NCBI RefSeq assembly: GCF_963666195.1
Contig: NZ_OY762653.1
Span: 2,654,501 to 2,718,500, forward strand
Direction of reading: 5' to 3'
DNA from: Trichococcus shcherbakoviae
GTDB taxonomy: Bacteria; Bacillota; Bacilli; Lactobacillales; Aerococcaceae
DNA: 64,000 bases
Shown: positions 1 through 64,000 of the stretch, in pieces
Position numbering within the stretch: position 1 is the first letter of the stretch
Layout: each line of letters begins with the position of its first letter
Translations under genes and position numbers: made by a program
Notes under the pieces: generated by a model
Database searches by the model: none
Seen by the model: the letters and a program-made list of their open reading frames with translations, nothing else
What the model was told of the DNA's origin: nothing

Positions 1-767
1 CGCAAATCATGGGTGCGTTTTTCGAGACGGTCAAGGAACTGTTTCAGATCGTTGACGATCTGCACATCCATTTGGCTTTGGGAAACTTCAGCGGTCTGGA
101 TCGCTTTCGGGATTGCATTTTTCTGAAGATCTTCCATTTTCACTTCACCGGCGGCGATGTAGATGTTCAAGGCCTCAAAATAATCCTTGTTTTTTTGGTA
201 AAGCTGTTCCAGCGTTACGTTGTCGTTGAGCAGGCCATTCTTTTCTTTATCCAATTTGATCGCAATCTTGTCGATTTGGGCGCCGATCTTCTGATATTTT
301 GCCGTCATCTCATAGGCGGATTGTTTTACCTTGCCGAAGATTTTGCGGAAGACATTGTTGTCTTCTGCCCGCAAGTCTTCCGGTTTGGCTTCGTTGAGGC
401 GATACATCAGATCGTTCAGGGAATCGCCGATTTCGCCGGTGTCCTGGTTCTGGACATGGTCCAGCATCGAATGGGAGAATTCCCCCAATTGTTTTTGAGC
501 TGCAGCGCCGTAGCTGATGATGGCTTGCATGTTGTTCTCATCGATTTGGCCGGCTAATGCCAGTGCTTGTTTTTGTCTTTCTTCCGGCAACCGGTCGATC
601 AGCCGATCCGGGTTGATCACCTCGTTGGCGACTGTGGTATTATCAGCAATCACTGCTGGTTGAGCAAACGGATCTGAAAAAGGATTGGCCAGTAAATCGT
701 CCAATTCTTGATTGACATCCTTGCTGTCTGTTTGTCCATTTTTTCCGGTAGCATCAAATTGGTCCAT
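1..767 (-). CDS. telA: TelA-family toxic anion resistance protein (partial, C-terminus outside window)
   Basis: Reading the minus strand from the ATG at 767 gives an open frame of 255 codons running off the window edge; it begins MDQFDATGKNGQTDSKDVNQ and is soluble, acidic and helix-rich. Sequence and position match the TelA/KlaA family (tellurite and toxic-anion resistance; B. subtilis YaaN), whose biochemical role is unsettled but linked to envelope stress. The start follows an AGGGGG site. It lies 11 bases downstream of xpaC on the same strand, the usual xpaC-telA pair, so the two are probably one operon. No membrane segment is seen in the visible part. Confidence 0.85.
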   Translation of the reverse strand, partial: MDQFDATGKNGQTDSKDVNQELDDLLANPFSDPFAQPAVIADNTTVANEVINPDRLIDRLPEERQKQALALAGQIDENNMQAIISYGAAAQKQLGEFSHSMLDHVQNQDTGEIGDSLNDLMYRLNEAKPEDLRAEDNNVFRKIFGKVKQSAYEMTAKYQKIGAQIDKIAIKLDKEKNGLLNDNVTLEQLYQKNKDYFEALNIYIAAGEVKMEDLQKNAIPKAIQTAEVSQSQMDVQIVNDLKQFLDRLEKRTHDL

Positions 768-778
768 CAGTATTCCCC

Positions 779-1498
779 CTATAGCTCTTCGTCTAAAGCA
801 TTTTCGTTACTCTTTCCTTCATTATCCCTTTTCAAAACTTGCTTTGCAAGTTCCAACTCGATATCCATATCCTCGATATCATTGGACATGAAGCGCACGT
901 AGTCTTCAGCGATCAGACGACACATATCATCGATTGTTTTGGAGCAGTTATCTAAGGCTGTGTAGGTTTCTTTCGTCTTGGAAACGTGGCCATCGATTGC
1001 GATGTATTTGTCTGTCAGCTCTTTCAGGTTGGGTAGATTGGTGTACAGGAATTTATCGACTTCGTGCAATCGGTTAGGCTGATTGACGATATTTTTGAAG
1101 AAATCCTTCAGTATGTCCACCGTATCATTGCGTGCCGCGATAGCTTTTAATTTTGATCGCTGCTGCAGATTCGATTCGATGTCTTGGATCGTATTCTTGG
1201 CTTGATCCATTGTGCTGCGGAAATAGGCGATCTGTTCCTTGGTCATCCCTTTAGAATGGTAGAAGGCTTCTTTGTCGGCGCTCACTTTTCCCAGTGTGCC
1301 TCGTTGTTTTTTTGCCTTAAGCGACCATTGCATCCTTCCTCCGGCTTGGATGTAGTATAGGAAGGCGCCCAAGCCGATGGTCAGGCCGATTGAAGTCCAG
1401 AAATCGAAATCGAATATGAAAAAGAATACCACTAATGCAATCAGGCTGATGACGCTGGAAAACGTATATTTCAATATATCCTTGATGTTGCTCCACAT
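779..1498 (-). CDS. xpaC: XpaC-like membrane protein (5-bromo-4-chloroindolyl phosphate hydrolysis family)
   Basis: The protein has 239 residues from the ATG at 1498, chosen over an ATG at 1531 because GGAGG lies 8 bases upstream of it. Two hydrophobic segments near residues 13-50 (VISLIALVVFFFIFDF and SIGLTIGLGAFLYY) form an N-terminal anchor; the rest is a charged, helical cytoplasmic domain. This is the XpaC family arrangement, and the downstream telA supports it. The family name comes from a phenotype in Bacillus; no catalytic motif is visible and a true hydrolase activity is doubtful. Confidence 0.8.
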   Translation of the reverse strand: MWSNIKDILKYTFSSVISLIALVVFFFIFDFDFWTSIGLTIGLGAFLYYIQAGGRMQWSLKAKKQRGTLGKVSADKEAFYHSKGMTKEQIAYFRSTMDQAKNTIQDIESNLQQRSKLKAIAARNDTVDILKDFFKNIVNQPNRLHEVDKFLYTNLPNLKELTDKYIAIDGHVSKTKETYTALDNCSKTIDDMCRLIAEDYVRFMSNDIEDMDIELELAKQVLKRDNEGKSNENALDEEL

Positions 1499-1709
1499 AA
1501 ATTTTTCCTCCTTTGATAACATGCTGTTCACTTTGTCTGTGCTTATGCTATTATTCTAGCATAAAAGCATTAGGGACACCTATCGGCCGAAAGGATGATT
1601 TTCATCGCCAACTCCCGTTTGGGCCGATTCTCACGCGGCTCTTGTAAATAGCCGAAAAGATAGGTTATGATAATACATGATCAGGACAGTAGATTGGGAG
1701 GAACATAAA

Positions 1710-2270
1710 ATGGAATTTGAAGAAAAAACACTGAAAAGCGAAAAAATATTCGACGGCGTCTTGCTGCATTTGGTGAGGGAAGAAGTGCTGCTGCCGAACG
1801 GGAAAACTTCAGTCAGGGAGATGATCAGGCATCCTGGAGCTGTAGCGATGATACCTTTCACTTCCGACGGGAAAATGGTCATGGTCAGACAGTTCCGGAA
1901 ACCTTTGGATCGGACAGTTGTCGAAATCCCGGCAGGCAAATTGGAGACATCCGATGCGGAACCTTTGCTGGCAGCAATCCGTGAGCTCGAGGAAGAGACG
2001 GATTACCGTGCGAAGCATTGGTCCGAATTGACGGTTTTTTATCCGACCCCGGCTTATTTGGATGAAAAGATTACAATCTATTTGGCGGAAGGTTTGACGA
2101 AAGTCGAAAATTCTTTACCGATGGATGAGGATGAATTCATCGAAATCTTGGAATTGACATACGACGAAGCGAAAGCTTTGCAGGAATCCGGAGAAATTTG
2201 CGATTCGAAAACAATCTATGCCATGCTGTATTGGGAGATGCGTCTTTTGCGGGAAAGAATAGAGGGATAG
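1710..2270 (+). CDS. nudF: NUDIX hydrolase, ADP-ribose pyrophosphatase
   Basis: The protein has 186 residues, starting at the ATG at 1710 behind GGGAGGA rather than at an upstream ATG at 1677. The NUDIX box is at about residues 76-99: Gly76, then the helix RELEEET at 91-97 carrying the metal-binding glutamates. The usual Gly after EEET is Asp98. Flanking sequence (GAVAMIPF at 43, VMVRQFRKP at 57) is typical of the NudF/YqkG group, which splits ADP-ribose into AMP and ribose-5-phosphate. It is followed one base later by a small membrane-protein gene and then mtnN, probably one transcript. Confidence 0.88.
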   Translation: MEFEEKTLKSEKIFDGVLLHLVREEVLLPNGKTSVREMIRHPGAVAMIPFTSDGKMVMVRQFRKPLDRTVVEIPAGKLETSDAEPLLAAIRELEEETDYRAKHWSELTVFYPTPAYLDEKITIYLAEGLTKVENSLPMDEDEFIEILELTYDEAKALQESGEICDSKTIYAMLYWEMRLLRERIEG

Positions 2271-2271
2271 C

Positions 2272-2679
2272 ATGTCAGAACCAAAAAAACCGCTGATCAC
2301 CCGGGAACGTTACCGTCAGTATAAAAGGGACCAAACGACAAAACCGGGGACAGCAGAAAAGAAAGTCGCTCCGAAGGCAAAAGTTGCCGAGCGTTCTGCT
2401 CCGGAAACAGAAAAGAACAACAAGCAATCAACTGCTTCCGCGGGCGAGAAAAGCAGTATTCCGACCGAAAAGAAAAGGTCGGAGAACGGCAACAAAGCCA
2501 AAACCGCCAAGCCAAAAGCGAACCTGTTCCGGAAGGTTGACAAATCCGCAACTTCGGCAAAGGTGGAGCGTCTGACTGATAAAGAAAGAGGCAGAAAACT
2601 GGACGGCTACCTGAACAAAGCCATCCTGATCGTCATTTTGTTGATCATTTTGGTTTTTGCGATAGCTTTCGTCCTATGA
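2272..2679 (+). CDS. Lys/Ala-rich protein with C-terminal membrane anchor, unknown function
   Basis: The 135-residue protein is not recognised. Residues 1-110 are low-complexity, very basic and rich in Lys, Ala, Glu, Thr and Ser (many PKAK/EKK runs), suggesting disorder. Residues about 114-134 (KAILIVILLIILVFAIAFVL) are one hydrophobic helix, and the chain ends there. This predicts a tail-anchored protein with a basic cytoplasmic N-terminal domain. The ATG is separated from the nudF stop by a single base and mtnN follows 33 bases later, so it is co-transcribed with both. It is a real gene by position and spacing; I assign no function. Confidence 0.75.
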   Translation: MSEPKKPLITRERYRQYKRDQTTKPGTAEKKVAPKAKVAERSAPETEKNNKQSTASAGEKSSIPTEKKRSENGNKAKTAKPKANLFRKVDKSATSAKVERLTDKERGRKLDGYLNKAILIVILLIILVFAIAFVL

Positions 2680-2712
2680 CCTAACAATGCAGCTACAAGG
2701 AAGGAAACACTC

Positions 2713-3405
2713 ATGATCGGGATTATTGGAGCAATGGAAGAAGAAAACCGTATTTTGTTGGAAAATATGACAGAAAAGATAGAAGAAACACATTTCCACC
2801 TCGTTTTTACAAGAGGGAAAATCGAAAATCAGGATGTAGTATTGGTGCAGTCAGGCATCGGTAAAGTCAACTCGGCCATAGCCACCGCCTTCATCATCGA
2901 TCGATACCGTCCCGATTTCGTCATCAATACCGGTTCGGCGGGGGGATTAAACGCAGCCTTGCATGTGGGGGACGTCGTCGTAGCCGATAAGGTTGCATAC
3001 CATGATGTGGACGCCACGGCATTCGGTTATTCGGTGGGACAAGTGCCGCAGATGCCGCATTATTACACGGCCGATAAAAAAATCGTTGAACAAATAACGC
3101 GGGCGGCTGAAAAAGTCGGTTTGCATGCTGTCCAAGGGACGATTGTTTCAAGCGATTCTTTCATCGCTTCCGAAAGCGGCACAAGCCGCATCAAGGAACA
3201 TTTCCCTGATGCCTATGCGACCGAAATGGAGGGCGCATCAATCGCCCAAGCTTGTTACGTATTGGGCACACCCTTCGCAATCATCCGCGCCATTTCGGAC
3301 GGAGCAAGCGATGGCGCGGCGCTGACGTTCGACGAGTTCATCGTCGAAGCCGGAAAAAAATCCGCAGAAATGGTCATCGAATTACTGAAAACTAGCGAAG
3401 AATAG
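2713..3405 (+). CDS. mtnN: 5'-methylthioadenosine/S-adenosylhomocysteine nucleosidase
   Basis: The protein has 230 residues, the normal family length. It hydrolyses the glycosidic bond of MTA and SAH, releasing adenine, in methionine salvage and in the activated methyl cycle feeding LuxS. Visible motifs are the N-terminal IGAMEEE (Glu12 is the conserved acid), VINTGSAGG near 75, TEMEGAS near 173 and ISDGAS near 197 (catalytic Asp). AAGGA precedes the ATG. It closes the nudF-small protein-mtnN cluster and is followed by a strong terminator. Confidence 0.95.
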   Translation: MIGIIGAMEEENRILLENMTEKIEETHFHLVFTRGKIENQDVVLVQSGIGKVNSAIATAFIIDRYRPDFVINTGSAGGLNAALHVGDVVVADKVAYHDVDATAFGYSVGQVPQMPHYYTADKKIVEQITRAAEKVGLHAVQGTIVSSDSFIASESGTSRIKEHFPDAYATEMEGASIAQACYVLGTPFAIIRAISDGASDGAALTFDEFIVEAGKKSAEMVIELLKTSEE

Positions 3406-3464
3406 AAGCCTTGCGGCATTTTGCCGGTTCATTGAGAGCTGAAATCAGCAATCAAGCAAGCCTG

Positions 3465-3497
3465 AACCACTCAACCGAAAATGGTTGAGTGGTTTTT
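3465..3497 (+). terminator. Rho-independent terminator after mtnN
   Basis: A perfect 12-bp stem (AACCACTCAACC pairing with GGTTGAGTGGTT) encloses a 6-base loop and ends in T residues. Confidence 0.9.
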
Positions 3498-3614
3498 GCT
3501 GTCTGCGGCACTTTCGGGCACTATTACTTTTCAAAAGAAAGTGCTTACTGTTGTAAGGGCTTTTCAAAATATTGTACAATAAGAATGAAATGTCAGGCCA
3601 AGGAGGGGATTTGG

Positions 3615-5123
3615 ATGCGCCAAGAACTGGTGATCGGGAAAGGGGACAAACCGGCAATCATCCATCTGGATAAGCTGAACCGCCACGGCTTAATCGCCGG
3701 AGCGACCGGTACGGGGAAAACGGTGACTTTGAAAGTGATTGCGGAACAGTTGAGCAAAGCGGGGATTCCGGTATTCCTTGCGGACGTCAAAGGTGACTTG
3801 GCGAGCATTGCGGAACCCGGTGAGTTGAGCGAAAAAATAATGGAAAGGGTAATGAAGCTGCAGCCTGAGGATTTTGAGCCGCGTGCTTATCCAGTGGAGC
3901 TCTTGGATATTTTCGGATCAAACGGTGTGCCGGTGCGGACGACCATTTCGGATATGGGTCCGATCCTGTTGTCGCGGCTGTTGGGACTCAATGAAACCCA
4001 GGAAGGGATCATGAACATCGCGTTCAAAGTTGCGGATGAGAAACAACTCCTGCTCATCGACATCAAAGATTTGCGGGCGATCCTGAATTTCGTCGGAGAC
4101 AACGCCACAGAGCTGCGCCGCGAATACGGGAATATCTCAAAGCAATCGATCGGTGCGATCTTAAGAGGTTTATTGGTTATTGAGGAACAGGGCGGCGATC
4201 TTTTCTTCGGGGAGCCGATGTTCGATATCCAGGATTTATTGAAAACAGATGCAGCTGGGCGCGGCTATGTGAACATTCTGATGGCGAACCGCCTGTTCAT
4301 GTCACCAAAACTCTACTCGACTTTCCTACTGTGGTTCCTTTCGGAGCTGTATGAGCAATTGCCGGAAGTCGGTGACCTTGAAAAACCAAAGATTGTCTTC
4401 TTTTTTGATGAAGCGCATGTCCTTTTCCATGACGTTCCGGATGTGCTTGAGGAAAAAATCGAACTCATTGTCCGGCTGATCCGTTCCAAGGGAGTCGGTG
4501 TTTATTTCGTGACGCAAAATCCCACTGACCTGCCAAATGCTATTCTGAGCCAATTGGGCAACAAAATTCAGCATGCTTTGCGATCCTTTACGCCTAAGGA
4601 GCAGAAAACAGTCAAAGCGGTCGCCGAAACGTTCCGGCAGGTGGAGGGGGAAGAATTGGACAAGAAATTGACGGAGCTGAAGGTCGGGGAAGCGCTGGTT
4701 TCCTTCCTAGATCCGGAAGGGATTCCCGGCTATGTTCAGCAAGTCATGATTTATCCTCCGGAGAGCAAAATGGGCATCCTGGAACCGCTAGTCAAAGAAG
4801 AAAAAATCAACCGTTCCTTGCTGTATTATAAATACAGCAAGGCGATCGACAGGGAATCCTCCTACGAACAACTGCAGCGATTGTCGGAAATCAAGGCGAT
4901 TGAGTTGGAGGAAAATGAAGAGCTTGCCGCAAGGGACAGGGAAAAAGCCGAACAGCTGAAGCAATTGGAAAAAGAGCAGCAAAAAGATCAAACCCAGCAA
5001 AAACGAGCGAGCAGTTCCCGCGATTCGACGATGGACAGATTCACCAAAAATTTGATGTCGCAAGTCGGCCGGGAAGTCGGCCGCGTCATCTCCCGCGGTA
5101 TTTTGGGCATCCTGAAAAAATGA
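3615..5123 (+). CDS. HerA-like P-loop ATPase (DUF853 / YjgR family)
   Basis: The protein has 502 residues from the ATG at 3615, which has AGGAGGGG 5-12 bases upstream; longer in-frame extensions lack a site. Walker A is GATGTGKTVT at about residues 31-40. Walker B is IVFFFDEAH near residue 263, and VYFVTQNP follows as sensor. This is the DUF853/HerA-FtsK type ATPase fold. The C-terminal 100 residues are a charged coiled coil rich in Glu, Lys and Gln. The cellular role is unproven; DNA pumping or end processing is suggested by the fold. It is a single gene between terminators. Confidence 0.85.
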   Translation: MRQELVIGKGDKPAIIHLDKLNRHGLIAGATGTGKTVTLKVIAEQLSKAGIPVFLADVKGDLASIAEPGELSEKIMERVMKLQPEDFEPRAYPVELLDIFGSNGVPVRTTISDMGPILLSRLLGLNETQEGIMNIAFKVADEKQLLLIDIKDLRAILNFVGDNATELRREYGNISKQSIGAILRGLLVIEEQGGDLFFGEPMFDIQDLLKTDAAGRGYVNILMANRLFMSPKLYSTFLLWFLSELYEQLPEVGDLEKPKIVFFFDEAHVLFHDVPDVLEEKIELIVRLIRSKGVGVYFVTQNPTDLPNAILSQLGNKIQHALRSFTPKEQKTVKAVAETFRQVEGEELDKKLTELKVGEALVSFLDPEGIPGYVQQVMIYPPESKMGILEPLVKEEKINRSLLYYKYSKAIDRESSYEQLQRLSEIKAIELEENEELAARDREKAEQLKQLEKEQQKDQTQQKRASSSRDSTMDRFTKNLMSQVGREVGRVISRGILGILKK

Positions 5124-5134
5124 AGACAGACCGA

Positions 5135-5167
5135 AAAGACCAGTCCCACACAAGGGCTGGCCTTTTT
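5135..5167 (+). terminator. Terminator after the HerA-like gene
   Basis: An imperfect 12-bp hairpin (AAAGACCAGTCC with GGGCTGGCCTTT) runs into a T5 tract. Confidence 0.75.
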
Positions 5168-5219
5168 GGTTTCTTTTTTTTGATGAAGCGAAAGTGCATC
5201 ACCGTTGGTGTTTAACACG

Positions 5220-5379
5220 TTTGCAAAGTGTTCCATGTATCCAATAGCGATGGCTAGCTTCACGGGTTAGCCCTTCGGAAATTAGATAAATCTGACCCAT
5301 TGCGCTCTACGATGCTCATTCAGGGCCAGATTTCCTAAATTTCTTTCAGGGCTGAGCGAACCCGTTCCGCTTTTCTTTT
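5220..5379. repeat. Intergenic near-palindromic repeat, copy 1 (short form)
   Basis: The core (5252-5379) begins GGCTAGCTTCACGGGTTAGC and ends AACCCGTTCCGCTTTT. The two halves are imperfect inverted repeats and fold into one long hairpin, with AAATCTGACCC (5288-5298) facing GGGCCAGATTT (5323-5333) near the tip. A conserved TTGCGCTCTACGATGCTCA sits at the apex. The same unit recurs near 9974 and, inverted, near 33866. Similarity to the third copy extends about 35 bases left of the core, to 5220. It occupies most of the 400-base gap before the siderophore operon. Confidence 0.85.
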
Positions 5380-5417
5380 TTTGCTTACTTTTTTTCATGA
5401 AAATCTCATATTTGGTA

Positions 5418-5483
5418 TTGTGTTTTATTTCCGCATCCAGTAGAATAGCACCTATACCATTAATTGAGAATGATTCTCAATTA
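5418..5483 (+). promoter_or_regulatory. Promoter with Fur box for the siderophore ABC operon
   Basis: The promoter reads TTGTGT (5418-5423), 17-base spacer, TAGAAT (5441-5446). Just downstream, 5463-5483 is a perfect 21-base palindrome, AATTGAGAATGATTCTCAATT, matching the Fur box core; GAATCGTTATCATT follows as a partial second site. A repressor bound here would cover the transcription start, so iron-dependent repression of the next four genes is expected. Confidence 0.85.
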
Positions 5484-5527
5484 GAATCGTTATCATTAAG
5501 GAGTTGCTTTTGGAAGATGGTGAATAG

Positions 5528-6481
5528 ATGTTGAAGAAATTACTGCTTGTTCTGGCTTTGGCAGGAGTGATTATGCTTTCCCTGGGAGTAGGGACTGCTG
5601 CTTTTTCGGTCGAACAGTTTCTGGTCGGGAGCAACACGGATCGTCTGATACTGTTGTCGTCACGGCTGCCGAGGACGATTACGGTTCTCTTGGCTGGAGC
5701 GGGCTTGTCCTTATCCGGCCTGATCATGCAATCATTGACGCAGAACCGGTTTGCCGCTCCTGATACAGTCGGCACGGTGGATGCGGCAAGGGTGGGCATG
5801 CTGTGCGGGATGGTTTTCTTTCCGGGCTTATCGGTTGTGGGGAAGATGACTCTTTCCTTCCTCTTTGCGGCGGCGGGGACGTTCCTGTTTTTGGTGGTCG
5901 TGAATCGCTTGCCTTTCAAGAGCCAGATGACGATCCCTTTACTGGGCCTGATGTACGGAAATATTTTGGGAGGGATCGCCAATTTTTTTGCATTCCGCTT
6001 CAACGTCACACAAAATCTTTCCGCCTGGATGCAAGGCGATTTTTCATTGGTCATCAAAGGACAATATGAGGGGATGTACCTCATTTTCCTGTTATTTTTG
6101 GCACTTTTTTATTTTGCCGATCATTTCACGATTGCGCGCTTCGGGAAAGACGCGGCCAAAAACCTCGGCCTGCCTTTTGAAGCGGTCCTTTTCATCGGGA
6201 CACTGTTCGTCTCCTTGGCTGTGGCGGTCATCCTGAGCACAGTCGGAAATCTGCCGTTTTTGGGAGTCATCATCCCGAACCTCGTCTCGTTGCGCTTTGG
6301 TGATAACATCCGCAATACCCACGGCAAGGTTGCACTGTTCGGAGCGATTTTCTTGTTGCTGTGCGACGTCTTTGCGCGTTCGGTCATCCCACCGTACGAA
6401 ATTCCGGTGGAAACGGTGCTTGGTGTTTTCGGCGGCGGCCTGTTCTTGTGGCTGTTGCTGAAGGGAGGGCGGACGGCATGA
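5528..6481 (+). CDS. FecCD-family iron-siderophore ABC permease, first subunit
   Basis: The protein has 317 residues and about nine hydrophobic segments. It carries FecCD hallmarks: LPRTITVLLAGAGLSLSG (about 40-57), then MQSLTQN, and GNLPFLGVIIPNLV near 241, the coupling region to the ATPase. It imports ferric siderophores with the following three genes. The gene order matches the B. subtilis yclNOPQ petrobactin-type system. An in-frame TAG directly precedes the ATG at 5528, fixing the start at or after it although the ribosome site (GGAAG) is weak. It overlaps the next gene by 4 bases. Confidence 0.9.
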   Translation: MLKKLLLVLALAGVIMLSLGVGTAAFSVEQFLVGSNTDRLILLSSRLPRTITVLLAGAGLSLSGLIMQSLTQNRFAAPDTVGTVDAARVGMLCGMVFFPGLSVVGKMTLSFLFAAAGTFLFLVVVNRLPFKSQMTIPLLGLMYGNILGGIANFFAFRFNVTQNLSAWMQGDFSLVIKGQYEGMYLIFLLFLALFYFADHFTIARFGKDAAKNLGLPFEAVLFIGTLFVSLAVAVILSTVGNLPFLGVIIPNLVSLRFGDNIRNTHGKVALFGAIFLLLCDVFARSVIPPYEIPVETVLGVFGGGLFLWLLLKGGRTA

Positions 6482-7440
6482 AAAACGTGTTGAAAAACCG
6501 CATCATCATGAAACGGTTGGCCGTGATTGCAGTGGCTGTGGCTTTCCTTTATTTTTTCTGGAACCAAGGCAACGGTAATTTGTTCATTATGAAGTTGCGG
6601 AGCACGAAGCTTTTGACATTTGCAGTCATCAGCATCAGCACTGCCTTTGCGACTGTCAGCTTTCAGACTGTCGTGCACAGCAATTTTTTGACCCCCAGCA
6701 TTCTTGGGGTCGAATCCTTCTACAGGCTTCTGCAGACAGTGTTGATGTATTTCAGTTTCTCGCTGTTGGGCAGCCAACTGAATGCGGAATGGCAGTTCAG
6801 TTTCCTGGTATTCTTGATGTTGGGCAGTTATTTCTTGCTGTACCGGCTTTCGTGGAACCGGAAAAATTACGATATGCAAATCATTTTGATGATCGGGCTT
6901 GTCATGGGGACTTTTTTCAACAGTATCAGTTCCTTCATGCAGGTGCTGATGGATCCGAATGAGTACGACAAACTGCAGACGAAGCTGTATGCCAGTTTTC
7001 AGAACATCAATGATTCTGTACTTGTTTTGGCTGTTCCGATCGCCTTGTTTTCGATCATCAGTCTGTGGCGCAAGCGGAAGGTGTTGGAAGTTATGGGACT
7101 GGGTACACAAACGGCCAAAAATTTAGGGATCTCCGTCGAAAAGGAGACCAAGCTCACCTTCATGCATGTCATCCTGTTGATGACTGTCTCTGCAGCGCTC
7201 GTCGGGCCGATGATGTTTCTCGGTTTTGTGGCGGCGAATATCGCTTATCGTCTGTTCAGGACGTATTGCCTGAACTATCTGTTGCCTGGTGCGAGTTTGC
7301 TCAGTTTCGTGATGGTCGTGGCCGGACAATTCGTGGCAGAAGAAGTCTTCAAGCTGCAGACGAATTTGAGCATTCTGGTCGAACTGTTCGGGGGAATCTA
7401 CTTCTTTTGGCTATTATGGAAGGAAAGGGGCAAACTATGA
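6478..7440 (+). CDS. FecCD-family iron-siderophore ABC permease, second subunit
   Basis: The protein has 320 residues and is a multi-pass membrane protein. The ATG at 6478 overlaps the previous stop (ATGA), indicating translational coupling; an upstream in-frame extension to 6361 lies inside the previous gene and is rejected. It forms the heterodimeric channel with the first permease. GPMMFLGFVAANIAYRLF near residue 242 is the loop that contacts the ATPase. It corresponds to YclO by order. Confidence 0.9.
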   Translation: MKNVLKNRIIMKRLAVIAVAVAFLYFFWNQGNGNLFIMKLRSTKLLTFAVISISTAFATVSFQTVVHSNFLTPSILGVESFYRLLQTVLMYFSFSLLGSQLNAEWQFSFLVFLMLGSYFLLYRLSWNRKNYDMQIILMIGLVMGTFFNSISSFMQVLMDPNEYDKLQTKLYASFQNINDSVLVLAVPIALFSIISLWRKRKVLEVMGLGTQTAKNLGISVEKETKLTFMHVILLMTVSAALVGPMMFLGFVAANIAYRLFRTYCLNYLLPGASLLSFVMVVAGQFVAEEVFKLQTNLSILVELFGGIYFFWLLWKERGKL

Positions 7441-8198
7441 AAATCTCTAACGTCAGCAAAGCCTATGAGGATGAAAAAGTATTGGATGACATCTCTTTGG
7501 CAATCGAGAAAGGAAAAATCACAGCTTTCATCGGTCCGAATGGGGCAGGCAAAAGCACGCTACTTTCGGTCATCAGCCGTCTTTTGACAAAGGACGAGGG
7601 CATATTGACGATACACGGGAAAGAAATCGAGGCTTGGCAATCCGATGAACTGGCGAAGGAGCTTTCAATCCTGAAACAACAGAATGCCTATCAAGTGCGC
7701 ATGACGGTGCGCGAACTGGTCTCGTTCGGCAGGTTCCCCTATACGAAGGGCAGGCTGAATGAAGAGGATCTTGCAATGATCGACAAGGTTTTGGGCTATC
7801 TGAACCTGGTGGAATTCTCCAACCGCTATTTGGATACGTTGTCTGGGGGGCAACTCCAGCGGGCGGCCATCGCGATGATCTTGGTGCAGGACACCGAGTA
7901 CATCTTATTGGATGAACCGCTGAACAATCTCGACCTGAAACAAAGCATCGTGACGATGCAGACCATCCGGAATTTGGCTGACGAATTGGGTAAAACGATT
8001 CTGATCGTCATCCACGATGTCAACTTCGCATCCGTTTTTTCGGACAACATCATCGCCATGAAAAACGGAAAAGTGTTCCGGAGCGGCACGGTCGAGGAAG
8101 TCATCCGGACACAAGTTTTGCAGGAATTATATGAAGTGCCATTGGAAGTCATCATGACTGCGGATGGAAAAAAACATTGCACCTACCAAGCAATTTGA
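7437..8198 (+). CDS. Iron-siderophore ABC transporter ATP-binding protein
   Basis: The protein has 253 residues, starting at the ATG of an ATGA overlap with the second permease, with GGAAAGGGG upstream. Walker A is GPNGAGKST (about 34-42), the signature is LSGGQLQRA (about 136-144), and Walker B is YILLDEPLNNLDL (about 157-169), followed by the switch His in VIHDVNF. It is a FecE/YclP-type ATPase that drives the two FecCD permeases. Start and operon structure are clear; the exact siderophore is not deducible. Confidence 0.92.
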   Translation: MKISNVSKAYEDEKVLDDISLAIEKGKITAFIGPNGAGKSTLLSVISRLLTKDEGILTIHGKEIEAWQSDELAKELSILKQQNAYQVRMTVRELVSFGRFPYTKGRLNEEDLAMIDKVLGYLNLVEFSNRYLDTLSGGQLQRAAIAMILVQDTEYILLDEPLNNLDLKQSIVTMQTIRNLADELGKTILIVIHDVNFASVFSDNIIAMKNGKVFRSGTVEEVIRTQVLQELYEVPLEVIMTADGKKHCTYQAI

Positions 8199-8216
8199 CA
8201 TAGATGAGAATGGAAA

Positions 8217-9179
8217 ATGAAAAAATGGCAAAAGACAATCTTAAGTTTGGCTTCAATTTTCACCCTGGCGGCTTGCGGCGCCCAAGAAGGGGCTGTCGAT
8301 GCGGCAGATTCAACAACAGCGACTGCGGAATCCGAAGCAACGGTGACCATCGAGGATGCACGCGGCTCCATAGAAGTGCCCAAAAACCCGAAAAACGTGG
8401 CTGTTTTGGATTTTGGACATTTGGACACATTGATCGCATTGGGTAGAGAGGATGCAGTCACGGGTACAGCGACCGAAAACATGCCGGCTTATCTAGCGGA
8501 TACGGCAGATCAATTCGAGAACGTAGGAACGCTTAAGGAACCGAATGTGGAGGCGTTGGCGAATTTGGCGCCGGAGCTCATCATCATTTCGAACCGACTG
8601 CTGGACTTCGCGGAACAATTGGAGGAAATCGCACCAGTAGTCGTACTCAGTGTCGACTACACGGATTATTGGGGATCGGTCCAAAAGAACATCACTAGCT
8701 TAGGGATCATCTTTGACGAAGAAGCAGCAGCCGAGGAAGCCATCGCTACCTTGAACGAAGAGATCGAAGCCGTGCAAGCGAAGACAGCCGGAATCAGCGA
8801 GAAAACATTGACGTTGCTATTGAACGATGGCAGCATGTCCGCTTTCAGCACAGGCTCACGCTTTGGCTTCATTTACGATACATTGGGCTTCACGCCTGTC
8901 GATGCAGCGATCGAGGATTCCACGCATGGACAGTCCGTCGGCTATGAAGGGTTGCTGGAAATCAATCCACAGATTTTGTTTGTCGTCGACCGCACAGCGG
9001 CAATCGGTTCGGCATCCGATGAGAACGCGGCGCTATTGGAAAATGATTTTGTCTATCAGACGGATGCTTATAAAAATAATAAAATCATCAATCTTTCCTC
9101 CGACTTGTGGTACCTCTCAGGCGGCGGGATAGAATCGTTCCACCTGATGATCGAAGAGATCGCAGTGGGCTACCAGTAA
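8217..9179 (+). CDS. Siderophore-binding lipoprotein of the ABC transporter
   Basis: The protein has 320 residues. Its N-terminus MKKWQKTILSLASIFTLAAC is a lipoprotein signal with lipobox LAAC (Cys20 lipidated). The mature part is a periplasmic-binding-protein type III fold: TIEDARGSIEVPKNPKNVAV then VLDFGHLDTLIALG, typical of the YclQ/FatB/CeuA petrobactin group. It is the last gene of the Fur-controlled operon, 18 bases after the ATPase. It captures the ferric siderophore outside the membrane and delivers it to the permeases. Confidence 0.92.
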   Translation: MKKWQKTILSLASIFTLAACGAQEGAVDAADSTTATAESEATVTIEDARGSIEVPKNPKNVAVLDFGHLDTLIALGREDAVTGTATENMPAYLADTADQFENVGTLKEPNVEALANLAPELIIISNRLLDFAEQLEEIAPVVVLSVDYTDYWGSVQKNITSLGIIFDEEAAAEEAIATLNEEIEAVQAKTAGISEKTLTLLLNDGSMSAFSTGSRFGFIYDTLGFTPVDAAIEDSTHGQSVGYEGLLEINPQILFVVDRTAAIGSASDENAALLENDFVYQTDAYKNNKIINLSSDLWYLSGGGIESFHLMIEEIAVGYQ

Positions 9180-9248
9180 GCAAAAAATTGTCCAGCTTCT
9201 GATTTTTTCTCTATAATGATGGAAGCAAATCAGAAAGAGGTGCACAAT

Positions 9249-9875
9249 TTGGCAGGTTATCATTTCGATAAGGCAGACTTCAACGTTTTTGATATTCAGG
9301 GACTCGATGAAAGGATGGCAGGCATCCGCGACCGGATCCAGCCCAAGTTCAGGCATTTTTCGGCAGCGGGGGCCAAACTCATCGTTTCGGAAGAGGGTGC
9401 TGAGTCGGTGCCCGTGCATATCGCCAAACACCTGCGCCGCACGAAATATGCGCCCGAGAATACCTGGTGCGCCATCGGTGGGGATGCGAGAGGCTACAAA
9501 AAATATCCGCATTTCCAGATCGGGATTGCGAAAGAGGGGGTCAGTTTTTATCTTTGCCTGATCGATCAACCCGTGAAGGAAAAAGAAATGGCTGCTGCTT
9601 TAATGGAACGGATTCCGGAATTGGAGCAGTTGCCGCGTGATTACGTCGTTTCGATCGACCATACCGTGGCGGCTGTATTGCCGATAGAGGCTGTCGATTG
9701 GGAAACTGTCCTGGTCCGGCTGCGGGATGTAAAAAAAGCAGAGTTATTGCTCGGCCGAAAATTGGCGCCAGCCGATCCGCGCTTATCGACGGAAGCAGGC
9801 ACGCTGGCAGTGTTGGAGGAAACGCTCCGCGAACTGCTGCCGATCTACCAGGCCTGCATGGAACAGTACAGCTAA
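9249..9875 (+). CDS. DUF1054 / UPF0637 protein (YktB-like)
   Basis: The protein has 208 residues starting at TTG 9249, with AAAGAGGTG 7 bases upstream. An ATG at 9216 is rejected because it overlaps the TATAAT (9212-9217) of a promoter whose -35 is TTGTCC at 9188. The family is conserved in Firmicutes and has a solved fold but no known function. Motifs seen are NVFDIQGLDERM at the N-terminus and WCAIGGDARGYKKYPHFQIG centrally. It is monocistronic between its own promoter and a terminator. Confidence 0.85.
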   Translation: MAGYHFDKADFNVFDIQGLDERMAGIRDRIQPKFRHFSAAGAKLIVSEEGAESVPVHIAKHLRRTKYAPENTWCAIGGDARGYKKYPHFQIGIAKEGVSFYLCLIDQPVKEKEMAAALMERIPELEQLPRDYVVSIDHTVAAVLPIEAVDWETVLVRLRDVKKAELLLGRKLAPADPRLSTEAGTLAVLEETLRELLPIYQACMEQYS

Positions 9876-9896
9876 ACGCGTAACCCAATACAAAGC

Positions 9897-9940
9897 AAAA
9901 AGGACTGAATAGCGGGAATGATCGCTGCTCAGTCCTTTTT
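9897..9940 (+). terminator. Terminator after the DUF1054 gene
   Basis: AAAAAGGACTGA pairs with TCAGTCCTTTTT around an inner AGCG/CGCT helix. Confidence 0.85.
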
Positions 9941-9973
9941 GGCTTGAAAAATATTTTGAGCATCCAAAACGTT

Positions 9974-10231
9974 GGCTAGCTTCACGGGTTAGCCCTTCGG
10001 AAATTAGATAAATCTGACCCATTGCGCTCTGCGATGCTCATTTGCATGGAACTCTTAGGGATTCATCCCTTAGAGTCCCAGTACAAGGTGACCGTAGGGA
10101 ACGTTGCGAGGCCAGATTTCCTAAATTGTCATGACTCTTGCGATTTCAATCGCTTAGAGGCATGATACACTTGACCGATTAGGTCACAGTGTTTCCTTAA
10201 AGAAGGGCTGAACGAACCCGTTCCGCTTTTC
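9974..10231. repeat. Intergenic near-palindromic repeat, copy 2 (long form with two extra hairpins)
   Basis: The outer arms are the same as in copy 1 (GGCTAGCTTCACGGGTTAGC at 9974; AACCCGTTCCGCTTTT to 10230), but the element is about twice as long. Two hairpin modules interrupt it. Module A is at about 10047-10080 (ACTCTTAGGGA, loop TTCA, TCCCTTAGAGT). Module B is at about 10130-10163 (CTCTTGCGAT, loop TTCA, ATCGCTTAGAG), followed by ACACTTGACC/GGTCACAGTGT (about 10167-10191). A and B share loop and bulges while their stem bases differ in a paired way. It lies between the convergent DUF1054 gene and rpsD. Confidence 0.85.
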
Positions 10232-10242
10232 CTGTACAAAAA

Positions 10243-10266
10243 AAACGGCAAATTGCTTTGCCGTTT
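10243..10266 (-). terminator. Terminator of rpsD
   Basis: AAACGGCAAA and TTTGCCGTTT form a 10-bp stem; on the minus strand it is followed by a run of T residues. Confidence 0.85.
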
Positions 10267-10290
10267 CCTTGAAGCTGATCTCCGGGGAGA

Positions 10291-10902
10291 TTAACCTAAT
10301 TTGTTGTAGTATTCTACTACGAATGACTCATCGATTTCAGCTGGCAATTCTTCGCGAACTGGCAGACGGTTCAATGAACCTTCTAATGTTTCTGTGTCGA
10401 AGGTAATGAAGTCCGGACGTCCGAACAAAGCTTCAGCAGCAGCTTTAACAACTACCAAGTTTTTAGATTTTTCACGCAAGCCGATTACTTGGCCAACAGC
10501 CACTTCGTATGAAGGGATATCAACACGTTTGCCATCGACAGTTACGTGACCGTGGTTAACTAATTGACGTGCTTGACGACGAGTAGAAGCTAAACCTAAA
10601 CGGTAAACTACGTTATCCAAACGTTGTTCCAATAAGATCATGAAGTTAACACCTTGTTTACCTTCTTTGATTTTACCAGCTTTTTTGAATAAAGTTGCGA
10701 ATTGACGTTCGTTCATGCCGTACATATGACGCAATTTTTGTTTTTCTTGCAATTGCATAGCATATTCAGATAATTTTTTACGATTGTTAGGGCCGTGTTG
10801 ACCTGGAACGTATGGACGACGCTCCAATTCTTTACCTGTTCCCAATAGGGAGATGCCTAAACGACGAGCTTGTTTCCAACTTGGTCCTGTATAACGTGAC
10901 AT
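10291..10902 (-). CDS. rpsD: 30S ribosomal protein S4
   Basis: The protein has 203 residues, the full family length. It is a primary 16S rRNA binding protein that nucleates 30S assembly. The N-terminus [19 protein letters not shown] and the S4 RNA-binding domain ([20 protein letters not shown] near 91-110, [11 protein letters not shown] following) are clear. The start follows TGGAGGA. It is a single gene with its own promoter, a structured 180-base leader and a terminator, as usual in Firmicutes where S4 represses its own mRNA. Confidence 0.97.
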
Positions 10903-11085
10903 AATAAAATTCCTCCAATAAATGTTTGATTTTTGGAGTAAAATAAGAATGATAAGTCAGCAATGCGTGCAGTTGATCCTTCAATCTTCACCTTATGCAG
11001 CCGCAAGGGTACGCAATTGAACCATCTCACGATGGCGATGAACTGTTGACGCGGGTGCTTCTTTCTCGCTGCATTATTTTACACA
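10903..11085 (-). promoter_or_regulatory. Probable S4 autoregulatory mRNA leader of rpsD
   Basis: About 180 untranslated bases separate the promoter from the rpsD ATG. The region contains several short inverted segments (for example CATCGCCATCGTGAGATGG) and ends at the Shine-Dalgarno. S4 feedback through an mRNA leader is established for Bacillus rpsD; position and length fit, but I did not reproduce the pseudoknot. Confidence 0.6.
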
Positions 11086-11091
11086 AAGGTT

Positions 11092-11120
11092 ATTGTACCA
11101 AACAACAGAAGTTAATGCAA
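11092..11120 (-). promoter_or_regulatory. rpsD promoter
   Basis: On the minus strand: TTGCAT, 17-base spacer, TACAAT. Confidence 0.8.
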
Positions 11121-11317
11121 TGAAAAGGTGATATTTGACGGACTTTGCCCAGCAGCGGAACGCTTTCACTGTTCCTAATAAAGGAATTCAGTTCCCTTAT
11201 TATTTTCTGGTTTCTGATTGGTTCTTTCTATGTTATACTAAAAAATGAGATATATTGGGCGTTTTCAATTTTAAGATCAAATAAACGAAATTGTCGGAAT
11301 AGGTGGAGGATTTATTG

Positions 11318-13036
11318 ATGGAGTTTATATACTGGTTAGTAGCGATAATATTGTTAGTGTTGATCGGGTACGGTGCGATCATGTATTTGACGAGGCAACA
11401 AGCGAATCGGATCAAGGCGATCGATGAGAAGAAACAAAAAGCGATGGCCATACCTGTGGCCGATAACCTGTTCACATTGAAAAATATGAATTTGACAGGC
11501 CAAACGAAGCGCACGTATGAAAGTTGGCAAGCTACATGGCAGACCATCACGCGTTTTCAGTATCCTGAAATCGAGGCGGCGCTGGTCAGTGCCGAACAAT
11601 ACATCCAACGCATGAATTTCATCAAGGCGAAACAAGCCATTTCGCAAGCGGATCAATTGATCGACGAAACGAAAAACAGCGTTGAAAAAGTGAACAAGGC
11701 ACTCGAAAAATTATTGGAAAGTGCACAGGAAAACCGCAAAGAGTTGGAAGAAATCCAGGAACGCTACAATAAAATCCGCAAACAGCTATTGGCGCACAGC
11801 TTTACATTCGGTCCAGCCATCGAAACGTTGGAGAAGAACCTTAATTACATGGAGTTGGATTTCACGAAATTCAATTCATTGACGAACGAGGGCGACCATA
11901 TGGAAGCCAAAGAAATCTTGTCGCGTATCGAGCAGGATCTGCTTATTATGGAAGAAGTGGTCGAAAAGATCCCTCAACTGAACGAAAAAATCAAAACAGA
12001 GTATGAAGAACAAGTGAGTGATCTGAAAGACGGCTTCCAACGCCTGTTGGATGAGAAGTACATTTTCGAAGGTGTGGATGTCTCCGTTGAGATAGCTGCT
12101 GTCGAAAAAGAAATCCAGGAAGCAAAAGATTCCATCGGCCTTGCCGATATCAATGAAGCAGGCAAGAAGATGGATAAAGTCGAACGCGATATCGAAGCGG
12201 TTTATGCCATCATGGAAAAAGAAATGGAAGCCAAGGATTTTGTGGGCCGTCATACGGCGAATCTGCAGAAGAAAATGGATCATGTCCTGCAGAGTAACCG
12301 CTATGTGTTGCTTGAAATCGACCGCGTTTCCCAGAATTATTTCTTGAACAAGAACGAGTTGGGCCGTGCGCAAGAGTTCGAAGAACAGTTACTGAAGGAA
12401 AATGAAGCCTTGCGTTACTACGATAAGATGATGAAGGAACATGAAATTTCCTATTCGGTTGTCCGCGAATATTACGAAAAAATCAGCCAACGCCTTTCCG
12501 AAATCGACAAGGAACAGTCTGAATTAGTAAGCAACCTCAGTGATTTGCGCAACCGCGAAAAAGAAATCAAAGACAGCATCGATCTGTACGAGCTGGATAT
12601 GCGCAACATGAAACGGACCATCGAGAAATACCATCTGCCAGGTTTGCCGAAAATCTATTTGGACCTATTTTTCTCAGTCACGGATCGCATCGAGGATTTG
12701 GCTTCCAAGCTGAACCGCGTGAAGATCGACATGGACGAAATCGATGCCATTTCCAAGATGTGCGAAGAGGACATCGAAATGCTGGATAACCAAACGCAAG
12801 CGATTGTGGACAATGCGATGCTGACGGAATATATGATCCAATACGCAAACCGTTTCCGCCATTCGCATGTGGAAATCGAAAATGCCATCAACAAAGCTTT
12901 GGTGCTTTTTCATCGCGAATATGACTACGAAGGTGCGCTGGAAGCCATCAAAATTCCGCTGAACCGCGTCGAAGCAGGGGCTGCCCGCAAAGTGGAAGAA
13001 TCCTACCAGGAAGAAAAAAATCGTAACTACTATTAA
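11318..13036 (+). CDS. ezrA: Septation ring formation regulator EzrA
   Basis: The protein has 572 residues. A single N-terminal membrane helix (about 3-24, FIYWLVAIILLVLIGYGAIM) is followed by a long cytoplasmic region of spectrin-like coiled coils, the EzrA layout (about 565-575 residues in relatives). It binds FtsZ at the membrane, limiting extra Z-rings and linking division to wall synthesis. The start chosen is ATG 11318 with GGTGGAGG upstream, not GTG 11303, which overlaps that site. Transcribed alone, ending in a terminator. Confidence 0.95.
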   Translation: MEFIYWLVAIILLVLIGYGAIMYLTRQQANRIKAIDEKKQKAMAIPVADNLFTLKNMNLTGQTKRTYESWQATWQTITRFQYPEIEAALVSAEQYIQRMNFIKAKQAISQADQLIDETKNSVEKVNKALEKLLESAQENRKELEEIQERYNKIRKQLLAHSFTFGPAIETLEKNLNYMELDFTKFNSLTNEGDHMEAKEILSRIEQDLLIMEEVVEKIPQLNEKIKTEYEEQVSDLKDGFQRLLDEKYIFEGVDVSVEIAAVEKEIQEAKDSIGLADINEAGKKMDKVERDIEAVYAIMEKEMEAKDFVGRHTANLQKKMDHVLQSNRYVLLEIDRVSQNYFLNKNELGRAQEFEEQLLKENEALRYYDKMMKEHEISYSVVREYYEKISQRLSEIDKEQSELVSNLSDLRNREKEIKDSIDLYELDMRNMKRTIEKYHLPGLPKIYLDLFFSVTDRIEDLASKLNRVKIDMDEIDAISKMCEEDIEMLDNQTQAIVDNAMLTEYMIQYANRFRHSHVEIENAINKALVLFHREYDYEGALEAIKIPLNRVEAGAARKVEESYQEEKNRNYY

Positions 13037-13056
13037 ATGCAGAACAAACAAAATGC

Positions 13057-13088
13057 AAGGGTCGGGACATTGTCTCGGCCCTTTTTTT
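13057..13088 (+). terminator. Terminator after ezrA
   Basis: AAGGGTCGGGACA, TTG loop, TGTCTCGGCCCTT, then T residues. Closely similar hairpins end the cold-shock gene (24073) and the DUF1292 gene (55353). Confidence 0.85.
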
Positions 13089-13211
13089 GACCCTCTTTTT
13101 ATGAGAAGGGAATAAAATTCAGCCGTAAGCTTTTAATGGTCAGGCATTTTCTATATAATGGATAGGATGTCTCGATGAGAATGCAAAGTTATTAAGGAAG
13201 TGTAGATAAAG

Positions 13212-14348
13212 ATGATTTATTTTGACAACAGTGCAACAACAAAAATGTATCCGGAAGCTTTGGATACTTACCGGAAGGTCAATGAACAATTTTTTGGCAA
13301 TCCTTCCAGTCTGCACAGATTAGGCAACGAAGCCGATGCTTTGCTTCAGCAATCGCGCAAACAGATTGCACATTTGCTGGGCGCCCAGCCGGATGAAATT
13401 TTCTTCACGAGCGGCGGTACGGAGAGCGACAACTGGGCGATCAAAGGAACAGCGATGGAGAAGTTCGCTGCAGGGAAGCACATGATCGCTTCTTCGGTTG
13501 AACATCCGGCGGTCACCAAATCGTTGGAGCAACTGGAAAAATTAGGCTTTGAAATCAGCTACTTGCCTGTCGACGCGAACGGCATCGTATCCCTCGATGA
13601 GCTTGAGAAAGCGATAAGGAAAGATACGATCCTGCTGAGCGTCATGGCCATCAATAATGAAGTCGGCAGCATCCAGCCGATCGAGGCTATCGGCGAGCTG
13701 CTGGAAAATTATCCTTGGGTCCATTTCCATGTGGATGCCGTGCAGGCTGTCGGTGAATGCGAGCCGCTGATCCGGCATCGCCGTGTGGATCTCCTGTCGC
13801 TGTCAGCGCATAAATTCAACGGCCCCAAAGGCGTTGGCATCCTCTACAAGAAACATGGCAAACGGATCGCGCCGTTATTGACGGGAGGCGGGCAAGAATC
13901 GGGCATGCGCAGCACGACGGAGAACGTCGGGGGAATCGCGGCGATGGCGAAAGCCCTGCGCATAACGCTTGAAGGCAGCGAATCAAGCCGAAAACAAGAA
14001 AGGCTGGTCCGGAGTAAGTTGGCTGCGGCCCTTTCGGAATATGAGGATGTCCGAATCTTTTCACCTGAAGATGGCGCCGGCCATATCCTCTGTTTTGCCA
14101 TGAAAGGCGTCAGGGGAGAAGTAATGGTCCATGCTTTCGAAAGCATGGATATCTTCATTTCAACAACCAGCGCCTGCTCGAGCAGAAAGAAAGGCACGCC
14201 CTATACGTTGGGGTCGATGGGTGTGCCTGTTTCCTGGAGCCAGTGTGCTGTCAGGATAAGCCTTTCCGGCGAAAATACCGAGTCGGAAGCTGAAGCCTTC
14301 ATTGAACATTTCCGGACGCTGCATGAACAGTTCCAAAAAATACAGTAG
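13212..14348 (+). CDS. Cysteine desulfurase (NifS/IscS class, ThiI partner)
   Basis: The protein has 378 residues and is PLP-dependent, removing sulfur from cysteine as an enzyme persulfide. PLP-binding lysine is in SLSAHKFNGPKG (about 197-208). The catalytic cysteine, about residue 321, is in TTSACSSRKKGTPY, a short active loop. It sits 29 bases upstream of thiI, the standard pairing in Firmicutes, so its main job is probably sulfur donation for tRNA 4-thiouridine. A second desulfurase gene is at 40327. An AGGAAG site lies upstream of the ATG. Confidence 0.93.
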   Translation: MIYFDNSATTKMYPEALDTYRKVNEQFFGNPSSLHRLGNEADALLQQSRKQIAHLLGAQPDEIFFTSGGTESDNWAIKGTAMEKFAAGKHMIASSVEHPAVTKSLEQLEKLGFEISYLPVDANGIVSLDELEKAIRKDTILLSVMAINNEVGSIQPIEAIGELLENYPWVHFHVDAVQAVGECEPLIRHRRVDLLSLSAHKFNGPKGVGILYKKHGKRIAPLLTGGGQESGMRSTTENVGGIAAMAKALRITLEGSESSRKQERLVRSKLAAALSEYEDVRIFSPEDGAGHILCFAMKGVRGEVMVHAFESMDIFISTTSACSSRKKGTPYTLGSMGVPVSWSQCAVRISLSGENTESEAEAFIEHFRTLHEQFQKIQ

Positions 14349-14377
14349 AATAACTGACAGATAGGAAGAGAACATAA

Positions 14378-15592
14378 ATGGAAACGCACATTCAAATCCG
14401 CTTTGGCGAACTGTCGACCAAAGGGAAAAACAAAAAACGTTTTGTCCAGCAGTTGGCGCAAAATGTCAGGATGGTCACAAAGGATCATCCGCAGATCAAA
14501 ATAAAACCCGAGCACGATTTTATGTTGTTGGATCTGAACGGAGCTGATGAGGCCGTCATTATCGAACGCCTGCAGCATGTTTTCGGCATCCAAAACTATT
14601 CACCGGTATATCTGGTTTCGCATGATCTCGATGAAGTGAAACGGGTTTTGGTGGAGTTGCTTGCCAAAATGGAGACGGCCGGAAAGACATTCAAGATAGC
14701 TACGCGTCGTTCGGATCATTCCTACGAGCATGACACGACCTTCATGAATGCCGAGCTGGGGGCAACTGTACTGGATGCTTTCCCTGGTATTTCGGTCAAG
14801 ATGAAGCAGCCGGACATCCTTGTGCGCGTAGACATCAAGACCAGCGGCATCATGCTCAGTACGCAAACCTATCAAGGGGCTGGCGGATTGCCTGTCGGTT
14901 CCAGCGGCAGAGGCATGCTTATGCTTTCCGGAGGCATCGATTCGCCGGTGGCCGGTTATCTCGCCATGAAACGCGGCGTTAAGATTGAGGCAGTGCACTT
15001 CCACAGTCCGCCTTACACAAGTCCGCAAGCGTTGCAGAAAGCCAAAGATTTGACTGCCAAATTGACTAAATTCGGCGGTGAAATCCAGTTCATCGAAGTG
15101 CCGTTCACGGAAATCCAGGAAGAAATCAAAGAGAAAGTGCCGGCGGATTATCTGATGACGATCACGCGCCGGATGATGCTGCGGATCACCGATGCCATCA
15201 GAGCCGAACGCAAAGGGCTGGCCATCTTTAATGGGGAATCTTTGGCCCAAGTCGCTTCCCAGACGCTGGAGAGCATGATTGCCATCAATGATGTCACAAC
15301 GACGCCGATCATTCGGCCTGTCGCAACGATGGACAAATTGGAAATCATCGATTTGGCGCAGAAAATCGATACATTTGATTTGTCGGTACAACCGTTCGAG
15401 GACTGCTGCACGATTTTTGCGCCACCCTCACCCAAAACAAAACCGCATTTGGACAAGGCCAGACGTTTTGAAGCGATCCTTGATGTGGAACCGCTCGTGG
15501 CACGCGCAGTCGCAGGCATTGTCATATCAAGCATAACAGGCCGAGAGGATACCGCCAGCCAAGACGAGGCGCTCTTTTCGGATCTGCTGTAA
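14378..15592 (+). CDS. thiI: tRNA 4-thiouridine synthase ThiI
   Basis: The protein has 404 residues. The N-terminal ferredoxin-like and THUMP domains (about 1-165) bind tRNA. The PP-loop [11 protein letters not shown] at about 186-196 adenylates U8. The chain ends without the C-terminal rhodanese domain found in enterobacteria, as is normal in Firmicutes, where the upstream desulfurase delivers sulfur directly. GGAAGAGA precedes the ATG. Co-transcription with the desulfurase is likely. Confidence 0.95.
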
Positions 15593-15676
15593 CTCTCCCT
15601 GCGAGAGCGTATCCTTACCATAAATCACCGCTTATCTGTATAATGAGAGTATTATCGGATAAGGGGGAATGTTTTC

Positions 15677-16171
15677 ATGCAAGTGACATTAAAAGGTGAA
15701 ATTATTGAGGTTTTAGGGACTCAGCCTGTTGTTGGGGAGAAGGCACCGGCATTTTCGTTGTACAACACAAAAGACGAAAAGGTATCTTTGGATGATTTGC
15801 GCGGTTCGGTTGTTCTGATCAGCGTATTCCCGGACATCAACACGAGCGTCTGCGACAAACAAACACGCAAATTCAACGAGACGGCAGCGAATGTCGAAGG
15901 ATTGACGTTGTTATCGGTTTCGAAAAATACAAAAGAAGAATTGATCAACTGGTGCTCGGCAAGCGGCATCGATATGCAGATGCTGCATGACGACAACGGC
16001 GAATTTGGCGAAGCCTACGGACTGAAGGTGCCTCATATGGGCAACAAGTTGGCCCGCAGCGTATTCGTCATCGACAAAGAGGGCGTCCTGTCCTACATGG
16101 AGATCGTCCCTGAAATCGCGACGGAACCAGATGAAGCAGCAGCCTTGGCAGCTGCAAAAAAATTACTTTAA
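15677..16171 (+). CDS. tpx: Thiol peroxidase Tpx (atypical 2-Cys peroxiredoxin)
   Basis: The protein has 164 residues. It reduces hydroperoxides using thioredoxin. The peroxidatic Cys is in NTSVCDKQTRKFN (about Cys58; most relatives have TPVC here) and the resolving Cys is in INWCSASG (about Cys92), the Tpx spacing. KAPAFSLYNTKDEKVSLDDL is the thioredoxin-fold entry. AAGGGGGA precedes the ATG. It has its own short upstream region (TATAATGAG near 15640) and is probably monocistronic. Confidence 0.95.
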   Translation: MQVTLKGEIIEVLGTQPVVGEKAPAFSLYNTKDEKVSLDDLRGSVVLISVFPDINTSVCDKQTRKFNETAANVEGLTLLSVSKNTKEELINWCSASGIDMQMLHDDNGEFGEAYGLKVPHMGNKLARSVFVIDKEGVLSYMEIVPEIATEPDEAAALAAAKKLL

Positions 16172-16204
16172 TCGCATTGAGATTTTAATCAAAAGGTGCT
16201 AAAC

Positions 16205-16467
16205 TAGTGAAGTATAAATAAGCGTCGATCAAGAAGAGTAGCTTACCCGGAACCACACAAGAGAGAAAAGCGTTTGGTGAAAGCTTTTTTGGGGAAGGGA
16301 AGTGAAGTAGCTTGTGAGCAAGTTGCGTGAAGGTCTGCGGACTGGGTAGCGCAGCTCGGAGTATTCTCCGTTATCAAAAAGAGAGACAGGGATCCGATTC
16401 CTGTAATTTAGGTGGTACCGCGATTCATATCGTCCTGCATATTCGTATGCAGGGCGTTTTTTTTTCG
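16205..16467 (+). promoter_or_regulatory. T-box leader of valS (valine)
   Basis: The T-box sequence AGGTGGTACCGCG is at 16410-16422 and the terminator stem (CCTGCAT/ATGCAGG then T9) at 16432-16466. Stem I pairs CAAG (near 16229) with CTTG (16311-16314). The 5' side of the specifier loop carries the S-turn AGTA; the 3' side presents GTA at 16307-16309 followed by G, a valine codon. TGGT in the T-box pairs with an A73 tRNA end, as expected for tRNA-Val. Uncharged tRNA-Val should permit read-through. Confidence 0.9.
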
Positions 16468-16503
16468 CAACAAATCAATGTAAAAGAGAGAGGAAGTGGC
16501 TGA

Positions 16504-19152
16504 ATGTCTAAAGCAGACGCAATGCCGACAAAGTATCAACCCCAACAAGTAGAAGCTGGGAAATATCAAAAATGGGTGGAAGCAGGGCTGTTCAAGCCCA
16601 GCGGCGACAAGAGCAAAAAACCGTATTCGATCGTGATTCCGCCTCCGAACGTAACCGGCAGATTGCACTTGGGCCATGCCTGGGATGTGACGCTGCAGGA
16701 TATGTTGATCCGCCAAAAACGCATGCAAGGATTCGATACGCTGTGGTTGCCTGGGATGGACCACGCCGGCATCGCCACCCAAGCCAAGGTTGAAGCGAAA
16801 TTAGCCGAGGATGGCCTTACCCGCTATGACCTGGGCCGTGAAGCCTTTGTCGACAAAGTTTGGGAATGGAAAGAGGATTACGCTAGCGTTATCCGAGAAC
16901 AGTGGGGAAAAATGGGCATTTCCGTTGATTATGACCGTGAGCGATTCACGCTGGATGAAGGACTGTCGGATGCGGTCCGCAAAGTCTTCGTCGGCTTGTA
17001 CGAAAAAGACTTGATCTACCGCGGCGCCTACATCATCAACTGGGATCCCAAAGCGAAGACCGCATTATCCGACATTGAAGTCATCCATAAAGACGTTCAG
17101 GGAGCCTTCTATCATTTCCGCTATCCGATGACGGATGGTTCAGGCTACCTGGAGTTGGCGACTACCCGTCCCGAAACCATGTTGGGCGATACTGCCATCG
17201 CGGTTCATCCGGAAGATGCAAGATATCAGCAGTTCATCGGCAAGACTGTGACGTTGCCGCTGGTGAATCGGGAAATCCCGGTCATCGCTGATGATTATGT
17301 TGAGATGGACTTCGGGACCGGCGTCGTCAAGATCACGCCGGCGCATGACCCGAACGACTTTGAAGTCGGTTTGCGCCATGATTTGCCGCAAGTGAACGTC
17401 ATGAACGATGATGCGACGATGAACGAAGCAGCCGGAAAATATGCAGGAATGGACCGTTTTGCAGCGCGCAAAGCGATCATAAAAGATATGGAAGAACTGG
17501 GCTATTTGGTCAAAGTTGAGGAAATGACCCACAGCGTCGGACATTCGGAACGGACAAACGTTATTGTGGAACCGCGCATCTCGACGCAATGGTTCGTCAA
17601 AATGCAACCATTGGCTGAGCGTGCGGTCGAAAATCAATCCTCAGAAGAAAAAGTTTCCTTCTATCCTGAACGATTTGAGAATACTTTCCTGACTTGGATG
17701 GGCAACGTCCATGACTGGGTCATTTCTCGCCAATTATGGTGGGGACATCAAATCCCGGCTTGGTATCATAAAGAAACCGGCGAAATGTACGTAGGCATGG
17801 AAGCCCCGAGCGACAGCGAAAACTGGACGCAGGATGAGGATGTTCTGGATACATGGTTCAGTTCAGCGCTTTGGCCGTTCTCGACGATGGGCTGGCCGGA
17901 TGAAGATGCGGAAGACTTCAAACGTTATTTCCCTACAAGCACTTTGGTGACAGGGTATGACATCATCTTCTTCTGGGTAAGCCGGATGATTTTCCAGAGT
18001 CTGGAGTTCACCGAAAAACGTCCGTTTGAGAATGTACTGATCCATGGTCTGATCCGTGACGAGCAAGGCCGCAAGATGAGCAAATCGCTCGGAAACGGGA
18101 TCGACCCGATGGATGTGGTCGAAAAATACGGGGCTGATGCTTTGCGTTGGTTCTTGGCGAACGGTTCCGCACCTGGTCAGGATGTCCGCTTCAGCTATGA
18201 GAAGATGGATGCCTCCTGGAACTTCATCAACAAAATCTGGAATGCCAGCCGTTACGTGCTGCTTAACTTGGAAGACCTGACATTCGACGACATCGATATT
18301 TCAGGGGAAAAGACGATAGCCGATAAATGGATCCTTTCCAGCCTGAATAAGACCATCACAAAAGTGACGGACCTGTTCGAGAAATTTGAATTCGGTGAAG
18401 CTGGCCGCTTGTTGTACCGTTTCATCTGGGATGATTACTGCGACTGGTATATCGAAATGTCCAAGGAAGTTCTGCAAGGGGAAAATGAAGAGGCCAAACA
18501 GACAACCCGCAGTATCTTGGCGTATGTTTTGGATAATGTATTGCGCTTATTGCATCCGGTCATGCCGTTCGTCACCGAAGAAATTTGGCAGAATGTACCG
18601 CATCAAGGCGATTCCATCGTGACGGCAGCCTATCCGGAAGCAAGTGACAGCTACATCGATGAAGCAGCAGAAGAAGCGATGGAAAAACTGATCGAATTGA
18701 TCCGTGGCGTCCGCAATGTCCGCGCTGAAATGAACACACCGTTGTCCAAGAAAGTTCCGATGCAGTTGAAAGTGAATGACGATGAGACCGAAGCGATTTT
18801 CCGCGCCAATGAATCGTACATCTTCCGCTTCTGCAACCCGGATACACTGGAAATCGGCCAACACATCCAGGCAGCCAGCGACGCTGTCACCGCAGTTTTC
18901 TCAGGCGGAGAGGTGTATATGCCGTTGGCCGGCCTGATCAAATTGGAAGATGAGATTTCCCGTCTCGAGAAGGAAGCGGAGAAATTGACCAAAGAAGTCG
19001 ACCGTGTGGAAAGCAAATTGAATAACGAAAAATTCGTCAGCAAAGCCCCGCAGGCTGTAATCGATGGGGAGAAACAAAAAGGAACGGAATACCGCGAAAA
19101 ATTGGCGGCCGTTGAAGAACGCATCGCTGCCCTGAAAGAACAGTTGGCTTAA
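16504..19152 (+). CDS. valS: Valyl-tRNA synthetase
   Basis: The protein has 882 residues, full length for the class Ia enzyme that charges tRNA-Val and edits threonine. HIGH motif is HLGH at 55-58 within [20 protein letters not shown] is [11 protein letters not shown] near 522. The editing insert ([17 protein letters not shown], about 220-236) and the C-terminal coiled-coil tRNA arm (about 815-882) are present. AGAGAGGAAG precedes the ATG. Controlled by the T-box leader; folC follows after a weak terminator. Confidence 0.97.
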
Positions 19153-19174
19153 TAAGAGAATCAAATTGAACAGG

Positions 19175-19217
19175 AAGAACCCTATTAGCAAGTTCCTTTG
19201 TGGATAGGGTTCTTCTT
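19175..19217 (+). terminator. Hairpin between valS and folC
   Basis: AAGAACCCTAT pairs with ATAGGGTTCTT; the T tract is broken (TTCTTCTT), so termination may be partial and folC may be read through. Confidence 0.65.
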
Positions 19218-19242
19218 AAATGGAAATGGAGTGAAGAGGTAG

Positions 19243-20553
19243 ATGTTTGCAACTTATGAAGAAGCGATGGAATGGATCCATACCCGCAAAGGCATGGGCC
19301 CTAAACCGGGAATAGTCCGGATGAAATGGTTGATGGAAAAACTGGATCACCCGGAACGTAAATTCAGATCCATCCATATTGCCGGAACAAACGGAAAAGG
19401 GTCGAATGTTGCTTACTTAAGAAGCCTGTTCATGGCGGCTGGCTATACGGTTGGAACCTTCACCTCGCCGCATATCGTCAGTTTCAATGAAAGGATCGGC
19501 GTGAATGGAGCGAACATCCCGGATGAAGACGTATTGGAACAAGCGAACATTCTGCATGCACTCTATGAGGAAATCAGCCTGACGGATATGGGGCCGCTGA
19601 CTGAATTCGAAGTTGTGACCGCCATGATGTTCTCGTATTTTGGCTCCCATCCGTGCGATGTCGTATTGTTGGAAGTCGGTCTGGGCGGTCTTTACGACAG
19701 CACGAATGTTGCCGAACCGGATTTGTCGCTCATCACGACGATAGGCAAAGACCACAGCAATATCCTCGGGGATACACTGGCGGAGATCGCCTATCAGAAA
19801 GCCGGAATCATCAAGCAAGGGACACCTGTCGTCATCGGAAGATTGCCTGAAGAGGCTTTGTCGGTAATGCGGGACACTGCGGAAAAAAAGGCAGCGCCCT
19901 TGTATGCATACGGACCGGACTTCAGCGTCACCAATTGGCATGAGGGTTCTGATTACCATGAAGTCTTTGACTTTGCCTCTCCCTTGGGCACTTTTGAGAA
20001 CCTCGAAATTGCCTTGATGGGTGGCCATCAAGTCGATAACGCAGCCACTGCGCTGCAGACATTCTTGCTGTTCTGCAAAAAACACGCTTTAAGCTACTCG
20101 GAGAAGACAATCAAAGCAGGCCTTCTGGGGACGGCTTGGCCGGTCCGGATGGAGATCGTTTCGCAAGAACCGTTTGTCATGCTGGATGGTGCCCATAATA
20201 TCCCGGCTATGGAAGTGCTGACTGAAGCGATCAAGAAGAAGTTTTCGGATAAAGATATCACCATTCTGTTGGCGGCGTTGGCTGATAAGGACCTGGAGGA
20301 AATGGGCCAGTTGATCAAGTCGATCCCGGACAGCAAGCTGTACGTGACCAGTTTCGATTTCCCAAGGGCTGCATCAGTCGAGGAACTGTGCGAACGGATG
20401 GGCGTATCGGAAGCTGCAGCCTACGAAGATTGGCGCTTTGCGATCGATGAACTGAAGGCGAAACAATCCGAAGAGGGCATGTTGTTGATTACAGGCTCGC
20501 TGTATTTTCTTTCCGAAGTAAGGCATTATTTATTAAAGAATAAGGAGTTATGA
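19243..20553 (+). CDS. folC: Folylpolyglutamate synthase / dihydrofolate synthase
   Basis: The protein has 436 residues. It adds glutamate to folates (and to dihydropteroate) using ATP. The P-loop GTNGKGSN is at about 48-55, and FTSPHIVSFNERI near 73-85 is the omega-loop region. VLLEVGLGGLYDSTNV (about 141-156) has Tyr in place of the usual Arg/Phe. GAAGAGG precedes the ATG. The valS-folC order is common in Firmicutes. The HAD gene starts two bases after its stop. Confidence 0.95.
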   Translation: MFATYEEAMEWIHTRKGMGPKPGIVRMKWLMEKLDHPERKFRSIHIAGTNGKGSNVAYLRSLFMAAGYTVGTFTSPHIVSFNERIGVNGANIPDEDVLEQANILHALYEEISLTDMGPLTEFEVVTAMMFSYFGSHPCDVVLLEVGLGGLYDSTNVAEPDLSLITTIGKDHSNILGDTLAEIAYQKAGIIKQGTPVVIGRLPEEALSVMRDTAEKKAAPLYAYGPDFSVTNWHEGSDYHEVFDFASPLGTFENLEIALMGGHQVDNAATALQTFLLFCKKHALSYSEKTIKAGLLGTAWPVRMEIVSQEPFVMLDGAHNIPAMEVLTEAIKKKFSDKDITILLAALADKDLEEMGQLIKSIPDSKLYVTSFDFPRAASVEELCERMGVSEAAAYEDWRFAIDELKAKQSEEGMLLITGSLYFLSEVRHYLLKNKEL

Positions 20554-20554
20554 G

Positions 20555-21214
20555 ATGCGTAAAAAAGCGGTCATTTTTGATATGGATGGATTGATGTTCG
20601 ATACGGAAACGTTGGGCTATCAGGCGCAAGGCGAATTGGCTGAAGAGTTGGCTTTGCCGATAGCGTTCGACTTCGATTATTACCTGAAACAAGTAGGGCG
20701 ATCCGATAAAGATGTGATGCCTGAATTGGCATCCGACTTCGGCGACGCTGAATTGGCGGAGCGATTCCTGAGAAAAATGAAGAAGAGGCAGACGGACATC
20801 GCCTCCGAGCAGGGGCTTCCGATCAAAAAAGGCCTTTATGATCTGCTGGCCTTTCTGAAGGAGGAGGGCGTGGTGTGCGTCGTTGCTTCCAGTAGCCGGA
20901 GGAGAGAAGTCAGCTTTTACCTTGAGTTGGCTGATATTTCGCAGTACTTCCGCTACCAAGTCTGCGGGGATGAAGTGTCCTTCGCAAAACCGGATCCGGA
21001 AATTTTCCTGAGCGCCTGGAAACCCCTCGACATTCCGAAAGAAGACTGTCTGATCCTGGAAGATTCGCTTAATGGCATCCGCGCGGCCTATGACGCGGGC
21101 ATTGAAGTGATCATGATCCCGGATCTGATCGTTCCCGATGACGAAGCGAAAGCAAAAACGATTGCCATTTTGCCGGACCTGCACGCGGTCATGGATTGGC
21201 TGAAAGAGAAATAA
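20555..21214 (+). CDS. HAD-superfamily phosphatase, beta-phosphoglucomutase-like
   Basis: The protein has 219 residues. Motif I is FDMDGLMFDTE (7-17, nucleophile Asp8). Motif II is VVASSSRR near 110, and motifs III/IV are KPDPEIFL and CLILEDSLNGIRAA. The DGLMFD cap signature places it in subfamily IA with an alpha-helical cap, containing sugar-phosphate phosphatases and beta-phosphoglucomutases. Substrate cannot be told. AAGGAG precedes the ATG, which lies 2 bases after the folC stop, so the two are co-transcribed. Confidence 0.88.
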   Translation: MRKKAVIFDMDGLMFDTETLGYQAQGELAEELALPIAFDFDYYLKQVGRSDKDVMPELASDFGDAELAERFLRKMKKRQTDIASEQGLPIKKGLYDLLAFLKEEGVVCVVASSSRRREVSFYLELADISQYFRYQVCGDEVSFAKPDPEIFLSAWKPLDIPKEDCLILEDSLNGIRAAYDAGIEVIMIPDLIVPDDEAKAKTIAILPDLHAVMDWLKEK

Positions 21215-21273
21215 CCTGTTCCGCCTCTTTCTGCGTATCTAATGAGTAGACGGAAGGAAAGGGGTAAAACAGG

Positions 21274-21963
21274 ATGGTGCAAGAAACAAATCTGCTGATG
21301 GAGGTTCCTAAAGCCTCGCGCCCGCGTGAAAGATTGGATCAATTCGGAGAAAAAGCCCTGGCGACGCATGAATTATTGGCAATCATTCTGCGGACGGGGC
21401 CCAGGGACAGCAATGTCATGCAGCTGGCGTTACGGGTGCTGAATGAGTTCGAAGATCTGCATTCCTTGAAGCTGGCCTCACTGGAAGAGCTGACTTCGAT
21501 CCACGGAATCGGCCGAACAAAAGCGATCGAAATCAAGGCCTGTGTCGAACTGGGAGTCCGCATCGCCAATGCCACGCAATTGAAGAGCGGAACGATCACC
21601 TCGACGCAAAGTGCCGGAACGCTGCTGCAGAAAGAGATGCGCGATCTCCAACAGGAGCACGTGGTGGCTGTCTATCTGAACACAAAGAACGAAATCATCA
21701 AGAAGAAGACGATATTCATCGGCAGTCTGAACAGTTCGGTTGCGCATCCGCGCGAGATTTTCCGGGAGGCGGTAAGGTTTGCGGCAGCGAGGATCATCCT
21801 CGCGCACAATCATCCTTCCGGGAATCCCGATCCCTCGGAGGCTGATTTGGTCTTTACCCGCAGGATGGTGGAATGCGGAGAAATGATGGGGATCGAGATT
21901 CTTGATCACTTCATCATTGGGGTCGATGACTATCTCAGTCTGCGGGAATACGGTATCATTTAG
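21274..21963 (+). CDS. radC: RadC family JAB-domain protein
   Basis: The protein has 229 residues. An N-terminal helix-hairpin-helix region (LTSIHGIGRTKAIEIKAC, about 71-88) is followed by a JAB1/MPN metal-binding domain with HNHPSGNPDPSEAD (about 178-191). Despite the name, a role in recombinational repair is not supported in tested species; function unknown. GGAAAGGGG precedes the ATG. The ISLre2 element inserted 38 bases after its stop. Confidence 0.92.
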   Translation: MVQETNLLMEVPKASRPRERLDQFGEKALATHELLAIILRTGPRDSNVMQLALRVLNEFEDLHSLKLASLEELTSIHGIGRTKAIEIKACVELGVRIANATQLKSGTITSTQSAGTLLQKEMRDLQQEHVVAVYLNTKNEIIKKKTIFIGSLNSSVAHPREIFREAVRFAAARIILAHNHPSGNPDPSEADLVFTRRMVECGEMMGIEILDHFIIGVDDYLSLREYGII

Positions 21964-22122
21964 TCCGATTCAGTAAATGTTGACGCAGATGGAAATGATA
22001 ATTTGATGGCCTAAGTGTATAATTTTTCTATGCAAAACTATTCTTTTGTTGAAATAGTCAAAAAGAAGACCTTACAATACAACTAAAGGTTGGTAGCCAA
22101 TTTAGTGTAGAGGAAGGTCTTC

Positions 22123-23523
22123 ATGGAAAAAATTATAGCAGAAATTCACCACATAATAAAGGATTCAAATCATGTGCTTGATGCAGAAACTACGCTTCAG
22201 GCTTATTTCTCAGATCTTGTAAGTCAACTCATGAAGGAGGCCTTAGAGGCCTTGGATAGCGAGTTGTACGTTCCGTTTAAAGCGGAAGGATGGCGTATCG
22301 CCAACAGGGATTCACGCACGATTACTTTCACATTCGGTACAGTCGAGTTTATGCGTAGACGTTTAAAGAAGAAAGGTGAAAAGAGCTTTTTCCCACTGGA
22401 TAACATCTGTGGCTTCAATAAAAGCGAGCGCTACTCTACCCTTTTACAAAAGCAAGTGGCCGAACTTGTGACTGGCAGCGTCTACCGCGGTGTGGCCGAA
22501 GCCGTCACTAAACTGACTTCGTTCAGCATGAGCCATGGAACAGTGGGCAATATTGTGAAATCGGTAGGAGAAAAGCAAGCGCAGTGGGAGAAACAAAACT
22601 TAGAAGAATACGAAGTGGCCTTACCCGAAGAACAGAAAGAAGTACCTTTTCTCTTGGTAGAAGGCGATGGGATCGTCATTAAAGGCAAGGGGAAAAGAAA
22701 AGAAGAGATCCACCGAGTCCAAATAGCAGAAGGCGTCACAACAAGCGGGAAAAGAAAGAAACTGAAAAATCCGATATTTGTGTCATCGTTGAAATCAGCG
22801 AAAGATGCATGGGAGAAAGCAGCGATTTATTTAGGGAGTCATTACGATCTCAAAAATACGGTAGTCATTTCGAACACCGATGGTGGCTCAGGTTATCGGG
22901 CAGAGGACTGTGCCATGGCAATTGGTGTGTGTAAGGAACATATCCATCAGGTGGATCGCTATCACGTTCACAAAAAGATTAAGAGCCGTCTTTCTTGGTG
23001 TCCAGAGATGGAACTGCCGCTGAAAAAGGCCCTATGGTCCTATGATTGGGATTCGATTGCGATTGTGTTGGATACGATTGAAAGTAAAATCTCGCTAGAA
23101 CAGGAGAAAGATCAAAAAGAGGAGTTACGACTTTTGGCAGCCTACCTAGAAAGAAACTGGGCGTATCTTCGTCCGTTAAGAGAAATCGAATCCTGCAAAG
23201 GAATCCGGGGAATTGGAAGCTGTGAAAGTAATCATCGACCTTACAGCTACCGAATGAAAGGTAATGGGAAATACTGGAGCCATGATGGCGCTCGGGCGAT
23301 GGTCTCCATCATTGAAGGTAAGAAGATGGGAACCCTAGAAAAAGCGTTAACGGAGCCAGTACGTACCGTTCCGGAAAGTTTAGCGGTAAAACTGAAATTC
23401 GCAGTCAGAAATGCGTTAAAGAAACATTCTGGCAGAGAGAGGACACCCGCTAGACAGGCTGGTATACCAGCGATGAACGCGACCTGCAGCATGGGAATGA
23501 TGAAGAAAATATTTGCGAGTTAA
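22123..23523 (+). CDS. ISLre2-family transposase (UPF0236)
   Basis: The protein has 466 residues, normal for the family. Recognisable stretches are TFTFGTVEFMRRRLKKKGEK near 67 (N-terminal domain) and SDxxxGY-like ISNTDGGSGYRAED near 249. VDRYHVHKKIK near 273 and RGIGSCESNHRPYSYRMKG near 364 are catalytic-core motifs with conserved acidic residues. It appears intact. AGAGGAAGG precedes the ATG. Codon use is somewhat more A-rich than neighbouring genes, as expected for a mobile element. Confidence 0.92.
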   Translation: MEKIIAEIHHIIKDSNHVLDAETTLQAYFSDLVSQLMKEALEALDSELYVPFKAEGWRIANRDSRTITFTFGTVEFMRRRLKKKGEKSFFPLDNICGFNKSERYSTLLQKQVAELVTGSVYRGVAEAVTKLTSFSMSHGTVGNIVKSVGEKQAQWEKQNLEEYEVALPEEQKEVPFLLVEGDGIVIKGKGKRKEEIHRVQIAEGVTTSGKRKKLKNPIFVSSLKSAKDAWEKAAIYLGSHYDLKNTVVISNTDGGSGYRAEDCAMAIGVCKEHIHQVDRYHVHKKIKSRLSWCPEMELPLKKALWSYDWDSIAIVLDTIESKISLEQEKDQKEELRLLAAYLERNWAYLRPLREIESCKGIRGIGSCESNHRPYSYRMKGNGKYWSHDGARAMVSIIEGKKMGTLEKALTEPVRTVPESLAVKLKFAVRNALKKHSGRERTPARQAGIPAMNATCSMGMMKKIFAS

Positions 23524-23541
23524 TCAGAATTTTCTTCAAAT

Positions 23542-23592
23542 CCTCCGGGAATACAGTGAATTACGCTTTTTGATTCACTGTATTCCCGGAGG
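23542..23592 (+). repeat. Perfect 20-bp hairpin inside the IS, after the transposase
   Basis: CCTCCGGGAATACAGTGAAT (23542-23561) and its exact reverse complement (23573-23592) enclose an 11-base loop. There is no T tract after it, so it is not a standard terminator. It could protect the transposase mRNA 3' end or block outward reading. Confidence 0.8.
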
Positions 23593-23716
23593 GAAGGGCA
23601 AGCGACGCGCGCCAAAGCTTCAGGGACAATATTAAAACAATTTCAAATTGGCACTACAAGTAAGGTTTCTGAACTTTGCATAGAAAAGATTGACACATAC
23701 TTTGATGGCAAAAAAC

Positions 23717-23850
23717 TTGCAATATCGGAAAACCTGATATATCATTATATTAGTGTTTTTGTTTGGTAAAGAATAGATTGTCTTGAACATTCCTATCGTA
23801 CCAAAAGCAAAAATCACATTTTTAGTGCTTTGCACGAGGAGGAATTTTTC
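23717..23850 (+). promoter_or_regulatory. Promoter and leader of the cold-shock gene
   Basis: TTGCAA (23717-23722) and TATCAT (23740-23745) have 17-base spacing, only 7 bases beyond the IS target duplication. About 100 leader bases follow before GAGGAGGA and the ATG, a length usual for csp mRNAs, whose leaders refold in the cold. The -10 assignment is tentative. Confidence 0.5.
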
Positions 23851-24051
23851 ATGGAAAAAGGAACAGTAAAATGGTTTAACGCAGAAAAAGGTTTTGGATT
23901 TATCGAACGCGAAAGCGGAGACGACGTATTCGTACATTTCTCAGCTATCTTAGGTGACGGATTCAAATCATTAGAAGAAGGACAAGCAGTTTCATTCGAA
24001 ATCGTTGATGGAAACCGTGGACCGCAAGCTTCTAACGTAGAAAAAATCTAA
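23851..24051 (+). CDS. csp: Cold-shock protein (CspA family)
   Basis: The protein has 66 residues and is a single cold-shock domain. RNP1 is KGFGFIER (13-20) and RNP2 is DVFVHFSAI (24-32). It binds single-stranded RNA/DNA and melts mRNA structure. The ATG at 23851 has GAGGAGGA upstream; the in-frame upstream extension is untranslated leader. It ends at a strong terminator. Confidence 0.96.
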
Positions 24052-24072
24052 TTTTCCTTAACTTAAACGATC

Positions 24073-24105
24073 AAAGGGTCCGGGACACTGTCTCGGGCCC
24101 TTTTT
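24073..24105 (+). terminator. Terminator after the cold-shock gene
   Basis: AAAGGGTCCGGGACA, CTG, TGTCTCGGGCCCTTT and a T tract. Confidence 0.88.
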
Positions 24106-24332
24106 AAATGTGACCAACTGGATGACTCACTTTGGTTAGTGTAGATATATTGTGTCAATTAGGGTGAGTTGTTTACGTCGGCATTACCGATCCACGGCAT
24201 TCCTGTCAAATAGATTAATTCTTTCTTTTGTTTGTTACATTGATGTTTTTCTTGTTCCGGTTTGTGGTAAAATAGAAAAGAATTTGTTTGTGGGAGAGTT
24301 TGTAGTCAATCAGACGGAAGGATGAGAAGTAC

Positions 24333-25355
24333 TTGGTAAGTTTGAATTTTAAGGGTAAAAACATCGGAATTGATTTAGGTACGGCCAATACGATCGTCTT
24401 CATAGCCGGCAAGGGCATCGTGATCAGAGAACCTTCTGTCGTCGCCAAAAATATCCATACGGGGGAGATTCTGTCCGTTGGGGAAGAGGCTTTCCAGATG
24501 CTTGGCAGGACACCCGGAACCATTGTGGCATCACGCCCCATGAAGGAAGGCGTCATTGCGGATTATGATACAACTGTCGCAATGATGAAATATTTCATCA
24601 AAAAAGCGACTGGAAATGCATTCATCAAACCATACGTGATGGTCTGTGTCCCGAGTGGTGTGACGGAAGTCGAGAAGCGGGCAGTTCTTGATGCCACCCG
24701 GACAGCCGGTGCCAAAGAAGCTTTCATCATAGAAGAGCCTTTTGCAGCCGCGGTGGGTGCCGGGCTTCCGGTGCATGCGCCTACAGGCAATATGGTGGTG
24801 GACATCGGTGGCGGGACGACGGATGTCGCGACAATTTCGCTCGGAGGCATCGTCACGAGCCGTTCCAGCACAGCCGCTGGCGATCGTATGGATGAGGCAA
24901 TCATTCAGTTCATACGCAAAAAGTATGGTCTGTTGATCGGCGAGCGGACTGCCGAGAATATCAAAATAACGATCGGTTGTGCCGACATCGAAAAGGCAGC
25001 TTCCTACGGCTCCATGGAAATAAGGGGCCGCGATATGGTCAACGGCCTGCCCAAGACTTTGGAGATCCATGCCGAGGACGTAGCGGTTGCGATCCATGAT
25101 GTGGTCGAAAACATCATCCTTTCCGTGAGGGAAGTGCTGGAAGAGACGCCTCCCGAAATATCTGCTGACGTCATCGATCATGGCATCGTTTTGACAGGCG
25201 GTGGGGCTTTGTTGAAGAACATTGCTGAAGTCATTTCGGCAGAAGCGGAAGTTCCTGTATTTATCGCGAACGACCCATTGGATTGCGTTTCCATCGGGAC
25301 AGGCGAAACTTTGAAGAATATCAACGCGTACAAGCGTAAAAATTTAAGGCATTAA
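24333..25355 (+). CDS. mreB: Rod shape-determining actin homologue MreB
   Basis: The protein has 340 residues and is actin-like. Phosphate 1 is GIDLGTANT (11-19), phosphate 2 is [12 protein letters not shown] (about 154-165), and the adenosine motif is LTGGGALL near 288. It forms membrane-associated filaments that organise lateral wall synthesis. The start is TTG 24333 with GGAAGGA upstream; a second TTG three codons on is possible. The roughly 280 bases before it contain TAAAAT near 24272 as a plausible -10 and nothing else recognised. First gene of mreBCD. Confidence 0.95.
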
Positions 25356-25400
25356 GATGATGAATGTAATTGAAAGTGATGTACGAAATGAGGTGTCAAT

Positions 25401-26255
25401 GTGAATCAGTTTTTTAACAACAAAAAATTGATTATCCTATTGATCAGTGTGATCACCTTTATCAGCTTGATAGCATATTCTCTCACCAACAACAGAGAAG
25501 ATACATCGATACCGCAACAAGTAGGGAACGATGTGACAGGCTCCATTGCGAGAATATTTTCTAAGCCAGCGGAAGTAGTGGCGAATTTTGTTGATTCAGT
25601 CGATAACCTGATGAATACGTATGAAGAAAACCAATCTTTAAAAAGTAAAATTGATACCGTATATGAGCTGCAAGTGAAAGTCTATAATCTGGAGCAAGAA
25701 AATGCGCGGATGCAGGAAGAACTTGAACTAAAAAGCACTTTATCAGAATATGAACAAATCAATGCGTCTGTGGTATCCCGCAACCCGGACAGTTGGTTGA
25801 ACCAAATCGTCATCGATAAAGGATCCCAGGACGGGGTGGAGGTCGATATGTCGGTGATGGCCGGGAACGGTCTGATTGGCCGTGTATCCGAAGTCAGCTC
25901 AACCAGCGCGAAAGTACTTTTGTTGACCACTTCAAATGATACGACTAACCGTGTGTCAGCTGAAATCCAGACTGAATCTGGACCTGTTCATGGCATCGTC
26001 AATGGCTATGATGAGAACACGAAGATGCTTTCCATGTCCCAGATTGCTCCGGATGCTGTGATCAATCCTGGCGACAGTGTGATCACATCAGGCTTGGGCG
26101 GCGTATCGCCAAGCGCCTTGCTGATCGGCACTGTTAAAGAGGTATCCATGGACAGCTATGGCCTGTTCAAACAGGTGACGATCGAGCCTGCCGGAGAGGT
26201 TTATAATATCCGCTTCGTAACGGTCATCAAACGGCTGAGTGGGAGTGGTGAGTGA
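25401..26255 (+). CDS. mreC: Rod shape-determining protein MreC
   Basis: The protein has 284 residues. The N-terminal membrane helix is about 9-27 (LIILLISVITFISLIAYSL). A coiled coil follows at about 75-115, then the beta-rich extracellular MreC domain (VVSRNPDSWLNQIVIDKGSQ near 125). The GTG start at 25401 follows GAGGTG. It couples MreB to the wall synthases. The TGA stop overlaps the mreD ATG by one base. Confidence 0.95.
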   Translation: MNQFFNNKKLIILLISVITFISLIAYSLTNNREDTSIPQQVGNDVTGSIARIFSKPAEVVANFVDSVDNLMNTYEENQSLKSKIDTVYELQVKVYNLEQENARMQEELELKSTLSEYEQINASVVSRNPDSWLNQIVIDKGSQDGVEVDMSVMAGNGLIGRVSEVSSTSAKVLLLTTSNDTTNRVSAEIQTESGPVHGIVNGYDENTKMLSMSQIAPDAVINPGDSVITSGLGGVSPSALLIGTVKEVSMDSYGLFKQVTIEPAGEVYNIRFVTVIKRLSGSGE

Positions 26256-26779
26256 TGGTGCAGAACAGATCTTTGCATCACACTTATTTCATCCCCGTGA
26301 TGCTTTACTTGCTTTTGATTTTGGATGGCTTTTTGATCAATGCCTTTCCGGGCCAGTTCGTCAGTGAAGAGTATATCCTTGTGCCGCATTTGGCTCTGTT
26401 CGGATTCGTGCTTTTTTCCTACTATTTCCCCAAGCAGCCGATGCAGTTGTACGCAGTTTTGTTCGGGCTGTTGTTCGACAGTTATTACAGCGGCATTTTG
26501 GGCGTTTACGCAGTCGCTTTTGCGGTGATCGTGTACTTCGTGAAGAAAATGCAGAAATATTTGACGGAAAATGTTTTTGTGTTGGCTCTGTTGTTCATCT
26601 TAGCGATCGTTTTGGTTGATTCATTCGTTTTTGGCTTTTACAGCTTGATTGACATTACGCAGCTTGATTTCAGTGCATTCGCTTCTGAGCGTTTGGGACC
26701 GACCATCGTGTTGAACATTGTGCTGTTCATTGTAATTTATTACCCATTGTTTAAACTTGTGGGCTGGATGTACGACTGA
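26255..26779 (+). CDS. mreD: Rod shape-determining protein MreD
   Basis: The protein has 174 residues and about five hydrophobic helices with no other domain, the MreD type. Start ATG 26255 overlaps the mreC TGA (TGATG), with GGGAGTGG upstream; the GTG one codon earlier is less likely. It is the membrane partner of MreC in the elongasome. A new promoter for the amino-acid transporter lies 40 bases downstream. Confidence 0.9.
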   Translation: MVQNRSLHHTYFIPVMLYLLLILDGFLINAFPGQFVSEEYILVPHLALFGFVLFSYYFPKQPMQLYAVLFGLLFDSYYSGILGVYAVAFAVIVYFVKKMQKYLTENVFVLALLFILAIVLVDSFVFGFYSLIDITQLDFSAFASERLGPTIVLNIVLFIVIYYPLFKLVGWMYD

Positions 26780-26819
26780 CCATGATGAGAAATGAATGAG
26801 ATCTTTTTTAATGAAATGC

Positions 26820-27140
26820 TTGCATTTAACGAACGCTGTGGTATTATTGTCTTAAATTCTAAATGCAATGAAGAGAAAAAGTAACTTTTGGCTATTTCCA
26901 GAGAGTTTGCGGGTGGTGTGAGCAGACAATAGAAACCAGTGAAATCACGTCTCTGAGCAAGAATTCCGAAAAGACAGCATCCGCTGCCCTTAGTAGGTTG
27001 ACTCGGTTGTGCCCGTTACAGCACTGACGTTTCGAATGGAACGTTATGAGGCGGTTTCTGTGAAGATGCCGCAAAAAAAGGTGGAACCACGACTTCAATC
27101 GTCCTTTAACTTTCAGCAGGAAGTTAGAGGGCTTTTTTTA
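26820..27140 (+). promoter_or_regulatory. Promoter and T-box leader of the amino-acid ABC operon
   Basis: The promoter is TTGCAT (26820-26825), 16 bases, TATTAT (26842-26847). The leader carries the S-turn AGTA, the AGAGAG and GGGTGGTG elements, and T-box AGGTGGAACCACG (27079-27091). A terminator hairpin follows (about 27104-27139). The T-box base after TGG is A, predicting a tRNA with U73 (Thr, Gly or Cys). Near the specifier position (26944-26949, ATCACG) the readable codons are ATC, CAC and ACG; only ACG (Thr) agrees with U73, while CAC (His) fits the geometry of the other two T-boxes. Specificity is unresolved. Confidence 0.85.
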
Positions 27141-27213
27141 TTGGAAACGGCTTGAGGAGTGACCATCACAAAATTCGGTAATAAAAAAGTACACATATAT
27201 GGAGGAGAAGAAT

Positions 27214-28011
27214 ATGAAAAAATTAGCATTAATGTTGTTGGCGTCTACAAGTTTATTGGCTGCATGCGGTGGAGGAACTGCTGAGGATTCTTCTGCAACC
27301 GGATCGGAAGATTCAGGAATCAAAGAAACATTGGTGATGGGGCTGGACGATACTTTTGCACCTATGGGTTTCAAAGATGAGAGCGGTGAAATCGTCGGCT
27401 TTGATGTCGACTTGGCAAAAGAAGTCGCTGAACGCTTGGATGTGGAAATCACTTTCCAGCCCATCGATTGGGCAATGAAGGAAACCGAATTGGCTTCCGG
27501 TAACATCGACATGATTTGGAATGGTTACACCATCACGGAAGAGCGCAAAGAGAAAGTGCTTTTCACAGAACCGTATCTGAATAACAGCCAAATCATCGTC
27601 ACAATGGCGGACAGTGATATCGAGAAAAAAGCCGATTTGGCTGGGAAAGTAGTTGCTACGCAACAAGGATCTGCGGCATTTGATGCCATCAATGCCGACG
27701 AAACAGGAATTGCTGCTGAGTTTGATGGGGGCACTGCTATTTTGTACCCTACTTTCAATGACGTGTTCAACGACCTGGAAAGCGGCCGCAGTGATGCAAT
27801 CGTCGTTGATGAAGTGTTGGGCCGTTACACCATGAAACAAAAAGGTGAGGAAAAGTATGCCGTTCTTACCGATAATTTTGGCGATGAAGAATATGGTGTG
27901 GGTCTCCGCAAAGACGATGTCGCACTGAAAGAAGCGATTGACGAAGCGTTGAATGATATGCGTGAAGACGGAACGTACGATGAAATCTATACAACTTGGT
28001 TCGCTGAATAG
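27214..28011 (+). CDS. Amino-acid ABC transporter binding lipoprotein, first of two
   Basis: The protein has 265 residues. The signal MKKLALMLLASTSLLAAC ends in lipobox LAAC (Cys18). The mature part is a type II periplasmic-binding domain: LDDTFAPMGFKDESGEIVGF with the ligand residues, then FDVDLAKEVAERL. It belongs to the polar amino-acid family. Start ATG 27214 follows GGAGGAGAAG. The next gene is a clear paralogue, and both precede the permease and ATPase genes. Confidence 0.93.
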   Translation: MKKLALMLLASTSLLAACGGGTAEDSSATGSEDSGIKETLVMGLDDTFAPMGFKDESGEIVGFDVDLAKEVAERLDVEITFQPIDWAMKETELASGNIDMIWNGYTITEERKEKVLFTEPYLNNSQIIVTMADSDIEKKADLAGKVVATQQGSAAFDAINADETGIAAEFDGGTAILYPTFNDVFNDLESGRSDAIVVDEVLGRYTMKQKGEEKYAVLTDNFGDEEYGVGLRKDDVALKEAIDEALNDMREDGTYDEIYTTWFAE

Positions 28012-28041
28012 CATTACCGTTTGTTGAAGGAGGAAAACTGC

Positions 28042-28842
28042 ATGTTGGATAAGCTAAAAAAAGCTGTTTTGATCGGAACGGGTTTATTGTTGCTGGCTGG
28101 ATGTAACGCTGGGACTGCTGATGATGCTTCCGACAGTTCGGAGATTGATGCCGAGGAAACGCTGGTCGTGGGTTTGGATGACACATTTGCGCCGATGGGA
28201 TTCCGTGATGACAGCAATGAAATCATCGGATTCGATGTCGATCTGGCGAAAGCTGTCGGTGAACGGATCGGGGCCGAAATGGTTTTCCAACCGATTGATT
28301 GGGCAATGAAGGAAACCGAATTGGATTCCGGAAACATCGATATGATCTGGAACGGCTATGCGATCACGCCGGAACGGGCCGAAAAAGTCCTCTTGAGCGA
28401 GCCGTACATCGTGGATGCGCAAGCCATCATCGTTTTGAAGGACAGCGTTATCCAAACGAAAGCGGATCTGGAAGGGAAGTTGGTTTCGACACAACAATCT
28501 TCCAGTTCTGTGGACAAGATCATGGAAGATGCATCAGGGATATTTGAAAAGTTGGGCGGGGATTTGGTGCTTTATCCTTCCAATAATAATGCCTTCAGCG
28601 ACCTGGAATCAGGCCGCGTGGATGCCATCGTCGTCGGTGAAGTCTACGGTCGTTACTACATGAAACAGTCAGGAAAAGACATCTACCGTGTCCTGAATGA
28701 TAATTTCGGGGAAGACGAGATGGCGGTTGCCTTCAAAAAGGACAATGCTGACTTGCAGGAGCGCGTCAATGCAGCTTTGGCCGACATGAAGGAAGACGGA
28801 ACCTTTGATGAAATATACGACAAATGGTTTTATAGTGAATAA
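28042..28842 (+). CDS. Amino-acid ABC transporter binding lipoprotein, second of two
   Basis: The protein has 266 residues with signal MLDKLKKAVLIGTGLLLLAGC (lipobox LAGC, Cys21). It is paralogous to the preceding gene; stretches such as GLDDTFAPMGF and QPIDWAMKETELDSGNIDMI are nearly identical in both. The C-terminal halves are more diverged, so the two may differ in ligand or affinity while sharing one permease. AAGGAGGA precedes the ATG. The gap to the first gene is 30 bases. Confidence 0.93.
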   Translation: MLDKLKKAVLIGTGLLLLAGCNAGTADDASDSSEIDAEETLVVGLDDTFAPMGFRDDSNEIIGFDVDLAKAVGERIGAEMVFQPIDWAMKETELDSGNIDMIWNGYAITPERAEKVLLSEPYIVDAQAIIVLKDSVIQTKADLEGKLVSTQQSSSSVDKIMEDASGIFEKLGGDLVLYPSNNNAFSDLESGRVDAIVVGEVYGRYYMKQSGKDIYRVLNDNFGEDEMAVAFKKDNADLQERVNAALADMKEDGTFDEIYDKWFYSE

Positions 28843-28874
28843 CGAAAATAAAGGGTAAGAAAGAGGTTTATGAA

Positions 28875-29510
28875 ATGGACTTGATACAGACGATACTGCC
28901 ATCATTGCTTGACGGCTTGAAGATGACGCTTAAGTTGTTCTTCATCATAGGGATCTCCAGCATTCCGTTAGGGTTTCTGATTGCCGTCATCCGGGTTTAC
29001 GGCCCGAAATGGCTGGGTTTTCTGATCCAGTTATATGTCTTCATCATGAGAGGGACGCCATTGCTGCTGCAATTGATGTTTGTTTTCTTCGGTTTGCCGC
29101 TGATAGGCATTACGTTGGATCGTTTTTCGGCAGCAATTCTGGCATATATGATCAACTATGCCGCCTATTATGCGGAAATCTTCCGTGGAGGCATCACAGC
29201 CGTCCCGAAAGGGCAGTTCGAGGCCATTTCGGTGTTGGGTATCGGTAAGGTCAGAGGGTTTTTCAAAATCATCATTCCACAGGTCACCAAGATCGTATTG
29301 CCATCTGTAGGGAATGAAGTGATTGCGCTAGTAAAAGATACATCTTTGGTTTATGTCATCGGTCTCGGGGAACTGTTGCGGGCAGGGCAGATTGCCGCGA
29401 ACACGTATGCTTCGTTAGTGCCGTTCCTGGCAGTGGGTATCGTCTATTTATCCGTCACGGCTGTCATTACGGTGCTGCTGAATAAACTTGAATCCAAAGG
29501 GAACTTTTAG
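28875..29510 (+). CDS. Amino-acid ABC transporter permease
   Basis: The protein has 211 residues and about five membrane helices of the HisM/GlnP type. The coupling loop is EIFRGGITAVPKGQFEAISV (about 96-115) with the conserved EAA-Gly pattern. It probably works as a homodimer since only one permease is encoded. It follows the two binding proteins and precedes the ATPase by 15 bases. Confidence 0.93.
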   Translation: MDLIQTILPSLLDGLKMTLKLFFIIGISSIPLGFLIAVIRVYGPKWLGFLIQLYVFIMRGTPLLLQLMFVFFGLPLIGITLDRFSAAILAYMINYAAYYAEIFRGGITAVPKGQFEAISVLGIGKVRGFFKIIIPQVTKIVLPSVGNEVIALVKDTSLVYVIGLGELLRAGQIAANTYASLVPFLAVGIVYLSVTAVITVLLNKLESKGNF

Positions 29511-29525
29511 GGGGGAGCGGCAATC

Positions 29526-30206
29526 ATGTTATTAAATGCGATGAATTTAACAAAGTCTTATCATGACATAACCGTAATCGATGATTTTTCATTCCACATC
29601 GATTCCAATGAAATTGTTGTGCTTGTGGGGCGTTCCGGTACTGGGAAAACGACCTTGATGCGCTTGCTCAATAATCTTGAAAGAACAGACCAAGGCACCA
29701 TTTCGATTGAGGATGCTGTCTTGTGTAAACAAGGGTTGAAGGGCGCAGAATATGCAGACCGCAAAAAAAGACGCCTTTACCAAAACAAAATCGGCATGGT
29801 GTTCCAGGATTACGCTTTGTTCCCGAACCTTACTGTGCTGGACAATCTGCTGGAGGCGCCACTTGCCCAAAAATTGGGCAGCCGCGAAAAACTGGCGGGA
29901 AAAGCTGCCGGATTGTTGAAACAAATGGGATTGGAAGACAAATTGAATGCGATGCCGTCGACTTTATCCGGGGGCCAGAAGCAAAGGGTTGCGATCGCCC
30001 GGGCGATGATGCTGAATCCGCGCGTGCTTTGTTTTGACGAACCGACTTCTGCGCTTGATCGTGAATCTTCCGACAGCATCGGAAAGCTGATCCAGGAAAT
30101 TGCAGCAGGAGGAACCGGCATTCTGATCGTTACGCATGATACCGAGTTCGGGCAACAATATGGTACCCGGATCGTATCCTCAAGTGAATTCGTCAAGAAC
30201 CGTTAA
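29526..30206 (+). CDS. Amino-acid ABC transporter ATP-binding protein
   Basis: The protein has 226 residues, slightly short for the GlnQ/HisP family (about 240). Walker A is GRSGTGKTT (36-44), the signature is LSGGQKQR (about 143-150), Walker B is VLCFDEPTSALD, and the switch is VTHDTEF. GGGGGAG precedes the ATG. A terminator ends the operon at 30258. Substrate is a polar amino acid; identity depends on the T-box specificity. Confidence 0.93.
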   Translation: MLLNAMNLTKSYHDITVIDDFSFHIDSNEIVVLVGRSGTGKTTLMRLLNNLERTDQGTISIEDAVLCKQGLKGAEYADRKKRRLYQNKIGMVFQDYALFPNLTVLDNLLEAPLAQKLGSREKLAGKAAGLLKQMGLEDKLNAMPSTLSGGQKQRVAIARAMMLNPRVLCFDEPTSALDRESSDSIGKLIQEIAAGGTGILIVTHDTEFGQQYGTRIVSSSEFVKNR

Positions 30207-30257
30207 GGATATTGTGAAGGCTAGGGCATGTCCGCAGAAAATTGGACAGTCCAAACA

Positions 30258-30286
30258 AAAAAACAGGGCAGCTGCCCTGTTTTTTG
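30258..30286 (+). terminator. Terminator after the amino-acid ABC operon
   Basis: A perfect self-complementary stem AAAAAACAGGGCAG/CTGCCCTGTTTTTT. Confidence 0.9.
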
Positions 30287-30354
30287 TTTAACATTTTTGG
30301 TCCGCAGTGAAGTAAATGGCGCCTTATTTGACGAATGTTTTGATTTAGGTTGAC

Positions 30355-30490
30355 TTGAAGCCGGATTTTTGATAAGCTATTAATGTTGTAAATGTGCGCA
30401 CCACGGCTACAACCGCACGAATGGGAGTCATAAGACCTTAAAGGGCACTTCGTTTGGCGAGTCTAAGTAAAATAAGGAGGTGCAGAGAAT
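30355..30490 (+). promoter_or_regulatory. rplU promoter and probable L21 leader RNA
   Basis: TTGAAG (30355-30360), 17 bases, TATTAA (30378-30383), then about 100 leader bases ending in AAGGAGGTG. Position and length match the L21 leader known upstream of rplU in Firmicutes; the segment around 30396-30415 (GCGCACCACGGCTACAACCG) could start its first stem. I did not fold it fully. Confidence 0.65.
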
Positions 30491-30799
30491 ATGTACGCAA
30501 TTATCGTAACAGGTGGCAAACAATTAAAAGTTGAAGTTGGACAAGCGATCTACATTGAAAAATTAGATGCTGAAGCTGGTGATAAAGTAACTTTTGATGA
30601 AATCGTATTTGTAGGTGGAGAAGAAACTAAAATTGGCGCTCCATTCGTAACAGGTGCTTCTGTAGAAGGCACTGTTGAAAAACAGGGCAAAGAAAAGAAA
30701 GTAACTACTTTCAAATACAAGAGAAGAAAAGATACACACCGCAAGCAAGGTCATCGTCAACCTTATACTAAAGTAATCATTGACGCAATCAAAGCATAA
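30491..30799 (+). CDS. rplU: 50S ribosomal protein L21
   Basis: The protein has 102 residues, standard length. [18 protein letters not shown] and the C-terminal [20 protein letters not shown], a 23S rRNA-contacting tail, are diagnostic. First gene of rplU-prp-rpmA, with strong AAGGAGGTG and its own promoter. Confidence 0.98.
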
Positions 30800-30813
30800 G
30801 AGTGTGAATAACC

Positions 30814-31149
30814 ATGATTGAAGTGAAATTTAAAGAAGATGACCATGGCAACCTGCTCTCTTTCGAGATTACGGGACATGCCGGGTATGGGGTAGCAGGC
30901 GAAGATATTATCTGTGCCGCTGTTTCTGTACTGGCCATCGAAACTGTGAATAGCGTTGAACGTTTAGCCGGTTACCAGATGCTTGTTGATGAAGCTAATG
31001 ATGAAGGCGGGTATCTCTATGCGGAAATACTTTCCGAAAGGGAAGCGGAACAGCAATACATTACGCAGATTTTACTGAAGCATCTATTCTATTCGCTGGA
31101 AGATGTCGCTCAGACATATCCGGATTATGTGACCATAAAAATGCAATAA
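30814..31149 (+). CDS. prp: Ribosomal-processing cysteine protease Prp
   Basis: The protein has 111 residues (YsxB family). Prp removes the N-terminal extension of L27 before assembly. The catalytic pair is visible: His22 in ITGHAGYG and Cys34 in DIICAAVSVLA. It sits between rplU and rpmA, and the rpmA product here carries the matching extension, so the pair is functionally consistent. Confidence 0.95.
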   Translation: MIEVKFKEDDHGNLLSFEITGHAGYGVAGEDIICAAVSVLAIETVNSVERLAGYQMLVDEANDEGGYLYAEILSEREAEQQYITQILLKHLFYSLEDVAQTYPDYVTIKMQ

Positions 31150-31183
31150 AAACTGTACTACTTAATAAGGAGGTGCAAACCAC

Positions 31184-31468
31184 ATGTTGAAATTGAATCT
31201 ACAATTGTTCGCCCACAAAAAAGGGGGCGGATCTACTACCAACGGACGTGAGTCCCAATCTAAACGTTTAGGCGCTAAACGTGCAGACGGACAAACAGTA
31301 ACTGGCGGATCGATTTTGTACCGTCAACGCGGAACAAAAATCCATCCAGGTACTAACGTCGGTATCGGTGGAGATGACACTCTATTTGCAAAAGTTGACG
31401 GTGTCGTTCGTTTCGAACGTTTAGGCCGTGACAAAAAACAAGTTTCTGTATACCCTACAGCTAAATAA
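31184..31468 (+). CDS. rpmA: 50S ribosomal protein L27 with cleavable N-terminal extension
   Basis: The protein has 94 residues. The first nine or ten residues ([10 protein letters not shown]) form the Prp-cleaved leader, followed by the mature [20 protein letters not shown], whose N-terminus reaches the peptidyl-transferase centre. AAGGAGGTG precedes the ATG. It ends the operon and is followed by a terminator. Confidence 0.98.
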
Positions 31469-31506
31469 TACTTGTACTTTTGCCGATCAACCAATTACAT
31501 ACACAC

Positions 31507-31557
31507 AAAAAACCTTGCGGGGGCAAATGATTAGTCACTTCCTTCGCAGGTTTTTTT
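31507..31557 (+). terminator. Terminator after rpmA
   Basis: AAAAAACCTTGCG pairs with CGCAGGTTTTTTT across a long loop. Confidence 0.8.
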
Positions 31558-31598
31558 GTATTTTACAGAACAACAAAAAGTAAGGGACGGTGAACGAC

Positions 31599-32612
31599 TT
31601 GAAAGCAACAAATGTTGAGACTCTTTTCGGTTTAATGGATGAAGCGATCAAATTACTTCAAACGGAAGCTGAACTTTCATATGTAGAAGCGTTGTCCGAA
31701 ACGCTGGAAAATCTTTCCTTTGAAGGGAAAGCACAACAAGTGGAAGGCTTGCCTTCAAACGAGGCAGTCGAACGATTGAATAGACTCTACAAAAAGATGA
31801 ACATGGATGCATTGGATAAGGAAATCATCCGCAAGAGCATCCAATTGACTTTCATCAAAGCAACGAAAGAAGACAAGCTCCAGATGAATCATCAAATGAC
31901 ACCGGACACGATTGCGTATCTGATCGCTTATTTCATCGGAGAAATAAAAAAAGATAAGACAGAAAAACTGCATGTTTCAGACTTGGCAGCAGGGACAGGG
32001 AATCTTCTCAATATCGTTCTGGCGCATTTGGCAAGCAGAGGCAATGAAGTGACTGCGGAAGCAGTTGACAACGATGACCTGTTGATCAGTGTAGCGGCGA
32101 ACAGCGGATCCTTGATGGGATTGTCCGAAAAAATCCATTACACCCATTCGGACAGCCTGCAGGAACTGTTGATTGCGCCTTCCGATGTCATGGTATCAGA
32201 TTTTCCAATCGGATATTATCCTGTAAACGAGCGCGCAAAAAACTACAAAACAGCTTTTTCGGAAGGAAATTCTTTTGCGCATTTCTTAATGTTTGAACAA
32301 AATGTGAACTATTTGAAAGAATCTGGTTGGGGGATCTTTATCGTTCCTTCTGACATTTTTGAAACAGATAAAACATCTGTGTTAATGGGGTGGTTGAAGG
32401 AAACCGTTCATATACAGGCATTTTTGAGCCTTCCGGAAGATCTGTTCCACAAAAATGGAATGAAAAAATCAATCATTATTGTTCAAAAAAATGGTGAAAA
32501 ATCGATTCAAGCTGAACAAGTGCTTTTGGGGGAAATTCCAGATCTTAAAAACGCACAAAAGATGCAATCTTTCCTGGATATTTTCCACAATTGGAGCGCA
32601 AAGATGATATAA
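31599..32612 (+). CDS. Class I SAM-dependent methyltransferase (YtxK-like)
   Basis: The protein has 337 residues from TTG 31599; a GTG at 31590 sits too close to AAGGGA. The SAM-binding motif is [19 protein letters not shown] (about 123-141). SDFPIGYYP near 204 corresponds to the NPPY motif of N6-adenine DNA methylases, with DFPIGY altered from NPPF/Y. Relatives sit upstream of ackA in B. subtilis (ytxK). Substrate unknown; no restriction or specificity gene is near, so a housekeeping role is likelier. Confidence 0.88.
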
Positions 32613-32662
32613 TATTTATTAGAGATATAAGAAAAATCAGTCAATTTAAAGGAGAGAAAAAA

Positions 32663-33853
32663 ATGTCAAAAATCATCGCTATCAATGCTGGTAGCTCAAG
32701 CTTGAAATTTACATTATACGCTATGCCTGATCAGGAAGTTCTTGCAACCGGAATTATCGAAAGAATCGGTTTGAACGATTCCGTCTTCACAATCAAACAC
32801 GGAGAAGGCGAAAAATTCCAAGTAACGGAAGATATTGCGAACCATGAGATCGCGGTACATAACTTACTGGATCAATTATTAGCACTAAACATCATTTCAA
32901 GCTACGATGAGATCACAGGTGTCGGCCACCGTGTCGTTGCCGGCGGCGAAATCTTCAAAGATTCCGCGCTTGTGGATGATCTTGTCCTGGAACAAATCGA
33001 AGAACTGGCTGAATTGGCGCCGTTGCATAACCCAGCGAACGCTACTGGAATCCGTGCATTCAAGAAATTGTTGCCTGAAATCACAAGTGTTGCTGTATTC
33101 GACACATCTTTCCATACAACAATGCCGAAAGTAAACTATCTTTACAGCATCCCGATGGATTACTATGAAAAATATGCTGCCAGAAAATACGGCGCACACG
33201 GAACAAGCCACAAATACGTTGCTGAACGCGCTGCTGAAATGTTGGGCAGACCGATCGAAGAGTTGAAGATCGTTACATGCCATATCGGTAACGGCGGTTC
33301 CATCACTGCTGTCGAAGGTGGAAAATCTATCGACACATCCATGGGCTTCACGCCATTGGCTGGTATCACAATGGGAACTCGCTCAGGTGACATTGATGCA
33401 TCTTTGATCGCCTATTTGATGGGCAAATTGGGCATCACGGATATCAATGAATTCGTTGACATCCTGAACAAAAAATCAGGCCTGTTGGGACTATCCGGCG
33501 TATCAAGCGATATGCGCGATGTCGAAACAGAAGCTGAAAAAGGCAACGAGCAAGCTCAAATTGCTTTGGATATCTTCCACAATCGCATCCAAAAATACAT
33601 CGGACAATACGTTGCAATCATGAACGGTGTGGATGCGATCGTCTTCACTGCTGGCGTCGGAGAAAATTCTGCGCCTACCCGCAAAATCATCATCGATGGC
33701 ATGTCTTGGTTCGGTTGCAAAATCGACGATGAAAAGAACAATGTCCGCGGCGTTGAAAGAATCATTTCAACTGACGATTCAAAAGTCAAAGTATTGTTGA
33801 TCCCTACAGATGAAGAGTTGATGATCGCTCGCGACGTCGTACGCTTTAGCTAA
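32663..33853 (+). CDS. ackA: Acetate kinase
   Basis: The protein has 396 residues, full length. It makes ATP and acetate from acetyl phosphate. Signatures are [13 protein letters not shown] at the N-terminus, DTSFHTTMP near 148, GTSHKYV near 179 and [13 protein letters not shown] near 204. The ATG at 32663 follows AAAGGAGAG; the longer in-frame start lies inside the preceding methyltransferase gene. The ytxK-ackA order is the Bacillus order. Confidence 0.97.
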
Positions 33854-33865
33854 AAAAAAAAAGAA

Positions 33866-34013
33866 AAGCGGAACGGGTTCGTTCAGCCCTGAAAGAAATT
33901 TAGGAAATCGTGCCGACTGAGCATCGTAGAGCGCAATAGGTACGATTTGTCTAATTTCCGAAGGGCTAACCCGTGAAGCTAGCCAACCGTTATAATTGCA
34001 CGGAACATTTTGC
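33866..34013. repeat. Intergenic near-palindromic repeat, copy 3 (short form, inverted)
   Basis: The core is 33866-33984, opposite in orientation to copies 1 and 2: it begins AAGCGGAACGGGTTCGTTCA and ends GGGCTAACCCGTGAAGCTAG. Where copy 1 pairs AAATCTGACC with GGCCAGATTT, this copy pairs (read on the minus strand) AAATCGTACC with GGCACGATTT, a two-base change mirrored on both arms. Weak similarity to the left flank of copy 1 continues to 34013. It fills the gap between the convergent ackA and uspA-like genes. Confidence 0.85.
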
Positions 34014-34082
34014 AATCCTGTAAAACACCAAAGGTAATGCACTTTGGGATTCAAAATATATTATGCATTCTTATTACAAAAT

Positions 34083-34125
34083 AAAAATTCCGGTATGCCA
34101 ACTACTGGCATAACGGAATTTTTTT
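34083..34125. terminator. Bidirectional terminator between ackA and the uspA-like gene
   Basis: AAAAATTCCGGTATGCCA pairs with TGGCATAACGGAATTTTT, with A and T tracts on both sides. Confidence 0.85.
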
Positions 34126-34164
34126 GTTGAATTTTTTCTGAGACAGGGGCTAGGCCGCTGCCTA

Positions 34165-34632
34165 TCATTTTTTAGGTTTTGGTTTATTCTCGAGGTCGGT
34201 CCGGACTACCAGCACATCGCATGGTGCATTCCGGATGACGTACTCGGATACGGAGCCGATGAACAGTCTTTCGACGGCATTAAGGCCGGTCGCACCGATC
34301 ATGATCAGGTCCACGCCATATTCGGCAGGCAAATCTTTCGCGATGATGGCTTTCGGTGAGCCATATTCGATGACGGTATGAACATCCGTTATGCCTTCGT
34401 TAGTGGCATAGGTTTTGTATTCTTCCATCAATGTTTTGGATTGGCGGACGATTTCATCCGTAAAACTGCCTTCAAAACCTGTAGGCGTCTGTATCGCTCT
34501 TGTATCGATAATATGAGTGATGATGATGGCTGCTTTATTCCGTTTGGCCACTTCCACTGCTTTACGGAAGGATAATTCTGATTCTCTGGATCCGTCAACC
34601 GGTATCAAAATCTTCTTATACTCTTGAAACAT
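34165..34632 (-). CDS. Universal stress protein (UspA family)
   Basis: The protein has 155 residues from ATG 34632, with AGAGGAG 8 bases upstream; an upstream GTG overlaps that site. It has the Usp fold with ATP-binding motif GATGLNAVERLFIGSVSEYV near 118-137 (G-2x-G-9x-G(S/T) pattern) and the N-terminal KKILIPVDGSRESE. It is probably ATP-binding; role unknown beyond general stress. Monocistronic on the minus strand. Confidence 0.92.
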   Translation of the reverse strand: MFQEYKKILIPVDGSRESELSFRKAVEVAKRNKAAIIITHIIDTRAIQTPTGFEGSFTDEIVRQSKTLMEEYKTYATNEGITDVHTVIEYGSPKAIIAKDLPAEYGVDLIMIGATGLNAVERLFIGSVSEYVIRNAPCDVLVVRTDLENKPKPKK

Positions 34633-34750
34633 ATTAACCACTCCTCTAAACTAGTATCGCTTACAAGTTTATTTTACTTCACTTTCCATAAAAATAAAAG
34701 CGTATGCGATTTTTTCCGGGAATTTAATGGTCAGCGGCTCTGATTTTTCA

Positions 34751-35032
34751 TCATGCCGGCCAGGCGGATGCTGAAGAGTGCTGTATACCTGAGGCAACCA
34801 GTACAGCAAATGCATAGAGCAGGGTGCTCCTGAAGAAAATCGTCAGCAAGCAGAGAAACCCGATCAACATGTATAGGGCTCCGCCATTGCGGAAAAAAAG
34901 CCAAATCTGTTGGCGTTGTTGTTCGGTGATCCGGTCCGGAGCCAACACAAAGACAGTGGGGCCTTTCAAAGTCATGAAAAGTCCGGTCGAAACCAGCAAT
35001 AATGAAAAAACGGCAATCAACATTTCTACCAA
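34751..35032 (-). CDS. Small membrane protein, unknown function
   Basis: The protein has 93 residues from TTG 35032, with GAGGAGG 7 bases upstream, a convincing ribosome site. Three hydrophobic segments (about 4-22, 50-66 and 68-82) are joined by a charged loop, TLKGPTVFVLAPDRITEQQR. I do not recognise the family. It lies just downstream of the 6S RNA terminator on the same strand. A longer 217-codon open frame in this region is a shadow with no ribosome site. Confidence 0.65.
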   Translation of the reverse strand: MVEMLIAVFSLLLVSTGLFMTLKGPTVFVLAPDRITEQQRQQIWLFFRNGGALYMLIGFLCLLTIFFRSTLLYAFAVLVASGIQHSSASAWPA

Positions 35033-35100
35033 AGGGTGTCCTCCTCAAGGAAATAGCGGGATAATGGCTCAAGAAACGTTTTCCCGTATATTCCAGTCTG

Positions 35101-35128
35101 CAAAAAAAGCTGCTCAAAGAGCAGCTCC
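35101..35128 (-). terminator. Terminator of 6S RNA
   Basis: On the minus strand GGAGCTGCTC, TTT, GAGCAGCTTTTTTT. Confidence 0.9.
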
Positions 35129-35144
35129 AAAAGTATAAAACTTT

Positions 35145-35337
35145 ATTAGAAATCCGATGGTGCCGGTGAGTATATTCTACTAGTTTTGAACCCGCATATA
35201 AGCAGGTGGGCTCCAATATCCAGTCTCTAACTACCAAATGATAAGGCGTGTTATCCACTGAGATAAACAGGATCCCAAGGTAGTAATAAATTGTTCGGTC
35301 AACACATTGAGAATATGTCGAACACCTCAGAAATCTA
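35145..35337 (-). ncRNA. ssrS: 6S RNA
   Basis: About 190 bases on the minus strand without a coding frame. Near the 5' end it reads TTTCTGAGGTGTTCG, close to E. coli 6S (TTTCTCTGAGATGTTCG), and near the 3' end CACCATCGGATTTCT, pairing to close the molecule. Inside are GAGCCCACCTGCTT and GCGGGTTCAAAACTA, typical of Firmicute 6S. It has its own promoter and terminator and lies beside rarA, as in Bacillus. 6S RNA binds sigma-A RNA polymerase as an open-promoter mimic in stationary phase. Exact ends are estimates. Confidence 0.85.
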
Positions 35338-35344
35338 TATACGT

Positions 35345-35373
35345 ATAGTAGCATACTAATCAATAGTTGGCAA
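35345..35373 (-). promoter_or_regulatory. 6S RNA promoter
   Basis: On the minus strand: TTGCCA, 17 bases, TACTAT; transcription would start near 35337. Confidence 0.8.
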
Positions 35374-35440
35374 GCAAAACACAAGCATTTTAATCGGTAA
35401 ACGTCACAGCAGCAACAGGTTAAACGCTACCAAATGGTAC

Positions 35441-36712
35441 TCATGAATCTTTGTTGAAGCGGTGCTGCAATTGGTTGGCCAGGGCCTGCTCGTATTTGCC
35501 CGTTGCAGCCGGCTCGTAGTAGCGGCGATTCTTCAGCGAATCCGGCAAATATTGTTGTTTGATCCAGTGATCCGGGAAATCGTGCGGGTATTGATAACCG
35601 ATGCCGCGGCCCAGTTTATTTGCACCGCTGTAATGGGCATCGCGCAGGCTATCCGGTATGTCGCCGGACTTTCCGGCGCGCACGTCCGCCAGCGCGCTGT
35701 CCAAGGCAAGGTAAGCCGAATTGGATTTCGGCGAAAGGGCCAGATCGACGACAGCGTTGGCCAAGGGGATGCGGGCTTCCGGCAAGCCCAACTTTTCCGC
35801 CGCCTGAACGGCCAAAACGGTACGGGCAACTGCTTGCGGATTGCCTAAGCCGATGTCTTCGTAAGCACAGACCATCAACCTTCTGCAGGCGATCAGCAAT
35901 TCACCGGCTTCCAGCAACCTGGCCAGATAATGCATGGCCGCATCGACGTCGCTGCCGCGGATCGATTTTTGGAATGCCGATATAACATCGTAATGGGCAT
36001 CGCCGTTCTTATCGTGGACCAAAGCTTTCTTTTGGACACATTCCTCAGCGATATCCAAGGTGATGTGGATGGTGCCGTCTGCATCCGGTTTGGTGGATAG
36101 GGCAGCCAATTCCAAGGCGTTGAGAGAACCGCGCACGTCACCCATCGTGCTCCTGGCGAAATGGAGCAAGGCATCTTCATCGATCACGATCTTTTCTTTC
36201 CCCAAACCGCGTTTTTCGTCAGCGATGGCCCGTTCCAGCGCCAATATGACGTCCTGTGTTGTCAGGGACTTCAATTCGAAAATCTGGGTTCGGCTCCGGA
36301 TGGCGGGACTGATGCTGATGTATGGATTTTCGGTGGTGGCGCCGATCAGGATGACCTGGCCGCTTTCAAGGTGCGGCAAGAGAAAATCCTGCTTGGGTTT
36401 GTCCAACCGATGCACTTCATCCAACAAGAGGATGACCTGTCCGGAAAATTTGGCTTCCTCCACGACGATCTGAAGATCTTTTTTTGTGTCGGTGGCGGCG
36501 TTCAACTGCCGAAAAGCCGAATGGGTCGATCCGGCGATGGCGCTCGCAATGCTGGTCTTGCCGATTCCCGGTGGGCCGTACAGTATCATGGAAGAAAGCA
36601 TCTTGGCATCGACCATGCGGCGGATGATTTTATTTTCGCCGACCAGGTGGCTTTGGCCGATGACTTCGTCGATGTGGACGGGGCGCATACGGTATGCTAA
36701 AGGTTGTTTCAT
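35441..36712 (-). CDS. rarA: Replication-associated recombination protein RarA (MgsA)
   Basis: The protein has 423 residues from ATG 36712, with AAGGAG upstream; a longer open frame has no ribosome site. It is an AAA+ ATPase related to clamp loaders: Walker A YGPPGIGKTSIA near 45, Walker B ILLLDEVHRLD near 97, sensor 1 IGATTENPY, and the C-terminal tetramerisation region. It acts at stalled replication forks. Its promoter is at 36740-36768, divergent from gshF. Confidence 0.95.
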   Translation of the reverse strand: MKQPLAYRMRPVHIDEVIGQSHLVGENKIIRRMVDAKMLSSMILYGPPGIGKTSIASAIAGSTHSAFRQLNAATDTKKDLQIVVEEAKFSGQVILLLDEVHRLDKPKQDFLLPHLESGQVILIGATTENPYISISPAIRSRTQIFELKSLTTQDVILALERAIADEKRGLGKEKIVIDEDALLHFARSTMGDVRGSLNALELAALSTKPDADGTIHITLDIAEECVQKKALVHDKNGDAHYDVISAFQKSIRGSDVDAAMHYLARLLEAGELLIACRRLMVCAYEDIGLGNPQAVARTVLAVQAAEKLGLPEARIPLANAVVDLALSPKSNSAYLALDSALADVRAGKSGDIPDSLRDAHYSGANKLGRGIGYQYPHDFPDHWIKQQYLPDSLKNRRYYEPAATGKYEQALANQLQHRFNKDS

Positions 36713-36739
36713 TATTCTCCGCTCCTTTTTACTCTCCCC

Positions 36740-36768
36740 ATTATATGCCATCTCATAAAAAAGAACAA
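36740..36768 (-). promoter_or_regulatory. rarA promoter
   Basis: On the minus strand: TTGTTC, 17 bases, TATAAT. It lies in the 190-base divergent region shared with gshF, whose own -10 is probably TATAAT at 36857-36862. Confidence 0.75.
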
Positions 36769-36902
36769 ACATTCGCCCGGTTATTTTTTGCTGATTCGTG
36801 AAAATTGATTGAAAAGAATGGCAGGCAACATCTTTACTATTTACAAGCAGAACAGCTATAATGAATACATTGAAAATTGGAAGCAGAAAGCGAGCGCATA
36901 TA

Positions 36903-39194
36903 ATGACAGATTTCAAAGAGATTATTTTAACACATAAATTATCGGCACTATTTTCGAAAGCCTCTTTTGGAATCGAAAAAGAAAGCCAACGGATAACAAG
37001 TGAGGGTACGATTGCCAAGACAAACCACCCGACAATATTCGGGAATCGCAGTTTCCATCCTTACATACAGACTGACTTTGCGGAAAGCCAACCGGAATTG
37101 ATCACGCCGCCGATGCAGACAATCGAGGAAACACATGAATGGCTGATGGCTATCCATGATGTCGTCTTGAGGTCCTTGCCGGAAGATGAATATCTGTTGC
37201 CCTGCAGCATCCCGCCGACCATGCCGAAGGGCGATGAAATCAAAGTAGCCAAGTTGGACAGTTCGGTTGATGTGGCGTATCGGGAGTACTTGGTCTCTGT
37301 TTACGGGAACAAGAAGCAGATGGTCAGCGGCATCCACTTCAACTTCGAATTGAATCCTGCCCTCATCAAAGAGCTTCATCAGCTTTCCGGGTCTGCCGGG
37401 ACGCTTAAGGCGTTCCAATCGGATGTCTACTTGAAGATGGCGCATAACTTCATCCGTCACCAATGGATCATGACCTACCTTATGGGGGGATCCGTTTCAG
37501 CCGACAGCTCCTACTTCGAAAAAGAAACACAGCACGATTTGCCTCTGGACAGGTACACAAGAAGCATCCGCAGCAGCAAATACGGATACGTCAATAAAGC
37601 GGACGTCCATGTTTCTTTTGAATCGATTGATGCCTATGTGCAGGATATCGAAGAAATGGTGGCAAACGGCAAGCTCATTGCCGAAAAAGAATTTTATTCC
37701 ACTGTCCGTTTCAGGGGGGCCAACAAAGCGCGTGATTTGCTCACGAACGGAATCGCCTATCTTGAATTCAGGTTGTTCGATCTGAACCCATTTGCTGAGT
37801 TCGGCATGCATAAAGAGGATATGTACTTCATCCATTATTTCCTGCTCTATTTATTGTGGATCGAGCAAGATGCCAACGACGAAGAGATGAAAATCGGGAA
37901 AGAAATGAATTACACCACTGCTTTGGAGAATCCTCTGCAACCATCCGCATTCCAAGCGGAAGGGCTGTCCGTCCTCGAAGGTATGCTGGATATGCTGGAA
38001 GCGATCGGCGCAGAAGAGAAAATCAGCGCAATCGTCAAAGAAAAAATCGAAGCATTCCACAATCCGGAGAAAACAGTGGCGGGCCAGATGGTCAACGCAT
38101 TGGAAGCGGGAGAGGACAAAACGGCTTGGGCCGCATCTTTGGCCAAAAAGTACAAAGAGGCTGCCTGGAAACGTCCGTATGCGTTGAGAGGCTTTGAGGA
38201 CATGGAACTCTCCACGCAGATCCTGATGTTCGATGCCATCCAAAAAGGTTTGAAAATCAACATGCTCGACCGTTATGACCAATTCATCTCGCTGACCTAC
38301 AAGAACCATCGCGAATACGTGAAGAACGGCAATATGACGGCAAAGGACAGCTACATCGGCCCGCTGATCATGGAAAACAAGGTCGTCACCAAAAAAATAC
38401 TGGCGGAGAACGGATTCGCGGTTCCTGAAAGTGGGGAGTACCACTCTGTCGAAGCAGCCTTGCGCGACTATCCTATCTTTGCCGGGAAAGGCATCGTCGT
38501 CAAGCCAAAGTCCACGAACTATGGTCTAGGGATTTCCATTTTCAAGGAAGGTGCTTCCTTTGAGAATTATGAGAAAGCCATCCATATGGCGTTTGAAGAA
38601 GATGAAGATGTGCTTGTGGAAGATTACTTGTCCGGCACCGAGTACCGTTTCTTTGTCATCGGCAATGAGACGAAGGCCGTATTGCTGCGTGTGCCGGCCA
38701 ATGTGGTAGGCGACGGCAGCCACACGATTCGTCAATTGGTCGAGGAGAAAAATAAAGACAGTCTCCGCGGGAAAAATCACCGTTCCCCATTGGAACTGAT
38801 AGCGACCGGTGAGCTCGAAAAATTGACGATCCAAGGACAAGGCTATACTTTCGACAGTATCCCGCCTGCAGGCACGACTGTCCGTCTGCGGGATAATTCA
38901 AACATCAGTACCGGCGGCGACTCGATTGATTTCACAGATCAGATGGACGACAGCTACAAGCAATTGGCTGTGCAGATGGCAGCCTCACTGGGTGTTGCAG
39001 TGTGTGGGGTGGATATCATCATCCCGGACCATTCAGTCCCGGCCACGAAAGTGGAGCCAAACTACGGGGTGATTGAGGCGAACTTCAACCCAGCCATGCT
39101 GATCCACATTTATCCATACCAAGGGAAAAGTCGACGTTTGACGATGGAAATACTGCGCTTATTGTTCCCGGAAATGCATCTGGAGGAAGAGTAG
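36903..39194 (+). CDS. gshF: Bifunctional glutamate-cysteine ligase / glutathione synthetase
   Basis: The protein has 763 residues, in the usual GshF range. The N-terminal part (about 1-470) is a proteobacterial-type gamma-glutamylcysteine ligase (FGIEKESQRI at 20-29, DFAESQPELITPP near 56). The C-terminal part (about 490-763) is an ATP-grasp domain (VVKPKSTNYGLGISIF, VEDYLSGTEYRFFVIG, GVIEANFNPAM). One chain makes glutathione. Start is ATG 36903; an earlier ATG at 36861 overlaps the probable -10 and would not be transcribed. The ribosome site is weak. Confidence 0.95.
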   Translation: MTDFKEIILTHKLSALFSKASFGIEKESQRITSEGTIAKTNHPTIFGNRSFHPYIQTDFAESQPELITPPMQTIEETHEWLMAIHDVVLRSLPEDEYLLPCSIPPTMPKGDEIKVAKLDSSVDVAYREYLVSVYGNKKQMVSGIHFNFELNPALIKELHQLSGSAGTLKAFQSDVYLKMAHNFIRHQWIMTYLMGGSVSADSSYFEKETQHDLPLDRYTRSIRSSKYGYVNKADVHVSFESIDAYVQDIEEMVANGKLIAEKEFYSTVRFRGANKARDLLTNGIAYLEFRLFDLNPFAEFGMHKEDMYFIHYFLLYLLWIEQDANDEEMKIGKEMNYTTALENPLQPSAFQAEGLSVLEGMLDMLEAIGAEEKISAIVKEKIEAFHNPEKTVAGQMVNALEAGEDKTAWAASLAKKYKEAAWKRPYALRGFEDMELSTQILMFDAIQKGLKINMLDRYDQFISLTYKNHREYVKNGNMTAKDSYIGPLIMENKVVTKKILAENGFAVPESGEYHSVEAALRDYPIFAGKGIVVKPKSTNYGLGISIFKEGASFENYEKAIHMAFEEDEDVLVEDYLSGTEYRFFVIGNETKAVLLRVPANVVGDGSHTIRQLVEEKNKDSLRGKNHRSPLELIATGELEKLTIQGQGYTFDSIPPAGTTVRLRDNSNISTGGDSIDFTDQMDDSYKQLAVQMAASLGVAVCGVDIIIPDHSVPATKVEPNYGVIEANFNPAMLIHIYPYQGKSRRLTMEILRLLFPEMHLEEE

Positions 39195-39204
39195 GGGGAA
39201 TTTT

Positions 39205-40296
39205 ATGAAAAAGTCATTTCTGAGAATTGCCATCTACATTTCAATAACCATCATCATGCTGTACGGATATCTGATCGCGAAGGGATTCAGCGATTGGGGG
39301 AAGCTGTTGTCTTTTGATCCCCTGCTCATTCCCGTTCTGTCGGTTAGCCTGTTTTTATCCATCTATGTACACATTTTTCTTCATGAAGGGGGACATTTCC
39401 TTTTCGGGAAATTGAGCGGTTATCGGCTGGTCAGTTTTCAAGTCAGACGTTACAAATATAGCCAAGCGGATCATAGCCTGCATCATATGCAGGCTGCCTC
39501 CCCTGTGCTGGCGGGCCAATGCTTGATGGCACCGCCGAAAGGGGACTATGCGGAATTGCCTTATCGTGGCTACCTTCTGGGAGGTGTTTTGGCTAACGCT
39601 TTGACGGGGGCAACCCTGTACGGGACGGCTTTTTCGATGGAGCTGAAGCTAGGCTCCCTGATGGTTTTGTTCAGTCTTGTGCCAGTCTTGATGGCTTTAG
39701 CGAACCTGCTGCCGAAAGCGCAGAATGATGGAGCTTTGCTGAGGGAAGCAAGCCGATCTTTGCACGCGCGCAAGCTCTTGTTCCAGCAATTGGAAATGGC
39801 GCAGCTTATCGAAGAAAAAGTCCCTTTTGCGGATTTGCCGGACGCGTATTTCGAAAACGTAAAAGATGCTCAGTATCAAAAAACCTTCCTGGTTGACTAC
39901 TTCTACATGGTCGCTTATGTCCGCGCTTTAGGGGAACTGGATTTTGAAGAAGCCGATAACTTGCTGCAGACTTTTTCGGCCAATCGCCCAGTCAAAGAGT
40001 CGGTCTATTGGCCGATTTATGTGATGGAATCGTTGTTTTGCGATGCGTTGTTCGGAAGGATCGTCACTGCAGAGGAAAAACACAGCCAAATACTAGCCCA
40101 TCCTTTGTTGAAAAGGTACTGGTATGCAAACAACAGAATTAGGGCGGCCTATGCGTTTTTCTGTCGTGTTGATATTGAAGAGGCGAAGAAATTGCTGGGA
40201 CAGGGACCAGCAACTGCCCGGGATTCCTCTCCGGAAACAGATGCCAGCATCGAAATACGCCTGTACCGTTGGCTGAGCAGTTATTTTGAACACTAG
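39205..40296 (+). CDS. M50-like membrane metalloprotease (site-2 protease fold)
   Basis: The protein has 363 residues. Hydrophobic segments are at about 6-26, 40-59, 122-142 and 150-170. The zinc motif HEGGH at 60-64 lies at the end of a membrane helix, and the second metal-ligand motif NLLPKAQNDG at 167-176 supplies Asp175, so both M50 signatures are present. The C-terminal 190 residues are soluble and helical, perhaps TPR-like. GGGGGAA precedes the ATG, 10 bases after gshF, suggesting co-transcription. Substrate unknown. Confidence 0.75.
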   Translation: MKKSFLRIAIYISITIIMLYGYLIAKGFSDWGKLLSFDPLLIPVLSVSLFLSIYVHIFLHEGGHFLFGKLSGYRLVSFQVRRYKYSQADHSLHHMQAASPVLAGQCLMAPPKGDYAELPYRGYLLGGVLANALTGATLYGTAFSMELKLGSLMVLFSLVPVLMALANLLPKAQNDGALLREASRSLHARKLLFQQLEMAQLIEEKVPFADLPDAYFENVKDAQYQKTFLVDYFYMVAYVRALGELDFEEADNLLQTFSANRPVKESVYWPIYVMESLFCDALFGRIVTAEEKHSQILAHPLLKRYWYANNRIRAAYAFFCRVDIEEAKKLLGQGPATARDSSPETDASIEIRLYRWLSSYFEH

Positions 40297-40326
40297 AAAG
40301 ATTAGCGAAAGAAAGAAGGTAACAAA

Positions 40327-41469
40327 TTGATTTATTTCGACCATGCCGCTACGACCCCGGTGCGACCTGAAGTTGTGGCTGTCATTCAGGAATCGCTTAT
40401 CGAAGATTACGGGAATCCTTCCAGCACCTACGCGCTGGGAAGACGAACAAGACAGCATATCGACCAGTCGCGCAGAATTTTTGCGGCATCCATCCAAGCA
40501 GATCCGGCTGATATCATCATCACGAGCTGCGGTTCCGAATCCAACAATACAGCCATCATACCGACTGCATTGGCTCTGAAGGGAAAGGGCAAACACCTCA
40601 TCACTTCAGCAGCGGAGCACCACGCGGTATTGCATCCGATGAATTATCTGGAAACGTTAGGCTTCGAGGTGACGTATCTGCCTGTGGACGCTGCCGGAAA
40701 AGTGACCCTGCAATCCGTGAAGAATGCGGTTCGCGAGGATACGATCCTTGTCTCATTGATGTATGTGAACAACGAGGTGGGCAGCATCAATCCGATAGCC
40801 GAAATCGGTGCATTTTTGGCGGAGAGACATATCCTTTTCCATACAGATGCCGTTCAAGCATACGGCAGCGAGCAGATTGATGTCGGGCAACAGCATATCG
40901 ACCTCTTGTCCGTTTCCGCACATAAGATCAATGGTCCCAAAGGCATCGGATTTTTATACCGCAAAAATAGCCTGCATCTGCCTAATTTCATCCATGGCGG
41001 CAGCCAGGAGAACGACCACCGCGGCGGAACGGAAAATACGCCCTACATCAGGGGGTTTGCCGAGGCAGTCACTCTGATGGAAGCAGAACGCAAAGAAAGC
41101 AACCGCAAAAAGCGGGAACTGGGGGATTATTTCCTGAGCGGACTTGAAAAGAGCGGTCTCCCATTTGAGTGCAACGGTGTCTATCCTGAAGGGGTACCGC
41201 ACATCTTGAACATCTGGCTGCCCGGCATGCGTTCTGATAAAATGTTGATCCAGTGCGATCTCAAAGGGATCATGCTGGCTGCAGGATCCGCCTGTACAGC
41301 CGGCAGTCTTGAACCGAGTCACGTATTGGCAGCGATGTACGGAAAGGGGAATCCACGGGCAACGGAATCCCTGCGCATTTCTTTCGGACCGGATAACACT
41401 GCCGATGAGGCGGACACACTGATTGCATTGCTGCAAAGCATCCACAACAAGCAATACAAGAACGGCTGA
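40327..41469 (+). CDS. Cysteine desulfurase (IscS/NifS class, MnmA-type locus)
   Basis: The protein has 380 residues from TTG 40327, with GAAGG upstream. PLP lysine is in SVSAHKINGPKG (about 197-208); the catalytic Cys, about residue 323, is in AGSACTAGSLEP. It differs from the paralogue at 13212 in the active-site loop. DUF1831 follows directly, a pairing seen across Lactobacillales and usually continuing into mnmA. Sulfur donation to tRNA 2-thiouridine is therefore the likely role. Confidence 0.93.
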   Translation: MIYFDHAATTPVRPEVVAVIQESLIEDYGNPSSTYALGRRTRQHIDQSRRIFAASIQADPADIIITSCGSESNNTAIIPTALALKGKGKHLITSAAEHHAVLHPMNYLETLGFEVTYLPVDAAGKVTLQSVKNAVREDTILVSLMYVNNEVGSINPIAEIGAFLAERHILFHTDAVQAYGSEQIDVGQQHIDLLSVSAHKINGPKGIGFLYRKNSLHLPNFIHGGSQENDHRGGTENTPYIRGFAEAVTLMEAERKESNRKKRELGDYFLSGLEKSGLPFECNGVYPEGVPHILNIWLPGMRSDKMLIQCDLKGIMLAAGSACTAGSLEPSHVLAAMYGKGNPRATESLRISFGPDNTADEADTLIALLQSIHNKQYKNG

Positions 41470-41523
41470 ACGAAAGAAAAAAATGTGTTATGATAGAGAA
41501 AACGTTATCTTGGAGGACTGCAT

Positions 41524-41871
41524 ATGGCATTCGAAAAAAATGTATCTTTAAAGGGATCCGGAAAAACCTTTCGATTGAATGAACAAGTGAAGCGCTACAC
41601 TTTGCGCGACAATGGTTTTGAAGAAACCAAAAACGGCAATTTCCAAATGGTACGCGATTTGGACAACAGCGTGCTGAATAAACAAGGGATCAAAGTGAAA
41701 ATTGTCGTCGCTGCCGATCTGAAAACATTGAAAGTTTCCACAACGACGAGCAACGGATTGCAGACAGTGGATGTCTACGGCAAGAAAACCATGTCGGCTG
41801 CGAAAGATCAGTTGGAATATATTTTGGACAGTTTGGTCGAAAACGGTGTCCTGGCTGAAGCGGCGGAGTGA
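41524..41871 (+). CDS. DUF1831 protein
   Basis: The protein has 115 residues. Small, soluble alpha/beta protein typical of Lactobacillales (MAFEKNVSLKGSGKTFRLNE), of known fold but unknown function. Its constant neighbour is a cysteine desulfurase, as here, suggesting a part in sulfur transfer. GGAGG lies upstream of the ATG; a TATGAT near 41490 could be a local -10. Confidence 0.88.
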   Translation: MAFEKNVSLKGSGKTFRLNEQVKRYTLRDNGFEETKNGNFQMVRDLDNSVLNKQGIKVKIVVAADLKTLKVSTTTSNGLQTVDVYGKKTMSAAKDQLEYILDSLVENGVLAEAAE

Positions 41872-41902
41872 TCCAAAAATAGTAGGACAGATGAAAACTA
41901 GG

Positions 41903-41943
41903 GACCGATTCTGTAGGAGTAATTCTTACGGACGGTCTTTTTG
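41903..41943 (+). terminator. Terminator after DUF1831
   Basis: GACCG with CGGTC, with an inner CTGTA/TTACGG helix, then a T tract. Confidence 0.7.
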
Positions 41944-41975
41944 TTTGAAAAAAATATAAAACATAACCCACTTGG

Positions 41976-42018
41976 ATGCATGTGCACCAAAAAAACACGA
42001 TGCACACTATAAGTGCAT
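41976..42018. promoter_or_regulatory. Candidate operator repeats upstream of the formate/nitrite channel
   Basis: ATGCATGTGCAC (41976-41987) and ATGCAC-7-GTGCAT (42000-42018) repeat the same half-site. They lie about 55-95 bases upstream of the probable -10 TATACT (42073-42078). I cannot match them to a known regulator. Confidence 0.4.
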
Positions 42019-42116
42019 TAATATAATTATATAAAACGCTATTTTTTTCATTCCAATTCTTATGAAATATGATATACTTATTCAGAATCGCACAAACAAT
42101 TCGGGAGATGAAGAAA

Positions 42117-42920
42117 GTGGAACAAAAATATCAAGGCGCAGCCATGACTACAGTTGATAAAAGCGCCCTAAAGAAGTCGCATTTATTTGAGACTTCACAA
42201 GTAAAATATTTCATCAGATGTATGCTTGCTGGTATGTTTTTGACGTTGGGTACATCAATAGCAGTTATGGTCGCTGAAAAAGCAGAACATATGCTGCCCG
42301 GTAGCGGAAAATTTTTCTACTCATTCATGTTTGCATGGTCTTTGGTCATGATCAATTACATGAACACAGAATTGGGTACATCCAATATGATGTATATGAC
42401 AGCAGCCATATACCGCAAGGTGTTGGCACCAAAAAGAGCTTTAGCAATTTTATTCGCTTGTATTCTATTCAACCTTATCGGTGGCACAATCGCTTCATTC
42501 GTCATGTCATTCACGAACATTTTCCAAGATTTGCCGGCTGAGCACTTCCTTTTCCATGCAGTTGAAGGCAAGTTGCTCAAAACACCTATACAGATGGTAG
42601 CCGAAGGTATTTTCGCGAACGTCATCGTAAATACGACTGTATTTGTGAGCGCGCATATGAAGGATGACGCCGGCAAGCTTTTCTCGACCATTTTCATCAT
42701 CTTCATTTTTGCATTTTTAGGCTTTGAACACGTTATCGCCAACTTCTCTTCCTTCAGCCTTGCGTTTTTCGCATTCGGCGGCGCTTTGCCAGGGATGACG
42801 GTCGGCAGCGTGTTGACGAACTGGTTCTTCGCGATGATCGGAAATTACATCGGCGGCGGATTGATCATCGGTTTGCTGTACGCATGGATGAACAAAGATT
42901 CCGAAGTATACGTAGACTAA
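42117..42920 (+). CDS. Formate/nitrite transporter family channel (FocA/NirC)
   Basis: The protein has 267 residues if it starts at GTG 42117, which has GGGAG 9 bases upstream; ATG 42108 overlaps that site, and ATG 42069 precedes the likely transcription start. Six membrane helices match the aquaporin-like FNT fold (MLAGMFLTLGTSIAVMV, NYMNTELGTSNMMYM, NLIGGTIASFVMSF, GNYIGGGLIIGLLYAW). It moves formate, nitrite or another small anion; the cargo is not decidable. Monocistronic with a strong terminator. Confidence 0.88.
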   Translation: MEQKYQGAAMTTVDKSALKKSHLFETSQVKYFIRCMLAGMFLTLGTSIAVMVAEKAEHMLPGSGKFFYSFMFAWSLVMINYMNTELGTSNMMYMTAAIYRKVLAPKRALAILFACILFNLIGGTIASFVMSFTNIFQDLPAEHFLFHAVEGKLLKTPIQMVAEGIFANVIVNTTVFVSAHMKDDAGKLFSTIFIIFIFAFLGFEHVIANFSSFSLAFFAFGGALPGMTVGSVLTNWFFAMIGNYIGGGLIIGLLYAWMNKDSEVYVD

Positions 42921-42931
42921 GCTGTACAACC

Positions 42932-42973
42932 AAAAACGAGAAGGATCCGACATGCGGATCCTTCTCGTTTTTT
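42932..42973 (+). terminator. Terminator after the formate/nitrite channel
   Basis: AACGAGAAGGATCCG and CGGATCCTTCTCGTT form a perfect stem, followed by T residues. Confidence 0.92.
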
Positions 42974-43062
42974 CTTCTGCGGATAAAAAACTGTTCAAAT
43001 GCAGATTTGTTCGTCTTTCCGGGTTGATGCTTGCCCCAATCGGCGATAATGCTTACGGATGG

Positions 43063-43091
43063 TTGACAAAAGCGAAGATTATCTGTATTGT
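43063..43091 (+). promoter_or_regulatory. xpt promoter
   Basis: Consensus TTGACA (43063-43068), 17 bases, TATTGT (43086-43091). The roughly 90-base leader that follows shows no purine riboswitch core. Confidence 0.8.
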
Positions 43092-43152
43092 TTTACTGTT
43101 ATTTGTAAACCTAAATATGTCATGCTAGCAGACTCATGCAAGCGGCTGATAG

Positions 43153-43761
<609 letters not shown>

Positions 43762-43770
43762 CAAGTCCGG

Positions 43771-43797
43771 AAGACAGACACGTTCTGTCTTTTTTTG
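43771..43797 (+). terminator. Terminator after xpt
   Basis: AAGACAGA, CACGT, TCTGTCTT and T residues. Confidence 0.88.
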
Positions 43798-43911
43798 TTC
43801 CTCGGGATCTTTCGATTTCGCCTCAATATCTCCACAAAGCCTTTTGGAATTGTGGTAAAATGTTAAATATATATGAGATTATGAGCGTTATCTTAATGAG
43901 GAGGGTCAATA

Positions 43912-45204
43912 ATGAGAATTGAAACACAATGTTTACACGAAGGGTACCACCCAGGGAACGGGGAGCCGAGCGCGCTCCCGATCTACCAAAGCACTACGTA
44001 CAGATATGACTCGACAGAACATATCGGTAAATTATTCGATTTGACGGCTGCCGGACACATGTATTCGCGCATCTCCAATCCTACGGTTGCGGCCGTGGAA
44101 GAGAAAATTGCGGCGATGGAGGGTGGCGTAGGGGCTTTGTGCACAACATCAGGACAGGCAGCGACCATGATCAGCTTGATGAACATCCTGAAGGAGGGCG
44201 ATCATTTCATCAGCACCGCCTCCATTTATGGCGGAACCATCAATCTGTTTGCCGTAACTTTGAAGCGATTCGGAATCGAATGCACCTTTGTCGACCAAGA
44301 ACTGCCTGAAGAAGAAATCCAAAAAATGTTCAAACCGAACACGAAGGCTGTATTCGGTGAAACCATCGCAAATCCTGCTTTATCCGTTTTGGACATCGAA
44401 AAATGGGCAGCGATCGCTCACAACAACAACGTGCCTTTGATCGTGGACAACACGTTCCCGACGCCATACCTTTGCAGACCGTTCGAGTTTGGAGCGGACA
44501 TTGTGGTCCATTCCACCTCTAAATACATGGATGGCCATGCAGTACAGATGGGCGGGGTCATTGTCGACAGCGGCAATTTTGACTGGAAAAACGGCAATTT
44601 CCCAGAATTCACCGAACCGGATGAATCCTACCATGGCATCGTCTATACGGAAAGCTTCGAGAAAGCTGCGTATATCACAAAAGCACGGGTACAGATGATG
44701 AGGGACATGGGGGCATACCCAACCGCGAATGCTGCCTTCTTATTGAATCTTGGGCTTGAAACACTCCCTGTGAGGATGGACAGACATTGCAGCAATGCCT
44801 TGAAAGTCGCTGAATATTTCAAAAAATCCGAAAAAGTTGAATTTGTGAATTATCCTGGCTTAGAAGGAGACAAGTATCACGAATTGGCGAATAAATATTT
44901 GCCGCTCGGAACGTGCGGCGTCATTTCGCTCTCGATCGAAGGAAGCAGAGAAAATGCCATCAAATTCATGGACAGCCTGAAGCTGGCGTCCAATGAAGTC
45001 CATGTGGCCGACATCCGGACTTGTGTGCTCCATCCGGCAAGTTCGACCCACAGACAGCTGACCGACGAGCAATTGGCGGCAGCAGGCATCACACCAGGCC
45101 TGATCCGCTTTTCGGTAGGGCTTGAAAACGTGGAAGATATCATCGAAGACATCGAGCAAGCTTTGGCAACTCTGAACCTGGATGCGAAGCCTTATACAGT
45201 CTGA
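43912..45204 (+). CDS. metY: O-acetylhomoserine sulfhydrylase / Cys-Met metabolism PLP enzyme
   Basis: The protein has 430 residues, the longer MetY length rather than the 380-400 of MetB/MetC. PLP lysine is in VHSTSKYMDGHAV near 202. MYSRISNPTVAAVEEKIAAM (about 55-74) and TTSGQAATM are family motifs. It most likely makes homocysteine from O-acetylhomoserine and sulfide; methionine gamma-lyase is an alternative. GAGGAGGG precedes the ATG. It stands alone, with no visible S-box or T-box. Confidence 0.88.
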   Translation: MRIETQCLHEGYHPGNGEPSALPIYQSTTYRYDSTEHIGKLFDLTAAGHMYSRISNPTVAAVEEKIAAMEGGVGALCTTSGQAATMISLMNILKEGDHFISTASIYGGTINLFAVTLKRFGIECTFVDQELPEEEIQKMFKPNTKAVFGETIANPALSVLDIEKWAAIAHNNNVPLIVDNTFPTPYLCRPFEFGADIVVHSTSKYMDGHAVQMGGVIVDSGNFDWKNGNFPEFTEPDESYHGIVYTESFEKAAYITKARVQMMRDMGAYPTANAAFLLNLGLETLPVRMDRHCSNALKVAEYFKKSEKVEFVNYPGLEGDKYHELANKYLPLGTCGVISLSIEGSRENAIKFMDSLKLASNEVHVADIRTCVLHPASSTHRQLTDEQLAAAGITPGLIRFSVGLENVEDIIEDIEQALATLNLDAKPYTV

Positions 45205-45226
45205 TCGAAAGTTTACCTGAAGATGA

Positions 45227-45258
45227 AGCAGAAATCCTCCCAAGGTTTTCTGCTTTGT
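45227..45258 (+). terminator. Terminator after the sulfhydrylase gene
   Basis: AAGCAGAAA pairs with TTTTCTGCTT, followed by a broken T tract. Confidence 0.75.
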
Positions 45259-45319
45259 TTTCTTTATTGCGAAAGTACTTTTGCAGCTTGGTGAATATGA
45301 ATAGAAAGGAAGTGAAGGA

Positions 45320-45913
45320 ATGGCGTACAACAACAAAACGGCACTCATCAAATGGATTGCGATCCTCACAATGACGATCGACCATATCGGCTACTATCTG
45401 TTCCCCTCATTGCTTTTTCTGCGAGTTGTCGGACGCATCGCTTTCCCTTGTTTTTTGTACACAACCGTGCAAGGGGTAAGGGAAACGCGTGATTTCCGCA
45501 AGTATCTGCTGCGGTTGGTCCTTACCGGGCTCATCAGTATGCCGATAACCGCCCAAACAGGGAATGTCTTCAATATCCTTTTCACCTTGGCACTTTTTGC
45601 CTTATCGATCAAAGACTACCGGTTCATCTTGCCGGCAATCTTTTTGGTCCAATTTACGGAATACGGTTTGTATGGCTTTTTGATGGGGTGGACAATCTAT
45701 GTGCTTTCGGAAAAACATGTCGGAGCGGGAATTGTTTTGTTTTTATTGGTGAATGCTATGCAATTCCCCTCGTTGCAGGCACTCGCTGCAGTGTCGCTCA
45801 TTCCCATGCTTCTGCCGGTTGATTTTCAGATCAGACCGCTGCCGAAATGGGCCGGATATGCCTATTACCCTATCCATCAAGTTATCCTGATGCTTATCGC
45901 CAGGCTGATGTGA
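45320..45913 (+). CDS. TraX-family membrane protein
   Basis: The protein has 197 residues and is mostly hydrophobic with about six helices. WIAILTMTIDHIGYYLFPSL (about 12-31) with the DHIG motif, and RVVGRIAFPCFLY, are the TraX (acyltransferase-like) signature. In Firmicutes the family is chromosomal, its role unknown, and unrelated to plasmid pili. GGAAGTGAAGG precedes the ATG. No transfer genes are nearby. Confidence 0.85.
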   Translation: MAYNNKTALIKWIAILTMTIDHIGYYLFPSLLFLRVVGRIAFPCFLYTTVQGVRETRDFRKYLLRLVLTGLISMPITAQTGNVFNILFTLALFALSIKDYRFILPAIFLVQFTEYGLYGFLMGWTIYVLSEKHVGAGIVLFLLVNAMQFPSLQALAAVSLIPMLLPVDFQIRPLPKWAGYAYYPIHQVILMLIARLM

Positions 45914-46032
45914 CTGTCGGGTTGGATGCGGACAGGCGAGAAAGCTTGAAATATGCGCCGGGATGGTGTAAACTGTTTTTTTGTATCGGGTTTAACTTAT
46001 ATATTGTAAGAAGTGATAAAATACACAAATAA

Positions 46033-47175
<1,143 letters not shown>

Positions 47176-47184
47176 ATAATGAGT

Positions 47185-47214
47185 GAGAGGTCGGTTTTTT
47201 CTCCGGCCTCTCTT
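47185..47214 (+). terminator. Terminator after mnmA
   Basis: GAGAGGTCGG and CCGGCCTCTC enclose a T-rich loop. Confidence 0.75.
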
Positions 47215-47297
47215 TAATTTGTGCGCGAATTGTGGTATCGTTCTTAAGGAATCTTATAACAAGTCTGAATAGTCAAAAAAGGGAGGGGATCATCCGG

Positions 47298-49796
47298 ATG
47301 GATACAGAACAAGGCTATATCGTCGGAGAAATCAAAGCGATTTTCTTTGAAAACGCGAGTAATTTCTACAAAGTCATGCTGATTTCAGTCAATGAATCGA
47401 ATCTCCCGCAAAAGCATGATGAAATTGTTGTGACGGGAAGCTTCGGGCAGATAACCGAAGATACAGCTTATCGCTTTTTCGGTGAGGTCGTGGAGCACCC
47501 AAGATACGGCGTCCAATTCCAAGCCAATTCCTATCAACAGGAAAAACCCACCTCCAAGAACGGGTTGATTGCATTCTTGTCGGGGGAACGTTTCCCGGGA
47601 ATCGGGAAACGGACTGCGGAAAAAATCGTGGAAACTTTTGGCGAGGAAGCGGTCGACGTCATCCTTGATGACCCGGAAGCTCTGAAAAGCATCAGCGGCA
47701 TGACGCCCAAAAAAAGGGAAATGATGCGCGATGTGCTGATGCAGACGCAAGGAACCGAGAAGATCCTGATCGCATTGGGTAACTATGGCTTCTCCAATAA
47801 CCAGGCAGCGAATATCTTTCATTTTTACCGCACCGAAACGCTGACTGTCCTAAATGAAAATCCTTACCGACTGCTCGAGGATATCGAAGGCATCGGCTTC
47901 AAGAAAGCCGATCAATTGGCGGAGGAGTTGAATTTCGCTCCGGATCACACGAGCCGGCTGAAGGGTGGCTTGTTTGCGACATTGCAGGAACTTTGCCTCT
48001 CGAACGGGGATACCTATGTCGACGGGACCGTCTTGCTTGAGCGGACGATCCACTTGCTTGAACAAAGCCGGCGCTTCATCATCGAGGATGCGCCCGTCAT
48101 CGAGGCGCTGATGGAGATGGTGATGGGGATGAAAGTGGTCGAGGATCACAGCCGTTTTGCCATCCCATCCCTTTATTTCGCAGAAGAGGGCATCGCATCA
48201 TCGATCGATAGACTTCTGAAACGAAAGACGAAAATTGCTTATCCGGGAGTGGATTTGGATCTGGAAATCGAGCATCTGCAATCAAATCTGCAGATCCGCT
48301 ACGGCGCCTCCCAAATCGAAGCGATAAAAGCAGCTTTGCTTTCACCGTTCTTCATCCTGACCGGTGGACCCGGTACCGGCAAAACGACCGTTCTCAAAGG
48401 AATCGTGCGCATGTTCTCCGAATTGAACGATCTGCCGGAAGACCCTAAGGATTACAAAGACGGACTTTTCCCGATTTTGCTTGCCGCTCCGACCGGACGT
48501 GCAGCAAAACGGATGCAGGAAACGACAGGCCTGCCCGGCAGCACGATTCACCGCTTGCTGGGTTTGACGGGCCAGGAAAAGGAATCCGAAGAACTTTATA
48601 CGCAAGAACTGGAAGGCAAGCTGTTGATCATCGACGAAGTTTCGATGGTGGATACTTGGTTGATGCACAGGCTCCTGAAATCGGTGCCGCAGGGCATGCA
48701 AGTGCTGTTTGTGGGGGATAAGGACCAATTGCCGTCTGTCGGGCCGGGCCAGGTGCTGTTCGATCTTCTGAACTGCAAAGCGTTGCCGCAGGTCGAGCTG
48801 AACGAGATATTCAGACAATCAGGCGATTCGTCGATCATCCCGTTGGCTCACGAAATCAAAAACGGCATCCTCCCGCGCGATTTCCGCAACAATCAAGCTG
48901 ACCGGTCGTTTCTGCCTTGCCAAACGCATCAGATCGAGCCGGTGATCCGGCAAGTCGTCGAAAAGGCGAAGTCAAAAGGTTTCACCGCGAAGGATATCCA
49001 GATTCTGGCGCCGATGTACAAAGGTGCTGCCGGCATTGATGCCATCAATACGATGATGCAGGAGATCTTCAATCCGAAAGGGAACAAGAAAAGACGGGAA
49101 GTCGCTTTTTTTGATGTCGTCTATCGGGTAGGCGACAAGGTGCTTCAGTTGGTGAACCAACCGGAAAACAACGTCTTCAACGGAGACATGGGTGAAATCA
49201 CTGCCATCCAATTCGCCAAGGAGACGGAAGAGAAAGTCGACCAGATCACGATCCTGTTTGATACCGTGGAAGTCACCTACAATCGGAACAATTGGAACAA
49301 GTTCGTTTTGGCTTACTGTTGTTCCATACATAAATCGCAGGGCAGCGAATTTACGATGGTCATTCTGCCGATGGTGAAACAGTACGGGCGGATGCTGCGC
49401 CGCAATCTGCTTTACACCGCCATCACCAGGAGCAAAAGCAAATTGATTTTGTGCGGGGATTACGAAGCTTTCGAAACGGCAGTCGTAAGCACCGGCGATA
49501 TCCGGAAAACGATGCTGCATGAAAAACTGGAACACAACCTGAACAATGACAAGGTCTTCACTGCGGAAGAGCCGGCCGAAAGCAAGGAAACGAAGGCGCT
49601 CGGCGCCGGGAATGAAGTTGCTGTATCGATCACCGAAACAACTACAGTATCCGCAACCCAAAAGCCAGAAAATAAAGAGTCGCCAAAAATAATACCCGTC
49701 TACCATTTGACCATCGGGCAGATTTCCGATGGGAGCATCGATCCGATGATCGGCATGGAAAATATAACGCCGGAAACTTTCATGAATGAAAAATAA
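47298..49796 (+). CDS. recD2: SF1 DNA helicase RecD2
   Basis: The protein has 832 residues from ATG 47298, with GGGAGGGG upstream. The N-terminal OB and helix-hairpin-helix region (about 1-300) includes FPGIGKRTAEKIVETFGEEA. The helicase motif I is LTGGPGTGKTTVLKGI (about 354-369), motif II LLIIDEVSM, and the C-terminal motif VI region is AYCCSIHKSQGSEF then LYTAITRSK. This is RecD2 without RecBC. The last 80 residues are a variable, probably disordered tail. The order mnmA-recD2 is common in Lactobacillales. Confidence 0.95.
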   Translation: MDTEQGYIVGEIKAIFFENASNFYKVMLISVNESNLPQKHDEIVVTGSFGQITEDTAYRFFGEVVEHPRYGVQFQANSYQQEKPTSKNGLIAFLSGERFPGIGKRTAEKIVETFGEEAVDVILDDPEALKSISGMTPKKREMMRDVLMQTQGTEKILIALGNYGFSNNQAANIFHFYRTETLTVLNENPYRLLEDIEGIGFKKADQLAEELNFAPDHTSRLKGGLFATLQELCLSNGDTYVDGTVLLERTIHLLEQSRRFIIEDAPVIEALMEMVMGMKVVEDHSRFAIPSLYFAEEGIASSIDRLLKRKTKIAYPGVDLDLEIEHLQSNLQIRYGASQIEAIKAALLSPFFILTGGPGTGKTTVLKGIVRMFSELNDLPEDPKDYKDGLFPILLAAPTGRAAKRMQETTGLPGSTIHRLLGLTGQEKESEELYTQELEGKLLIIDEVSMVDTWLMHRLLKSVPQGMQVLFVGDKDQLPSVGPGQVLFDLLNCKALPQVELNEIFRQSGDSSIIPLAHEIKNGILPRDFRNNQADRSFLPCQTHQIEPVIRQVVEKAKSKGFTAKDIQILAPMYKGAAGIDAINTMMQEIFNPKGNKKRREVAFFDVVYRVGDKVLQLVNQPENNVFNGDMGEITAIQFAKETEEKVDQITILFDTVEVTYNRNNWNKFVLAYCCSIHKSQGSEFTMVILPMVKQYGRMLRRNLLYTAITRSKSKLILCGDYEAFETAVVSTGDIRKTMLHEKLEHNLNNDKVFTAEEPAESKETKALGAGNEVAVSITETTTVSATQKPENKESPKIIPVYHLTIGQISDGSIDPMIGMENITPETFMNEK

Positions 49797-49804
49797 TCCG
49801 GGAG

Positions 49805-49842
49805 AAGTCCGCAGACAATGAAGAATTTGTCTGCGGACTTTT
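49805..49842 (+). terminator. Terminator after recD2
   Basis: AAGTCCGCAGACAA and TTGTCTGCGGACTT pair perfectly, then TT. Confidence 0.88.
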
Positions 49843-49996
49843 CTGCTGTCAGAAAATCAATCAGCGCAGAATACTCCAATTAAAGTCGATCGCTTCAGCA
49901 AAAGAAATAAGCTACTCGCCGCCCCAATATTCTGCTATACTGACAGTAAAGCAAGTTACTGGTTTTCCAATACAGCTACAAGAAGAGAGTGGTATA

Positions 49997-51103
49997 ATGG
50001 AACTATTTGATCAATTGATGAATCCGAACTGGAAGAACATCCCGATGGAGCACAAGCTTGTTCTGGCCAGCAGCGTTGTCCGTTATTTTGTGAATCCCCT
50101 GTTGGCTGTCGCGGATATCCGTCCGGCTTATTATCAGATGGGTGGCATCAAGACCGAGACGTTCACAGTGGACATCAACGGCGCACCATTTGTTTTTGTG
50201 CCCGGCCATAAGGAGGCAGTCCTCGGTTGGGACAGCGGAATCAACGGCCTGGACCCATTGGACATCAGCTCCGACAGGAAAGAGATGTACCTCGCCATCG
50301 AAAATTGCCTGAAACTATCTGTTCAAGGCGCCGAGTTTTTGCATGACGATCATTGGATGAAGAAGAAGATCGAACCAATCCATTCGTTGGAGGAATTGGA
50401 CGAATTGGTCAACAGCCAAATGTCGCAGCTCCGGACGACAGAGATCCCGCCGTTATTGGTGGAAGTCAGCCCGACTTATGTGGGAATGACGAAAGTCGGG
50501 AATTATGCAGTCATAAACGGGAAATTTGAAGGCCAGACCGATTGGTTCAGCATACACGAGAAGGACATTCATCAGGCCTTGATGCCGAGCGCTAACGGAT
50601 CCTCGGTATTTGCGGATTTTCCGGCGCATCTGGTCCAAAATGATGCCTTCTTCCTGCAACAGAATGAAGATTTGGATACGTACACCGTATACGCTCCTTA
50701 CCAGACAACGTATGCAGAGATGCGCAAGCAATTGGAGAAAGATGGCATGGGGCTGTTGTCCAGCGATGAATGGGAATATTGCTGCGGCGCATCCACCCGC
50801 AGGCTTTTCCGTTGGGGAAATCAGTTGCATCGCAACCTGTTCGAACCGGATGAAAGCTACCTCTACAAAAAAAACATGTTCGGTCTGGAAATCGCGAACA
50901 TGGGCTGGGGACCGGAACTCGTCGAAGACGGGCTGTTGGCCAAAGGCGGCTGGATTTTCATTCAAGCCGAGAATATACTGGAGAAACTTCTCCCTTACGC
51001 TACCTATTATGAAAACCATGCGGATGCTTTGAAAGCGAAGCAGCAAGAGCCCTTGTCACCCGGTTATTACTGCGCAAGACGTTCCATTCGCATAGAAATG
51101 TGA
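49997..51103 (+). CDS. Unrecognised protein with a C-terminal FGE/SUMF1-like segment
   Basis: The protein has 368 residues and no signal peptide or membrane helix. The C-terminal third resembles formylglycine-generating-enzyme folds: LSSDEWEYCCGASTRRLFRW then GN (about 253-274), like the LPTEAEWEYAARGG...WGN block, and a closing YYCARRSIRI resembling the FGE end. Cysteines in SSDEWEYCCG are unusual. The N-terminal 150 residues match nothing I know. AGAGAGTGG precedes the ATG. No sulfatase is nearby, so enzymatic formylglycine formation is not implied. Confidence 0.6.
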   Translation: MELFDQLMNPNWKNIPMEHKLVLASSVVRYFVNPLLAVADIRPAYYQMGGIKTETFTVDINGAPFVFVPGHKEAVLGWDSGINGLDPLDISSDRKEMYLAIENCLKLSVQGAEFLHDDHWMKKKIEPIHSLEELDELVNSQMSQLRTTEIPPLLVEVSPTYVGMTKVGNYAVINGKFEGQTDWFSIHEKDIHQALMPSANGSSVFADFPAHLVQNDAFFLQQNEDLDTYTVYAPYQTTYAEMRKQLEKDGMGLLSSDEWEYCCGASTRRLFRWGNQLHRNLFEPDESYLYKKNMFGLEIANMGWGPELVEDGLLAKGGWIFIQAENILEKLLPYATYYENHADALKAKQQEPLSPGYYCARRSIRIEM

Positions 51104-51164
51104 CCCGGCTTTTCTTAAGAACTGCTTGCATGCGGACGTGATTTTGGTTATACTTATTCCTGAT

Positions 51165-51395
51165 TGAAGCAGAGGATATAGGAATGGATAACAAAAGAGA
51201 GTTTCCGTTTGGTGAAAGGAAACGCATCCGTTTATGCTCCCTTTGCGTGAATATAGTAGAAATACTATCGCTTCCAGCGTTAACGGATCCGAGAGGTAAT
51301 GAATGCTCAAAACATTTCATTGCAAACAAGGTGGTACCGCGTGATTCGTCCTTGTATGCAGTGGGGTGTTTTTTATTTTTTCCACTCCAAAAATA
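51165..51395 (+). promoter_or_regulatory. T-box leader of alaS (alanine)
   Basis: T-box AGGTGGTACCGCG is at 51329-51341. Stem I base GCAGAGG (near 51169) pairs with CCTTTGC (near 51241). The specifier loop on the 3' side reads TATGCTC, giving GCT, an alanine codon, at about 51236-51238. TGGT fits A73 of tRNA-Ala. The terminator (CGTCC with GGGGTG, then T6) is weak. The leader is relatively short. Confidence 0.88.
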
Positions 51396-51419
51396 AATGA
51401 AGAGAAAAGGAAGGTAATA

Positions 51420-54071
51420 ATGAAGAATCTGAAAAGCAGTGACATCCGTCAAATGTATCTTGATTTTTGGGCAACGAAAGGGTCAAAAGTGGAGCCGAGC
51501 GCTTCGCTGATACCAGTCAACGACCCTACCTTATTATGGATCAACTCAGGCGTAGCGACATTGAAAAAATATTTTGATGGCACGTTGATTCCTGAAAATC
51601 CGCGCATCACCAACGCCCAAAAAAGCATCCGCACAAACGATATCGAAAATGTTGGTGTGACTGCAAGACATCATACTTTATTCGAAATGTTGGGGAATTT
51701 TTCGATCGGGGACTACTTCAAAGAAGAAGCGATCCCTTGGGCTTGGGAATTCCTGACGGATGAAAAATGGTTGGCGTTCGATCCGGATTTGCTTTACGTC
51801 ACTTATTATCCGGAAGACACGGACACAAAACGCATTTGGCAGGAAAAAGTAGGTTTGCCGGAAGATCATATCGTTCCGATCGCAGACAACTTCTGGGATA
51901 TCGGAGCAGGGCCATGCGGACCGGATACGGAAATCTTCTACGATCGCGGACCAGCCTTCCAGGATTTGCCTGACGGAGACCCTGAAATGTATCCGGGCGG
52001 TGAAAATGAACGCTACCTTGAAATCTGGAACCTAGTATTCTCTGAATTCAACCACAAGCCGGATGGCACCTATGAGCCGCTGCCGCATAAGAACGTCGAT
52101 ACGGGGATGGGTCTGGAACGTGTCACAAGCGTAGTCCAAAACACACCGACCAACTTCGAAACGGATCTGTTCATGCCGATCATCGAAAAAATCGAGACGT
52201 TAAGCAACGGCAAGAAATATGGTGAAAACAAAACATTGGATATTTCCTTCAAAGTCATCGCTGATCACGTCCGCGCCGTCAGCTTTGCGATAGGGGACCG
52301 TGCCTTGCCATCAAATGAAGGCCGCGGCTACATTTTGCGTCGTTTGATCCGTCGCTCCGTCATGCATGGCCAAAAATTGGGCATCGAAAAAATGTTCCTG
52401 AACGAATTGGTTCCGGTTGTGGCAGCCATCATGGAATCTTATTATCCTGAAGTCAAAGCGGACCAAGATTTCATCATCAAAGTCATCACAAATGAAGAGC
52501 AACGTTTCCAGGAAACGATCCATGAAGGGATGGAAATCCTGAACAGCGTCTTTGAAGAGATGAACGAAAAAGGTGAAACTGCCGTAAACGGCACGAATGC
52601 CTTCAAACTGTATGATACATACGGATTCCCGTTGGAATTGACTAGCGAATATGCCGAAGAAAAAGGCTTCACAGTCGATACAGAAGGGTTCAACCAAGAG
52701 ATGCAGGAACAACGTAACCGCGCCCGTGCAGCAAGGCAAGTGGAAGACTCCTTCTCCGTGCAATCACCGGTCTGGGCTGAAGTACTGGTTCCGAGCACGT
52801 TTTCCGGGTATGCACAAACAAAAATTTCGTCCGAGCTTTCAGTGATGGTTGCGAATGACGAAATCGTCGAAAAAGCAGCTGCAGATGATCGCGTTCAGAT
52901 CATTTTCCGCGAAACACCGTTCTATGCAGAAATGGGTGGACAAGTTGCAGACAAAGGAACAATCGAAACCGAAGCTGGTGAAGTGATTGCAGAAATCGAA
53001 GACGTCAAGCGCGCCCCTAATGGCCAAACCATGCACATTGCGCGTGTCCTGACGGAAATCCATTCGAACGAAACATATATCCTGCACGTGGATGAAGCGC
53101 GCAGAAGAAGCATAACCAAGAACCATACAGCTACTCATCTATTGCACCAAGCGCTGAAGGATGTTTTAGGGAATCATGCCAATCAAGCCGGTTCGCTTGT
53201 GAATCCGAATCAACTTCGTTTTGACTTCACCCATTTCGGGCAAGTCACAGCAGAAGAGTTGGTGCGGATGGAAGAAATCGTGAATGAAAAGATTTGGGAA
53301 GCATTGCCTGTCGTAACTGTCGAAACAACTGTTGATAAGGCGAAAGAAATGGGCGCCATGGCTTTGTTCGGTGAAAAATACGGCAAAGAAGTCCGAGTGG
53401 TTGACGTCGGCGGCTACTCTGTCGAACTATGCGGCGGGGTTCATGTACAAAATTCGCAGGACATCGGCGTCTTCAAGATTTTGTCTGAATCCGGCATCGG
53501 TGCAGGCGTTCGACGCATCGAAGCAGTTACCGGTCAGGCAGCTTACCAGTATTTCCGTACAAAAGAAGCTGAGTTGAGCGAGGCGGCACAACTTGTGAAA
53601 GCCCAACAAACAAAAGAAGTTGCCGGTAAAATCAATCAGCTTAAGCAAGAAATGAAGGAAATGCAAGGCGAAAATGAGTCCTTGAAAGCCAAAATCATGA
53701 ACGCAGAAGCCAAAGATCTCTTTGAAAATGTCGAAATCGTCAACGGTGTAACGTACATCACCTATGAAACGAAGAATCAGGATATGAATGCTTTGCGTCA
53801 ATTGGCTGACCAATGGCGTCAAAAGGCAGTCTCTGATCTTTTCGTGGCAGCTTCGGCCACAGACGGCAAAGTCAATATGCTGGCTGCCGTTTCCAAAGAT
53901 AAATTGGAACAAGGCCTGAAAGCCGGCGATCTGATCAAGACGCTCGCTCCGTTTGCTGGAGGCAAAGGCGGCGGTCGTCCGGATATGGCTCAAGCAGGCG
54001 GCAATAACCCGGCAGGCATCCCGGACGCTCTGAAACACGTTGCGTCCTGGATCGCTGAAAATACAAAATAA
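51420..54071 (+). CDS. alaS: Alanyl-tRNA synthetase
   Basis: The protein has 883 residues, full length, from ATG 51420, with GGAAGG upstream. The N-terminal class II catalytic domain begins SSDIRQMYLDFWATKGS. The editing domain carries NHTATHLLHQAL (about 579-590, zinc histidines) and VELCGGVHV (about 670-678). The C-terminal DHHA1 region has GGKGGGRPDMAQAGG (about 847-861). It charges tRNA-Ala and clears Ser and Gly. Controlled by its T-box and terminated at 54083. Confidence 0.97.
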   Translation: MKNLKSSDIRQMYLDFWATKGSKVEPSASLIPVNDPTLLWINSGVATLKKYFDGTLIPENPRITNAQKSIRTNDIENVGVTARHHTLFEMLGNFSIGDYFKEEAIPWAWEFLTDEKWLAFDPDLLYVTYYPEDTDTKRIWQEKVGLPEDHIVPIADNFWDIGAGPCGPDTEIFYDRGPAFQDLPDGDPEMYPGGENERYLEIWNLVFSEFNHKPDGTYEPLPHKNVDTGMGLERVTSVVQNTPTNFETDLFMPIIEKIETLSNGKKYGENKTLDISFKVIADHVRAVSFAIGDRALPSNEGRGYILRRLIRRSVMHGQKLGIEKMFLNELVPVVAAIMESYYPEVKADQDFIIKVITNEEQRFQETIHEGMEILNSVFEEMNEKGETAVNGTNAFKLYDTYGFPLELTSEYAEEKGFTVDTEGFNQEMQEQRNRARAARQVEDSFSVQSPVWAEVLVPSTFSGYAQTKISSELSVMVANDEIVEKAAADDRVQIIFRETPFYAEMGGQVADKGTIETEAGEVIAEIEDVKRAPNGQTMHIARVLTEIHSNETYILHVDEARRRSITKNHTATHLLHQALKDVLGNHANQAGSLVNPNQLRFDFTHFGQVTAEELVRMEEIVNEKIWEALPVVTVETTVDKAKEMGAMALFGEKYGKEVRVVDVGGYSVELCGGVHVQNSQDIGVFKILSESGIGAGVRRIEAVTGQAAYQYFRTKEAELSEAAQLVKAQQTKEVAGKINQLKQEMKEMQGENESLKAKIMNAEAKDLFENVEIVNGVTYITYETKNQDMNALRQLADQWRQKAVSDLFVAASATDGKVNMLAAVSKDKLEQGLKAGDLIKTLAPFAGGKGGGRPDMAQAGGNNPAGIPDALKHVASWIAENTK

Positions 54072-54082
54072 GCGTCCTTTCC

Positions 54083-54124
54083 CAGGGGTAGGCATCCAAA
54101 AAAGATGCCTGCCCCTGTGTTTTT
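54083..54124 (+). terminator. Terminator after alaS
   Basis: CAGGGGTAGGCATC and GATGCCTGCCCCTG with an A-rich loop, then T residues. Confidence 0.9.
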
Positions 54125-54221
54125 AACTCGATCGGCAAAAAGGCGGCGGCATTTCTTTGTTGTAGTTTTTAGTCATTTCTTGTAAAATGGTAAATATACT
54201 AAAGAAAACTGGGGTGTCGCT

Positions 54222-54491
54222 ATGAGTTCGAAAGATGAAACGATGTTATTCAATTTTGATGATAATCTGAAAAAGAATATCCAAGAGACATTAGCCCTTG
54301 TTTATGACGCATTGGAAGAAAAAGGATACAATCCTATCAATCAGATTGTAGGCTACCTGCTTTCTGGCGATCCAGCTTATATCCCGCGTCATAACGATGC
54401 CAGAAACCTGATCCGCCGTCACGAACGTGATGAAATAATGGAGGAATTAGTGAAAAGCTATCTTTCTGGAACAGGCAGAATCATCCAATGA
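54222..54491 (+). CDS. ireB: IreB family regulatory phosphoprotein (UPF0297)
   Basis: The protein has 89 residues. The sequence [20 protein letters not shown] and [20 protein letters not shown] are diagnostic of IreB/YrzL. In Enterococcus it is a substrate of the Ser/Thr kinase IreK on N-terminal threonines and influences cephalosporin resistance; Thr7 here lies in the corresponding stretch. It overlaps ruvX by 4 bases (ATGA). The order ireB-ruvX-DUF1292 is conserved. Confidence 0.95.
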
Positions 54492-54904
54492 GGCTCATGG
54501 GCTTGGATGTCGGATCAAAAACGGTAGGCGTGGCCATCAGCGATCCGATGGGATGGACGGCGCAGGGGATCGAAATCGTCAAAATCGACGAAGCCAACGG
54601 AATATTTGGTCTTGAACGGATTGCCGAATTGGTCAAGGAGTATGAAGTTGAGAAGTTTGTACTCGGATTGCCCAAAAATATGGACAACAGCATTGGTTTC
54701 CGGGCGGAGGCTTCCATCGCTTATGGGAATTTGCTTGAAAAAGAGTTGGGATTGCCGGTCGATTATGTTGATGAAAGACTCACCACTGTTCAAGCAGAAA
54801 AAATGTTGATCAATGAAGGAAATGTTTCCCGTAAAAAACGGAAAAAAGTAATCGATAAACTTGCTGCTGTCATACTTCTTCAGAATTATTTGGACAGCCA
54901 GTAA
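54488..54904 (+). CDS. ruvX: Putative Holliday junction resolvase RuvX (YqgF)
   Basis: The protein has 138 residues with an RNase H-like fold. The N-terminal acidic strand [20 protein letters not shown] (Asp7) and C-terminal [14 protein letters not shown] are typical. Relatives act in 16S rRNA 5' maturation, and the resolvase label is historical. Translation is coupled to ireB by the ATGA overlap. Confidence 0.95.
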
Positions 54905-54989
54905 AGAAAGTGGTTTTTTTGTCCTATTTGCGTTACAATATCCTTTGTTTGAACGATAAAAACAATAATTAGATAAAGAGGTGCATACC

Positions 54990-55322
54990 ATGACTGAACA
55001 TAATCACGATCACGATCATGACCATAACCACGACCATGACCACGAAGATAACCACGAGCACATCACAATCGTGGATGAGAACGGAAATGAAGAGTTATTC
55101 GAAATCTTATTCACTTTCGAATCAGAAGATTTCGGAAAGTCTTACGTGCTGGTTTATCCAGCAGGAGCTCCTGAAGGAGAAGAAATCGAATTGCAGGCTT
55201 ATTCCTATGTTGAAACTGAAGATGGCGGAGAAGGCGATTTAGAGCCGATCGAATCGGATGAAGAATGGGATATGATCGAAGAAGTTCTGAACACATTTAT
55301 GGAAGACGAAGACCTTCAATAA
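54990..55322 (+). CDS. DUF1292 protein with His/Asp-rich N-terminus (YrzB family)
   Basis: The protein has 110 residues from ATG 54990, with AAAGAGGTG upstream; a GTG at 54981 overlaps that site. Residues 4-24 alternate His with Asp, Asn or Glu ([10 protein letters not shown]...), a natural metal-binding stretch. The DUF1292 domain follows ([20 protein letters not shown]) and the C-terminus is strongly acidic. Function unknown; its place after ireB-ruvX is conserved. Confidence 0.92.
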
Positions 55323-55352
55323 ATTTGTCAGTGACTTGTAAGGAAAATAAGG

Positions 55353-55388
55353 GAGGATCGGGACAATTATTGTCTGGGTCCTCTTTTT
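55353..55388 (+). terminator. Terminator after DUF1292
   Basis: GAGGATCGGGACAA, TTA, TTGTCTGGGTCCTC, T tract. Confidence 0.85.
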
Positions 55389-55599
55389 CTTTTGCGGTTG
55401 CTGCGTTGCTTTTTTGAGCTTTTGGCATGCAACCGGGGCCGGCCTGATAAAATGATGAGAAAACTGTCCAATATGCTCCATATGTCTATGCAAATAACAA
55501 AAAAGATTCAATTTATATAGGTTTTCGTGTATAATTACGGATGTCGAATGGCTAATAGTCCACAAATAGCCATATACTCAAGTAAGGAGGGACTCGTCT

Positions 55600-56772
55600 T
55601 TGTCTCAAAATGATCAGCAAGAACCTCAAGAGCAGCAAAAACTCATTCGTCCTACGTTGGAGAAAGAAGCCGTAGACAAAATGAAAATACGCAAAAAAGA
55701 ACGGTCGCTAGTGCGGAAAATTGTTTTTGCAATTGTAACGATAGGGATCCTGTTAGGAGTCATCGTTGGTTTTGCCGGCTACAAATATATAACAGACGCA
55801 CTTCAGCCATTGGAGCCAGAAAGCACGGAAGTCGTCGAAGTGGAAATTCCGATAGGGACGTCCACAAAAGGGATCACCCAACTGTTGGAAGAAGGCAACG
55901 TCATCAAAAACGCGACCATCTTCAACTACTACATCAAGACGCAAAATGTTTCTGATTTCCAAGCAGGCTTTTATGAATTATCGCCTTCCATGAGCCTGGA
56001 CGATATCATTGCGACGCTTCAAGCGGGCGGAAGTCCTGTGCCGCAATCGAGCGATCACAAAATCATCGTAAGAGAAGGCAATACGATCGAGGAAATCGCA
56101 GCGGAAGTCGAAGCGAAGACGGATTTCACAGCTGATGAATTTTTGGCGAAAGTGAATGAACCGGAATTCTTGACGAATGCGGCTGCACAGTACCCTGATA
56201 TTTTGACTGAAGCATCCCAACGTACCGATACGCGTTATCGTTTGGAAGGATACCTCTATCCGGCGACTTATGATTATATGACCGGAAATAGTTTGGATGA
56301 AGTGGTTTTACAGATGTTGCAGAAGACGAATGAAGTGCTAACGCCCTATGCAGAGCAGATTGCTTCTTCAGGCCATACCCTTCATGAAATTCTGACGATT
56401 GCTTCACTAGTCGAAAAAGAAGGCGTTACACCGGAAGATCGTGCGAACATTGCCGGCGTATTCTTTAATCGTCTGGAAATCGATATGCCGATCCAATCGG
56501 ACATCAGTATTTTGTATGCGCTGAATGAGCACAAGGAATTAGTGACTTTCGAGGATCTTGAAATAGATTCGCCGTACAACCTGTACAGAAACACAGGAAT
56601 GGGGCCTGGGCCATTCAATAGCCCAAGCGAAGGATCCATTCAAGCGACTCTATCACCAGCTGATACGAACTATCTGTATTTCGTTGCGGACACAAAAACA
56701 GGCATCGTTTATTTTTCAGAAACATATGAAGAACATTTGCAATTGCAAAGCCAATACGTAGACAGCGAATAA
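55600..56772 (+). CDS. mltG: Endolytic transglycosylase MltG
   Basis: The protein has 390 residues from TTG 55600, with AAGGAGGG upstream. A cytoplasmic basic N-terminus is followed by one membrane helix (about 40-62), then a LysM-like and the YceG catalytic domain. The catalytic Glu is in IASLVEKEGVTPEDRANIAG (about 267-286). It cuts nascent peptidoglycan and helps set glycan length together with the elongasome. Promoter candidate: TATAAT at 55530-55535. The order is conserved with greA downstream; udk intervenes. Confidence 0.95.
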   Translation: MSQNDQQEPQEQQKLIRPTLEKEAVDKMKIRKKERSLVRKIVFAIVTIGILLGVIVGFAGYKYITDALQPLEPESTEVVEVEIPIGTSTKGITQLLEEGNVIKNATIFNYYIKTQNVSDFQAGFYELSPSMSLDDIIATLQAGGSPVPQSSDHKIIVREGNTIEEIAAEVEAKTDFTADEFLAKVNEPEFLTNAAAQYPDILTEASQRTDTRYRLEGYLYPATYDYMTGNSLDEVVLQMLQKTNEVLTPYAEQIASSGHTLHEILTIASLVEKEGVTPEDRANIAGVFFNRLEIDMPIQSDISILYALNEHKELVTFEDLEIDSPYNLYRNTGMGPGPFNSPSEGSIQATLSPADTNYLYFVADTKTGIVYFSETYEEHLQLQSQYVDSE

Positions 56773-56814
56773 GACGAATAAAGTGAGCTGCATGAAGAGA
56801 GGAAGAATACACCA

Positions 56815-57444
56815 GTGAAAAAACCTATCGTTATTGGGGTGACAGGGGGATCGGGAAGCGGGAAAACCAGTGTCAGCCGGGCCATCTTAGACAAGTTTAC
56901 TGATGTTTCCATTTTGCTGTTGGAACAGGATTTTTATTACAAAGATCAAAGCAATCTGCCATTTGAGGAACGCCTGAAAACAAACTATGATCATCCGTTT
57001 GCGTTTGATACGGACTTGTTCATCGAAGATCTTAAAAAATTAATAAAATACGAGAGCGTCGAGCAACCTGTTTACGACTACTCCAAGCACACACGCAGCG
57101 ATAAAGTGATCCATCGCGAGCCGAAAGAAGTCATAATCGTTGAGGGAATCCTGATTTTAGAGGATCAACGACTGCGTGATCTGATGGACATCAAAGTCTA
57201 TGTGGATACGGATGATGATATCCGTATCATCCGCAGAATCAAACGCGATATGGAATCAAGAGGCCGGACGCTTGACTCTGTCATCCACCAATATCTGTCA
57301 GTGGTCAAACCGATGCATCAGCAATTCATCGAGCCAACCAAAAAATTTGCGGATATCATCATTCCTGAGGGTGGACAAAATCAAGTCGCAATCGATCTGA
57401 TGACCACAAAAATTGCTTCAATTTTGTCTGAAAATGCAGAATAA
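56815..57444 (+). CDS. udk: Uridine kinase
   Basis: The protein has 209 residues from GTG 56815, with AGAGAGGAAG upstream. The P-loop is [16 protein letters not shown] (about 8-23). [12 protein letters not shown] and [13 protein letters not shown] are the uridine-binding region. It phosphorylates uridine and cytidine in pyrimidine salvage. Probably read together with mltG. Confidence 0.95.
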
Positions 57445-57476
57445 TAATAGATGCCTGTAATATTTTCAAAATATAA

Positions 57477-57695
57477 TTGCTTTTACTGGAATTAAATGGT
57501 ATTTTAAATTCACTATTAATTAGGCAGCCAATAAACGATATAGAGCCACAGGAAATGATTATTTCTCTTTGGATGACATGCTACCTGTCCCGGATCCTTT
57601 TGGCTTTCGGGGACAGCTATCAATAAAAAAAGGGAACTGCGGTCCTGTGCTGCATATTGAATATTGAATCATTACTTAAAAGGGGCATATTTCTT
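57477..57695 (+). promoter_or_regulatory. greA promoter and long leader
   Basis: TTGCTT (57477-57482), 17 bases, TATTTT (57500-57505). The leader of roughly 180 bases contains a hairpin at 57585-57616 (CTGTCCCG/CGGGGACAG) without a T tract, then an A-rich stretch. Its role is not known. Confidence 0.5.
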
Positions 57696-58175
57696 ATGAT
57701 CGAAAAAGCATATCCGATGACAGCTGAAGGTAAAGCCAAATTAGAAGCTGAACTTGAAGACTTAAAAGTGAATAAAAGAAGAGAAATCGTTGAACGCATC
57801 AAGATTGCCAGAAGCTATGGAGATTTATCCGAAAATTCGGAATATGAATCTGCAAAAGACGAACAAGCTTTCGTCGAAGGCCGCATCACAACATTGGGAA
57901 AAATGATCCGTTTTGCGGAAATCATTGAAGTACAAAACGTCGACAGCAACGTGGTTTCGATTGGACTGAAAGTGACATTCGTAGAATTACCGGATGGTGA
58001 TGAAGAAACGTACACCATTGTCGGCAGTGCAGAAGCAGATCCGCTTGAAGGCAAGATTTCAAACGATTCCCCGATCGCTAAAGCCTTATTGGGCAAGCAA
58101 ATCGGCGCAGAAGTCGCCATCGGCACACCGGGCGGCGATATGAACGTGAAAATCGTCAGAATCGAACAAGCTTAA
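57696..58175 (+). CDS. greA: Transcription elongation factor GreA
   Basis: The protein has 159 residues from ATG 57696, with AAAAGGGG upstream. The N-terminal coiled coil contains [20 protein letters not shown] (about 43-62), including the acidic tip that stimulates transcript cleavage. The C-terminal FKBP-like domain ends [17 protein letters not shown]. It rescues backtracked RNA polymerase. Confidence 0.97.
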
Positions 58176-58189
58176 AAAAGCATCCAAGA

Positions 58190-58242
58190 AGAGGGTAGGA
58201 CAAAAATCATTCCAAATGATTTTTGTCCTACCCTCTATTTGT
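58190..58242 (+). terminator. Terminator-like 22-bp perfect hairpin after greA
   Basis: The arm at 58190-58211 (AGAGGGTAGGACAAAAATCA then TT) pairs exactly with 58215-58236 around a CCA loop; an ATTTGTTT tail follows. Confidence 0.85.
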
Positions 58243-58304
58243 TTATGTTTCTTTGGGGTTCATCGGGTATAATGACAGAGTAGATGCAATCATTTGGGCC
58301 CTAC

Positions 58305-58369
58305 GACTTTAGTCTTAGCATACTATCAACCCTTAGCGCCCTGTCAAAACGGTGCAGGTAATCTATAAT
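58305..58369 (+). promoter_or_regulatory. liaFSR promoter with a candidate LiaR/VraR site
   Basis: TGTCAA (58342-58347), 16 bases, TATAAT (58364-58369). Upstream, GACTTTAGTC (58305-58314) fits the ACT-n-AGT pattern described for VraR/LiaR, suggesting autoregulation. Confidence 0.6.
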
Positions 58370-58439
58370 GGAAGCAGATGCTTAAGCTAAGGTTCAGCGG
58401 GAAATTTATAGAGCATTGTAGAGGAAGGAGGGGCTTGGG

Positions 58440-59174
58440 ATGAAAAAGAGTGCCTTGAAATTATTTTTGCTCATTGAAGGGCTATTAGGGTTGGCTGTCC
58501 TGTTTCAATTGGTGCAGGACACCGATTTACTGCTGGTCTTTGTGTTCGGACTGATATTCATTAAATTCGGAACCGGAAAAGGCGAGCGTCGTCAGATTCT
58601 AGGCTTGATCGGATGGTTTATGGTAGTCATGAGCATACTCTCCACTTTCTCAGTGTGGCTGATGTTGATTCTTTTCATACTGGTTGTTGTCATCAATGGA
58701 AAGGGAATCTGGTCTGAACTGAAGCTGGATACTTTTGTGGACGTTCCATGGGAAGAAAAAGCATTTCGCACAGTCAAAACGAAAGAGCCGGAACAGCGGA
58801 ACGGTTCCAGAAAGCGTCAGAAATGGATCGGAAACACCAGTATCGGGTCGGATGTCTATGAATGGGATGATGTCAATCTGACAGTATTCATGGGCGATAC
58901 GATCATCGATTTGGGGAATACATTGCTGCCGAAAGAGGAAAATATCATTCTGATCCGCAAAGGATTCGGAAAGACCAGGGTAATCGTACCTTTGGGAATC
59001 GGAGTGGCTGTCCACCATTCCGCCATCAAAGGCCAGCTTTTGTTCAATGAAGATGAAATAGACTTGACCAACGAAACGGTCAAATTATACAGCCGGGACT
59101 ACGATGAGACAAACAGAAAAATAAAAATCGTGTCCAATAGCCTGCTGGGTGATCTGGAGGTGATCTACCTATGA
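58440..59174 (+). CDS. liaF: LiaF/VraT-type membrane regulator
   Basis: The protein has 244 residues. Three or four hydrophobic helices within about 5-88 are followed by a beta-rich C-terminal LiaF domain (WIGNTSIGSDVYEWDDVNLT, then GDTIIDLGNTLLPKEENIIL). LiaF holds the LiaS kinase inactive until wall-antibiotic stress. GGAAGGAGGGG precedes the ATG. It overlaps liaS by 4 bases. Confidence 0.92.
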   Translation: MKKSALKLFLLIEGLLGLAVLFQLVQDTDLLLVFVFGLIFIKFGTGKGERRQILGLIGWFMVVMSILSTFSVWLMLILFILVVVINGKGIWSELKLDTFVDVPWEEKAFRTVKTKEPEQRNGSRKRQKWIGNTSIGSDVYEWDDVNLTVFMGDTIIDLGNTLLPKEENIILIRKGFGKTRVIVPLGIGVAVHHSAIKGQLLFNEDEIDLTNETVKLYSRDYDETNRKIKIVSNSLLGDLEVIYL

Positions 59175-60241
59175 GGAGAAGCGCGGTTTTGATTCTGTTC
59201 AGCACGATACTCGGCGTCTTTGTTTTTATCGTGGCCGGCGTTTTATTTGCCCTCAGACCTTATTTAAGTTATCAGGAACTGCTTGAGGTGGATCGTTTTT
59301 ATGTGCCGGCATTCCTTTACATCATCGTATTGCTGCTTTTTGCTGCGATCGTTGTAACTTGGATCGCCCACTTTTACTTGAAAAATCAAGAAAACCGCAT
59401 CAAGGACAAGTTGCATTGGCTTTATCTTGGCAATTATGAGCATACGGCATTCAACAAAAAGCGGGATAAATCACTGTTTTTGGATCAGTACTGTCAGGCT
59501 ATCCATATTGAAATTGAAATGCTCAGGGAAAAGATGCTCAGCCTGTCCCGGGAAGTGCAGCATCTGAGTGCAAATCCGCAGCAGGTCGGCAACGAAACGA
59601 AAGAAGAAATACTCGAGCAGGAGAGGCACCGCATCGCGAGGGAACTGCATGACTCCGTCAGCCAACAACTCTTTGCCGCAATGATGATGTTGTCGGCGGT
59701 CAATGAGCGGTCGGGTGATTTTCCGGAAAAAATACAGAAACAGATGCGTCTCATAGAAGGCATCATCAACGAGTCCCAGTCGGAGATGCGAGCATTGCTG
59801 CTTCATCTTCGTCCAACCAAACTCGAAGGCAAATCCCTGAAAAAAGGGATCGAACAGTTGTTGGTGGAATTGAAGTCGAAAGTCCAAATCGCGATCAAAT
59901 GGGAAATCGACGATGTGCACACGATGAGCGGCATCGAGGATCATTTTTTCCGTATTGTGCAGGAGCTGCTTTCGAACACGCTGAGGCATGCAAAGGCAAC
60001 CCATCTGGAAGTGTATCTGAAACAAACCTTGCAGGAAATCAGTCTCCGCGTTTACGATGATGGTGTCGGCTTCGATACCTCAATCGAAAAATCCGGCAGC
60101 TATGGTCTGATGAACATCAAAGAACGCGTGCAGGGGATGGGCGGGAGCTGCAAAATCATCAGTTTTCCCAAAAAAGGGACCGTGATCGAAATACGCATCC
60201 CGAATACCAATGTGAAGACCAACGACGCAAGCGCTGAATAG
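59171..60241 (+). CDS. liaS: Envelope-stress histidine kinase LiaS/VraS
   Basis: The protein has 356 residues. Two N-terminal membrane helices (about 7-28 and 44-70) flank a very short external loop, the intramembrane-sensing design. The H-box is RIARELHDSVSQQLFAAMMM (about 154-173, His160), the HisKA_3 type. The ATPase domain has SNTLRHAKATHLEVYL and YDDGVGFD. It signals cell-wall stress to LiaR. Coupled to liaF by ATGA. Confidence 0.95.
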   Translation: MRRSAVLILFSTILGVFVFIVAGVLFALRPYLSYQELLEVDRFYVPAFLYIIVLLLFAAIVVTWIAHFYLKNQENRIKDKLHWLYLGNYEHTAFNKKRDKSLFLDQYCQAIHIEIEMLREKMLSLSREVQHLSANPQQVGNETKEEILEQERHRIARELHDSVSQQLFAAMMMLSAVNERSGDFPEKIQKQMRLIEGIINESQSEMRALLLHLRPTKLEGKSLKKGIEQLLVELKSKVQIAIKWEIDDVHTMSGIEDHFFRIVQELLSNTLRHAKATHLEVYLKQTLQEISLRVYDDGVGFDTSIEKSGSYGLMNIKERVQGMGGSCKIISFPKKGTVIEIRIPNTNVKTNDASAE

Positions 60242-60283
60242 AATGACGGAATTTTTGAAAAATTTTCATTAGGAGGGTTCAGG

Positions 60284-60916
60284 TTGATACGTGTATTGAT
60301 TATCGACGATCACGAGATGGTGAGGCTGGGTTACTCGGCCTATTTATCCATCCAAGATGACATTGAAGTAATAGGGGAAGCGGAAAACGGCTTGATCGGC
60401 TATGAAATGGCCCTGGATCTTCGTCCGGACATCATTTTGATGGATCTGGTCATGGAAGTAATGGACGGCATTGCCTCGACAAAAGCGATATTGAATGAAT
60501 GGCCCAAAGCAAAAATTATCATCGTCACCAGTTTCATCGATGATGAGAAGGTCTATCCGGCTTTGGAGGCGGGGGCTTCCAGTTACATGCTGAAAACCTC
60601 TTCAGCGCATGAAATTGCCGATGCGATCCGTTCCACTTACCACGGCGAGTCTGTCCTGGAGCCAGAAGTGACCGATAAAATGCTGGAGCGCTTCTCGAAA
60701 AGAAATATCCGGCCGCTGCATGAAGAGCTGACCGCCAGAGAGCGGGAAGTGTTGCTGCTCATCGCGCAGGGCTACTCCAATCAGGACATTGCCGATCAAC
60801 TGTTCATCACACTGAAGACAGTCAAAACACATGTGTCCAATATTCTGACAAAGTTGGAAGTGGATGACAGGACCCAAGCGACAATCTATGCTTTCAAGCA
60901 TCATCTGATTCGATGA
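60284..60916 (+). CDS. liaR: Response regulator LiaR/VraR (NarL/LuxR family)
   Basis: The protein has 210 residues from TTG 60284, with AGGAGGG 7 bases upstream. The receiver domain has acidic residues in IIDDHEM (7-13) and phospho-acceptor Asp54 in [10 protein letters not shown]. The C-terminal LuxR helix-turn-helix is [20 protein letters not shown] (about 148-167) with [16 protein letters not shown]. It activates cell-envelope stress genes, probably including this operon. Confidence 0.95.
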
Positions 60917-60980
60917 CTGTGAGCAAAGTGTTATAAAATGATGCTTCCTTATGATAAGATGAATATGATAGATAGCAGTG

Positions 60981-61014
60981 AGGGGGGCAGGCTGATCATC
61001 CGATCAGCGACTAG
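60981..61014 (+). promoter_or_regulatory. Ribosome site separated from its start codon by a hairpin
   Basis: AGGGGGG (60981-60987) lies 27 bases before the ATG at 61015. Between them GCTGATC (60991-60997) pairs exactly with GATCAGC (61002-61008). If folded, the effective spacing falls to about 9 bases. An in-frame TAG directly precedes the ATG, so no earlier start is possible. Confidence 0.65.
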
Positions 61015-61323
61015 ATGAAAATAGAAATCAGTGAACGCGCACAAAAATGGTTTGAACAGGAAATGGGCATTTCAGGCAAAAAAGGGGTTCGTTTCCTTGG
61101 GAAGGTATACGGCAGCAGCCAAATACATGAAGGGTTCTCCGTTGGCCTTGATGTGGATGAGCCAGTATCTCCGATTGCAAAAGCTGAATACAATGGCATT
61201 TTATATTATGTAGAGGATGCTGATGATTGGTTCTTTAATGGCTATGATCTGCATGTCGGATTCGATGAAAAACAACGCGAACCGGAGTATAACTTCATCG
61301 CACAAAATAAAGAGGACAAATAG
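61015..61323 (+). CDS. HesB/IscA-like fold protein without cysteines (YneR-like)
   Basis: The protein has 102 residues. MKIEISERAQKWFEQEMGIS and the later YYVEDADDWFFNGYDLHVGF match the HesB/YneR group. No cysteine is present, so the iron-sulfur carrier function of IscA is excluded; the role is unknown. The start is fixed by a preceding stop codon. It ends at a strong terminator shared with the convergent rnjA. Confidence 0.85.
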   Translation: MKIEISERAQKWFEQEMGISGKKGVRFLGKVYGSSQIHEGFSVGLDVDEPVSPIAKAEYNGILYYVEDADDWFFNGYDLHVGFDEKQREPEYNFIAQNKEDK

Positions 61324-61363
61324 AAAAAGAGGGCGCTGGATTTTTGATCCAGGCCCTCTTTTT
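61324..61363. terminator. Terminator between the HesB-like gene and rnjA
   Basis: AAAAAGAGGGCGCTGGA pairs with TCCAGGCCCTCTTTTT; A and T tracts make it usable in both directions. Confidence 0.9.
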
Positions 61364-61386
61364 CTATTCTGTTTAGGTTTTTAGTT

Positions 61387-63063
61387 TCAGACGCTCATGA
61401 TGACGGGTACAATCATAGGGCGGCGTTCCGTTTTTTCATACAGGTAAGGTTGAATGGCATTCGTAACGGTGTCCTTCAGTTTCTTCTCGGTGACAGCATC
61501 GGTTCCCTTCAATAAGGAAAGAACATCCTGGCGGACGATTGCTTGCGCTTCATTGATCAGGTCGCCTGATTCGCGCATATAGATGAATCCTCGCGAAAGG
61601 ATATCCGGTCCTGCCAATAAATCTTTGTTGCGGAAATCAACGGTCAATACTACGACCACAAGGCCATCTTCAGAAAGGACACGACGATCGCGCAAGACGA
61701 TGTTCCCGATATCGCCGATGCCTTTTCCGTCTACGTAGACGTCCGTTGCCGTAAAGCTGCCGGCACGTCTCGCGGAATCCGCAGTCAGGGCGAGGATTTC
61801 TCCGTTATCGGAGATGAAGCAATTCTCGGGTGGAATGCCGACTGCTTTTGCCAATTCTGTATGAATCTTCAGCATCCGGTACTCGCCGTGGACAGGCATG
61901 AAGTATTTTGGTTTCATCAGAGTCAACATCAGTTTCTGCTCTTGTTGGCCACCATGTCCGGAAGTGTGGACGTTGTTTACTTTACCGTGAACAACGTTTG
62001 CCCCAGCTTCCAAAAGCAGGTTGATGACGCGGTTGACGCTGGTTGTGTTCCCAGGAATCGGTGAACTTGAGAAAATGACAGTGTCGCCGGGATGAATGGA
62101 AATCTGTCTGTGTGTACCGTTGGCGATCCGGCTTAATGCAGCCATCGGTTCACCTTGGGACCCCGTACACATGATCAGCACTTTATCAGCGGGAAGGCTG
62201 TTCAGCTCACGTGTTTCAATGAACAGATCATCAGGAGCCACGATGAAACCCAATTCTCTGGCCGTACGGAAGTTCGTCTCCATGCTGCGGCCGAATATAG
62301 CGATCTTCCGGCCCGTTTCGAGTGCGACTTCAGTGACTTGTTGCAGTCTGTAGATGTTGGACGAGAAGGAAGCAAAAATGATTCTTCCCGAAACTTTTTG
62401 AATGATGTTTTTTAGGGACTCACCAACAATTTGCTCTGATTGCGTAAATGCTGGTGTTTCCGCATTTGTGCTGTCGCTCAGAAGTAAAAGCACGCCTTCT
62501 TCTCCGATTTTCGCCATCTTATGGATATTGGCCGGTTTGCCGTTTGCAGGCGTGAAATCGAACTTGAAATCACCGGTAAACACTATGTTGCCTGGAGGAG
62601 TCTTGACCACGATCCCCAAGGTTTCCGGTATGCTGTGCGTTGTTCCGAAGAAGCTGATGCTGGTTTTACGGAATTTGATGATAGAATCTTCATTGATTTC
62701 ATGCAGGATAGCATCCCTTAGCAAGCCGTGCTCATCCAGTTTGTTGCGGATCATGGCGAGCGCCAATTTGCCTGCATAGATAGGGACATTCAATTCTTTC
62801 AAAAGAAAAGGGACACCACCGATGTGATCTTCGTGCCCGTGAGAAATGAACAATCCTTTGATTTTGGTTTGGTTTTGCACCAAATAACTGTAGTCGGGTA
62901 TCACATAATCAATGCCAAGCAAGTCATCTTCCGGAAACATGATCCCGGAATCAAGAATGATGATCTCATCCTGGAATTGTATGCCATACATATTTTTGCC
63001 GATTTCCCCTAAACCCCCGAGGGCAAATACACCGACCTCATTGTTTTTTATGTTAGGTTTCAT
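61387..63063 (-). CDS. rnjA: Ribonuclease J1
   Basis: The protein has 558 residues (B. subtilis J1 about 555). It is a metallo-beta-lactamase/beta-CASP nuclease with endo- and 5'-3' exonuclease activity. The zinc motif is [10 protein letters not shown] (about 74-83); other ligands lie in GTTHSIPET and VFTGDFKFD. The beta-CASP part includes [20 protein letters not shown]. The ATG overlaps the rpoY stop (ATGA), the conserved rpoY-rnjA operon, which separates it from RNase J2. Confidence 0.96.
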
Positions 63064-63278
63064 ACATTGAACTCCGTGATTTTAAAATTAGGATCTTTTT
63101 GTTCGTATTCTAAATGGCTGCCTTCCAAAGGTTGGATGAATTCAATGTTGTAGGGGGTATTTTGTTCAACTAATCTTCTGGCTATGACGATATCGGATGC
63201 CTCCACGTAAAGAGATTCCGTGTTCTCTCTGGTAGGTGCATCAAATTTTGCTGGTTGGTATGTTACTTTAAATATCAT
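63060..63278 (-). CDS. rpoY: RNA polymerase epsilon subunit RpoY
   Basis: The protein has 72 residues from ATG 63278, with GGAG 8 bases upstream; a GTG three codons earlier is less likely. [20 protein letters not shown] is diagnostic of the DUF1447/epsilon family found in Firmicutes. Small polymerase-associated protein; overlaps rnjA by 4 bases. Confidence 0.95.
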
Positions 63279-63647
63279 ATAGTTCACTCCATTTTTCTTA
63301 TTGTTTTTGATAGTACTGTACTTAAAAATTACAATCTTAGTTTGTTAACTTGGTCAATAGTTGTATTTTTTCATACAATCGGTACTGTAAGTTTACCACA
63401 ATTAAGGCAGTTAGTATAGAAATGACTGGCAAAATCATTTTTGAAGGGTGCAAGCCTTTCCAATAGTAAAGCAATTCTCTTTTGTTTTTTTTAACGAAAG
63501 CAATCAATATTTTTGTAGACTTAAACACAGTAATTGGCTAGACTGGATACAGAGGGTTTGGAAGGCTGGACAGAAAAACGAGCGTGCTCTTTTTTTTTGC
63601 CCTGAAGAACCCCGGAGAATCTTTTCCATTAAGGTAGGTGTATCGAA
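63279..63647. other. Intergenic region between rpoY and an ABC exporter
   Basis: AT-rich divergent region. It should hold the rpoY-rnjA promoter (minus) and the exporter promoter (plus), but I could not pick confident boxes. A minus-strand open frame of 63 codons (63337-63528) has one hydrophobic segment (ILPVISILTALIVVNL) but starts with GTG and lacks a ribosome site, so I do not call it. A small GAGC/GCTC hairpin with T9 lies at 63578-63596. Confidence 0.5.
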
Positions 63648-64000
63648 ATGTCTTTAATTTGGCGTTATATCAGTCGATATAACAAATTATTTTTATTAAA
63701 TGTGCTGGGAGCTTTCGGCTTTGTGCTTGTGGAGTTGGGGTTGCCCACGATGCTTGCAGGCTTGATCAACGAAACGGTTGCAGGCGGCGGAAAAGAGAAT
63801 ATACTGCGCACGACTGCAGTCATGGTCGGCTTGGCCTTGATCGGGTTTGTGGGAAGAATCATTGTCGCCTATGCAACCGGCAGAATCACTACCAACATGG
63901 TAGCGGATATGCGCAATGACATGTACCAAAATATCCAGACCTTTTCCCACGAAGAGTATGACCGCATCGGCGTTTCATCATTGGTGACGCGGGTCACCAA
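63648..64000 (+). CDS. ABC exporter, membrane domain (partial, runs off the window)
   Basis: The first 117 residues of a type I ABC exporter half-transporter are visible. SLIWRYISRYNKLFLLNVLG begins the first helix, a second lies near 60-85, and MVADMRNDMYQNIQTFSHEE (about 85-104) is the typical cytoplasmic coupling helix. The nucleotide-binding domain lies beyond the edge. Multidrug or lipid export (LmrA/BmrA/YfiBC type) is plausible; heterodimer partners often follow. AAGGTAGGTG precedes the ATG. Confidence 0.88.
   Translation, partial: MSLIWRYISRYNKLFLLNVLGAFGFVLVELGLPTMLAGLINETVAGGGKENILRTTAVMVGLALIGFVGRIIVAYATGRITTNMVADMRNDMYQNIQTFSHEEYDRIGVSSLVTRVT

Follow-up and report, generated by a model that had tools for sequence, protein, structure and literature searches.

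Three intergenic sites in the stretch of Trichococcus shcherbakoviae DNA analysed here (64,000 nucleotides, referred to as the window) carry long near-palindromic repeats, and the question is whether these are structured RNAs at transcript ends or copies of something that moves. A preliminary description of the window proposed that all three sites carry one unit and named both possibilities. The common unit was borne out, with the limits of its core corrected and copy 2 recognized as the unit plus two modules. The three copies are small hairpin-shaped mobile DNA elements resembling the EFAR elements of enterococci. All follow the same plan, in which a 5' region of variable length, often ~90 nt, is followed by a core hairpin of ~125 nt bounded by G(A/T)TG(G/T)C(T/C)AGC at its 5' end and GC(T/A)TTTC at its 3' end. 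Copies 1 and 3 have a stem-loop on the 5' side of the core, and the same region is shortened in copy 2. The parts are listed below by window position; G numbers denote genomes, G000 being that of the window and G009 another of the same species.

5130..5169 (limits approximate), + strand: terminator-like hairpin upstream of copy 1
about 5167-5186, + strand: second, T-rich half-hairpin after that terminator-like hairpin
5192..5242, + strand: 5' stem-loop region of copy 1, AAGTGCATCACC..., which recurs 5' of many copies
5249..5376, + strand: copy 1, plain core hairpin
9900..9939, + strand: terminator-like hairpin upstream of copy 2
9940..9970, + strand: shortened 5' region of copy 2
9971..10231, + strand: copy 2, core with two modules
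10041..10111 (limits approximate), + strand: module B of copy 2, lacking in G009 and G012, which share this insertion
10128..10204 (limits approximate), + strand: module C of copy 2, lacking in G009 and G012, which share this insertion
33863..33987, - strand: copy 3, plain core hairpin
33988..34077, - strand: 5' region of copy 3 with stem-loop
34078..34125, - strand: terminator-like hairpin, upstream of copy 3 in the sense of the element

Copy 2 lies between the convergent genes DUF1054/rpsD and copy 3 between the convergent genes ackA/usp, while the neighbours of copy 1 are co-oriented and encode a HerA-like ATPase and a FecCD permease. A terminator-like hairpin with a T-run stands upstream of all three copies, even at the stricter threshold of E <= -16. 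The earlier remark that all copies sit beside terminators, two of them between convergent genes, therefore holds. Just after copy 1, upstream of the FecCD iron-transport gene, a further palindrome at about 5462-5495 has a motif that we take to be Fur-box-like. Rfam searched at its curated gathering score gave four matches in the window, namely two T-box leaders, 6S RNA and an L21 leader (16216-16440, 26859-27109, 35147-35336 and 30401-30474), and none at the three element sites. A permissive search of four loci returned nine hits below threshold, none of them within a core, and assignment to an Rfam family was rejected. A curated covariance model would prevent these repeats from being confused with small-RNA genes or terminators.

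The resemblance among the window copies is not due to chance, since a BLAST search of their own genome (2,925,055 bases) with copy 1 returned 58 pieces with a best non-self E of 2e-58. The pieces were assembled into 40 copies. Covariance model R1, built from 27 of the 40 copies (those free of modules) and one plasmid copy, gave 43 matches in the same genome, where 40 copies were read, and 8 to 43 matches per genome in 13 of 13 Trichococcus genomes including its own.

The two ends of the core pair with each other, and the covarying core comprises 34 modelled pairs. In alignment A1 (28 sequences), 97.3% of 951 cells are paired and double-sided changes occur at 14 of the 34 pairs. The A1 covariation score was reached by 0 of 500 shuffles; the count of further pair types was not raised, being reached by 480 of 500. 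Alignment A3 holds 76 distinct matches from other genera, which are related sequences fitted to the model structure and hence lean towards it; 97.0% of its cells are paired, double changes occur at 33 of the 34 pairs, and none of five measures was reached by any shuffle. When one side of A3 was slid by one column, pairing fell to 48.5 or 55.7%. The covariation looked for after the preliminary description is thus far above the shuffle and slide controls. Folding with RNA parameters found none of 200 shuffles as stable as copies 1 and 3 on both strands or copy 2 on the + strand, and with DNA parameters 1 of 200 shuffles was as good as copy 1 on the + strand and none on the - strand. Near the tip, the arms pair as AAATCTGACC/GGCCAGATTT in copy 1 and as AAATCGTACC/GGCACGATTT in copy 3, exactly as first quoted, and an A-C mispair is kept in the variable arm of both. 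At the base of the stem, Trichococcus copies have at least two sequences unrelated to each other, TTCACGGGTTAGCCCTTCGG and GGTCCAAGCCTGCCTCTCGG, and in either case the 3' arm matches. The model contains the centre AAAGATAAAT...ATTTCCTATTTT and CTCGGAA; AGA(T/C)AAA and TTTCCTA are both exact in 28 of 28 rows of A1 and in 49 of 76 rows of A3. The apex, first described as nearly invariant, is so among the Trichococcus copies read but varies in other genera.

Two tests of which strand folds disagree. Pair statistics weakly favour the plus strand, with 42 G-U against 20 A-C pairs after exclusion of one column, a count that rests on a model built on the plus strand and on related sequences and that replaces an earlier smaller one dominated by a single G-U column. 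Energies favour the minus strand, which is the lower of the two for 22 of 27 cores from Trichococcus and for 59 of the 76 from other genera, against 2 and 13, respectively, for the plus strand. In addition, 30 of 48 distinct plain cores have at apical position 4 an A-C that is G-U on the minus strand.

The strong covariation across many genera, the position at gene ends and the terminator-like 3' end all speak for a host structured RNA or 3'-end element, such as a terminator or RNA-stability hairpin, under selection. The core does end in a hairpin followed by CTTTTC, and the last 26 nt ahead of the T-run, folded alone, reach -5 kcal/mol or lower in 35 of the 40 copies of this genome, the three window copies standing at -6.7. 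We compared seven orthologous sites (S1-S7), with 8 to 13 Trichococcus genomes per site. S1, the site of window copy 1, is filled in two genomes and empty in nine, two being not comparable. In the filled genomes ~30 nt of the target are gone, mostly the right arm of the second T-rich hairpin, which is complete (by eye) in the element-free orthologue G008; insertion is therefore not always clean. S2, the site of copy 2, is filled in six genomes, holds a remnant in one and is empty in six. Its terminator in empty orthologues reads CAGTCCTTTT, then CTTTGTACA or CCTTATACA, and its junction is CAGTCCTTTTCTTTGTACA when empty and CAGTCCTTTTTGGCTTG...element...GCTTTTCCTGTACA when filled. S3, the site of copy 3, is filled in one orientation in three genomes and in the other in two, and is empty in eight; within one species, G000 is filled and G009 empty. 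S4 is filled in eight genomes and in one more at a contig edge, holds a 3' remnant in two and nothing in one, with one not comparable. S5 is filled in five, empty in seven and unclear in one. S6 is complete in three, shortened or a remnant in five (one with a second, opposite insertion) and empty in three, two partial matches not being read; its junction is GGCCTCTTTTCTTATTTTTTACCC when empty and GGCCTCTTTTTTTATATTG...element...GCTTTTCTTATCTTTTATCC when filled. S7 is filled in two and empty in six, with four not comparable and one without a match. No clear target duplication was found at the seven sites, where the 3' CTTTTC of the element and the T-run of the target are indistinguishable. The sequence present on both sides of the element, CTTTT at S2 and about CTTTT(C/T)TTAT at S6, may belong to the element end or to the target.

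Presence in some genomes and absence in others, together with modules that differ within one insertion (see below), indicate a mobile hairpin and not a fixed host RNA. The window elements are therefore non-autonomous mobile hairpins. A host RNA is very unlikely: sister species commonly lack the element at orthologous sites, S3 differs in this way within a single species, copies lose internal segments as they decay, and at the compared sites they follow a terminator that is already there, so that another would seem superfluous. The proposal of a structured RNA at transcript ends had the place right, but a host function is not needed, because orthologous sites are often empty. Empty sites, which the preliminary description advised looking for, were found at S1-S3 and S5-S7, and S4 lacks the element in one genome. 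Its proposal of a non-autonomous mobile hairpin is supported by the high copy number, the presence and absence at orthologous sites and the covarying fold. That the copies are miniature non-autonomous mobile hairpins of the EFAR type is quite probable. Mobility is read here from the comparison of genomes, and part of the spread could be homologous recombination of the flanks.

The length of the core varies among the 40 own copies, from 121-124 nt in plain cores up to 258 nt. Inserts occupy fixed places and are of three kinds, A (GGATAAAGGAACCCC...), B (TGCATGGGAGTC...) and C (GTCATGACTC...), single or combined. At the copy 2 site, five genomes have the flanks, the 5' region and the 3' end in common and differ in modules: G009 and G012 are without inserts, G000 carries B and C, G007 adds to these two an A with a sub-insert, and G003 has the set of G007 with a further insert nested within C. 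G009 and G000 thus differ at this site within one species. Some copies have decayed by internal deletion, and at S6 in G009 the left arm differs while the right arm is unchanged, so that the pairing is broken. The joint change of both arms stated in the preliminary description is real, but part of the copy diversity is mosaic, as this left arm illustrates. Mosaic structure and conversion-like patches between copies would also fit spread without a dedicated mover, in which flanking genes are merely taken up as DNA and recombined homologously, yet the same element is found at unrelated terminators with unrelated flanks, and we consider this explanation the most improbable of all.

A mobile hairpin with a target preference agrees with where the copies lie. 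At seven of the seven sites compared the element is downstream of an intrinsic terminator, in the orientation terminator then element 5' end. At the bidirectional terminators of S3 and S6 insertion occurred on either side, always in the orientation following the T-run, the other-strand insertions being those at S3 in G012 and G003 and at S6 in G003. Among the 40 own copies, a same-strand hairpin with a T-run (E <= -12) lies within 120 nt upstream of the core in 28 and is lacking by this test in 12, compared with 5 of 40 downstream regions and 65 of 400 random window positions; the window being rich in genes and poor in copies, such positions do not amount to a matched intergenic control. At E <= -16 the counts were 22 upstream, 2 downstream and 29 random. 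A looser test discriminated poorly (34/40 upstream, 27/40 downstream, 235/400 random), and an over-strict test accepted 14 of 40 copies and a random fraction of 0.036. This rule, behind a terminator and in one orientation, is directly testable. On the upstream side of the copy at L022 an apparent tRNA gene 3' end is followed by TTTT, as if the tRNA acceptor stem were the target hairpin, and another tRNA-like sequence follows the copy.

The distance from terminator to core in the 28 copies is 83-107 nt in 16 and 12-64 nt in 12. A strict 5' motif, (T/A)AGGAANN(N)TATAA, was found in 18 of 117 upstream regions read and lies 89-91 nt ahead of the core in 16 of the 18, and Trichococcus copies with the full 5' motif consist of about 89-91 nt plus a 122-124-nt core. 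Four enterococcal-type copies (L115-L118), from families f1, f3, f6 and f8 and with different left flanks, all start TAGACTAGGGG, 1-2 nt past the T-run, and extend 159 nt to CTTTTCTTAT; their near-identity was judged by eye, as an internal one-base shift makes ungapped counts meaningless. We propose that an enzyme supplied in trans would recognize the folded single strand and join the CTTTTC 3' end of the element at the T-run exposed beside the hairpin. Such joining fits the preference for terminators, the single orientation, the 3' end made up of a hairpin and T residues, and the arrays described below. The fold would be kept because an unfolded copy would not move, and modules might spread among the many copies through recombination or template switching.

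An RNA route would also produce insertions beside terminators in fixed orientation. Group IIC introns prefer terminators, and a terminator-preferring reverse transcriptase could copy a structured RNA into DNA beside the T-run, leaving variable 5' ends and modules joined by template switching. The 5' region is indeed missing from several copies (L002, L010, L015, L017 and L094), and the module swapping is compatible with template switching. This route deserves mention above all because of the 5' junction of S7, where GGTGTTTCA is common to the filled site and the empty site of G005, other empty sites having only GGTGTTT or less. However, three short copies (L006, L013 and L095) retain the extreme 5' motif and have lost the middle, resembling internal deletions and not 5' truncations, and the minus strand folds better in most copies, yet the constant end would correspond to the 3' end of a plus-strand RNA. 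We regard an RNA route as unlikely.

Each copy of the mobile hairpin ends in a hairpin and a T-run and could therefore be the next target, and this would account for arrays. In other genera, successive matches are spaced about 119-128 bases apart. Rows of five units occur at two places of G115, rows of four and five in G022, a row of three in G065 and pairs in several genomes of genus g37. At L269, five units occupy the gap from an apparent stop codon to an AGGAGG-ATG start. The units at L253 are nearly identical to one another, so local duplication may contribute to arrays.

A REP-type Y1 transposase had been suggested as the mover. We fetched 30 of the 47 Y1_Tnp matches in the 13 Trichococcus genomes and found no partner among them: at 28 of the 30 loci none of four element queries matched (E <= 1e-3), L278 had a 38-nt element fragment at its edge, and L290 (G012) had a full copy at 1115-1336 adjoining an IS200-like Y1 transposase gene on one side only. 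Such a mover is thus unsupported within the genus. The elements offer a system for asking which enzyme mobilizes short folded DNA or RNA in Firmicutes.

Related elements extend well beyond Trichococcus. In an order-wide sample they were detected (E <= 0.001) in at least 119 of 395 genomes and at least 21 of 80 genera, counts that include 11 genomes of Trichococcus itself and 45 with weak hits from genus g23 of family f4, which we take to be Streptococcus, and that are lower bounds because at most eight candidates were scored per genome under strict filters. Six of the weak f4 g23 loci were read (L260-L265) and have a related GATAA...TTTCCTA centre on either strand. Model R1 has matches (E <= 0.01) in 41 of the 105 genomes from the family of G023, 22 of them in genus g37; in 16 of these 22 the S4 protein is 95-96% identical to PDB chain 7nhk_e, presumably that of E. 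faecalis. A 30-base exact pattern from the element was found in 56 stretches of a named genome collection, solely in records of Trichococcus or 'Sedimentibacter sp. SX930'. The latter (MUZD01 contigs; L041, L046, L047, L064, L074 and L081) was equated with G009, and its genus label looks wrong. Tentatively, we suggest a class of parasitic hairpins across Lactobacillales that would use the terminator (hairpin plus T-run) as attachment site, seed head-to-tail arrays through their own 3' terminator mimic, move in folded single-stranded form, perhaps as the minus strand, and evolve by hairpin modules plugged into fixed loops.

Among known repeats, EFAR is the closest in description. De Gregorio et al. 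reportedly found EFAR to be assembled from modular sequence types, with sizes of 42-650 bp and a common form of 170 bp, and to insert at stem-loops, part of the target being lost, as read from empty and filled sites. The Trichococcus elements likewise have distinct modules and core lengths from 121 to 258 nt, and they have empty and filled stem-loop targets at seven sites, with the target stem partly lost at S1. Both are intergenic palindromic repeats with stem-loops side by side, and their sizes and copy numbers are similar; against an EFAR size of about 163-170 bp, core plus 5' region is comparable and the enterococcal-type copies measure 159 nt, Trichococcus copies that have the full 5' motif being longer. 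They differ in that the stems and modules of the Trichococcus copies are their own. The likeness rests on descriptions, the 29 genomes tested being without an E. faecalis chromosome (best S4 protein match 96%), and by description the Trichococcus elements would be an EFAR-like kind in a new genus. In the parts of the sources consulted, EFAR elements are described as MITEs of enterococci, citing De Gregorio et al. (2009, FEMS Microbiol Lett 292:7; PMC3733652), and probably correspond to Efa-1 of E. faecalis, a 163-nt repeat with 65 copies and two adjacent stem-loops (PMC2267715). The word EFAR does not occur in the consulted part of a 2024 review on prokaryotic MITEs (PMC10969869). Spread over 21 genera, orientation behind terminators and nested modules are absent from the EFAR descriptions consulted, some of which the EFAR paper itself may cover. 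A repeat described, in those sources, from enterococci alone is thereby tied to a structure-conserving family in 21 of 80 sampled Lactobacillales genera. Our literature search, whose coverage left out most subscription journals, found no description of repeats from Trichococcus or of a wider family of such repeats.

Other repeats are less similar. BOX of Streptococcus pneumoniae is, by the sections consulted, also modular, hairpin-forming and non-autonomous (67-637 bp), but terminal inverted repeats and target duplications are reported for it (PMC3049150). In the elements here the core ends pair and no clear target-site duplication is seen, and the likeness to BOX is one of description. SPRITE of S. 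pneumoniae is, in the same sections, terminator-like and enriched between convergent genes, with a duplex of 18 bp, then a long tract rich in U, and 28% GC (PMC3049150). It was set apart by description and rejected on shape, the elements here having 34 modelled pairs; GC is 0.44-0.48 in Trichococcus plain cores and 0.28 to 0.54 in other genera, and therefore separates the elements from SPRITE only in Trichococcus. REP/REPIN sequences with RAYT transposases are, in the portion of the source consulted, likewise palindromes found mostly downstream of genes and thought to be moved in trans (PMC3733652), but the element copies read here lack a terminal GTAG, and none of the 30 Y1 loci has an element on both sides of the transposase gene.

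A phage-borne element was rejected, as the phage collection had no match with either the Trichococcus or the enterococcal-type copy. Plasmids searched with the g37-type copy gave no match. Eleven E. faecium plasmids carry a copy with 78% identity across 93 nt, and one E. faecalis plasmid carries the left part of an E. faecium-type copy. In this plasmid (L193, about 682-760), the left element part abuts a sequence resembling recombinase-family genes of other plasmids.
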